In this document: in pieces, positions 1-39,313 of the stretch | Numbering within the stretch: the stretch's first letter is position 1 | How the letters are laid out: each line of letters starts with the position of its first letter | From: Caulobacteraceae bacterium | GTDB taxonomy: Bacteria; Pseudomonadota; Alphaproteobacteria; Caulobacterales; Caulobacteraceae | Reading direction: 5' to 3' | NCBI GenBank assembly: GCA_003164925.1 | Contig: PLRV01000059.1 | Location: 22,029 to 61,341, forward strand | Length of the DNA: 39,313 nt | Notes under the pieces: model-generated | Databases searched by the model: none | Told to the model about the DNA's origin: nothing | What the model saw: only the letters and a program-made list of their open reading frames with translations | Made by a program: the position numbers and the translations under genes

Positions 1-730
<730 letters not shown>

Positions 731-2053
731 TCAAAAACCCTTAGCCTCGACGCTAACATAGGACGGCTTTCGTAAATTCGCCATGAGGAGCGCGGGGGAA
801 CTTTCGCCTTCCTTTTGCAGCAACCCGCAGACGGCCTCGAACCGTGGCCGGACCCAGCCGTATAGACCGACAGAGGGCTCGCCCGATTCACGCTCCGAAA
901 AAATCGGGCAATAGGGCCCCGACCCGGAGCCCAGCACTGCGGGCAAGGCGCCGCGGCCCCCCGCCGGCATACGGCCAAGCGCTTCCCTTTGTTCGGGTTT
1001 CAGCCGCGCGGCATGGCCGCGCAAGGGGCTAACCGAAAGACCTTCATGCCGAGCTGTCAGTTCGAAGCGCCCGTCCCACATGACCGCTTGACCCACGGGC
1101 AGCGCGAGAACCGCCGGTCCCGTGCGGTCAAACTCGCCGGCTTCGCGTGTGACCAAAAGGTCACGGCCCGCCTCGATCCGCGCCCCGCCCAGGGTGGCGA
1201 CAAAGGTTTCGCCCGCCTCGATCCGGCCCAGCAAGGCATGCGCCCGGTCGGGCCGGCCCAGGGCCTGACGGCCAGCGACGCAGGCGGCGGCGGCCTGCAA
1301 CAGGCGCATGGCCTGGCCATGGCCCGCCAACAGGCGGCGCGGAAGCGCCAGCCCGCCCCATTCGAACGCCGTGCAGCGGCGCGCCAAGCGCGCCATCGCG
1401 TCTTCGCCCGGGCCGCCCGACGCGAGCGACGGAGCCTCACCCGCCCTAAGCTGCAGGCGGGCGCGGGCGCGAGGACTGTTGAGGTCCTTGTTGGCGGGGT
1501 CCTCGATCCAGGTCAGCCCTTGACCGGCGAGCCAAGCCATGAGGTCGCCCCGCCGTTCCGTCAGCAGCGGCCGGCAATGGAATAGGCCCCTGCCCTCGGG
1601 CCAGACCGGGCTGGGGCTCCAGTCGCGCATCACGCCGAGCCGATGACCGGCCCCGCGCATGAGCGCGTTCTCCAGTTGGTCGTCCAGGGTGTGGCCGAAG
1701 AGGATCACCCCCGCGCCCGCCTGGCGCGCCGCCTCGCCCAGGAGCCTATGGCGGGCGGTGCGCGCGGCAGCCGGAATGCCCGAAACCGGCTTTTCGCCCC
1801 GCCAAGCCAAGGCGCGAAAATCCACGCCCAGGCGCTCGGCGGTCTGGCGCGCCGTCTGGGTCCAGGCGCCGCTGCCGGGCTGAAGGCCATGATCGACCGT
1901 CAGCGCCAAGAGCGGCCGGCCGCATCGATCGGCCCAGCATTTGGCCAGCAACAGCAGGGACAGGGAGTCGGAGCCGCCGGAGAAAGCCACGGCCACCGGC
2001 GTGCGAGCGGCCGAATCCAGGCGTCGGTCCAGGGCGTCCAGCGCCCGCCGCAT
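731..2053 (-). CDS. tilS: tRNA(Ile)-lysidine synthase TilS
   Basis: TilS uses ATP and lysine to convert C34 of the CAU anticodon of a minor tRNA-Ile to lysidine, so that it reads AUA codons. The N-terminal nucleotide-binding domain has the PP-loop SGGSDS within VAVAFSGGSDSLSLLLLA, followed by the family's LTVDHGLQPGS and FGHTLDDQLEN segments. The C-terminal half is poorly conserved, as is usual in alphaproteobacteria. I chose the ATG at 2053 (440 aa) because it lies one base after the cpoB stop (TAG-G-ATG) and sits just before the PP-loop. An in-frame ATG at 2125 would add 24 proline-rich residues and overlap cpoB. Neither start has a strong Shine-Dalgarno sequence. The stop abuts the ftsH start. 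Confidence 0.92.
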   Translation of the reverse strand: MRRALDALDRRLDSAARTPVAVAFSGGSDSLSLLLLAKCWADRCGRPLLALTVDHGLQPGSGAWTQTARQTAERLGVDFRALAWRGEKPVSGIPAAARTARHRLLGEAARQAGAGVILFGHTLDDQLENALMRGAGHRLGVMRDWSPSPVWPEGRGLFHCRPLLTERRGDLMAWLAGQGLTWIEDPANKDLNSPRARARLQLRAGEAPSLASGGPGEDAMARLARRCTAFEWGGLALPRRLLAGHGQAMRLLQAAAACVAGRQALGRPDRAHALLGRIEAGETFVATLGGARIEAGRDLLVTREAGEFDRTGPAVLALPVGQAVMWDGRFELTARHEGLSVSPLRGHAARLKPEQREALGRMPAGGRGALPAVLGSGSGPYCPIFSERESGEPSVGLYGWVRPRFEAVCGLLQKEGESSPALLMANLRKPSYVSVEAKGF

Positions 2054-2054
2054 C

Positions 2055-3035
2055 CTAGCTGCAGGCGGCGCGGGCACGCACGTCTCGGAAACGGGCCTTG
2101 ACGGCCGTGGCGGCCTTTGCCGCATAACGGTCTTCGAACTCGGCCAAGGCGCGGCAGGCGTCGTCGGCCCGCTTCAACTCCACCAGAGAAACAGACAGGC
2201 GCACCAGGGCGTCCCCGGCCCAGGCGCTCTGGGGCCAGCCCTTGAGCGCGCGGGCGTAGGCGGCCGCCGCGTCGGCATGCAGGTTCTGCAGCGCCAAGGT
2301 GCGTCCAAGCCAGTAATTGGCCTCCGCCGCCCTGGGGCTGGTCGAATAGCGCGCCAGATAATCCTGCAGCGCCCGCGACCCTCCGGCGTAATCGCCGGTG
2401 TCGAGCACCTGGCGAGCCTGGCGATAAGCCAGAATTTCGTCAGCGGCGCCGGGCTGGTCGCCTTGATCGGGCGTTCCGGCCACGGCGCCGGGGGGCGATT
2501 GGCCCAGCACGTCGGAACCCGGCGCCGGGGTCGCGGAGGCGCCTTGGGCCGCGCCGGGCGTCTGCGACGCCTGGACCACGCCCTCCAGCTTGGAGAGTCT
2601 GGCTGTCAGATCCTGATTGGCGGCGCTGGCCTCGCCCAGCGCCTTGCGCGTCAGATCGAGGTTGTGCTGCAGGTCCTCGACCTCGCCGTTGAGGCGGCGC
2701 AGGGTCTGGTCGAAGTCGTCGATCTTGGACTGCATATCAGCCAGGGCGGGATCCGGCCCGGCGTCCTTCACCTCGACCGGGCTGCCACTCGCCTTGGCCT
2801 GCAGGACGATCTGGCGCAAGTCGCGCAACGTCTGCTCGTCGCGCTCCAGACGGCGGTCGATCCCGCGGTTGCCGCTGAGTTCGGCCGGGTCGGTGGGAGG
2901 CACAGCCCGCTGAGGGCCGGCATCCTGAGCCAAAGCGCGCGGATTTCCGGCAGCCAGGGCCAGGGCCGCGCCAAGGAAGCAGGCCCCAAGGGCGCCGGCG
3001 CTGGGCCGGCCACGCCGCTGAACAGTCTGAGTCAT
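2055..3035 (-). CDS. cpoB: Cell division coordinator CpoB (YbgF), exported TPR protein of the Tol-Pal system
   Basis: CpoB is a periplasmic TolA-binding protein that links outer-membrane constriction to peptidoglycan synthesis at the division site. The 326-residue product starts with a signal peptide (ATG at 3035, hydrophobic core GACFLGAALALAAG, cleavage near ALA-QDA). A coiled-coil region follows (roughly residues 45-150, DDFDQTLRRLNGEVEDLQHNLDL), then an Ala/Pro/Gly-rich linker. The C-terminal TPR-like domain begins near YRQARQVLDTGDYAGGSRAL and contains EANYWLGRTL. This start leaves a GGGAG ribosome-binding site about 9 nt upstream, whereas the longer frame (to 3086) would bury the signal peptide. 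It lies downstream of pal, as in other Tol-Pal clusters, and is closely followed by tilS. Confidence 0.92.
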   Translation of the reverse strand: MTQTVQRRGRPSAGALGACFLGAALALAAGNPRALAQDAGPQRAVPPTDPAELSGNRGIDRRLERDEQTLRDLRQIVLQAKASGSPVEVKDAGPDPALADMQSKIDDFDQTLRRLNGEVEDLQHNLDLTRKALGEASAANQDLTARLSKLEGVVQASQTPGAAQGASATPAPGSDVLGQSPPGAVAGTPDQGDQPGAADEILAYRQARQVLDTGDYAGGSRALQDYLARYSTSPRAAEANYWLGRTLALQNLHADAAAAYARALKGWPQSAWAGDALVRLSVSLVELKRADDACRALAEFEDRYAAKAATAVKARFRDVRARAACS

Positions 3036-3150
3036 GGATCGAGGCTCCCGGTCGAGGCTGCTTTGGGCGACTGCGTTGTAGAACAAAGGGGAGACGCCCG
3101 CCCAGCCTTGCGGCCGAACGAGCGCCTTCCCCGAGCAGAGCTTTTACGGA

Positions 3151-3226
3151 CTAGTGCGGCTTGAGATTCAGCAATTCGCTCCGCGCTCTCCACAAACCGC
3201 AGGCGAATTTCTGAATCGCCACACTA
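3151..3226. repeat. 76-bp palindromic CTAGTG-ended intergenic element, copy A
   Basis: The element starts CTAGTGCGGC and ends GCCACACTAG. The two arms are imperfect inverted repeats: GATTCAGCAATTCGC on the left pairs with GGCGAATTTCTGAATC on the right. The left arm has an extra TTGA after the first ten bases. It carries two GANTC sites, GATTC at 3165-3169 and GAATC at 3213-3217. It lies just beyond the pal stop, between pal and cpoB. A close copy is at 6630-6706. The structure resembles a MITE or REP-type element that can fold as a long hairpin. Confidence 0.8.
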
Positions 3227-3233
3227 GGCGCGC

Positions 3234-3782
3234 TTAGGAGGCGCCGGCCGTAATGGCGGTGTGGCTATTGCGGTTATGCGCCCAGGCATCCTCGCCTTCG
3301 CCCGGATCGATCGGCCGTTCCTTGCCGAAGGACACGGTTTGAATCCTCGACGGGGACACCCCGTGAGCGACCAGGAAGTCACGCACGGAATTGGAGCGGC
3401 GGGCGCCCAGAGCCAAGTTATATTCCCGGGTGCCTCGCTCGTCGCAATTGCCCTCAATGCGCACCTGCACCCCAGTGTAGCGGTTCAGCCACGCCGCCTG
3501 GGCGGCCAGGACGGGCTGGGCGTCAGCCCTGATCGTGTATTGATCGAAGTCGAAGTAGACCCGGTCGCCCACATTGACCACGAAGTCCTGCGCTGACCCT
3601 GGAATTGGGCCCACGGGAGCGCTGGCCACAGGCGGCTGCGCTGGCGGCGGCGCAGCGCGCGGCGGCGGCGGCGGCGGCGGCGCTTCGGGCGGCGGGGGCT
3701 TGGGCGTGGCGCAAGCCGCCAAAGCAGACGTCGCGGCGAACACGGCCAAGAGACGTGCGTATCGGGATAGGTTGAAATTCAC
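3234..3782 (-). CDS. pal: Peptidoglycan-associated lipoprotein Pal
   Basis: Pal is an outer-membrane lipoprotein that binds peptidoglycan and TolB and helps constrict the outer membrane during division. The 182-residue product begins with a lipoprotein signal peptide (lipobox LAAC, lipidated Cys at residue 23). A proline/alanine-rich tether of about 30 residues follows, then the OmpA-like peptidoglycan-binding domain (from about residue 70: RVYFDFDQYTIRADAQPVL, IEGNCDERGTREYNLALGARR, FGKERPI). The start is GTG, supported by AGAGGAG about 9 nt upstream. It is separated from tolB by 123 bp that hold their own promoter-like and hairpin signals, so pal may be expressed independently at a higher level than tolB. 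Confidence 0.96.
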   Translation of the reverse strand: MNFNLSRYARLLAVFAATSALAACATPKPPPPEAPPPPPPPRAAPPPAQPPVASAPVGPIPGSAQDFVVNVGDRVYFDFDQYTIRADAQPVLAAQAAWLNRYTGVQVRIEGNCDERGTREYNLALGARRSNSVRDFLVAHGVSPSRIQTVSFGKERPIDPGEGEDAWAHNRNSHTAITAGAS

Positions 3783-3813
3783 GGACCCGGTCTCCTCTTT
3801 GCGGCAAGCATTC

Positions 3814-3861
3814 GGTCAAGACCCAGCTTGACCGCCCGCCTTCGATTGGTCCTGCATTATA
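3814..3861 (-). promoter_or_regulatory. Candidate pal promoter -10 box and 5'-leader hairpin
   Basis: On the minus strand a perfect TATAAT lies at 3861-3856, inside a short palindrome (CCTGTATAATGCAGG). No convincing -35 box was found at 17 bp. Downstream, in what would be the pal leader, a 7-bp perfect inverted repeat GGTCAAG/CTTGACC (3814-3820 and 3827-3833) could form a hairpin or bind a dimeric regulator. The position between tolB and pal supports an internal pal promoter, but this is inferred from sequence only. Confidence 0.4.
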
Positions 3862-3905
3862 CAGGCGACATTGTGACGCATGCTTACTAATGTTCAAAAA
3901 ACGCT

Positions 3906-5231
3906 TCAGTTCAACAGCGGAGACCACGCAGGATCCGACGCTTGCCCCGAATAGGGCGCCGGCTGCAGGATTCGACCCGTCAAATCCACCGTCCACAGGT
4001 GGGCGCCGCCAGCGGGCGTCTCGCGGAAGAACATGAGCACCCGACCGTTGGGGGCCCAGGTTGGACCCTCGTCGAGATAGCTGCCGCTCAGGATGCGCTC
4101 ATCGGAGCCGTCGGGCTTCATGACCCCGATGTGAAACTGGCCGCCGATCTGCTTGGTGAAGGCGATGAAGTCGCCGCGGGGGCTCCAGACCGGCGTGGTG
4201 TAGCGGCCTTCGCCATAAGAGATCCGGCGCACGCCCGACCCGTCGGCGTTCATGATGTAGAGTTGAGGCGAGCCGCCCCGATCGGAGTTGAACACCAGCT
4301 GGCGACCGTCGGGTGAAAATGACGGGGAGGTGTCGATGGCCGGATCGGTGGTGAGCCGCGTGGTCGTGCGATTGCGCAAATCCATCACATAGACGTCGCT
4401 GTTGCCGCTCTTCTCCACCGAGAACGCGACCTTGCCGCCATCGGGCGAAAAGCGCGGCGCAAACACCATGCCGGGAAACTTGCCGAGGGTCTCCTGACGC
4501 CCGGTCTCGATATTGAACAGGTAGATCGAAGCCCCGGTGTCGCGCAGGGCCATGTAGGTGATCTCCTGGGTGTTGGACGAGAAACGGGGCGTCATCACCA
4601 GATAGGAGCCGTCGGTCAGGAAGCTGGGATTGGCCCCGTCCTGATCCATGATCGCCAGGCGCTTGATCCTGTGCGCGCGCGATCCGCTTTCGGCCACGAA
4701 CACCACCCGGGTGTCGAAATAGCCGCTTTCTCCGGTCAAGCGGGTGTAGACCGCGTCGGAAATTTTATGCGCCACCCGGCGCCAGTTATCCGGCGTGGAG
4801 ATGAACTGTTCGCCCAGCAACTGCTGGCCGGTGTTCACGTCCCACAGACGGAAATCGACCTGCAACCGCCCATCGGCGTCCACCGTGGCCTGGCCGTTGA
4901 CCAGGGCCTGGGCTCCCAGGACCTTCCAGTTGTCGAAGGTCGGCTGGATGTTCACATCCAGATTGCGCTCGATGAAGCTGTTCGGATCGAGCGGCTTGAA
5001 CAGGCCCGAGCGCTGCAGGTTGCCGGTGATCACCGACATGATGTCCGCGCCGATCTTGGCCGTGTTGGCGTCCTTGCCGGAAAAGGCCGCGATGGCGATG
5101 GGCAGGGGCTGGCTGACGCCCTGGTTGACGTTGACCACGATGTCGGCGCGCGCCGCCAGGGGGGCGGCCAAGCCCAGGACCATGGCGGCGACCAGGAGGA
5201 GCCGGAGCAGGCGTTCGCGTCGGACTATCAT
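3906..5231 (-). CDS. tolB: Tol-Pal system beta-propeller protein TolB
   Basis: TolB is a periplasmic protein that shuttles between Pal and the TolQRA inner-membrane complex. From the ATG at 5231 the product has 441 residues. A signal peptide ([22 protein letters not shown]) is followed by the N-terminal alpha/beta domain ([20 protein letters not shown]). The six-bladed propeller shows repeated WD40-like blades, for example [40 protein letters not shown] and [11 protein letters not shown]. The start overlaps the tolA stop as ATGA, which decides against the longer frame beginning at 5276. The C-terminus DPAWSPLLN is typical for the family. Confidence 0.96.
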
Positions 5232-6034
5232 TTGCACGCTTCCTTCGCTTGGTAGTTTGCGGTGAACGTCCGCCATTGGGAATAGGTTTGCTTGGGCAAG
5301 TCTCTAAACGGCTGCGCTTGATAGACCGCGCGAACGGCGGCCTCGGCGGCGGCCCGCCATACCGGGTCGCTCCGCTCGGCGCTCGTGACCTGGGGAGCGC
5401 CCTGCAAATCGCCATCAGGGCTCAGGTGAAATTGGACGTGGATGTCCTCCAGGTTCCTGAACCCTTCGACATCGCAGCGCTTGTTCCAGATGCGATTGAG
5501 CCGAGCGCCCACTGCGTTTTCGGCGTCGACGGTGGCCGCCTCGGCCGCGCCCTGATCCTGGCGGGCCGCATCCGCCTGTTCGGCGCGCAGCGCCCCCTTG
5601 GCCCCAGGACCCCGGTGGGCGTCGGCCTTGGCCGCCTGCTTGTCGAGGCTGGAGGTCAGCGTGCTCAGAAAGCTGTCGTCCTTGGCCGACTTTGACGCCT
5701 TGGCCTGGGGCTTGGGTGGTTCGGGCGGCGCCGGCTTTGGCGTGGGCGCGGGCTTGGGCGGCGGCGTTGGCGCGGGAGTCGGCGCAGGCGCTGGCGGCGG
5801 TTGGACCGGCGTTGGCGACGGCTCCGGCGCGGTGGCCGGCGCGGGCTCAGGCGCCTGTTCGGCCGGGCTCAGTGGAGCGGGCGCCGCCGCCACCAGGGTG
5901 ACGGAGGTCACCGCGCCCGGTGGGATCGGCTTGCTGAGCCACGGCCAGGCGATCAGCCCGGCGGCCAACAAGCCCAGATGCAGCAGGAACGCCGCGAGCA
6001 GGGCCGGCGCGAAGTTTGTGCGCTGCTGCTCCAT
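5228..6034 (-). CDS. tolA: Tol-Pal system protein TolA
   Basis: TolA spans the periplasm, using proton-motive force from TolQR to act on TolB and Pal. It has 268 residues: an N-terminal membrane anchor ([23 protein letters not shown], about residues 10-32), then a long Pro/Ala/Lys-rich region dominated by PAP/PTP repeats (about 55-110). A short Ala/Lys/Asp helical stretch follows, and finally a TonB/TolA C-terminal domain from about residue 175 ([25 protein letters not shown]). Compared with enterobacterial TolA the helical domain is short and replaced by the proline-rich spacer, as is common in alphaproteobacteria. It lies 8 bp after tolR and overlaps tolB by four bases. Confidence 0.93.
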
Positions 6035-6042
6035 CGATCCGA

Positions 6043-6534
6043 TCAGCCCGGCTTGACCGGCGGCGGCGCGGACGAGGAACCGGAGCTGGGACCGCCCGTG
6101 TCGGTGATCAGATTGATCTTAGTGAAGCCCGAGACGGACAGGGCCGCCATCACCTGGGCCACCCGCTCATAGGGGGCCTTGCCGTCGGCGCGCACATAGA
6201 TGGGCTTGTCGAAGCCGTCGCCGGCCAAGGCGTTCAACCGAACCGACAGGTCCGAGAATGGGGTCTCGACGTTCTGCAGGAAGATGCGCCCGTCCTGCTG
6301 CACGGTGATGGTCAGGGGCTGGGTCTGGTCGCTGACCGCCGCGGCCTCGGTCTTGGGCAGATCCACCGGCACGCCCACTGTCAGCAGCGGCGCCGAGATC
6401 ATGAAGATGATCAGCAGCACCAGCATCACATCCACCAGGGGCGTGACGTTGATCTCCGACAGGACCGCACGTCGCCGGCCCCCGCGCCGCCGGCGGCGGC
6501 CCGTCGCAAAGGCGTCATTGGCGGACAGGGCCAT
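6043..6534 (-). CDS. tolR: Tol-Pal system protein TolR (ExbD family)
   Basis: TolR is the small proton-channel subunit that works with TolQ to energise TolA. The 163-residue product has an Arg-rich cytoplasmic N-terminus (GRRRRRGGRRR) and a single membrane segment at about 29-52 (NVTPLVDVMLVLLIIFMISAPL). The latter includes the conserved channel Asp35. A periplasmic ExbD-type domain follows (TITVQQDGRIFLQ, YVRADGKAPYERVAQVM). It ends in a Pro/Ser-rich tail. The start codon lies only 3 bp from a 77-bp palindromic element, so tolR translation is unlikely to be directly coupled to tolQ, unlike in most tol clusters. Confidence 0.95.
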   Translation of the reverse strand: MALSANDAFATGRRRRRGGRRRAVLSEINVTPLVDVMLVLLIIFMISAPLLTVGVPVDLPKTEAAAVSDQTQPLTITVQQDGRIFLQNVETPFSDLSVRLNALAGDGFDKPIYVRADGKAPYERVAQVMAALSVSGFTKINLITDTGGPSSGSSSAPPPVKPG

Positions 6535-6537
6535 GGG

Positions 6538-6614
6538 CTAGTGTCCCGAACCAAACGTTCGCCAGCAGACGGGATCGAACGCAGGGCGAACGTCTGGTTC
6601 GACAAGGACACTAG
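6538..6614. repeat. 77-bp palindromic CTAGTG-ended element, second subfamily (copy C)
   Basis: The element begins CTAGTGTCC and ends GGACACTAG. The arms CGAACCAAACGTTCGCC and GGCGAACGTCTGGTTCG are imperfect inverted repeats. The right arm carries an extra four bases (ACAA, i.e. TTGT on the other strand) just inside the 9-bp terminal stem. The internal sequence differs from the 3151 and 6630 copies, but length, CTAGTG ends and the four-base TTGN bulge match. It sits immediately upstream of the tolR start. Confidence 0.75.
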
Positions 6615-6629
6615 CGAACGAGAATTTTT

Positions 6630-6706
6630 CTAGTGTGGCTTGAGATTCATAAATTCGCACAGCGTTCTCCATCAATCTCAGGCGAATTTCTGAATCGCCG
6701 CACTAG
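6630..6706. repeat. 77-bp palindromic CTAGTG-ended element, copy B
   Basis: This is a near copy of 3151-3226. It starts CTAGTGTGGCTTGAGATTC and ends GAATCGCCGCACTAG, with the shared internal stretch GGCGAATTTCTGAATCGCC. GANTC sites are at 6644-6648 and 6692-6696. The terminal CTAG supplies the TAG stop codon of tolQ (6703-6705 on the minus strand). Only 15 bp separate it from the 6538-6614 element. Confidence 0.8.
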
Positions 6707-7452
6707 TGCTCGCCCGTGGAGGACACGGACCGCTCGCCCAGCCGACGCGCGACCGAGGCGGCCAGGTCGTCGGCGAAGCTTTCCATCCGCCCGCTGAAAC
6801 GGCCGGCCTCGGTGGCGAACTTGTTATAGAAAATATAGGCCGGAATGGCGGCGGCCAGGCCCACGGCGGTGGTGAACAGGGCTTCGGCGATGGACGGCGC
6901 CACCACGGCAAGATTGGTGTTCTTCTGGGCCGCGATGGCCTGGAAGGCGTGCATGATGCCCCACACGGTGCCGAACAGCCCCACGAACGGCGAGGCCGTG
7001 GCGACAATGGACAGGGCGCCCAATCCCTCCTCGATGCGCCGGGACTCGCGCGAGATCATGCCGTCCATCAGCCGGTCGATGCGTTGAATCAGCAGGGCCG
7101 CCTGGCTGTCGGCGGAAGGGCCGGTCAGGCCGCCCTTGGCGCGGGCGTCCCGCCATTCCTTCAAGGCCGCCTGCAGCATGCGCGGCAGCGCCTGCCGCGG
7201 CCGCTCCCCCGCCTCGGCGGCGATGTCCTCCAGCGAGCGTCCGGAATTGACCGCCCGCTCGAACTTGTCAGCCTGATCCCCCAGCGCCGCGAAGCGGAAC
7301 AGCTTGTCGAGGATCACCGTCCACGACCACAGCGAAGCCAGGGCCAGGCCGATCAGCACCGCCTTGACCACCCAGTCGGCCCGTAAAAATACGGCGACGA
7401 TCGAAAAGCTCTGGTTTGACAGGGCGCCCGCGAGGGCGTCGGAAGCGTCCAT
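6703..7452 (-). CDS. tolQ: Tol-Pal system protein TolQ (MotA/TolQ/ExbB proton channel family)
   Basis: TolQ forms the pentameric inner-membrane scaffold of the TolQR proton channel. The 249-residue product has a first membrane segment near residues 28-47 (WVVKAVLIGLALASLWSWTV). Two further membrane segments lie in the C-terminal half, including ALSIVATASPFVGLFGTVWGI and EALFTTAVGLAAAIPAYIFY, the conserved MotA/TolQ signatures. The ATG at 7452 has TTGGAGC about 7 nt upstream. A longer frame to 7536 would have no better signal. Its TAG stop lies inside the palindromic element at 6630-6706. A 168-bp gap holding two such elements separates it from tolR. The upstream gene is ybgC, 59 bp away. Confidence 0.95.
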   Translation of the reverse strand: MDASDALAGALSNQSFSIVAVFLRADWVVKAVLIGLALASLWSWTVILDKLFRFAALGDQADKFERAVNSGRSLEDIAAEAGERPRQALPRMLQAALKEWRDARAKGGLTGPSADSQAALLIQRIDRLMDGMISRESRRIEEGLGALSIVATASPFVGLFGTVWGIMHAFQAIAAQKNTNLAVVAPSIAEALFTTAVGLAAAIPAYIFYNKFATEAGRFSGRMESFADDLAASVARRLGERSVSSTGEH

Positions 7453-7511
7453 TGGCTGCTCCAAGCTCGGGTATGACGGCGGTCTGGCTGTGCCCCACCG
7501 TTTGGGTGAAA

Positions 7512-7967
7512 CTAAGGCGTCTCCTGCAAGAACCAAGCCTTCAAGGCCTCGCTCAAGGCCTGCGGCGGACGACGCGGACGCCCGTCCAATCCTATGCAGA
7601 CGATGGTTTCGGCGGCGCGCGCAATGATTTCCCCGTTGCGTTCAAGGCTTTGGCGCACATGCAGGCGCGCGCGCTCCATGCGCTCGTATTCAGTGCGCAC
7701 AACCAAGGCATCGTCGATGCGCGCAGGCTTGACGAAATCGATCTCCATCCGCGCCACCACGAAGGCCATCGGGTCATCCAACGCGCGCAGCTCCGTGTGA
7801 CTGATGCCGGTCAGTCGCAGGAACTCCGAACGACCGCGCTCGAAATAGCGCAGGTAGTTGGCGTGATAGACCACCCCCGTAAAGTCCGTATCCTCGTAGT
7901 AGACCCGTACCGGCAAAAGGTGCGCCTTGCCGTCGAATACCCCTGACGGGGGAACAGGCGCGGTCAT
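7512..7967 (-). CDS. ybgC: Acyl-CoA thioesterase YbgC (Tol-Pal-associated, 4-hydroxybenzoyl-CoA thioesterase family)
   Basis: YbgC is a cytoplasmic hot-dog-fold thioesterase that hydrolyses acyl-CoA, and its gene typically starts the tol-pal cluster. The 151-residue product carries the family signature [20 protein letters not shown] at residues 23-42, with the DTD catalytic motif at 26-28. It then has the expected [14 protein letters not shown] strand region. Its start overlaps the ruvB stop as ATGA, which places the ruv genes and the tol genes in one transcriptional string. Its physiological substrate in alphaproteobacteria is not evident from sequence. Confidence 0.94.
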
Positions 7968-9001
7968 GAGTCCTCGCCTTCATCGAACAAGGTCGTCTGT
8001 CCGGGCCGCTGCGGCGGGGCGCTCAGGCCCAGGTGCAGATAGGCCCGGGCGGCGGCCATACGGCCGCGCGGCGTACGCTGGATGAACCCCTGCTGCAGCA
8101 GGAACGGCTCAATGACGTCCTCCACCGCGTCGCGCGCCTCCGCGATCGCATAGGCCAAGGTCTCCACTCCGGCCGGGCCGCCGCCATAGTTCTCGATCAG
8201 GGCCCTCAGATAGCGCCGGTCCAGGCTATCCAGCCCCGCCTCGTCCACCTCCAGCCGGGCCAGGGCGCGGGCGGCTTCCAGCTGGCCGATGGGCGAAGCT
8301 CCCTCCGCCTCGGCGAAGTCGCGCACCCGACGCAGCAGCCGGCCGGCCACGCGCGGGGTGCCTCGGGCGCGGGCGGCGATCTCGGACGCGCCTGTGGCGG
8401 TCAGGTCCACGCCCATCTTGCGCGCGGCCTGGCTGAGCACCCGCTGCAGTTCCGCCGGGGTATAGAACTCCAGACGCAGGGGGATGCCGAACCGGTCTCG
8501 CAGGGGCGTGGCCAGCATGCCGGCCCGGGTGGTGGCCGCCACCAGGGTGAAGGGCGAAAGATCGATGCGAACCGAGCGGGCCGACGGTCCGTCGCCGATG
8601 ATTAGATCCAACACATGGTCCTCCATGGCCGGATAGAGAATCTCTTCCACGGCCGGCGCCAGGCGGTGGATCTCGTCGATGAACAGAACGTCGCGCGGCT
8701 CCAGATTGGTCAGGATCGCCGCCAGGTCTCCGGCCTTGGCCAACACCGGGCCGGAGGTGGCGCGGAAGTTCACCCCCAGCTCGCGCGCCACGATCTGGGC
8801 CAGGGTGGTCTTGCCCAGGCCCGGCGGCCCGAACAGCAGCACATGGTCCAGGGCCTCGCCGCGCCCGCGCGCGGCCTCGATGAATACCTTCAGATTGGCC
8901 TTGGACTGCTCCTGGCCAACGAACTCCGCCAAGGTTTGCGGCCGAAGCGCCCGGTCGGCGCCCTCGAAGGCGGCCGGCTCGCCCGACACCAGCCGGCTCA
9001 C
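7964..9001 (-). CDS. ruvB: Holliday junction branch-migration ATPase RuvB
   Basis: RuvB is the AAA+ motor that drives branch migration of Holliday junctions together with RuvA. The 345-residue product has Walker A GPPGLGKT (58-65), Walker B DEIH (109-112) and the sensor/arginine-finger stretch [17 protein letters not shown]. The winged-helix DNA-binding domain is at the C-terminus ([16 protein letters not shown]). The start is GTG, overlapping the ruvA stop as GTGA. Length is typical for the family. The ruvC-ruvA-ruvB-ybgC frames overlap by four bases at each junction. Confidence 0.97.
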
Positions 9002-9600
9002 CGGCCAAGCTCCTGCAGGGCGGCCTTGATCACGGCGGCGACCTCAGCCCCCTCGCCCAGGCGCGCGACGGCCTGCTCCACCGCGCGGCGCGCCATCGGC
9101 TCGGCTGAACCCAGGCCCATGAGGGCTGAGACCGCCTCGCCCGCGGCAGTGGGCCGGTAGAGGGCGGGCGCCGCCGCGGGCGCGAACGTCAGGCCCGCGC
9201 CGATGGGCTTGTCCTTCAGCTCCACCACGATCCTTTGGGCAAGCTTGGGTCCCACGCCTTGGGCGCGGGCGACCAGCGCCTTGTCCTCGCGCGCCACCGC
9301 TCCGGCCAGCTCGCCGGGCGTCATCACGTCCAGCACCGCCAGGGCCGCCTTGGGGCCAACCCCCTGCACGCCTTGCAGAAGGGTGAAGGCCTGGCGGTCC
9401 TCACGCGACGCAAAGCCATAGAGGCGGGTGCCGTCCTCACGGGTCTGGGTCTCGATATGCAGCACGGTCTCTTCGCCGACGGCGGGCAGACGCGACAGAG
9501 TGCGCGCGCCGCAGCGGACGATATAGCCGACCCCGCCCACATCGATCAGCAAGTCCTCCTCGCCGACTTCGGCCAACACACCGCGCAGCCGCCCGATCAT
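8998..9600 (-). CDS. ruvA: Holliday junction recognition protein RuvA
   Basis: RuvA binds four-way junctions as a tetramer and recruits RuvB. The 200-residue protein has the N-terminal OB-fold ([28 protein letters not shown]) and tandem helix-hairpin-helix motifs ([17 protein letters not shown] and [18 protein letters not shown]). After a flexible linker comes the small C-terminal RuvB-binding domain ([27 protein letters not shown]). The start overlaps the ruvC stop as ATGA and the stop overlaps the ruvB start. Confidence 0.97.
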
Positions 9601-10109
9601 GCCGCGCCTCGCCCAAGCCTATAGGCCGGCGCGGTGCGCGCGTGGGCGTGGGTTATTGCCACCGCCAGGGCGTCGGCGGCGTCGGCCTTCACATCCCCCG
9701 CGGCGGGCAACAGCCGGCGGACCATGAAGGCCACCTGGGTCTTGTCGGCGCCGCCGGTGCCCACCACCGCCTTCTTGACCACCGTGGCGGCGTATTCGGC
9801 CACCAGCAGGCCCGCCTGGGCCGGGGCGATCAGGGCGCAGGCGCGGGCGTGGCCCAGCTTTAGTGTCGAGGCGGCGTTGTTGTTGACGAAGGTCTCCTCC
9901 ACGGCCGCCTCGTGCGGCGCGTGGGCGGCGATGACCGCCGCGATGGCATCGAACAGGATCAGCAGCCGCTCGGCCAGGGCCAGGGTGTCGTCCGGCGCGA
10001 TGACCCCGTGCGCGATATGGCTGAGGCGCGAGCCATCCACCGCCACCACGCCCCAGCCGGTGCGGCGCAGGCCAGGATCCAGCCCCAAAATTCGAATCGC
10101 GTTCGTCAT
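9597..10109 (-). CDS. ruvC: Crossover junction endodeoxyribonuclease RuvC
   Basis: RuvC resolves Holliday junctions by paired nicking. From the ATG at 10109 the product is 170 residues, the usual family size. It carries the RNase H-like acidic residues: Asp11 in [14 protein letters not shown], the Glu pair in [11 protein letters not shown] (71-72) and the C-terminal [14 protein letters not shown]. An upstream in-frame TTG at 10163 would add 18 residues not expected in the family, so it was not used. No clear Shine-Dalgarno sequence is visible. It is the first gene of the overlapping ruvCAB-ybgC string, 140 bp downstream of yebC. Confidence 0.95.
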
Positions 10110-10249
10110 GCGTTCGCAGATTGGACCGGGGGGAAGGCGGAGGAAAGCAGCAGCTAAACCCAATCAATCCTTCTGACGCTGGCGGTCATGATGGAACTTG
10201 CAGAGTGACAGAGTAAAATGCCGCCGGGTCCGCACGCGGGCAATCCGCG

Positions 10250-10996
10250 TCAGTCCGCGAACGCCGCCGCCTGTTCCTCGGTAAGGTCAACGTTGGAATA
10301 GACGTTCTGCACGTCGTCATCGTCGTCCAGGGCGTCGATCAGCTTCATCAGCATGGCCGCGTCCTCGCCCGACACCGGCGTCAGGGTCTTGGGCCGCCAG
10401 ACGATGGCGGTGGACTTGGCCGGGCCGAGCTCAGCTTCCAGGGCCTCGCCCACCGTCGACAGGTCCTCGAAGGCGGCGAAGATGACGTGCCCGTCCTCAT
10501 CGGATTCCGCATCCTGGGCGCCGGCCTCAATGGCCGCCTCCATGATCTTGTCCTCCGACCCGGCCGCGAGCGGATAGACGATCTGCCCCAGCCGCTCGAA
10601 CATGAAGGACACCGAACCGGTTTCCCCCAGGTTGCCCCCGTTCTTGCCGAAGATGGTGCGCACATTGGCCGCCGCCCGGTTGCGGTTGTCAGTCAGCACC
10701 TCGATGATCAGGCCGATCCCGCCGGGGCCGAAGCCTTCATAGCGAATCTCCTCCAGGTTATCGGTCTCCCCCGCGGCGCCCTTCTTGATCGCGCGGTCGA
10801 TGTTGTCCTTGGGCATGCTCTCGGCGCGGGCGTTGGCCACGGCCAGGCGCAGGCGCGCATTGGCGGTCGGGTCGGGCAGGCCCTGCTTGGCGGCCAGGGT
10901 GATGTCGCGCGACAGCTTGGAGAACAGCTTGGAGCGCAGCTTGTCCTGCTTGCCCTTGCGGAACTGGATGTTCTTGAATTTTGAATGGCCGGCCAT
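10250..10996 (-). CDS. yebC: YebC/PmpR-family protein (TACO1-like)
   Basis: YebC-family proteins are described as DNA-binding regulators and, more recently, as ribosome-associated factors that ease translation of difficult sequences. The member here has not been tested. The 248-residue product starts with [19 protein letters not shown]. It also has the family core [19 protein letters not shown] and [18 protein letters not shown], ending in an acidic segment ([17 protein letters not shown]). The start at 10996 gives the conserved MAGHSK N-terminus, and the extra MRKS of a longer frame is unlikely. The gene sits directly upstream of ruvCAB, a conserved arrangement in many bacteria. Confidence 0.96.
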
Positions 10997-11116
10997 GGAC
11001 TTCCGCAATCAGGTTTGCTTCGCGACGCGCTTCTAGCGCCACCCGCGTCAGAAGGCCAGATTCGCTCCGGGCGCGCGCTCATGTCCGACGCCTCGACGTG
11101 GGCTTCAGCCCCAGCC

Positions 11117-11425
11117 TCAGAGCTTCTTCACGAACTCCGCGCGCAGCACCAAGCCCTTGATCGCCTCGTGCCGGCAGTCGATTTCCTGCTCATCGCCCGT
11201 CAGGCGGATCGAACGGATCACCGTCCCGCGCTTGAGTGTCTGGCCCGCGCCCTTGACCTTGAGGTCCTTGATCAGCGTCACCGCGTCGCCGTCCGCCAGG
11301 CGGTTGCCCACCGAATCGCGCACCTCGACCACCGTGACGGCCGAGGCCTTGGCGGCCGCATCCGCGGCGCTAATCCACTCGCCCGTGGCCTCGTCGTAGA
11401 CGAAGTCCTCCCCCGCGGCGCTCAC
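11117..11425 (-). CDS. PhnA/YjdM-like domain protein lacking the zinc-ribbon cysteines
   Basis: The C-terminal 70 residues match the PhnA/YjdM family ([59 protein letters not shown]), whose molecular role is unclear despite the historical link to phosphonates. Normal members carry an N-terminal zinc ribbon with two Cys pairs. Here the matching segment reads [19 protein letters not shown] and has no cysteines, so it probably does not bind zinc. The GTG start overlaps the glmM stop as GTGA, so the shortened N-terminus is not caused by a missed upstream start: upstream is glmM coding sequence. Product length is 102 residues. Confidence 0.85.
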
Positions 11426-12774
11426 GCCGCGGCCTTCTTGACCACGCCGACCAAGTCCTTGACCAGCTTGGCCACCAGGGCCTCGTCGTCGCCCTCGGCC
11501 ATGATGCGGATCAGGGGCTCGGTGCCCGAGGCGCGGATCACCAGACGGCCGCTTCCCTTCAACTGGGCTTCGGCGTCGGCGATGGCGGCCTTGACCTCGG
11601 CGCGCTCCAGCGGCTTGCCGCCCGAGAAGCGGACGTTCTCCAGTTTCTGCGGCGCCGGCTCGAACTGCTGGGCCAGGGCGCTCATGGCCTGGCCGCTTTT
11701 GACCATCACCGCCAGCACCTGCAGGGCGGCGATCATGCCATCGCCGGTCGTGGAGAAGTCCGACAGGATCAGGTGGCCGGACTGCTCGCCGCCCAGGTTG
11801 AAGCCGCCCTGGCGCATGCGCTCCATCACATAGCGGTCGCCCACCTGGGTTCGCTCCAGCTTCAGGTCCATCCGGTTCAAGAAGCGTTCCAGGCCCAGGT
11901 TGGACATGACCGTGGCCACCACGCCGCCGCCGGTCAGCCGCCCGCTTTCCAAATAGGCCTTGGCGATGATCGCCATGATCTGGTCGCCGTCGACGGTCTG
12001 GCCCTTCTCATCGCAGATGACCAGGCGATCCGCATCGCCATCCAAGGCGATGCCGATGTCCGCGCGGTATTCCTTGACCGCCTTGGCCATGGCCTTGGGA
12101 TGGGTCGAGCCGCACTCCTCGTTGATATTGAAGCCGTCCGGATTGACCCCGACCTCGATCACCTCAGCGCCCAGCTCATAAAGCGCGGTGGGCGCCACCT
12201 TGTAGGCCGCGCCATTGGCGCAATCGATCACGACGCGCAGGTTCGAAAGGCTGAGGTGGCGGGGGAAGGTCGCCTTGATGATCTCCACATAGCGCGCCTG
12301 GGAGTCGTCGACGCGGCGAACCCGGCCCAGCTCGCGCGGCGAGGCCAGGCCCTCCTGCAGGCCCTCGTCCATGAAGGCCTCGATCTCAAGTTCGCGCTGG
12401 TCCGATAGCTTATAGCCGTCCGGCCCGAACAGCTTGATGCCATTGTCGCCGAAGGAATTGTGCGAGGCGGAAATCATCACGCCCAGGTCCGCGCGCATGG
12501 AACGGGTCATCATGGCCACCGCCGGGGTCGGCAGCGGGCCCAGCAGCCGCACGTCCATGCCCACGCTGGTGAAACCCGCCACCAGGGCCGGCTCGATCAT
12601 GTAGCCGGAAAGGCGGGTATCCTTGCCAACCACCACCAGATGGCGCCGGTCGCTGGCCGAACGGAACAGCTTGCCGGCCGCAAGACCGACCCGCAGCGCG
12701 ACTTCGGCTGTCATGGGGTGCTTGTTGGCCTGGCCGCGGATGCCGTCTGTGCCGAAATAGGCGCGCTTGGTCAT
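11422..12774 (-). CDS. glmM: Phosphoglucosamine mutase GlmM
   Basis: GlmM interconverts glucosamine-6-phosphate and glucosamine-1-phosphate on the way to UDP-GlcNAc for peptidoglycan and lipopolysaccharide. The 450-residue product begins [12 protein letters not shown]. It has the active-site phosphoserine loop [14 protein letters not shown] (Ser104), the metal-binding DGDADR, the sugar-binding GGEQSGH and the phosphate-binding [12 protein letters not shown]. The ATG at 12774 gives the standard N-terminus, whereas a frame extending to 12804 adds ten unconserved residues. It is divergent from galU with a 200-bp shared upstream region and is translationally coupled to the PhnA-like gene. Confidence 0.97.
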
Positions 12775-12974
12775 GGATGAATCTCGAAGTGGACTTTGCG
12801 GCACTGTCGCCGAAGACTTTTGCGATTTGCTGAAGCCTTCGCCGAGCAGGCGGTGCGATGCTCACTATTAGTCCTGCAACACCCGCATCGCCAAGCCGGG
12901 AGCGAGACCTACGGTCTAGCCGTGCCGGCCCCGATCCACTATGGCTCCCAAATCCTACAAGGGGTTCGCCGCGC

Positions 12975-13847
12975 ATGAAGCCTGTCCGCAAAGCCGTCCT
13001 CCCTGTCGCGGGCCTGGGCACCCGCGTGCTGCCGGGGACCAAGACCGTGGCCAAGGAGCTGCTCAACGTCGTCGACCGGCCGATCCTTTCCTATGTGGTG
13101 GCCGAGGCTCGGGCGGCGGGAATCGAGCACTTCGTGTTCGTCACCGGACGGGGCAAGGGCGCCATCGAGGACTACTTCGACCATCACATCGAGCTGGAAG
13201 CCCAGCTCAAGGCGAAGGGCAAAACCGACCTCCTGGAGGAAATCCTCTCCGAACTGCCCAAGGCCGGCGAGATGTCCTTCATACGCCAGATGCAGCCGCT
13301 GGGATTGGGGCACGCGGTGTGGTGCGCACGTGACGTGGTGGGCGACGAACCCTTCGCCGTCATGTTGCCCGACATGCTGATGGAAGGGCCCACCCCGCCC
13401 CTGGCCCAGGCGGTGAAGGCCCACGAGGAGACCCAAGGCAACATCATCGTGGTGGAGCCCTGTCCGCCCGGCGAAGCGCATAAGTACGGCGTCGTTGCCC
13501 TGGAAAGTCAGAGCGGCCGCCTGAACCGCATGACGGGCATGGTGGAAAAGCCGCCCAAGGGAACCGAACCTTCCAACCTGTTCATCTCGGGCCGCTACGT
13601 GCTGGAGCCGGAAATCTTCGCCATCCTGGAGTCCCAGGAGAAGGGCGCCGGCGGGGAGATCCAGCTGACCGACGCCATGGCCAGGCTGATGAAGACGCGG
13701 CCGTTCCACGCCCTTGAGTACGAGGGCGTCACCTACGACTGTGGCGACAAGATCGGCCTGCTCCGCGCCAATGTGGCGCTGGCCCTGAAGCGGCCGGACC
13801 TGGGCGCCGAAGCGCGCGCGGCGGTGGAGGCCCTGCTCAAGGCGTGA
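12975..13847 (+). CDS. galU: UTP-glucose-1-phosphate uridylyltransferase GalU
   Basis: GalU makes UDP-glucose from UTP and glucose-1-phosphate, feeding capsule, holdfast, glycolipid and LPS synthesis. The 290-residue product has the nucleotidyltransferase signature VLPVAGLGTRVLPGTKTVAKELL at residues 8-30, then DRPILSYVVAEA, GRGKGAIEDYFD, GLGHAVWCAR and MLPDMLMEG. The signature differs from the commonest GLGTR(F/M)LP(A)TK(A)(V/I)PKE form by having AKE rather than PKE. The ATG at 12975 gives the proper N-terminus, and the frame upstream of it (from 12858) is unconserved. It is divergently transcribed from glmM, so two cell-envelope sugar-nucleotide genes share one regulatory region. Confidence 0.96.
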   Translation: MKPVRKAVLPVAGLGTRVLPGTKTVAKELLNVVDRPILSYVVAEARAAGIEHFVFVTGRGKGAIEDYFDHHIELEAQLKAKGKTDLLEEILSELPKAGEMSFIRQMQPLGLGHAVWCARDVVGDEPFAVMLPDMLMEGPTPPLAQAVKAHEETQGNIIVVEPCPPGEAHKYGVVALESQSGRLNRMTGMVEKPPKGTEPSNLFISGRYVLEPEIFAILESQEKGAGGEIQLTDAMARLMKTRPFHALEYEGVTYDCGDKIGLLRANVALALKRPDLGAEARAAVEALLKA

Positions 13848-13933
13848 CCGGATCGCGATCTGGTGATCGGCGCGACATTTGCGACTTTTGAGCCGTCGCG
13901 CTTCGCTGCCCGGCGCCCTGGAGCTGATGACGA

Positions 13934-13998
13934 TAGAGCACGTTCCGAAATGGAAACCGGTTTTCCGATAAAAAGCGTTCCGAACAAAAATCCGGAGC
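13934..13998. repeat. Palindromic intergenic repeat of the alphaproteobacterial GGAAACCGGTTTTCC type
   Basis: The 203-bp gap between galU and the next gene holds TAGAGCACGTTCCGAAATGG followed by the near-palindrome GGAAACCGGTTTTCC (13952-13966), AAAAGCGTTCCGAAC and CCGGAGC. The same kind of motif (AGAGC ... ACCGGTTTTC ... GCTC) is scattered through rhizobial and caulobacterial genomes as a short intergenic palindrome. No function is known to me. The outer arms here are degenerate. Confidence 0.6.
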
Positions 13999-14050
13999 AG
14001 GCTGCGATTCTGCGGAGACGCATCAGGTTGGCCTTGCGGGAGGCTGGCGC

Positions 14051-14911
14051 GTGAGACTGCTGATCTTTGGTTATGGCTTCACCGGTCGCGCCCTGGCTCG
14101 GCGACTGCTGGCTGAAGGCTGGTCGGTCGGCGCGGCGGCGCGCAACAGCGTAACCCGTGCGGAGGCCCTCGCCGACGGTTTGGAGGCTCTGCCGATCGAC
14201 GCGGTGGCGGACGCGGCCAAATCGGCGAGCGCTATCCTGATCACGGCCCCGCCCGACGAACAGGGCTGCCCCGGCTATGCCGCCCTAGCGCCTGTGCTCG
14301 CGCAGGGCGGCGCCCGGCCGCGCTGGATCGGCTACCTGTCCACCACCGGCGTATACGGCGACCACGATGGGGGCTGGGTGTTCGAGACCAGCGCGACCGC
14401 CGCCATGTCCATCGAAGGCTCGCGCAGGGTAGCCGCCGAGCAGGACTGGCGGCGCCTGGGCGCGCAGGCGGACCTGGCCGTGACCGTCTTCCGACTCCCC
14501 GGCATCTACGGCCCCGCCCGCTCTCCATTCGATCGTCTACGCGAGGGGACCGCCCACCGCCTGATCAAGCCCGGCCAGGTGTTCTCGCGCATCCATGTGG
14601 ACGATCTCGCGCGCGGGCTGGAGGCCTCGATCGCCAAGCCGCGCCCCGACGGAATCTATCATCTGTGCGACGACGAGCCGGCGCCGGCGGACCGGGTGAT
14701 CGCCTATGCCGCATCCCTTCTGGGGCTGGAGCCGCCGCCGACCCGCGCCTACGACGACGCCGGGGCAATGCCCGCGCTTCGACGCTTCTATCGGGAGAAT
14801 AAGCGCGTCTCCAACGCCCTGGCCAAGGCCGAGCTGGACTGGCGGCCGATCTATCCCAGCTACAGGGAGGGACTGCGCGCGGTGCTGGCGGCGGAGATGT
14901 CACGCAACTGA
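14051..14911 (+). CDS. NAD(P)-dependent epimerase/dehydratase, YeeZ-like SDR
   Basis: This is a cytoplasmic Rossmann-fold extended-SDR protein of 286 residues. The N-terminus MRLLIFGYGFTGRALARRLLAEG carries the glycine-rich dinucleotide loop (GxGxTGxxxA type). LSTTGVYGDHDGGWV, FRLPGIYGPARSPFDRL and FSRIHVDDLARGL are typical of the YeeZ/COG0451 group. The usual YxxxK pair is not obvious (the region reads SIEGSRRVAAEQDW), as in YeeZ relatives. The substrate is unknown. The start is GTG, following the repeat-bearing gap after galU. It may be co-transcribed with the downstream phosphoesterase, which lies 45 bp away. Confidence 0.85.
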   Translation: MRLLIFGYGFTGRALARRLLAEGWSVGAAARNSVTRAEALADGLEALPIDAVADAAKSASAILITAPPDEQGCPGYAALAPVLAQGGARPRWIGYLSTTGVYGDHDGGWVFETSATAAMSIEGSRRVAAEQDWRRLGAQADLAVTVFRLPGIYGPARSPFDRLREGTAHRLIKPGQVFSRIHVDDLARGLEASIAKPRPDGIYHLCDDEPAPADRVIAYAASLLGLEPPPTRAYDDAGAMPALRRFYRENKRVSNALAKAELDWRPIYPSYREGLRAVLAAEMSRN

Positions 14912-14956
14912 CATGCGGGCCGGTTATGGCCGCCTGGTCGTCCGTGGAGTAACTGC

Positions 14957-16384
14957 ATGCGCACCCCGACAGCCTGGTTCGTCAGGGGCCTGATCGGCCT
15001 GGTCCTGGCCAGCGCCGGGGGCGCCGCGGCCCTCGCGGCCGAGGATCCCATCGCCGCGGCCTTCGTGGTGCTGGGCGAGAACGGGGCGCCGGCGGCCCGG
15101 GCGATCACCACGGCGGCCGATTGCCCGACCATCGATGCGGACGGAACGGCGCTGCCCATGTCCATCCGGGCCAAGGCGCAGACCGCGCCCCAGCGCCCCA
15201 CCCGCTCGGACCCCCAGGATTCCAAACCCTCGGCCTTCCCCGTGCTGACCTGCGAAGCCGCCCTGCCCCAGGGCCTGGCGCACGCCTCGGTCGGCGGCCA
15301 TCGTCTGCCCCTGCCGACGGCCGAGCCCAAGCGGATCGTGGTCATCGGCGACACCGGCTGTCGGCTCAAGGCCTCGGACGACGCCTATCAGGCCTGCAAC
15401 GCGCCCAACCAATATCCCTTCGCCAAGGTGGCGGCGGCGGCGGCGGCCTGGAAGCCCGACCTGGTGCTGCATGTGGGCGACTATATGTACCGCGAGAACG
15501 CCTGCGCCTTCGCCAAGCATCCGGGCTGCGCCGGCAGCCCGTGGGGCTATGGCTGGGACGCCTGGAACGCTGACTTCTTCACCCCAGCCGCCGCGCTACT
15601 GGCCGCCGCGCCGTGGGTTGCGGTGCGCGGCAATCACGAGAGCTGCAACCGCGCCGGCCAGGGCTGGTGGCGCTTCGTCGATCCACGCCCCCTGTCGCCC
15701 GGGCGCGATTGCAACGACGCGGCTAACGACGACACCGGCGATTTCAGCCCGCCCTACGCCGTTCCCCTGGGCGACGGCGCCCAGATCATCGTGATGGACA
15801 CCTCCGACACCTCCGCCGAGGCCATTGCGCCCAGCGATCCTCTAGCCGCCCACTATCGCCAGCTCTACGCCGACATGGCGGTCCTGGCCGCCCGGCAGCC
15901 CTACACCATCGTGACGAGCCACCACCCCCTGCTGGGCTTCGCCGCTCATGTGTCCAAGGCCACCGAACAGACCGTGTTGGATCCTGGCAACCAGGGCCTG
16001 CAATCGGCGTTCGGCGCCCTCAATCCCTGGCTTTTCCCGCCAACGGTGCAGTTGGCCCTGTCAGGCCATGTGCATGTCTGGCAGCAAATCAGCTTCTCCA
16101 GCCCCCACCCGACCCAGTTCGTGGCCGGCTTTTCCGGAACCCAGGAAGACGTTGTGCCGATCCCCGCCACCCTCCCCGCCGACGCGTCCGTCGCGCCGGG
16201 CGCGGCTGTCGAGGCCTTCAGTTCGTGGGTGGACGGCTTCGGCTTCATGACCCTGACGCGCACCGGGACCCAGACCTGGGACGTGGAGGTGCGCGATCAG
16301 AACGGCGCGGTGGTCAACCGCTGCGAGATCAACGGCCGCCGCTCCAAATGCGACATCGCCCAGGTCAGCGGCCCCAAGGGCTAG
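14957..16384 (+). CDS. Exported calcineurin-like metallophosphoesterase
   Basis: The 475-residue product has a signal peptide (GLIGLVLASAGGAAALAA, cleavage near residue 28), a Pro/Ala-rich region and a metallophosphatase domain. All expected metal-ligand motifs are present: GDTG (131-134), GDYMY (174-178), GNHE (225-228), SHHP (321-324) and GHVHVW (370-375). These imply a dimetal-dependent phosphoesterase acting in the periplasm or outside the cell. The substrate cannot be told from sequence. Eight or more cysteines between residues 56 and 252 could form disulfides, in line with export. No sorting or anchor signal is visible at the C-terminus. Confidence 0.9.
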   Translation: MRTPTAWFVRGLIGLVLASAGGAAALAAEDPIAAAFVVLGENGAPAARAITTAADCPTIDADGTALPMSIRAKAQTAPQRPTRSDPQDSKPSAFPVLTCEAALPQGLAHASVGGHRLPLPTAEPKRIVVIGDTGCRLKASDDAYQACNAPNQYPFAKVAAAAAAWKPDLVLHVGDYMYRENACAFAKHPGCAGSPWGYGWDAWNADFFTPAAALLAAAPWVAVRGNHESCNRAGQGWWRFVDPRPLSPGRDCNDAANDDTGDFSPPYAVPLGDGAQIIVMDTSDTSAEAIAPSDPLAAHYRQLYADMAVLAARQPYTIVTSHHPLLGFAAHVSKATEQTVLDPGNQGLQSAFGALNPWLFPPTVQLALSGHVHVWQQISFSSPHPTQFVAGFSGTQEDVVPIPATLPADASVAPGAAVEAFSSWVDGFGFMTLTRTGTQTWDVEVRDQNGAVVNRCEINGRRSKCDIAQVSGPKG

Positions 16385-16538
16385 CGGTCGAAAACCGGAA
16401 TTTGGGTCCTGCTGAACCCCCGGCGCGATGTGGGCCGAACGTCTGATTGATGGCCTGGGACTGGGGGGGAGAAACGCCCCTTGTGAGACGCTGACAACGT
16501 TGGCTTCTCGACGTGACGATATGCGGGGACTGCCGTCC

Positions 16539-16886
16539 TCAGTCGTCATCCACGTCGCTCAGAGCAGCATCGTGAGCGGCGTTGTAAGTGTCGGCGTAGG
16601 CTTGGCACCCCTCACGAAATGCCGGATTGGCGTTGTTCGGACAATCGATAGAGCCGGCGATGCTGTGTTGACGCGCCCAAGCCCAACCCGCCTCTTGTCC
16701 GTTGCAATCATGTGAGCAGTCGGCGGTTTCAACATCCTCGCCATAGGAGTCGGCCGTTGCGTCGACCCCGGAGTGGTTCGCATAGGCCCGCGCCTCAGGT
16801 GAGTTGTTATGCCCCCACCAGCCTCCGACACCCACCACCGCGAGCGCCAAAGCCAATAGCGCGCCCATGTCCACTCGCTTGTGCAT
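16539..16886 (-). CDS. Small exported or membrane-anchored protein of unknown function with conserved-looking Cys/Trp motif
   Basis: The 115-residue product starts with a hydrophobic segment at about residues 8-24 (GALLALALAVVGVGGWW) that acts either as signal peptide or N-terminal anchor. The rest is acidic and hydrophilic, with four cysteines in the pattern C-x3-C, then CPNN and EGCQAYAD, around GQEAGWAWARQHSI. Two disulfides in the periplasm seem likely. I recognise no named domain. It is convergent with the phosphoesterase gene and has no operon partner. A second possible start is the ATG at 16868. Function unknown. Confidence 0.65.
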   Translation of the reverse strand: MHKRVDMGALLALALAVVGVGGWWGHNNSPEARAYANHSGVDATADSYGEDVETADCSHDCNGQEAGWAWARQHSIAGSIDCPNNANPAFREGCQAYADTYNAAHDAALSDVDDD

Positions 16887-17082
16887 CTGCGTCGCCGGCT
16901 GCTCTCAAATCGTTCCAAAAGACCGTCCGACCGTCCGACAGTATCGAACTGCGAGACTAGCTCAAGCCAGCGACCGCTGCCCCCCCCGACGGCGACCTTC
17001 GGAACGTCTGCATCCGGGCCGGCGCTGCGCCGCCTTCGGACAGCGGCGGGGTGCACATCGGCCGGCGCCCAGCGCCAGACTC

Positions 17083-17868
17083 TCAGCCCTCGCCAAGCTC
17101 CTCCGCCGCCGCGATCAGCCGCCTAATATCCTGCGGGCGCGACAGGCGGTGGTCGCCGTCGCGGATCAGGCTGAACACGACGTCCTGGCCCTCGACGGCC
17201 TGGGCCAGCTCCAGGGCGTGCGGCCAGGGTACTGAGGCGTCAAGCCCGCCCTGCAGCACCCGCACCGGGCAGTGGATCGGCAAGGGGCCGGGCAGAACCG
17301 ACCAACGGGCGCCGTCCTCCAGCAGGGCGCGGGTGATGGGATAGCCGCCTTCGCCGAAATCGTCCGGCGCGGTCCACACCCCCTCCGTTTCCAAGGCCTT
17401 GAGCGCTTGCGGCGGCAGGGCCGGCTTCATCAGCGCCTCCGTGAAATCCGCCGCGGGCGCGATCAGGACCATGCCGCCCAAGCGCTCCGGCCGCGCCGCC
17501 GCAACCAGGCAGGCCAGCCAGCCGCCCATGGAGGAGCCCACCAGGATCAACGGCCCTCGGGTCAGTTCGTCGACGACCGCCAGGGCGTCGGCGCGCCAGC
17601 GCGAAATGGTCCCGTCCCGAAAATCCCCCGAGGACGCGCCATGGCCGAAGTAGTCAAACCGCACAAAGGCCCGGCCGCGGCCGCGCGCCCAGTCCGACAG
17701 CGCCTGCGCCTTGGTTCCGGTCATGTCGGAACGAAAACCGCCAAGCCAGACGACGGTTGGCCCGTCTGCGCCCACACAACGATAGGCTAGGCTTTCGCTC
17801 CCCTCGCGCGCCAAGTATCTGACGTCGTCAGTCAACCCGAAATTACAAGCATCTGTTTTTGATGGCAT
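17083..17868 (-). CDS. Alpha/beta hydrolase, ABHD10-like
   Basis: This is a cytoplasmic alpha/beta-hydrolase of 261 residues from the ATG at 17868. The nucleophile elbow is VGSSMGGWLA (Ser in GSSMG). The acid is probably Asp in GGLDASVP and the histidine is in RDGDHRLS. The segment RFDYFGHGASSGDF plus GTISRWRADALAVVDEL strongly resembles ABHD10-type acyl-protein or glucuronide thioesterases and their bacterial relatives. The natural substrate is not known. The ribosome-binding site is weak, and an upstream TTG at 17889 is possible but less likely. It is divergent from the cupin gene. Confidence 0.86.
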   Translation of the reverse strand: MPSKTDACNFGLTDDVRYLAREGSESLAYRCVGADGPTVVWLGGFRSDMTGTKAQALSDWARGRGRAFVRFDYFGHGASSGDFRDGTISRWRADALAVVDELTRGPLILVGSSMGGWLACLVAAARPERLGGMVLIAPAADFTEALMKPALPPQALKALETEGVWTAPDDFGEGGYPITRALLEDGARWSVLPGPLPIHCPVRVLQGGLDASVPWPHALELAQAVEGQDVVFSLIRDGDHRLSRPQDIRRLIAAAEELGEG

Positions 17869-18148
17869 TTTTATAAGTCTCAGGTTCAAGATCTAGGTGC
17901 TGCAGGCGGTTCGTTCGATGCTTCCCGCATATTCCCGGATCATCCTGCTCAACTGCACGCATGATTGACTGCGGACTTCTCCCGAATCCACCGAAAGAGC
18001 CGCCCGTTCCATTGATGGCCGCCTGGGCCGACGAGGAAGCGTGACAGCCCTGCTGAGCGCGCCGTCTCACTTGTCCAGGCAACATAGCCGCTGAGGCCCA
18101 TCTCCAACGTCCCCTTGACCGAAGACCAAAATGCCGCTGAAGGACACC

Positions 18149-18631
18149 ATGCCTGAAAGTTTCCTCCGTATCGTCACCACGCACGATGACCAGGGTCGCT
18201 CGATCGTCCGCAGCGTCGATAGGCTCACGCCTAGCCCCATTTCCAACGGTCCAGCCGACTTCCAGCTCGTCTGGACCACGCCGAGCGTGCCCGCAGACCT
18301 GAACCGTGGCGATGACGGCGCGCAGGAGGCGGGCCTGACCCTGCGGGGAGGGTCGGTCATCCGAATAGTGGACATGCCGCCGGGCGCCGCCTCGCCGATG
18401 CACCGCAGCTTTTCCATCGACTATGGCATCGTCCTATCTGGCCAACTGGAACTGGAGCTGGACGGCGGCGAGGTCGTCGCATTGGCGGCGGGCGACATCG
18501 TCGTACAGCGCGGCACCAATCATCTGTGGCGCAATCCATCGCTGCAAACGACATGCCGTATCGCGTTCGTCCTCATTGAGGCGGCGCCGGTCGTGGTCAA
18601 CGGCCGCATACTCGAAGAGGTTCACCCGTGA
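18149..18631 (+). CDS. Cupin-domain protein
   Basis: The 160-residue protein has a C-terminal single cupin barrel. Motif 1 appears as ASPMHRSFSIDYGIVLSGQLELEL and motif 2 as GDIVVQRGTNHLWRNPS. Metal-binding His (MH, NH) and acidic positions are partly retained. Proteins of this form are often annotated as metal-dependent sugar or small-acid binding or isomerase-like proteins. The ATG at 18149 has GAAGGA at proper spacing and is preferred over the ATG at 18131. The stop overlaps the next gene's GTG as GTGA, so the cupin and the downstream dehydrogenase are probably made together and act on the same substrate. Confidence 0.82.
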   Translation: MPESFLRIVTTHDDQGRSIVRSVDRLTPSPISNGPADFQLVWTTPSVPADLNRGDDGAQEAGLTLRGGSVIRIVDMPPGAASPMHRSFSIDYGIVLSGQLELELDGGEVVALAAGDIVVQRGTNHLWRNPSLQTTCRIAFVLIEAAPVVVNGRILEEVHP

Positions 18632-19569
18632 AGGGCGGCCGCCACGTCCTGCTGACAGGCGCGGGCGGGTTCATCGGCAGCCGGTTGGCCGAGGCCATTC
18701 TCGCCGCCCCGGACTTCCGCGATTGTCGGCTGACGCTTGTGGACCTGCGCCTTCCTGGCCTGCCCAACAATCCCCGCGTTCGCCGGATCGAGGGCGATAT
18801 TTCCACCCCTGAGGTGCTCGCCCAGGCCCTGGATGGGCGAGCGGATATTGTCCTGCATCTCGCCGGCGTGCTGGGAGGCGCGGCTGAGGCCGACTATGCC
18901 CTAGGGCGGCGGATCAATGTCGACGCGACGCTGAATCTCTTCGAGGCTATTCGCAACCCGGACCTTCCCCCACGGCTCGTTTTCGCGAGTTCAATAGCCG
19001 TTTTCGGTCCCGACCTGCCGCCGCTGGTGGACGACGATACGCCGCCGTTTCCGACGATGAACTATGGCGCGCAAAAGCGGATGATGGAGATCGTGCTCGA
19101 GCAATTCAGCGCGCGCGGCTGGATCGACGGCCTCGCCATCAGATTGCCTGGGGTCGTTGCTCGGCGCGATGCCGACGCTCGACAAAAGGCCGCCTTCTTG
19201 AACACCTTGTTCTACGACTATGCGGCGGGGCGCAACATCACGTTGCCGGTATCGCCCGATGGCGCGACATGGCTGATATCGACGCCGGCCTGTGTCGAAG
19301 CCTTTCTCCACGCCCTTCGTGTCCCGGCTGGCGCCCTTGGACCGAGACGCGCCTTCACTCTGCCCGCTCAGCGTGTGCCGATTGAGGCGCTCGTCGTCGC
19401 CCTCGCGGCCCGGTTTCCGGAAAGCTCAAGCCGGGTCGCCTACAGGCCCGACGATGCGCTGGACAAACAGTTCGCGCGTCAACCCGCGCTGGTAACGTCG
19501 ATCGCCGATAGCCTAGGCTTTCGGCACGATGGCGACATAGGCCGCCTGATTGACCATGCGATGCGGTAA
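18628..19569 (+). CDS. SDR-family dehydrogenase, D-erythronate dehydrogenase (DenD)-like
   Basis: The 313-residue extended-SDR protein has the NAD-binding loop LLTGAGGFIGSRLAEAI at its N-terminus. It also has HLAGVLGGAAEADYALGRRINVD, the SSIAVFGPDLPPLVDDDTPP block and the catalytic YGAQK (Tyr-x3-Lys). The ordering and wording of these blocks, along with GWIDGLAIRLPGVVAR and ALGPRRAFTLPA, match the DenD group that oxidises D-erythronate at C2, or close relatives acting on other sugar acids. No other erythronate-pathway genes (kinase, isomerase) are in the window, so the substrate remains inferred. It is translationally coupled to the cupin gene. Confidence 0.85.
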   Translation: MKGGRHVLLTGAGGFIGSRLAEAILAAPDFRDCRLTLVDLRLPGLPNNPRVRRIEGDISTPEVLAQALDGRADIVLHLAGVLGGAAEADYALGRRINVDATLNLFEAIRNPDLPPRLVFASSIAVFGPDLPPLVDDDTPPFPTMNYGAQKRMMEIVLEQFSARGWIDGLAIRLPGVVARRDADARQKAAFLNTLFYDYAAGRNITLPVSPDGATWLISTPACVEAFLHALRVPAGALGPRRAFTLPAQRVPIEALVVALAARFPESSSRVAYRPDDALDKQFARQPALVTSIADSLGFRHDGDIGRLIDHAMR

Positions 19570-19711
19570 CGCCAAGGCGGGGCCGACATTCGCCATGAGG
19601 CGATGCGGTTCCGGCTTTCGCATCCGACAACCAAAAGGTCTGTTTGCGCTTCAACATCCGGGTCACCTCCCAGAATTGTCGAATCAGCGTTTGACCTCCG
19701 GCCCAAGCTGA

Positions 19712-20935
19712 TTGAGTACGAAGCCTAGACCGCCCCCAGCCTTGCCGGAAACCGGATTGAGCGTTCTGCCTCCCAATTTCACCCTGCTGCAGATCGTGCC
19801 GAGCCTGGATATCGGCGGCGCGGAGCAGACGACGCTGGATGTCGGCGCCGCGGTCGTCCGGGCCGGCGGAAGGTCGATTGTCGCCTCCTCCGGCGGACGC
19901 ATGACCGAAGCCTTGATCAGCGCTGGCTCGCGGTTCGCAGCCCTGCCGGTGAATTCCAAAAACCCCCTGACCCTCATCGCCAACGGCCGAGATCTGGCCC
20001 GGCTGATCCGCAAGGAAGGCGTCAGCATCGTGCATGTGCGCTCACGCGCGCCGGCGTTCAGCGCCCTGTGGGCGGCTCGCCGCGCTGGCGTTCCGGTGCT
20101 GGCGACCTACCACGGCGTCTACAACGCCAAGTCCGCGCCCAAGCGCTGGTATAACGGCGTGATGACCCGCGGCGACCGGGTGATCGCCAATTCCGCCTTC
20201 ACGCGCGACCACCTGCTGGGCCAGCACCGGATCGACCCCGCCAAGGTGATCGTCATCCCCCGGGGGGTGGATCTGGAGCGGTTCGAGCCGGACGCGATCG
20301 ACGAGGCGCGGCTCGAGGCCCTGCGCGTGCGCTGGGGACTGCACGAGCGGGATCGACGCCCCACGTTCATTCTGGCGGGACGGCTCACCCGGTGGAAGGG
20401 TCAGCGCCTGGCGATCGAGGCCCTGGCCAAGCTGCGCGACCGCGGGATCGACGCCCTCCTGATCCTGGTCGGCGACGCCCAGGGCAGGGTCGAGTATCCG
20501 GCCGAGTTGGAAGCGGCGGTGCGAGTGCTGGACCTGCAGGATCGGGTCAGGCTGGTCGGCGCCTGCTCGGACATGCCGGCCGCCTATCTGCTCGCCGATG
20601 TGGCCCTGGCGCCGTCGCTGGAGCCGGAGGCGTTCGGCCGAACCGCCGTAGAGCCTCAAGCCATGGGCCGGCCCGTGATCGCCGCCGCCCATGGGGCCGC
20701 CTGCGAGACCGTCGTCCCGGGAGAAACGGGCTGGCTGGCCGCGCCAGGCAATGTTGAAGCCTGGGTCCAAGCGATGGCCGAAGCGGTACAGGCAGGACCG
20801 GAGCGGTTGGCGGCCATGGGCGCCGCCGCCATGACGCGCGCGCGCCGCCTCTACTCGGTCCAGGCCATGACCGAGGCGACGATCGAGGTCTATCTCTCGA
20901 TGCTCGCGGCCGCATCCGCGAGACGGCCTGACTGA
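19712..20935 (+). CDS. GT4-family glycosyltransferase
   Basis: This is a retaining GT-B glycosyltransferase of up to 407 residues. The N-terminal domain begins LQIVPSLDIGGAEQTTLDVG, with YHGVYNAKSAPKRWYN and VIPRGVDLERFEPD. The C-terminal donor-binding domain has FILAGRLTRWKGQRLAIEAL and the E-x7-E motif in EPEAFGRTAVEPQAMGRPVIA. It probably works on lipopolysaccharide or exopolysaccharide. No ATG or GTG exists upstream of the conserved core. The frame opens right after a TGA with TTG at 19712, and further TTG codons lie at 19742 and 19760, so the exact start is uncertain. No clear Shine-Dalgarno sequence supports any of them. Confidence 0.85.
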   Translation: MSTKPRPPPALPETGLSVLPPNFTLLQIVPSLDIGGAEQTTLDVGAAVVRAGGRSIVASSGGRMTEALISAGSRFAALPVNSKNPLTLIANGRDLARLIRKEGVSIVHVRSRAPAFSALWAARRAGVPVLATYHGVYNAKSAPKRWYNGVMTRGDRVIANSAFTRDHLLGQHRIDPAKVIVIPRGVDLERFEPDAIDEARLEALRVRWGLHERDRRPTFILAGRLTRWKGQRLAIEALAKLRDRGIDALLILVGDAQGRVEYPAELEAAVRVLDLQDRVRLVGACSDMPAAYLLADVALAPSLEPEAFGRTAVEPQAMGRPVIAAAHGAACETVVPGETGWLAAPGNVEAWVQAMAEAVQAGPERLAAMGAAAMTRARRLYSVQAMTEATIEVYLSMLAAASARRPD

Positions 20936-20986
20936 TATTTTAGGGGACGAACTGCGCTAAGCCTGTCAAGGACTGCTCAACCGCGC

Positions 20987-21016
20987 TTGATAGAAGCCCG
21001 TCCCTGGTCATATATC
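20987..21016 (+). promoter_or_regulatory. Candidate infC promoter
   Basis: TTGATA at 20987-20992 and ATATAT/TATATC around 21010-21016 lie 17-18 bp apart and resemble a vegetative sigma promoter. They are about 70 bp upstream of the infC start, in the 147-bp gap after the glycosyltransferase gene. Evidence is sequence match only. Confidence 0.4.
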
Positions 21017-21082
21017 GGTTTGAGCAGCGCTCTGCTTCGGCCGAAGGGAGCGCGCGCGTGTCAACGTCTATGGAGATACCCT

Positions 21083-21616
21083 ATTCGCCGCCCCATGCCC
21101 GCGCCCCCGTCCAAGGACGGTCCCCGAATCAATGATGAAATCCGCGTTCCCCGAGTCCTGCTGATCGACCACAACGGCGAAAAGCAGGGGGTCATGCCCA
21201 CATCGTCGGCATTGGAAGCGGCGGAGGAAGTCGGGCTCGATCTGGTCGAAGTATCTCCAAATTCCGACCCGCCGGTCTGCAAAATCCTGGACTACGGCAA
21301 GTACAAATTCCAGGAACAGAAAAAGAAGAATGAGGCGCGCAAGCGCCAGAAGACCGTAGAAATTAAAGAAATCAAGCTGCGTCCCAACATCGACATCCAC
21401 GATTACGAGGTGAAGGCTAAGGCCATGCACCGGTTCTTCGAGGAAGGCGACAAGGTCAAGGTAACCTTGCGCTTCCGTGGCCGCGAGATGGCCCACCCGG
21501 AACTGGGCATGAAGCTGCTGCAGCAGGTCAAGACCGACTTCGAGCCGGTGGCCAAGGTCGAGTACGAGCCGCGCATGGAAGGCCGGCAGATGATCATGAT
21601 CCTGGCTCCGCGCTAG
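21083..21616 (+). CDS. infC: Translation initiation factor IF-3, probable AUU start
   Basis: IF-3 binds the 30S subunit, checks start-codon pairing and prevents subunit joining. The product is 177 residues: an N-terminal domain ([26 protein letters not shown]), the basic linker [14 protein letters not shown] and a C-terminal domain ([33 protein letters not shown]). I place the start at ATT (21083), four codons before the ATG at 21095. A TGGAG ribosome-binding site lies 7 nt upstream of ATT, and the resulting N-terminus Met-Arg-Arg-Pro matches that of other alphaproteobacterial IF-3 proteins. AUU starts are the basis of infC autoregulation in E. coli. If the ATG is used instead the protein is 173 residues. 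Confidence 0.9.
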
Positions 21617-21681
21617 TCCGGGTCGGGCAGGCGCGCTCGCCTTTCGCCGGATAAGCGGGTGAAAAGACCAGGGATCACGGC

Positions 21682-22941
21682 ATGACGAGGGCCAATCCTT
21701 CCGGCCCGATGGCGCAGGGCAAGGTCGCCATGGCCATCCTGCTGGCCGTGGTGTTCGTCAATCTGGCGGGATTTGGCGTGCTCCTGCCGATCCTTCCCTT
21801 CTACGCCCGGGCGTTCCATGCCCCGGCATGGCTGGTGACCTGGGTGTTCGCCGCCTTTTCCCTGGGTAACTTTGTAGCCGAGCCGGTGTGGGGGCGCCTG
21901 TCGGACCGGATCGGCCGGCGGCCCATCCTGCTGGGCACCATCGCCGCCAGCGGCCTCGGATTCATCGCCCTGGCCTTTGCCCCGAGCATCTGGGCGGTGC
22001 TGCTGATCCGCCTGGTCATGGGCCTGACCACGGGCAACCTCTCGACCATTCAAGGCTACATCGCCGACATCACCCCGCCCCAGCAGCGCGCCAGCCGTAT
22101 CGGCCTCTTGGGCGCGGCCTTCGCCCTGGGCTTCGTCGCGGGCCCGGCCCTGGGCGGTTTGCTGGCCCGGCCGGACCTGGGCCTCGCCGGTTATCGCCTG
22201 CCCCTGCTGGTGGCCGGGGCCCTGTCGCTGGCCGCCAGCTTGGGCGCCTTCCTGTTTGTGCGGGAATCCTGCGCGCGGGTTCGCTTGGGCCCAAGCGTCA
22301 ACGTCGGCGTGGCCCGGCGGGCGCTGAGCCATCCGGTGCTGGCGCGGGCCTTGGTGGTCACCCTGCTCTACACCGCCGCCTTCGCCGCGGCGGAGTCCAC
22401 CTTCGGCCTGTGGACCCAGCATCGCTATGGCTGGGGACCGCAGAAACTGTCGATCTGCTTCGTATTCGTGGCGCTCACCGCCACCCTCGCCCAAGGCTTT
22501 CTAACCGGACGCATCACCCGCCGCTTCGGCGAGGCGGCGACCCTGGCGGGCGGATTGGCCATCATCACCCTGACCCTGGCCGCCCAGCCCCTCGGCCAGG
22601 GCATGCCGCGCACGGTGCTCCTGCTGGCCCTGACCGTGTTCGGCCAAGCCCTGGCCCTGCCCAACGTGACGGCGCTGATCTCGCGATCGACCCCGGATCA
22701 TTGCCAGGGAGCTATGCTCGGCCTGAATACAGCCTTGGGCGCCTTTGCGCGGGTCGTCGGCCCCATCGCCGGCGGCGCCCTGTTCTCCCTCGTCGGCGCC
22801 GATGCGCCGCTCTACGCCGCCGCCCTGCTGGTCGCCCCCGCCATCCTGCTGGCTTGGCAGGCCGAGGGCGCGGCCAAGCGGCGGGGCGGCGCGGCCCCAT
22901 TGGCGCTCAAAGCGGGCGACCCGCTGAACCAGATCGGCTGA
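21682..22941 (+). CDS. MFS transporter, TetA-like drug/solute exporter
   Basis: This is a 419-residue, 12-segment inner-membrane transporter of the major facilitator superfamily. It shows motif A in loop 2-3 (GRLSDRIGRRP), the GYIADITPPQQRASRIGLLGAAFALGFVAGPALGG stretch (TetA-type motifs in segments 4-5), and a matching second half (TLAQGFLTGRITRRFGEAA). This pattern fits the TetA/DHA1 12-TMS drug-proton antiporter group, but the substrate is unknown and it need not confer resistance. It lies between infC and rpmI, genes that are adjacent in many bacteria. It is followed by a 135-bp gap before rpmI. Confidence 0.88.
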   Translation: MTRANPSGPMAQGKVAMAILLAVVFVNLAGFGVLLPILPFYARAFHAPAWLVTWVFAAFSLGNFVAEPVWGRLSDRIGRRPILLGTIAASGLGFIALAFAPSIWAVLLIRLVMGLTTGNLSTIQGYIADITPPQQRASRIGLLGAAFALGFVAGPALGGLLARPDLGLAGYRLPLLVAGALSLAASLGAFLFVRESCARVRLGPSVNVGVARRALSHPVLARALVVTLLYTAAFAAAESTFGLWTQHRYGWGPQKLSICFVFVALTATLAQGFLTGRITRRFGEAATLAGGLAIITLTLAAQPLGQGMPRTVLLLALTVFGQALALPNVTALISRSTPDHCQGAMLGLNTALGAFARVVGPIAGGALFSLVGADAPLYAAALLVAPAILLAWQAEGAAKRRGGAAPLALKAGDPLNQIG

Positions 22942-23076
22942 AGCCAGACCGCGGACGCCTTGCTTTTCCGCCCCAATTCCCCTATTGCACGCCCCTTCGC
23001 GGAGCCGCCTGGCCAAAGGCATGCCATGGCGGCTCGAAATGCTATCTAGAGGACGGTTCTTCGGGACCGCAGCAAA

Positions 23077-23280
23077 ATGCCCAAACTGAAGACGAAATCG
23101 GGCGCCAAAAAGCGCTTCAAGATGACCGCGTCCGGCCTGATCAAGGCGGGCGTGGCGGGTAAGCGGCACCGGCTGATCAGCCACAACGGCAAGTACATCC
23201 GCCAGCAGCGCGGCACCAAGGTGCTGAATGCTTCCGACGCCAAGGTGGTGATCAAAAACTACCTTCCGTACGGCCTCTGA
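23077..23280 (+). CDS. rpmI: 50S ribosomal protein bL35
   Basis: The product is 67 residues, highly basic, with the bL35 pattern [31 protein letters not shown] and the C-terminal [10 protein letters not shown]. It is part of the large ribosomal subunit. It lies 26 bp upstream of rplT and is almost certainly co-transcribed with it. In the preceding 135-bp leader I see no recognised L20-binding structure, though one could exist. Confidence 0.97.
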
Positions 23281-23306
23281 CACCCCGATCTTGAAGAGAT
23301 ACTGAC

Positions 23307-23663
23307 ATGGCTCGCGTCAAACGGGGCGTCACCGCCCACGCCAAACACAAGAAGGTCCTGGAACAGGCCAAGGGCTTCTACGGTCGCCGCAAGAACACCA
23401 TCCGCGCCGCCAAGGCCGCGGTGGACAAGGCCGGCCAGTACGCCTACCGCGACCGCAAGGTGCGCAAGCGCATGTTCCGCGCCCTGTGGATCCAGCGCAT
23501 TAACGCCGCGGCGCGCCTGGAAGGCTTCACCTACTCGCAGTTCGTCCACGGCCTGGACCTGGCCGGCATCGACATGGACCGCAAGGTTCTGGCCGATGTC
23601 GCGGGCGCCGACCCGGCCGCGTTCAAGGCCATCGCCGACAAGGTTCGCGCCGCGCTGGCTTAA
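23307..23663 (+). CDS. rplT: 50S ribosomal protein bL20
   Basis: The 118-residue product matches bL20 across its full length: [51 protein letters not shown] and YSQFVHGL. bL20 binds 23S rRNA early in 50S assembly and, in other bacteria, represses its own operon. It forms an operon with rpmI and lies upstream of pheST, separated by a terminator-like hairpin. Confidence 0.97.
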
Positions 23664-23670
23664 AAGCATT

Positions 23671-23728
23671 GGGTTCCTGAACCCGCCTGCTTAAAAGAGC
23701 CCTCCAGCCCGGTGCTGGGGGGCTTTTT
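23671..23728 (+). terminator. Rho-independent terminator or attenuator between rplT and pheS
   Basis: The 83-bp rplT-pheS gap holds a small perfect hairpin GGGTTC-CT-GAACCC (23671-23684). It is followed by the strong stem GCCCTCCAGC / GCTGGGGGGC with a run of five T (23699-23728). This is the classic form of an intrinsic terminator. Its place directly before pheS suggests either termination of rpmI-rplT or a read-through control point for pheST. I see no Phe-rich leader peptide in the gap. Confidence 0.8.
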
Positions 23729-23746
23729 GCTGATTCCTGGATTCCC

Positions 23747-24820
23747 ATGACCGACCTGACATCCCTCGAAGCCCAACTGACCGCCGCCGTGACCGGCGCG
23801 ATCGACCTCGCGGCACTTGATGCGGTGCGCGTGGCGGCCCTGGGCAAGACCGGCTCCATCTCCAACCTCTTGAAGTCCCTGGGCGCGATGAGCCCGGACG
23901 AGCGCAAGACCGCTGGCCCGGCCATCAATGGCCTGCGCGACAAGATCCAGGGCCTGATCGCCGAACGTAAGGCGGTGCTGGAGGGCCAAGCCCTGGAAGG
24001 CAAGCTGGCCGCCGAGCGGCTGGACCTGACCTTGCCCGCCCCGCCGCGCCGCAAGGGCCAGGTGCACCCCACCATGCAGGCCTTCGACGAGCTGATCTGC
24101 ATCTTTGCCGAGCTGGGATTCGCCGTGGCCGAGGGACCGGACATCGAGGACGACTTCCACAACTTCACCGCGCTGAACTTTCCGCCCAAGCACCCGGCGC
24201 GCGACATGCACGACACCTTCTTCCTGCAGGAGGGCCCGGACGGGACGCGCAAGGTCCTGCGCACCCACACCAGCCCCGTGCAGGTGCGCACCATGATGAG
24301 CCAATCCCCGCCCATCCGCATCGTCGCCCCCGGCCGCACCTACCGCAAGGACAGCGACCAGACCCACACGCCCATGTTCCATCAGATCGAGGGCCTGGTG
24401 ATCGACCGCGACACGCACATGGGCCATTTGAAGTGGACCTTGGAAACCGTGCTCGCGCGTTATTTCGAGACCGACGCAGTGACCACCCGCTTTCGTCCGC
24501 ACCACTTCCCCTTCACCGAGCCATCGGCGGAGATGGACGTGGGCTGCGACCGTTCGGGCGGCGGGCTGAAGATCGGCCAGGGCTCCGATTGGCTGGAGAT
24601 CCTGGGCTGTGGGATGGTGCATCCCAATGTGCTGAGAAACTGCGGCCTGGACCCGGACGAGTGGCAGGGCTTCGCCTTCGGCTTCGGCGTGGACCGCCTG
24701 GCCATGCTCAAGTACGGCGTGCCCGATCTGCGCGACATGTTCGCCGCCGACACCCGCTGGCTGCAGCATTACGGCTTCTCCGCCTTCGCGGCGCCCAATC
24801 CGGCCTCGGGGCTCAGCTGA
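23747..24820 (+). CDS. pheS: Phenylalanine-tRNA ligase alpha subunit
   Basis: PheS forms the catalytic core of the alpha2-beta2 synthetase that charges tRNA-Phe. The 357-residue product has the N-terminal coiled-coil tRNA-binding region, motif 1 around [19 protein letters not shown] and motif 2 [22 protein letters not shown]. The Phe-pocket segment is [14 protein letters not shown] and motif 3 is [14 protein letters not shown]. The stop TGA shares its A with the pheT ATG, so the two subunits are translationally coupled. Confidence 0.97.
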
Positions 24821-27231
24821 TGAAATTCACCCTGTCCTGGCTCAAGGAGCACCTGGAGACCGACGCCTCGGTCGCCCAGATCGTCGACGCCATGACCATG
24901 GCGGGCCTGGAGGTCGAGCACGTCGAGGACCCCGCGAAAAAGCTGGCCGCCTTCACCGTGGCCAAGATCGTGGACGCCGTGCAGCACCCCAACGCCGACC
25001 GCCTGCGGGTCTGTCAGGTGGATACGGTGGATGGCGTCAAGGAGATCGTCTGCGGCGCTCCCAACGCGCGCGCGGGCCTGGTGACCATCTACGCCCCCAT
25101 CGGCGCCTATGTGCCGGGCCTGGGCGTGACCCTGGTGGAAAAGCCCGTCCGCGGCGTCGTCTCCAACGGCATGCTGTGCTCGGCCGCCGAATTGGAAGTG
25201 GCGGAGGAATCCAATGGCATCATGGAGTTGTCGGAAGATCTTCAGGTAGGTATTTCAGCCACCAAGGCGCTAGGCCTGGAAGCGGTGATCGACTTCGAGG
25301 TGACCCCCAATCGGCCCGACTGGCTGGGCGTGGCCGGCATCGCCCGTGACCTGGCCGCTGCCGGCGTTGGCCGCCTGAAAGACATGACGGTAGCGCCGGT
25401 TAAGGGCGAATTCTCATGCCCAATCACCATCCGCATCAAGGCCGGGGACGCCTGCCCGATGTTCGCCGGCCGGCTGGTCCGCGGCGTGAAGAACGGCCCC
25501 TCGCCGGACTGGCTGCAAGCCCAGCTGAAGGCCGTAGGCCTGCGTCCGATCAACGCCCTGGTGGACGTGACCAATCTCATCTCCTACGACCGCTGCCGGC
25601 CTCTGCACGTCTATGACCGCGCCCTGCTTTCAGGCGACGTGATCGAAGCGCGGCTGGGCCACCACGGCGAACACAATGCGCCCGAACACCTGATCGCCCT
25701 GGACGGCAAGACCTACGCCATTGGGCCGCAGATGTGCGTCATCGCCGACGCCGACGGCGAGCGGCCCATCGGCCTGGGCGGGGTCATGGGCGGGGAAAGC
25801 ACCGGCTGCTCCGACGCCACGACCGAAGTGTTCCTCGAAAGCGCCTGGTTCGACCCGATCCTCACAGCTCAGACCGCGCGGGCCACGGGCATCAGCTCGG
25901 ACGCCGCCTACCGTTTCGCCCGCGGCGTGGATCCGGGCTTCGTCGAGGACGGCCTGGAGCTGGCCACACGCCTGATCCTGGACCTGTGCGGCGGCGAGGC
26001 CTCCGACGTGACGGTTGCCGGAACGGCGCCTCCATCCCCCGCGCCCATCGCCTTCGATCCGGCCTATGTGCATCGCCTGAGCGGTATGAGCATCGAGCGT
26101 GATCGGGTGCTGGACATCCTGCACAAGCTTGGTTTCCTCATCGAAGGCCATGGGCCGACCGTCACGGTCGTTCCGCCCACCTGGCGGCGCGACGTGGACG
26201 GCAAGGCGGACCTGGTGGAAGAGGTCGCCCGCATCGCCGGGTTCGCCGCCCTGCCCTCCACGCCCCTACCCGAGGCTCCCCGTCCCGTCGGCGGCGTGCT
26301 GACCCCGCGTCAGGCCCGCGCGCGCATCGCGCGGCGGGCCCTGGCGGCGGCCGGCTACGCGGAAGCCGTCACCTGGTCCTTCACCGCGAAGAAGATCGCG
26401 ACCCTGTTCGGCGGGGGCCCAGAAGCGGTCGTGCTGGCCAATCCGATCGCCTCGGATCTGGACTGCATGCGCCCCTCGATCCTGCCCAATCTGATCCAGG
26501 CGGCCGGCCGCAATGCGAGGCGGGGGTTCCCGGATGTCGCGCTGTTCGAAATCGGACCGGTGTTCGCGGGCGATGCGCCCGGCGATCAGCGCACCGCCGT
26601 GGCCGCCATCCTGGCCCCGCACCGGCCCCGCCGCTGGGACCATGCCGACACCGGTCAGGACGTCCATGCCATCAAGGGCGAACTCCTAGCCCTGCTGGAA
26701 GAACTAGGCGCCCCCGCCGCGTCCCTGCAGATCGCCCAGGGTCAGGCCGGTGCCTGGTGGCATCCGGGCCAATCCGCGCGCCTACAGCTTGGCCCCAAGG
26801 CGGTGATGGCGGAGTTCGGCGCCATCCACCCCGCCGTGCTGCAGGCCCTGGATGTGGAAGGGCCGGTCTATGGCTTTGAGCTGTGGCTGGAGGCCATTCC
26901 CGAGCCCAAGCGCAAGGCGACCAAGACGCGGCCACTCCTGAAGGCTTCGCCGCTGATGCCCCTGTGGCGCGACTTCGCCTTCCTGGCGCCGGAAACCTTG
27001 GCCGCCGGCGACCTCGTGCGCGCCGTGCAGGGCGCGGACAAGGCGTTGATCGCTTCGGCCAGGGTGTTCGACCTGTACCAGGGCCAGGGCGTGCCGGAAG
27101 GCTTTAAATCCTTAGCCATCGAAGCGCAGATTCAGCCGGTGGAGCAGACCCTCGCCGACAAGGACATCGAGGCCCTGTCGGCCAAGATCGTCGCGGCGGC
27201 GGAGAAGCTCGGAGCGAAACTGCGGAGCTAG
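24820..27231 (+). CDS. pheT: Phenylalanine-tRNA ligase beta subunit
   Basis: PheT is the editing and tRNA-binding subunit of PheRS. From the ATG at 24820 it has 803 residues. In order they are: the N-terminal [18 protein letters not shown] region, the EMAP-II-like tRNA-binding domain (residues about 40-150: [31 protein letters not shown]), the B3/B4 editing domain ([22 protein letters not shown]), and B5 ([24 protein letters not shown]). The C-terminal anticodon-binding FDX-ACB domain follows ([21 protein letters not shown]). The open frame continues upstream into pheS but without homology, so the start coupled to the pheS stop is correct. Confidence 0.97.
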
Positions 27232-27240
27232 ATATAGGAA

Positions 27241-27305
27241 CCACGAAGGTCACGAAGAACACAAAGGAAGCGCTGTCCTCTTAGTGTCCTTCGCGGGCTT
27301 CGTGG
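27241..27305. repeat. Inverted repeat of the CCACGAAGG...CTTCGTGG type (extragenic palindrome)
   Basis: Between convergent pheT and the DUF1134 gene lies CCACGAAGGTCACGAAGAAC ... GTGTCCTTCGCGGGCTTCGTGG. The two arms pair imperfectly (outer 8 bp perfect), with internal repeats of CACGAAG. Similar sequences occur between genes in many unrelated bacteria. It could act as a bidirectional terminator-like hairpin, although there is no long T run. Its AT-richer base make-up differs from the flanking genes. Confidence 0.6.
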
Positions 27306-27312
27306 CTGAATT

Positions 27313-27912
27313 CTAAAACGGCAGGAGATGCCGCGTGCGGGTGTAGGCCAGGTAGCCGACGTTGGCGCCGAGCCTCAGGCCCAGGCCGGCGCGGATCGGC
27401 GCCAGGGTGATGATGTCGGCCTTTTGGTAATTCACGCCCAGGCCGCCCACCACATAGGCCGAGCCCTCCACGCCGGGGAAGCGCTGGTAGATCTGGTCAG
27501 GCTCCTGAATGCCGTAGCATAGGGTGAATACCCGCGCCGCGTTGCCGCCCACGTCCCAGCCGATGGACGGACCCTGCCAGTAGACGGTCTGGGGCTGCCG
27601 GTTCTTCATGTAGAGCAGACCCTTGCCGTAGCGCAGGCCGATGGTGAGCGCCACAGCGCCTTCTTCGCCGGCGATATAGCCGGTGGGCCGCCCGTTGTCG
27701 TGAAAGGCCTTCTCGATCACCGCCCCGGCCGCCTCCGCCGTGACGCCGAAGAAGTTCGACGCGGAATTGACGATCTCGTCCCGCGAATAGGACTCCGCGG
27801 GCGTGCTGGCGGGGTAGGACGGTCCGTGATCGGGGGGCGGCGGCGCGTCCTGCGCCAGCGCCTGTTGGGCGATGAGGCTCAATCCTGAGGCCAGAAGCAC
27901 GCGGCGGTCCAT
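27313..27912 (-). CDS. DUF1134 family exported protein
   Basis: The 199-residue product starts with a signal peptide (ATG at 27912; MDRRVLLASGLSLIAQQALA), with AAGGAGAG 8 nt upstream of the start. A Pro-rich stretch follows, then a DUF1134 domain (YSRDEIVNSASNFFGVTAEAAGAVIEKAF, GRPTGYIAGEEGAVAL, LRYGKGLLYMKN, YWQGPSIGWDVGGNAARVF, FPGVEGSAYVVGGLGVNYQK). DUF1134 proteins are found in alphaproteobacteria. The lipid-binding SYLF-like look of the fold is suggestive only, and no function is established to my knowledge. Confidence 0.9.
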   Translation of the reverse strand: MDRRVLLASGLSLIAQQALAQDAPPPPDHGPSYPASTPAESYSRDEIVNSASNFFGVTAEAAGAVIEKAFHDNGRPTGYIAGEEGAVALTIGLRYGKGLLYMKNRQPQTVYWQGPSIGWDVGGNAARVFTLCYGIQEPDQIYQRFPGVEGSAYVVGGLGVNYQKADIITLAPIRAGLGLRLGANVGYLAYTRTRHLLPF

Positions 27913-27997
27913 GACAACTCTCCTTGGGGGGCTCGACAACGCCCTCCCGAGTGCAGTTTTGGTCAAGCCCCCTTAATTGGCGATTAACCGTAAAGCC

Positions 27998-28459
27998 TCA
28001 ACGCCGCAGACGGCGAGCGCGATGCACGGCCTCGTCCAGCGCCGACGCGAAACGCGAACGGTCGGTCGCCTGAAACGGCGGCGGACCGGATGTGATCTGG
28101 CCCACCGAGCGCAGGTGCTCGCCGATGGCCCGTCCGGCCAGGGCTGAGCCGATGGAATCTACGGTGAAGGCCTTGCCGCGCGGCCCGAGCACGATGGCCC
28201 CCTTGGCCAGGGCGCGCTGGGCCAGGGGGATGTCGGCGGTGATCACGATGTCGCCCGCCGCGGCGTTATCGGCGATCCAGTCGTCGGCCACGTCCGGTCC
28301 GGCGTCCACGATCACCCGCTCGATCAGGGGCTCGCGCGGGGTCATGATGAAGGCGTTGGCCACCACATAGACCTTGAGGCCATAGCGGCGCGCCACCTTG
28401 TAGGTCTCCTCCTTCACCGGACAGGCGTCGGCGTCGACGAAGAGGCGCGGATCCGCCAT
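27998..28459 (-). CDS. UPF0178 (YaiI/YqxD) family protein, NYN-nuclease-like
   Basis: The 153-residue cytoplasmic product matches the UPF0178/DUF188 family: LFVDADACPVKEETYKVARRYG at the N-terminus, VDAGPDVADDWIADNAAAGDIVITADIPLAQRAL in the middle, LGPRGKAFTVDSIG and the GP-rich C-terminal region. The conserved Asp residues (DAD, D in GPDVADDWI, TADIPLA) resemble PIN/NYN nuclease acidic sites, but activity has not been shown to my knowledge. It is 16 bp downstream of the DUF1993 gene, likely in the same transcript. Confidence 0.92.
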   Translation of the reverse strand: MADPRLFVDADACPVKEETYKVARRYGLKVYVVANAFIMTPREPLIERVIVDAGPDVADDWIADNAAAGDIVITADIPLAQRALAKGAIVLGPRGKAFTVDSIGSALAGRAIGEHLRSVGQITSGPPPFQATDRSRFASALDEAVHRARRLRR

Positions 28460-28475
28460 GGGTCGCAGCAGCGCC

Positions 28476-28982
28476 TTAGGCGCGGCCCAGGAAGTCGCCT
28501 TTGGTCAGGTCGACACCCGCCTGGCGCATCAGATTGTAGGCTGTGGCCGCGTGGAAGAAGAGGTTGGGCAAAACGAAATTCGTCACATAGGCTTGGCCCT
28601 TGAACGCGAGCTCGCCATTCGGAAACTTCAAGACGATATCGCGCTCTTCGGAACCGTCGATCTGTTCGGGTTTGAAAGTCTCGATATAGGCGATGGTCTT
28701 GGCCAAGCGCTCACGCAGCGCTTCGAAGCTGGCCTCGGTGTCCTCATAGGACGGCGGCGTCTGACCGGCCAGGCGCGCCATGGCGCCCTTGGCGTTATCG
28801 GAGACGATCTGGCATTGCCGCACGAAGGGATACATATCGGGGAAGATGCGCGCCTGCAGCAGCACCTGTTCGTCCACTTTGCGCGCCTTGGCGTAGGCTT
28901 CCGCCTTGTCGAGCACGATCATCAGGCCCTTCAGGCTTTGAATGAGCGCCGGCGCGACGGTTTGGTGCATGGAAATGGCCAT
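28476..28982 (-). CDS. DUF1993 family protein
   Basis: The 168-residue product is all-helical and cytoplasmic with no signal peptide. It matches DUF1993 across its length (MHQTVAPALIQSLKGLMIVLDKAEAYA, ILQARIFPDMYPFVRQCQIVSDNAKG, ARLAG, GEERDI-like SEERDIVLKFP, and YVTNFVLPNLFFHAATAYNLMRQAGVDLTKGDFLG). The family has a DinB-like four-helix look, but its role is unknown. A GAGGAG ribosome-binding site precedes the ATG at 28982. The gene is divergent from lepA. Confidence 0.9.
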   Translation of the reverse strand: MAISMHQTVAPALIQSLKGLMIVLDKAEAYAKARKVDEQVLLQARIFPDMYPFVRQCQIVSDNAKGAMARLAGQTPPSYEDTEASFEALRERLAKTIAYIETFKPEQIDGSEERDIVLKFPNGELAFKGQAYVTNFVLPNLFFHAATAYNLMRQAGVDLTKGDFLGRA

Positions 28983-29134
28983 AGACGGTCTCCTCGATCC
29001 TAAACGGATGCGCCGCTTCTAGCGCGGTTCGGCCGTAGGCATGAAGCCCCAATCCTCGCCCCTGCGGCTCCAACTCCGGCGTCACAGGCAAGGAGGCCTC
29101 GCGATAGAGCGCGAATGTGCTAGAGGCACGCGCC

Positions 29135-30940
29135 ATGACTACTCCGCTCGAGCGAATCCGAAACTTCTCGATCGTGGCGCACATCGACCACGGCAAATCG
29201 ACCCTGTCAGACCGGCTGATCCAGGAGACCGGCGGGCTGACCGCGCGCGAGATGAAGGAGCAGGTGCTCGACAGCATGGAGATCGAGCGCGAGCGCGGCA
29301 TCACCATCAAGGCCCAGACCGTGCGCCTGCAGTACCGCGCCGACGACGGGCAGGACTATATCCTGAACCTGATGGACACCCCCGGCCACGTGGACTTCGC
29401 CTATGAGGTGTCCCGCTCCCTGGCCGCCTGCGAGGGCTCGATCCTGGTGGTGGACGCCTCTCAAGGCGTGGAGGCCCAGACCCTGGCCAACGTCTATCAG
29501 GCCATCGACAACAACCATGAGATCGTGCCGGTCCTGAACAAGGTCGACCTGCCGGCCGCCGAGCCCGAGCGGATACGCGCGCAGATCGAGGACGTGATCG
29601 GCATCGACGCCTCGGACGCCGTGCTGGCCTCGGCCAAGACCGGCCTGGGCATCCATGACGTGCTGGAGGCCATCGTCACCCGCCTGCCCCCGCCCAAGGG
29701 CGACGAAGCGGCGCCGCTCAAGGCCCTGCTGGTCGACGCCTGGTATGACGCCTACCTGGGCGTGGTGGTGCTGGTGCGGGTGTTCGACGGGCGGCTGAAG
29801 CTGGGCCAGCAGGTCAAGATGATGCAGACCGGCGCCACCTACCGCGTCGAGAAGCTGGGCGTGTTCAAGCCCAAAGCCTCCGACGTGGACAGCCTGGGGC
29901 CCGGCGAGATCGGCTTCTTCACCGCCGCCATCAAGGAAGTGGCCGACGCCGCCGTGGGCGCCACCATCACCGATGAGCGCAAGCCGACCACCGAGCCTCT
30001 CCGAGGCTTCAAGGAAGTGCAGCCGGTGGTGTTCTGCGGCCTGTTCCCGGTGGACGCCGCCGACTTCGAGGACCTGCGCGCCGCGGTCGGCCGTCTGCGG
30101 CTGAACGACGCCTCCTTCACCTATGAGATGGAAACCAGCGCCGCCCTGGGCTTCGGCTTCCGCTGCGGCTTCCTGGGCCTGCTGCACCTGGAGATCGTGC
30201 AGGAGCGCCTGAGCCGCGAGTTCGACCTGGACCTGATCGCGACCGCCCCGTCGGTGGTCTACAAGATCAAGCTGACCTCGGGCCAAGAGATCGAGCTGCA
30301 CAACCCGGCCGACATGCCCGACCCGGTGAAGATCGACACCATCGCCGAGCCGTGGATCAAGGCCACCATCTTCACCCCGGACGACTATCTGGGCGCCGTG
30401 ATCAAGCTGTGCCAGGACCGGCGGGGCAATCAGCGGGAGCTGAGCTACGTCGGCAGCCGCGCCATGGTAGTCTACGACCTGCCGCTGAACGAGGTGGTGT
30501 TCGATTTCTACGACCGGCTGAAGTCCATCTCCAAGGGCTACGCCTCCTTCGACTATCAGATCGAGGACTACCGGGTGGGCGACCTGGTCAAGATGCAGAT
30601 CCTGGTCAACGCCGAACCGGTCGACGCCCTGTCCATGCTGGTCCACCGCACCCGCGCCGAAAGCCGCGGCCGGTCCATGGTGGAGAAGATGAAGGAGCTG
30701 ATCCCGCCGCACCTGTTCGTCATCCCGATCCAGGCGGCCCTGGGCGGCAAGATCATCGCCCGCGAGACGGTGCGGGCCCTGCGCAAGGACGTGACGGCCA
30801 AGTGCTACGGCGGCGACGCCAGCCGCAAGCGCAAGCTGCTGGACAAGCAGAAGGAAGGCAAGAAGCGCATGCGCCAGTTCGGCAAGGTGGAGATTCCGCA
30901 GGAAGCCTTCATCGCCGCGCTCAAGATGGACGACGATTAA
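29135..30940 (+). CDS. lepA: Elongation factor 4 (LepA)
   Basis: LepA/EF4 is a ribosome-associated translational GTPase that affects initiation, 30S assembly and back-translocation. The 601-residue product has G1 AHIDHGKST (15-23), G2 [13 protein letters not shown]3 DTPGHVDF and G4 NKVDLPAA. It also has the EF-G-like domains and the LepA-specific C-terminal domain ([33 protein letters not shown]). I chose the ATG at 29135 with GAGG about 8 nt upstream. An in-frame ATG/GTG at 29117 would add six residues. No other GTPase family fits this C-terminus. Confidence 0.96.
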
Positions 30941-30992
30941 GGCGCCGGCCAGCGGAGCTACGGAACGGCGCGGCGGCTCTGACCGCTCACAG

Positions 30993-31727
30993 CTAGAGAG
31001 GCCGAAGCGTTCCCGCGGCGATCACGGGTCCCGTTGGCGCGCCGGTAGTTGAACCACCTCGCGGCTCAAGCGATACCGCAAGGATTGCCCTGACCCTGGA
31101 GTCGCTAAGAACGGCGGCTGTCGCGGGCAGCTTAGCGCTTACGACCCGCAACAGCCCAATCGGGCGTGGCCTGCCGCCAGCAGGAATAATCCAAAGTTCC
31201 GGCGAGCGGCCTGACGCGGCCACCTGTCCAACAGGAATGACGGTAACGGCGTTCTGCGCGGGATCAAGGGTGGCGACGTAGAGCGGCCTGCCGTCGGGGG
31301 CGGTAAGGGTCGCGATTTGTTGAGCGTGAGGCGCGGACGGCTTGGTCGGGAGGATCAGGACGATGGCGAGGCAGGCGGCGGCGAGCGTCGACAGGGCCGC
31401 GGTCGCGCGCCAGACCGTCAGACTATTCATCCAACGGGGACGATTGGGGAGGGCGACAACGTTGGACGGGGCGATGATCGACCCGGCGATACGCTCCCAA
31501 ACCGTGTCGGGTGGCGTGACCTCTCCAACATCGCCAGTCAAGGGCGAGAATCGTTGCTCCCAGGCGTCGATCCTGGCAGCGAATGCGGGGTCGGCGCTTG
31601 CACGCTCTCTGGCGATTGATCGTGCGTCGCCTTCGGTGAGGCCGAGAACGTATTCGGCCGCTGCTAAGTCGACCTCATCTTCGCCTGGGCCCTTGGAGCC
31701 GCTGATGTCGGGACCCTGATCGGTCAT
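30993..31727 (-). CDS. Anti-sigma factor, RskA-like
   Basis: The 244-residue product has a cytoplasmic N-terminal sigma-binding domain (VDLAAAEYVLGLTEGDARSIARERASADPAFAARIDAWE). A linker containing PPDTVWERI, one membrane segment (about 105-127, VWRATAALSTLAAACLAIVLI) and a periplasmic RskA C-terminal domain follow. The latter reads LYVATLDPAQNAVTVIPVG, PELWIIPAGGRPRPIGLL and LAVSLEPRGGSTTGAPTGPVI. No zinc-binding HxxxCxxC motif is present, as in RskA. It overlaps the sigma gene by ATGA. By family analogy it holds the sigma factor at the membrane until a periplasmic signal causes proteolysis or release. Confidence 0.9.
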   Translation of the reverse strand: MTDQGPDISGSKGPGEDEVDLAAAEYVLGLTEGDARSIARERASADPAFAARIDAWEQRFSPLTGDVGEVTPPDTVWERIAGSIIAPSNVVALPNRPRWMNSLTVWRATAALSTLAAACLAIVLILPTKPSAPHAQQIATLTAPDGRPLYVATLDPAQNAVTVIPVGQVAASGRSPELWIIPAGGRPRPIGLLRVVSAKLPATAAVLSDSRVRAILAVSLEPRGGSTTGAPTGPVIAAGTLRPL

Positions 31728-32278
31728 CGCTCAAGACATACTCGCAATTTTAGCAATGCACGCCGAATCCAGCTTTTCATTGTTCCCAATGGCACCCCCG
31801 CCTCCCTGGCCAACGCCTCATAGGTGCACCCGTCGAGAAAGGCGCTCTTGATCGCGCTCTGCTGCGGCTCGTCCAGACCGCCGAGGCAGTGGGCCAGGCG
31901 CTGGCGGTCTTCTTCGTTTTCCAGGTTGACCTGAGCCGACGGCGCGGCGTCTGCGACCGCCAGGCCCTGTTCGATCGGCCGGTAGCGCTCGGGGTGCGCC
32001 GCGCGGGCGCGATCGATCGACCGGTTGCGCGCGATGGCCGCCAGCCAGGTGATCGGGCTGGCGCGGGCGGGGTCAAAACCGCCCGCGCGGCGCCAAACTG
32101 TTACATAGACTTCCTGAAGCACGTCTTCGCTCTCGCTGGGTTCGCCCAAGATACGCAGGCAGACGCCAAAAAGCTTCGCGGATGTCCGGTCATAGACGTC
32201 TTTCAGCGCGGCGGCGTCGCCTTGACCGACTCGTTGCAGGGCATCGGAAAGCGCTTGTCGCCGGCGCTCCAGTTCCAT
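31724..32278 (-). CDS. RNA polymerase ECF-subfamily sigma factor, SigK-like
   Basis: The 184-residue product has sigma region 2 (LKDVYDRTSAKLFGVCLRILGEPSESEDVLQEVYVTVWRRA, with core-binding and -10 recognition helices through ITWLAAIARNRSIDRAR). Region 4 (LDEPQQSAIKSAFLDGCTYEALAREAGVPLGTMKSWIRRALLKLRVCL) carries the -35 recognition helix. Its pairing with an RskA-type anti-sigma suggests a SigK-like group. It is divergent from the fasciclin gene with a shared upstream region carrying similar candidate promoter boxes in both directions. The likely regulon includes itself and the envelope genes at 32446-34884. Confidence 0.93.
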   Translation of the reverse strand: MELERRRQALSDALQRVGQGDAAALKDVYDRTSAKLFGVCLRILGEPSESEDVLQEVYVTVWRRAGGFDPARASPITWLAAIARNRSIDRARAAHPERYRPIEQGLAVADAAPSAQVNLENEEDRQRLAHCLGGLDEPQQSAIKSAFLDGCTYEALAREAGVPLGTMKSWIRRALLKLRVCLER

Positions 32279-32313
32279 TTTAGCCCACCCAGCCGTCGTT
32301 TTCTCCGCGTTCT

Positions 32314-32339
32314 TACGTTCGGCAAACTGGCTTGGACTT
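32314..32339 (-). promoter_or_regulatory. Candidate ECF promoter for the sigma/anti-sigma operon
   Basis: Read on the minus strand the site is AAGTCC, 16 nt, CGTA, and it ends about 35 bp before the sigma start codon. The TCC-N16-CGTA arrangement equals that of the opposite-facing site at 32371-32396. ECF factors usually regulate their own operon, which fits. The prediction comes from the paired match only. Confidence 0.35.
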
Positions 32340-32370
32340 GGTCAGGGCCAAAATAATAATCCGGGGCTCT

Positions 32371-32396
32371 GCATCCGCCCCCGGGGGCGTCCCGTA
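32371..32396 (+). promoter_or_regulatory. Candidate ECF promoter for the fasciclin gene and genes after it
   Basis: The site reads GCATCC, 16 nt (including the palindrome GCCCCCGGGGGC), CGTA. It lies about 50 bp upstream of the chosen fasciclin ATG. The spacing and the TCC/CGTA cores match the minus-strand site at 32314-32339. The GC palindrome in the spacer could also be an operator or an mRNA hairpin if transcription starts further upstream. Confidence 0.4.
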
Positions 32397-32445
32397 GCTG
32401 CTTCAGTCCTCCATGCTCGGAGGCGGCAGAATTGGACTAACTCCC

Positions 32446-33024
32446 ATGCGCTCCAACACACCCCGGACCATCGCTACGGCGATGTTTGCTCTCGCTTTAG
32501 GCGCTGGCGCTTCAACAGCGGCGCTAGCGGACATGTCTATGGGAGGCGATCCCATGGTCGGCGGCGCGGCCATGTATCCGTCGAAGAACATCATCGAGAA
32601 CGCCGTCAACTCCAAGGACCACACCACCCTGGTGGCCGCCGTAAAGGCAGCCGGCCTTGTGGAAACGCTTGAAGGCCCAGGCCCATTCACGGTCTTCGCC
32701 CCCACCAACGAAGCCTTCGTCAAGCTGCCAGCGGGCACGGTGGACACGCTGTTGCAACCGGACAACAAGCCCAAGCTGACGGCGGTGCTGACCTACCACG
32801 TCGTGCCTGGGCGGCTGACCGCCATGGACCTGACCCGCATGGTGCGTGAGGGCGGCGGCAAGACCTCGCTCACGACCGTGGAAGGCGAGCCGCTGATCGT
32901 CACCCGCGCCCACGGCCATCTCGATGTCACCGACGCCAAGGGGGATGTCGCCCGGATCACCATCGGCGATGTGATGCAGTCCAACGGCGTCATCCACGTC
33001 GTCAACACCGTCCTTCTTCCGTGA
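32446..33024 (+). CDS. Exported fasciclin (FAS1) domain protein
   Basis: The 192-residue product has a signal peptide (ATAMFALALGAGASTAALA) and a short Met/Gly-rich stretch (DMSMGGDPMVGGAAM). A single FAS1 domain follows: KNIIENAVNSKDHTTLVAAVKAAGLVETL, GPFTVFAPTNEAFVKLP, LTYHVVPGRLTAMDL and NGVIHVVNTVLLP. FAS1 domains mediate adhesion or protein-protein contacts, and in bacteria they are often secreted and next to ECF sigma genes. The Met-rich segment could bind a metal, but this is speculation. The ATG at 32446 was chosen because it starts the signal peptide, and an in-frame ATG at 32413 is the alternative. Confidence 0.92.
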   Translation: MRSNTPRTIATAMFALALGAGASTAALADMSMGGDPMVGGAAMYPSKNIIENAVNSKDHTTLVAAVKAAGLVETLEGPGPFTVFAPTNEAFVKLPAGTVDTLLQPDNKPKLTAVLTYHVVPGRLTAMDLTRMVREGGGKTSLTTVEGEPLIVTRAHGHLDVTDAKGDVARITIGDVMQSNGVIHVVNTVLLP

Positions 33025-33028
33025 TCAC

Positions 33029-33060
33029 AAGGGGCCGGCGCCACATGCGCCGGCCCTTTT
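33029..33060 (+). terminator. Intrinsic terminator after the fasciclin gene
   Basis: The stem GGGCCGGCGC / GCGCCGGCCC with a 5-nt loop CACAT is followed by TTTT. It begins 5 bp after the fasciclin stop codon and about 35 bp before the DUF3034 start. Leaky termination here could set a higher level of the fasciclin protein than of the downstream proteins. Confidence 0.8.
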
Positions 33061-33092
33061 CATTTTCCACTGAAACTCAACTGGGGGGCGCG

Positions 33093-33995
33093 ATGCGACC
33101 TATCAAGACTGCAGTATCCATCTCCGCCATGGCGGCGGGACTGGCGATGGCGAGCGCCGCCTGGGCCGACGACGCCGCACCGACCGTTCCCTACGTAGAT
33201 AGCGGCCGGCTGCTGCTGACGCAGGGCGTCAGCAATATCGAAGGCGCAGCGGGCGGCGGACTGGCGACCTGGGCCGTCATCAGCGGCTATGGCACGAAGG
33301 ACGCGGTTGGCGGCAACGTTCACGCCACTTACGTCAACCTGCCCAGCTACACCCTGCAGGACTACGGCGCAGCGGTGGGTCTGTTCGACCGGGTCGAGCT
33401 GTCCTACGCGCGAGAGGAATTCGATACCGGTTCGACCGGCGCAAAGCTCGGAATCGGCAAGAACTTCACCTTCGATCAAGACGTGTTAGGCGCGAAGGTC
33501 AAGGTGCTGGGCGACGCGGTCTATAACCAGGACAGCCTGATCCCGCAGATCGCGGTCGGTATGCAGTACAAGCACAACGAGCAGGACGCGATTGTCCATG
33601 CAGTCGGCGCCAAGGAGGCGGACGGGGTCGACTACTACATCGCCGCGACCAAGGTATTCCTGAACGAGTCCCTGGTGGTCGACACGACCTTGCGATTCAC
33701 CAAGGCCAACCAGACCGGCCTGCTGGGGTTCGGCAGCGCACGCGACGACAACTACCATCCCGAGTTCGAAGGCTCGGTCGGCTATCTGGTGACGCGCCAA
33801 ATCGTCGTGGGCGCCGAGGTGCGCACCAAGCCGAACAACCTGGGCTTCGCCAAGGAGGACGACTGGTACGACGTCTTTGCGGCCTATGCGATCAACAAGC
33901 ATCTGTCGGCGACCATCGCCTACGCCGACCTCGGCTCGATCGCCACCTTCAACAATCAGCGCGGCGTCTACGTCTCGCTCCAGGCCGGCTTCTAG
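33093..33995 (+). CDS. DUF3034 family outer-membrane protein
   Basis: The 300-residue product has a signal peptide (AVSISAMAAGLAMASAAWA). It then consists of many alternating beta strands (GRLLLTQGVSNIEGAAGGGLATWAVISGYG, VHATYVNLPSYTLQDYGAAVGLFDRVELSYAREEFDTG, KVLGDAVYNQDSLIPQIAVGMQYKHN) and ends in an aromatic residue (VSLQAGF). All this is typical of an outer-membrane beta-barrel. It matches the DUF3034 family, whose function I do not know. The ATG at 33093 follows a GGGGGG ribosome-binding stretch. It lies between the fasciclin and truncated haemoglobin genes on the same strand and is probably partly co-transcribed with them. Confidence 0.88.
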   Translation: MRPIKTAVSISAMAAGLAMASAAWADDAAPTVPYVDSGRLLLTQGVSNIEGAAGGGLATWAVISGYGTKDAVGGNVHATYVNLPSYTLQDYGAAVGLFDRVELSYAREEFDTGSTGAKLGIGKNFTFDQDVLGAKVKVLGDAVYNQDSLIPQIAVGMQYKHNEQDAIVHAVGAKEADGVDYYIAATKVFLNESLVVDTTLRFTKANQTGLLGFGSARDDNYHPEFEGSVGYLVTRQIVVGAEVRTKPNNLGFAKEDDWYDVFAAYAINKHLSATIAYADLGSIATFNNQRGVYVSLQAGF

Positions 33996-34024
33996 CCGTG
34001 CCCCCCGTAAAAAGGACCTCGGCC

Positions 34025-34537
34025 ATGTCCGCCTCCCGCTCCCTTCGCTTCGCCGCCGCCCTGCTCTGCGGCGCCGCCCTGTTCGCCGCCGGCTCGGTCT
34101 GCGCGCAGGAGGCCACGTCGGCGCCTACGCCGATGGGGACTTCCCCTTCCGCCAATCCCGCCGGCGCCGACGCCATCCCCGGCGATGGCGTCTACAAGGC
34201 CTTCCACGAGCAGGCTGGAATCGACCGGATCATCGACGATTTCGTCGGCCGGATCACCACCGACCCCCGGATCTCCGAGCGGTTCAAGGGCGCCAACCTA
34301 GTTCGCCTCAGGTTCGAGCTGAAGGCTCAGGTCTGTTACCTCACCGGCGGTCCCTGCACCTATACCGGCAAGGACATGAAGACCGCCCACGCGGGCATGG
34401 ATCTGAAAAACTTGGACTTCAACGCCCTTGCCGAAGACCTGCAGCTGGCGATGGACAAGGAACGGGTCAGTTTCCCGGCCCAGAACCGGCTTTTGGCCAA
34501 GCTCGCGCCGATGCAGCGGGCGGTCGTCACGAAATAG
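34025..34537 (+). CDS. Exported group-I truncated haemoglobin
   Basis: The 170-residue product matches group-I truncated haemoglobins from about residue 56: VYKAFHEQAGIDRIIDDFVGRITTDPRISERF, LKAQVCYLTGGPCTYTGKDMKTAHAGMDL. The proximal haem ligand is likely His122 in TAHAGM. Two cysteines (104 and 111) flank the GG loop. Unusually for this family it begins with a clear signal peptide (RSLRFAAALLCGAALFAAGSVCA), so the globin should be periplasmic. The ATG at 34025 has AAAGGA upstream. Likely roles are NO or O2 chemistry, or haem-based electron transfer, with the adjacent HiPIP as possible redox partner (inference). Confidence 0.9.
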   Translation: MSASRSLRFAAALLCGAALFAAGSVCAQEATSAPTPMGTSPSANPAGADAIPGDGVYKAFHEQAGIDRIIDDFVGRITTDPRISERFKGANLVRLRFELKAQVCYLTGGPCTYTGKDMKTAHAGMDLKNLDFNALAEDLQLAMDKERVSFPAQNRLLAKLAPMQRAVVTK

Positions 34538-34545
34538 TTCGTGGT

Positions 34546-34576
34546 CCGGCCGGCGCTTTCCCCCTGCGCCGGCCGG
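34546..34576 (+). terminator. GC-rich intercistronic hairpin between the haemoglobin and HiPIP genes
   Basis: The hairpin is CCGGCCGGCGC / GCGCCGGCCGG, 11 bp perfect with a 9-nt loop, without a T run. It starts 9 bp after the haemoglobin stop codon and ends 20 bp before the HiPIP start. Without the U tract it may act as an mRNA-stability or processing element instead of a terminator. Its core GGCCGGCGC is shared with the hairpin at 33029. Confidence 0.6.
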
Positions 34577-34596
34577 GCCTGTCGTCGGAGCAGACC

Positions 34597-34884
34597 ATGA
34601 CCCCATCCGAGACCGAATCCACCCGCCGCCGATGGCTGCAGCGCGCCGGGCTGGCGATCGTCGCCGCGCCCGCCTTGGCGGCCTTCGCCACCTCGTCGGC
34701 CCGCGCCGCCGGCAAGACGCCAAAGGCGGACGTCGGCTACCAGTTCACCCCGCACGGCGACCAGCACTGCGGCGCCTGCACGTCCTTTATCCCGGGCGAT
34801 AGCCGCCAGGGCGCCGGAACCTGCAAGATAGTCGATGGCGTCATCCCACAAAGTGGCTGGTGTTCGTTGTTCTCGAAGCGATAG
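34597..34884 (+). CDS. High-potential iron-sulfur protein (HiPIP), Tat-exported
   Basis: The 95-residue precursor starts with a twin-arginine signal (STRRRWLQRAGLAIVAAPALAAF ... ARA). The mature part is about 58 residues with four cysteines at 58, 61, 76 and 89 (C-x2-C-x14-C-x12-C) and the HiPIP-like QHCGACTSFIP and GWCSLFS ends. HiPIPs carry one 4Fe-4S cluster and shuttle electrons in the periplasm. Tat export of a prefolded cluster protein fits. GGAG lies 8 nt upstream of the ATG. The TAG stop overlaps the left end of a palindromic element (34882). Confidence 0.93.
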   Translation: MTPSETESTRRRWLQRAGLAIVAAPALAAFATSSARAAGKTPKADVGYQFTPHGDQHCGACTSFIPGDSRQGAGTCKIVDGVIPQSGWCSLFSKR

Positions 34885-34955
34885 CGTTTGTGGTCGACGG
34901 TAAGACCTCTCAGCGTGATCACTGGAAAGTCGGGACGCAAACCACAAACGCCTAG
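34882..34955. repeat. 74-bp palindromic TAG/CTAG-ended element (copy D), related in form to the tol-region elements
   Basis: Terminal arms TAGCGTTTGTGGT (34882-34894) and ACCACAAACGCCTAG (34941-34955) form an inverted repeat. The inside contains a second, weaker pairing and a central palindrome GTGATCAC (34915-34922). The right arm has extra bases (TTG on the other strand) inside the terminal stem, like the TTGN bulges of the 3151, 6538 and 6630 elements. The left TAG is the HiPIP stop codon. Confidence 0.6.
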
Positions 34956-34972
34956 GCTTTGACTATGGCGTC

Positions 34973-35245
34973 TCAGGTCATGCCGGCCAGGAGGCCATCG
35001 ACGTCCACCGTGGCGAAGGGCGCGACAGCGTCCGCGACGCCATAAGGCAAGAGTAGCGTGCGCTCCCGCAGCAAGGAGCCGCAGCTATAGACAACATTGG
35101 GCACATAGCCGTCGCGGGTGTGCTCGTCCGGCTCCAGCAGGGGGGCCGCCCTGCGCGCCAGCAGCTTGGTGGGATCCTCCTTGTCGAGCAGGCAGGCGCC
35201 GATGCAGTCGTTGCGCAGCGACCCCACGTCGTGCTGGACAGGGAG
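34973..35245 (-). pseudogene. C-terminal remnant of a GH130-like glycosidase/phosphorylase
   Basis: The minus-strand frame encodes LPVQHDVGSLRNDCIGACLLDKEDPTKLLARRAAPLLEPDEHTRDGYVPNVVYSCGSLLRERTLLLPYGVADAVAPFATVDVDGLLAG. This matches the final 90 or so residues of GH130 family proteins (the RxCIGAxLLDxxDP block and EGYVPNVVxxCG). The rest of the domain, several hundred residues including catalytic parts, is missing. Upstream lies the 3' end of the response-regulator gene instead. It ends at a normal stop at 34973. It is best read as a truncated relic left by recombination next to the kai-like gene set. Confidence 0.7.
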
Positions 35246-35246
35246 G

Positions 35247-35672
35247 CTAGGGCTGCGCGAGGGCCTGCCCTCGATCATGCGCCGACGGCGGCGGCCGGGG
35301 GGCATCGCGCCCAAGGCCTGCGATCAAACTCTCAAGTTGCGCGACCAGATTCGCCGCCGGGCAAGGCTTGGTCTGGACGATCAGCCCTGAAAAGCGCGCT
35401 TTCAGGGCCGGCGGGAGATCCACCGCCGTGTGGACTATGAAGGGGATGTCGAGACCCATGAGAACCTCCACCACGGCCGAACAGTCCCCATCCACCAGGT
35501 TTACGTCCAGGATCGCGGCGCCTACGGTCCCAGTCGCAAGCAAGGCCAGGGTTTCCTCGCCACTCGCGGCCGGACCGACGACTTTTCCGCCGGCGTCCTC
35601 CACGGCGAGCGCCAAGTCCAAGGCAATGAAGGACTCATCCTCGGCCACGAGGACTGATACGTGGTTCAGCAA
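35247..35672 (-). CDS. Single-domain response regulator
   Basis: The product is about 141 residues and consists of a single receiver domain: VLVAEDESFIALDLALAVEDAGG with the acidic pair, phosphoacceptor Asp56 in AAILDVNLVDGD, the Thr in IVHTAVD and Lys in VQTKPCP. There is no output domain, so it probably acts by protein contact or phosphotransfer. I recognise the type as the usual partner of HWE kinases. The start is uncertain: no ATG exists near the domain, and TTG at 35672 starts just before it. A TTG at 35756 would overlap the kinase gene. It lies 49 bp after the kinase gene. Confidence 0.85.
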   Translation of the reverse strand: MLNHVSVLVAEDESFIALDLALAVEDAGGKVVGPAASGEETLALLATGTVGAAILDVNLVDGDCSAVVEVLMGLDIPFIVHTAVDLPPALKARFSGLIVQTKPCPAANLVAQLESLIAGLGRDAPRPPPSAHDRGQALAQP

Positions 35673-35721
35673 TGAAGTTGCCCCGGCGCGAGGTTCGGGA
35701 ATGTTGGATAAGGGTAAGCCC

Positions 35722-36897
35722 TCAAAGGGCCAAGCGTTCCAAGTCCGCCGAAACAAAAACGACCAACCCGGTAGGATTCCAGTTGAAATTCAGGTCGCCG
35801 CGGAGCCAGCCGCTGACGCTTCTGCGGGCTAATACGCTGCCGAAGCCCTCCCGCTCGGGCGGACCCCCGATCACGGGTCCGTCCTTCTCTTCCCACGAGA
35901 GAGCGAGGCGCCCCTTGGCCACCGCCCACGAAATGTGGACGCGCCCGCCGGGGACCGAGAGGGCGCCGTACTTGGCCGCGTTCGTCGCCAACTCATGCAC
36001 GACGAGCGCGACGTTTGTGGCGGCCTCGGCGCCGACCGCAATCTCCGGACCGTCGATCTCGGTGCGTATGCTGTCGCCGGTTCCTGCCGGACCGGCATAA
36101 GGCGAGAGAACCTTTCGGATCAGTTCGTCCAAGGTGGTTTCCGGCTTGGTGGCCTCGGCGCCTGAATGCCCCGGCCTGATCAACTGGTGCGCGCTGGCGA
36201 GCGCGCCGAGCCGGCCTTGAACGGTCGCGGCCAGTTCCTTGGGTGTGATCGCCGATCTGGCGCTCAACGTCACCATTCCCCCGACGATGGCAAACAGGTT
36301 CTTGACCCGGTGATCCATCTCCTTGAGGAGCAGCTCCTGCTGTTCCTCATGATGTTTGCGCTCGGTGATGTCGACAAAGCTATTGATGGCCCCGGTGATT
36401 TCTCCGCGCTGGTTCTTCACAGGACGGATATTCACGAGCGCGGCAATCCGCGTGCCGTCGGGCCGCTCGATGTGGACTTCCACGTCCCGCGCCTCCGGTA
36501 TCGCGCCGCTCAACACGTCGGCCATGGGACACTGCTCATGGGGCACATGGCGGCCATCCGGCCGGAACATTTTGTACGAGCCACAAAACCGATCGTTGTT
36601 GTCCGCTAATGCCGGCTCGCGCCCCCACAGTTCGGCGGCGCGGCGGTTGAAATCCTGAATCACGCCTGAGGCGTGGCAGGAATAGATGGCCACGGGCCCC
36701 ATCTCGAACAGGGCGCGATAGCGTTCTTCGCTTTCGTGTAGCGTCGCCTCCACCAGCTTGCGCTCGGTGATTTCGCGTTGCAGTTTGGAGTTCAACGCGT
36801 CGGTGACATCGACGAGTTCTTGCTGGCGCAGCGAACTGAGGATCAGCGCCTCGTTCACCGCGACCGTATTCTTACGAAACTGCGTGGCTTCAGTCAT
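35722..36897 (-). CDS. PAS-domain HWE-family sensor histidine kinase
   Basis: The 391-residue product has no membrane segment. An N-terminal coiled coil (about 16-60, LSSLRQQELVDVTDALNSKLQREITERKLVEATL) precedes a PAS domain with PAC motif (about 57-180, RYRALFEMGPVAIYSCHASGVIQDFNRRAAELWG ... VDITERK). An HWE kinase core follows: phospho-His in KEMDHRVKNLFAIV (His196), N box HELATNAAKYGALS (301-314) and the defining WE in ALSWEEKDGP (335-336). It has ATG at 36897 and ends before the response regulator, forming a two-component pair. It is downstream of kaiC with a 198-bp gap. Confidence 0.93.
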   Translation of the reverse strand: MTEATQFRKNTVAVNEALILSSLRQQELVDVTDALNSKLQREITERKLVEATLHESEERYRALFEMGPVAIYSCHASGVIQDFNRRAAELWGREPALADNNDRFCGSYKMFRPDGRHVPHEQCPMADVLSGAIPEARDVEVHIERPDGTRIAALVNIRPVKNQRGEITGAINSFVDITERKHHEEQQELLLKEMDHRVKNLFAIVGGMVTLSARSAITPKELAATVQGRLGALASAHQLIRPGHSGAEATKPETTLDELIRKVLSPYAGPAGTGDSIRTEIDGPEIAVGAEAATNVALVVHELATNAAKYGALSVPGGRVHISWAVAKGRLALSWEEKDGPVIGGPPEREGFGSVLARRSVSGWLRGDLNFNWNPTGLVVFVSADLERLAL

Positions 36898-37095
36898 TTA
36901 GGTCATCAGCCCGACGAGGTGCTCGCCCGCCAATACCATTACACCAGAACATGACGCGGCGCCGGAGAATCGAACGGGCGGCCAAGGAGGCTCGATCTGC
37001 GCCTGGATGCGGGCCTCGTCGAAGGTCGGTGCAGCTAGATCGCCATCCGGTCACGGTAGAGACCGGCCCTTGAGTTACACGCGGCCACGATTCCT

Positions 37096-38667
37096 CTATT
37101 TCTTAGCCTTCGGCTCCGGAGAGGCTTCGGTTTTTTGCGGCGGGCTCGGCCCGGTTCGCGTGGGAATTCCTGTGGTCAGTCCGTTGTAGTCCGTGGATCG
37201 CGGCTGGATGACGACCACGCCCTTGTCCGTGATGACATACTCGCGGATGTCTTTGCTATGATTGCCGCCGCGCATCTTGATCACGACCATAACCTTCCGA
37301 AGCTGGCCGTCGATTTCCACATAGCGCATCCTGATGATGTCATCGGTCAGGAACGAGATCGTGTAGTGGCTAAAGGAAAACCCGGTAAATGAATCCTCCA
37401 CTTCGACCGTACTGAGAATTGTGACCCCGGCTCCCGTCAACGCCACGATCAGCCGGTACAGCGACTCGCGAAAGTCCTCGCGAAAGCCGGGCGCCAGCGC
37501 CATCTCAAGACTGACCAGCGAATCGATCACCAGACGTTTCGCGCCGACCCTTTCGACGGCGTCGAGAATCTCTTGCATGATTTCATCCACCGACAGGTCG
37601 AGCGGACGAAGGTAGATGATTTCCAGATTTCCCTTTTCTTGCGGCGCCTTCAAATTCAATCCAAAACTGTCGGCGCGATCAGTGTAGCCTTTGGGCCGTT
37701 CTTCGAAGATCGCCATGATCGCCGGTTCGCCATTGCGCAGTCCCGCGGCGATAAATTGCGTGGCCAGCGCCGTTTTGCCCGTCCCCGAGGGCCCGGCGAT
37801 GAGCAGGCTGTCGCCTTCGAGAACGCCCCCGCCCATCATCTTATCCAATTCGGGAATGCCCATGGAAAGCCGCCGGCGTGCGGCCGGCTTTCTATGCTTG
37901 AGGACGAATCCCAGCGTGCGCGAGAAGGCTTGCAACCCGTCGTCGTTGATGCGGACGGTGTGCAATCCCGGCACCGAGCCAGTCCCGCGCACTTTCAAGA
38001 TTTGCAGTTTTCGCACCACGGAATTTCTTTCCACCTTCTGCGACAGCCAAAAGAGGCCGTCGGCGATGGTGAACAACGGATTCCCGCGGGTCTCTTCCTC
38101 AGCAAATTCGCCAACCAGAAATGTCGTGGCTTCCCAACTGGTCAGAAACTGGGTGAGTTGCTGAATGAACGACCTCATCTCCATTTCGCCGGCGGCGGTG
38201 TTCATCTTACTCATCACGGTCCGAAAAGAATCCACCACCACGATGCCCGGATTTGTCGCCGTGACTTGCTTGATGATTTCAGCAAGGACCGCATCCAAAT
38301 CTTGATGCAACACTTGGTCGCTCAGATTGATGAAGCGGACGGCCTTGCCCAACTTGGATCCGTCGAAGAAGGAAAATTGTTGCTGGTAGCGCAACATTTT
38401 TATGGCGGGCTCGCCGAGGACGGTGAAAAAGAGCGCGGGCTTTTCCTCCGTCGCGTTGGCGAAAACGATCTGATGGGCCATCGTGGTCTTGCCGCAACCG
38501 GGCCGGCCGGCGATGACGTTGAACGAAAATTCCGGGATGCCGCCGCCCAGGATTTCGTCGAGGCCGCGAACGCCGGTCGGCAGTTTGCGAATCGCGACCT
38601 TTGCCGGCTGGGTTGCGGCGCTTTTCGTCAGTTTGCGGCTAGCCGAGGCGCTAGGTTTTTTTGCCAT
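37096..38667 (-). CDS. kaiC: KaiC-like double-domain ATPase
   Basis: KaiC is the ATPase/autokinase of the circadian oscillator in cyanobacteria. Relatives in other bacteria pair with kinases or KaiB-type partners. The 523-residue product has two RecA-type domains. CI has Walker A GRPGCGKT (54-61) and GIVVVDSFR. CII has Walker A GPSGTGKT (292-299), catalytic EE (322-323) in AIFEERPKG, and KRLVIDSLVS. The CI counterpart of the catalytic Glu pair is FTVLGEP (81-87), so CI activity may be altered. In CII the phosphosite region reads TISFLTDDIIRMRYVEI, keeping the Ser (438) but with Phe in place of the adjacent Thr. The C-terminal tail is Pro/Lys-rich. It starts 1 bp after the upstream small gene. 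Codon use is more A/T-rich than in the flanking core genes. Confidence 0.92.
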   Translation of the reverse strand: MAKKPSASASRKLTKSAATQPAKVAIRKLPTGVRGLDEILGGGIPEFSFNVIAGRPGCGKTTMAHQIVFANATEEKPALFFTVLGEPAIKMLRYQQQFSFFDGSKLGKAVRFINLSDQVLHQDLDAVLAEIIKQVTATNPGIVVVDSFRTVMSKMNTAAGEMEMRSFIQQLTQFLTSWEATTFLVGEFAEEETRGNPLFTIADGLFWLSQKVERNSVVRKLQILKVRGTGSVPGLHTVRINDDGLQAFSRTLGFVLKHRKPAARRRLSMGIPELDKMMGGGVLEGDSLLIAGPSGTGKTALATQFIAAGLRNGEPAIMAIFEERPKGYTDRADSFGLNLKAPQEKGNLEIIYLRPLDLSVDEIMQEILDAVERVGAKRLVIDSLVSLEMALAPGFREDFRESLYRLIVALTGAGVTILSTVEVEDSFTGFSFSHYTISFLTDDIIRMRYVEIDGQLRKVMVVIKMRGGNHSKDIREYVITDKGVVVIQPRSTDYNGLTTGIPTRTGPSPPQKTEASPEPKAKK

Positions 38668-38668
38668 G

Positions 38669-39076
38669 TCAATCTTCCGGGCCCAGCTCCAAGTCGTTGA
38701 TATTACTCAACAACTGCAGCGTTAAATCTTCACCAATGAAAGTCACCAGAAGTCCGAGCAACCGGTCGAGCAGAACAACCCCACCATTAGATATCTCTTC
38801 CGGGTTCGCTTGGGCCTCAAGTTCGTCCAGCCCTTCGAAAGTGCCGTCTTCTCTGACACGCAGGTCGCGCAGCCAAGCAACTTCCGGGTAGGCCAGCACG
38901 AGGGCGCGCGAAATGAGGGCGCGAAAACCGGCGGCGCCCATGAGCGCGCCAAAATGTGGACTCAACTTCTCTATGACGACAAAGGCCGCCGTAGAGTTGG
39001 AAGACGTATTTCGGCCCATCTCATAGGCGATAAGGCGTTCAGCGTAGATACGCAGCTTCGGCGTAGCTCGGTTCAT
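38669..39076 (-). CDS. Small protein of unknown function encoded directly upstream of kaiC
   Basis: The 135-residue soluble product is predicted mostly helical (KLRIYAERLIAYE, AAFVVIEKLSPHFGALMGAAGFRALISRALVLAYPEVAWL). It has a charged middle (DGTFEGLDELEAQANPEEISNGG) and a hydrophobic C-terminal helix LLDRLLGLLVTFIGEDLTLQLLSNI. It is not KaiB-like: no thioredoxin-type beta1 or KaiB C-terminal pattern. Its stop codon is one base before the kaiC start, so it is very probably co-translated with KaiC and may be a KaiC partner or regulator. This is inference from gene order only. I do not recognise a named domain. Confidence 0.8.
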   Translation of the reverse strand: MNRATPKLRIYAERLIAYEMGRNTSSNSTAAFVVIEKLSPHFGALMGAAGFRALISRALVLAYPEVAWLRDLRVREDGTFEGLDELEAQANPEEISNGGVVLLDRLLGLLVTFIGEDLTLQLLSNINDLELGPED

Positions 39077-39205
39077 TTAGGACCGTGCTCGAACGAGGCG
39101 CTCGTCGGAGAAGCCCTTGCGCACGACCCACGACCTTGGGGCATTGAGCGCTCCAGTTGACTTCATTGCCATCGTGCGGCCGCCTCGGGACAGATCAATC
39201 TTCAC

Positions 39206-39298
39206 TTTGCATCCTTAAAGCGCGGGCTCCCCATCATGGCGCTGTCCGAGACAAACTTCCAGGCCCTCCCGCCTTGCCTGATCGGGATGGAAGCCTGA
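39206..39298 (+). pseudogene. Possible remnant of an IS110-family transposase N-terminal region
   Basis: The plus-strand frame reads LKRGLPIMALSETNFQALPPCLIGMEA then TGA at 39296. IS110-type transposases typically carry F-x-x-LPPCLIGMEAC followed by AHHWAR at this point of the RNase H-like domain. Here the frame stops directly after GMEA. Upstream similarity is weak. I take this as a degraded or frameshifted fragment at the window edge. The 129 bp between it and the small kai-linked gene show nothing recognisable. Confidence 0.35.
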
Positions 39299-39313
39299 CC
39301 GTCAAGGTCTTCG

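Follow-up and report, generated by a model that had tools for sequence, protein, structure and literature searches.

The cyanobacterial KaiABC-SasA-RpaA clock consists of a KaiC ATPase with a kinase and a receiver as its output. Outside cyanobacteria KaiC is widespread and often lies beside kinases. The distribution of KaiC and KaiB has been described by Schmelling et al. 2017 (PMC5520375). In the account of gene contexts given by De Luca et al. 2011 (PMC3164672), kaiC genes fall into three groups, of which the second lacks KaiB and has kinases with a specific KaiC-interacting N-terminus (RtaNt), and the third is more diverse; a figure legend lists SF and AF among the phosphosite types of the third group. 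The same article proposes that KaiC-kinase operons without KaiB could be hourglass timers. With such operons already described there, a lack of KaiB is in itself no surprise.

The stretch of DNA analyzed here, referred to below as the window, comprises 39,313 nucleotides of a Caulobacteraceae genome (G000; 3.4 Mb in 100 contigs, 99.42% complete). Its relevant features are collected in Table 1; loci and genomes are referred to by L and G numbers. As the original prediction held, a small gene ends one base ahead of the kaiC ATG on the same strand, the kaiC product is a KaiC-like ATPase (PF06745, E 2.3e-75, in two stretches) and the small protein has no recognized domain, with no Pfam or NCBIfam family matching up to E 10. 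The kaiC stop is separated by 198 bases from a PAS-HWE histidine kinase gene. Neither this kinase nor the receiver beyond it (PF00072, E 1.4e-5, 25.6 bits, under the cut-off of 30.2) had been mentioned in the prediction. KaiB (PF07689) had no match in the whole window genome, so that its reported absence extends well beyond the window, and what follows the small gene is a KaiC-kinase operon without KaiB. The locus resembles the cyanobacterial clock in having a KaiC ATPase with a kinase and a receiver as presumed output, but differs from it in the lack of a KaiB match, in the loss of the phosphosite pair and in the kinase, where Pfam found no KaiB-like domain. It is closer to the second and third contexts of De Luca et al. 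2011 (PMC3164672), in which KaiC lies beside a histidine kinase, receiver or GGDEF protein without KaiB and the phosphosites are poorly conserved. Unlike the window, the text on these contexts names no dedicated small upstream protein, although 'HP' in the legend to figure S6 could include one.

Table 1. Features of the kaiC locus in the window.
Feature	Positions	Strand	Source
Small gene, 135 aa, ATG start, no known family	38669..39076	minus	ORF list
kaiC-like gene, 523 aa, ATG start, two KaiC ATPase domains, both Walker A motifs	37096..38667	minus	ORF list and Pfam
Histidine kinase, 391 aa: N-terminal segment common to other module kinases, PAS, HWE histidine kinase	35722..36897	minus	ORF list and Pfam
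Receiver (response regulator), 35-base overlap with kinase end, start codon unsure	35247..35756	minus	PF00072
Clade motif in first KaiC domain, within FFTVLGEPAIKMLRYQQQF; the KaiB-linked KaiC of L053 has Glu-Glu there	38374..38430	minus	Alignment
Position of the KaiC phosphosite pair, Ser-Phe here	37351..37356	minus	Alignment to solved KaiC and clade comparison
Module extent by DNA similarity to gammaproteobacterial locus L011	35264..39154		DNA comparison

The window small protein was scanned against a contig set of 84,980 species, each represented by one genome. This gave 221 pattern matches and five confirmed loci, in records named as a Phenylobacterium MAG, a gammaproteobacterial bog MAG, Polymorphobacter glacialis, a betaproteobacterial MAG and a Verrucomicrobia MAG. 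The same kaiC lies directly downstream in all five (74-94% identity in the best segments), and a kinase gene follows it. A single plasmid record, from Paracoccus liaowanqingii, matched the small gene directly; here the small gene, kaiC, an HWE kinase and a receiver are flanked by transposase genes. Three Caballeronia plasmids with the small gene were reached via a KaiC search, and therefore what they test is whether a clade KaiC comes with the small gene, and not whether the small gene comes with that KaiC. Within taxonomic samples the gene was found in 1 of 385 genomes of the same class and, with a single-protein query, in 1 of 101 relatives, this being the window genome itself in both cases. 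A profile search of the same phylum matched 7 of 398 genomes, four of which, including the window genome, were accepted; samples from the order of G782 and the phylum of G831 gave 2 of 135 and 4 of 145 matching genomes, with G782 and G831 included in these counts.

Counted once each, 17 small-gene loci were accepted, and 16 of them (16 of 20 if three rejected candidates are taken as true) place the gene immediately ahead of a kaiC that belongs to one distinct clade. Wide occurrence without kaiC neighbors, which was to count against a partnership, was thus not seen among the loci sampled. All members of this clade that were examined have the small gene a short distance ahead of kaiC, whole in 15 of the loci and shortened in one. 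In 13 of the 16 the kaiC ATG lies from -4 to +4 bases from the stop of the small gene; for the remaining L013, L014 and L051 the candidate kaiC starts are further away, from -37 to +16. The shortened copy is that of L033 (G663, 7047-7328, minus), in which only the C-terminal half of the small gene is left, with a four-base overlap into an open kaiC, so that the protein in its full form may be dispensable.

The three rejected candidates had no KaiC in the fetched stretches. L034 (G808, E 9.8e-5; E 0.003 with a larger profile) and L036 (G745, E 0.009) are long frames that look composition-biased, and L035 (G751, E 0.007) is a short frame with two stops; the last two were missing with the larger profile.

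The association was also followed from the side of KaiC. A KaiC at E 1e-80 or better is present in 4 of the 398 genomes, and these are the same four that have an accepted small gene, the two 398-genome samples being taken as one set since their handles and listed rows agree; three KaiC candidates were scored per genome, so a clade KaiC could be missed. Plasmid KaiC matched 277 records. Among the 60 matches listed, the small gene lies upstream at all four of 46% identity or above, and it is absent at three inspected matches of about 30% identity. The small-protein profile also had no match at any of eight ordinary kaiC loci examined (L018, L019, L023, L040, L041, L053, L060 and L061). Three of these, L053 (G828), L060 (G1033) and L061 (G1044), are an ordinary second KaiC inside genomes that carry the module; the KaiC proteins of L060 and L061 are 28-29% identical to that of the window. 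In the window genome itself, other PF06745-like matches are ORFs on contig C16, which read by eye as RadA/Sms and DnaB, and one more on C90.

The gene pair is real, conserved and mobile, and is a variant of the known KaiC-kinase modules. The explanation that we favor, with fair but by no means full confidence, is a horizontally transferred KaiC signaling module in which the small protein is a dedicated, co-translated partner of KaiC that relays the state of KaiC to the kinase. The small protein would be made together with KaiC and would bind its hexamer in a regulatory role; changes in the complex that depend on nucleotide would then switch the neighboring kinase, and the kinase would signal on through the receiver. 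Made up of kaiC, the small gene and usually a sensor kinase, without KaiB, the module is probably a KaiC-driven signaling switch and not a clock.

The horizontal part of this explanation draws on several observations. DNA of the window and of L011 is 88% and 85% identical in two blocks running from 39154 to 35264, and between the blocks L011 has about 360 bases, a PAS-sized stretch, that are absent in the window. Accordingly sized proteins are encoded: the window kinase lacks, at 36355-36374, a PAS-sized internal stretch found in the kinases of L011 and L012 (391 against 518 aa). The small gene has a GC content of 0.556 and kaiC one of 0.575, compared with 0.668 in window bases 1-35000. Relatives occur in several classes and on plasmids, in records titled Phenylobacterium, Polymorphobacter, Gammaproteobacteria, Betaproteobacteria and Verrucomicrobia. 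Base composition, DNA identity and the scatter of hosts together point to transfer of the module as a unit. Co-transfer as an operon speaks for a functional linkage, not for binding.

One accepted locus departs from this arrangement. In L052 (G1059) a 129-aa relative of the small gene lies directly after a gene for a 1122-aa PAS-GAF-HisKA-receiver hybrid kinase, and there is no KaiC in the 15-kb stretch. The only PF06745 match in the G1059 genome (E 1.9e-4) belongs to a protein that reads like RecA, so by sequence this genome is without KaiC. The L052 protein is 18% identical to the window small protein; against a small-protein profile built without it the match has E 2.3e-6, with an hhalign probability of 92%. 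Thirty genomes around G1059 contained no small gene except in G1059 itself. A short ORF is also present just before the hybrid kinase (L052:2662-3231), and its tested part, 2824-3228, had no Pfam or NCBIfam match.

L052 would fit equally well a small protein that serves the histidine kinase, as adaptor or sensor subunit, and is tied to kaiC only via a shared operon. A kinase or GGDEF-kinase gene does follow kaiC on the same strand in 14 of the 16 kaiC-linked loci (assigned by Pfam in ten and by similarity or annotation in L010, L011, L021 and L051), and signaling genes can precede the small gene too: the gene just ahead of it in L021 carries a CHASE3-domain protein annotation, and L011 has a hybrid kinase-like ORF whose end lies about 0.7 kb upstream of the small gene. 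However, in the 16 loci the small gene stands directly before kaiC, with the module's own kinase beyond kaiC, and in L022 and L033 no same-strand kinase was seen after kaiC (L033 being judged by eye, not by Pfam). The kinase type, moreover, changes between HWE, HisKA with or without a receiver, and GGDEF with HisKA, while the small gene and kaiC stay constant, which argues for KaiC as the partner. L052 is itself one locus of low identity. We regard a kinase partner as rather unlikely on this evidence, and return to a partner of KaiC as the preferred reading.

A segment of the window kinase N-terminus is common to eight kinases of seven other loci (L010, L011, L012, L013, L014, L050, in both of its kinases, and L051) at E 1e-7 or better. 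Weak matches (E 0.1 to 1) were obtained in L016, L020 and L032, and none in the kinases of L021, L031 and L045; nor did a 51-aa copy of the segment match anything when plasmids were searched. On the Caballeronia plasmid of L020 the output protein (6506-8125) combines GGDEF and histidine kinase domains, and its L021 counterpart is annotated as a diguanylate cyclase. In view of this fusion, the L020 module may feed cyclic-di-GMP signaling.

Sequence analysis of KaiC set the clade apart from other KaiC proteins. In the KaiC tree, which has long branches, the 13 clade rows are separated on a long branch with support of 89/95; L010, L014 and L022 were left out of it as their kaiC frames are interrupted in the records, which may be decay or assembly error. 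All 13 clade rows keep both Walker A motifs (GRPGCGKTT and GPSGTGKTA in the window). Of the motifs in the first KaiC domain, YQQQ is found in all 13 and LGEP in 12, L045 being different, and both motifs are missing in the six other KaiC rows compared as well as in L060 and L061. The window KaiC scored below the circadian KaiC equivalogs of NCBIfam (171.1 of 546.25 bits for TIGR02655 and 268.9 of 408 bits for NF006799). A loss of the catalytic Glu in the first domain was considered and dropped: the alignment can be read either as replacement of Glu-Glu or as insertion of one residue that leaves one Glu in place, and a single Glu is also found in four of the six comparison rows.

The phosphosites differ as well. 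In place of the adjacent Ser-Thr of canonical clock KaiC, a pair that we take to be S431/T432 in the numbering of Synechococcus KaiC, the window has Ser-Phe. All 13 clade rows have Phe at the second site, so that a phosphorylation clock is unlikely for this clade; the first site is Ser in seven rows, Ala in five and Cys in one. Loss of the pair would leave the module working as a switch or sensor that depends on ATP, rather than as a clock run by phosphorylation. This bears on the second alternative, that the module is an hourglass timer in which the small protein acts on a phosphorylation cycle in the manner of KaiA or KaiB. Hourglass timing has been proposed as a possibility for KaiC-kinase operons without KaiB, and the window KaiC does keep Ser at the first site. 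Set against this are the invariant Phe, the Ala or Cys at the first site in 6 of the 13 rows, and the view stated in De Luca et al. 2011 (PMC3164672) that a KaiC unable to phosphorylate two residues probably fails to sustain cyclic timing. A timer of this kind is accordingly very improbable. Also very improbable is a small protein that only aids KaiC folding or assembly and has no signaling role: the tight gene coupling just upstream of kaiC and a short protein, helical by prediction, would suit a folding aid, but it does not accompany the other eight two-domain KaiC genes examined.

If the small protein is a partner of KaiC, it may be asked how it relates to KaiB. The search that found no KaiB in the window genome matched 6 of 14 control genomes, Synechococcus elongatus among them, with one match over the cut-off. 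Of 13 carrier genomes or records covered (G856, G1033, G1044 and G1059 not among them), KaiB was matched in G828 only, which by genomes is one of nine. On contig C70 of G828 (L053), the KaiB gene is immediately preceded by a different kaiC and followed by a 918-aa gene taken for a kinase. The L053 KaiC is 26% identical to the window KaiC; its residues at the canonical positions are Ser-Thr and Glu-Glu, both of which are lacking in the clade KaiC of the same genome. KaiB is therefore found next to the other KaiC, and two KaiC types with two different neighbors are present in one genome. Such non-cyanobacterial KaiB-KaiC operons resemble the module in combining KaiC, a small partner gene and a large gene downstream; they differ in that the partner is another protein and is placed after kaiC. 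In the clade KaiC a first-domain loop, which is presumably the KaiB-binding loop, is about five residues shorter than in five of the six comparison rows and is also shorter than in solved KaiC, with L018 being short too. This would fit loss of the KaiB docking loop.

The small protein itself does not look like KaiB. It has no sequence match to the KaiB family (PF07689) by Pfam up to E 10, and AlphaFold2 with six sequences predicted six helices and one short beta hairpin (mean pLDDT 80.7, pTM 0.74). KaiB has a thioredoxin-like alpha/beta fold. The predicted helical bundle, compared without direct superposition, is not of that type, which argues that the small protein is not KaiB-like; no clear match to the model was found among solved structures. 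Conservation of the C-terminal helix, which had been anticipated, is evident from G115 and L118, invariant in 16 of 16 aligned rows including the window. No description of the family was recognized in the literature searched, which excludes most subscription journals and figures. The proposal that this protein replaces KaiB as a partner of KaiC thus stands in part: its tie to kaiC in 16 of 17 loci and the lack of a KaiB match in eight of nine carrier genomes make the partnership plausible and better founded than before, but the predicted fold is not that of a KaiB-like protein. As a KaiC partner the small protein would take on the role of KaiB without sharing its descent or fold.

A more far-reaching version of the partner reading is possible, and we advance it tentatively. 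It would be a KaiB-free Kai module in which a helical protein takes the place of KaiB as regulatory subunit, the clade KaiC, having no phosphorylation cycle, is purely an ATP-driven switch for the kinase, and the three genes have spread together between phyla. Since the partner gene is tied to one KaiC clade, it offers a small testable system of three expressible proteins. If the small protein does bind KaiC, there would be a second and unrelated way of reading or setting the KaiC state.

On plasmid p2 of Caballeronia sp. Sq4a (L041:3625-5476) a kaiC-kinase pair was likewise seen to be coupled with a small gene: here a 120-aa gene annotated as a HigA-family antitoxin overlaps an ordinary kaiC from upstream.
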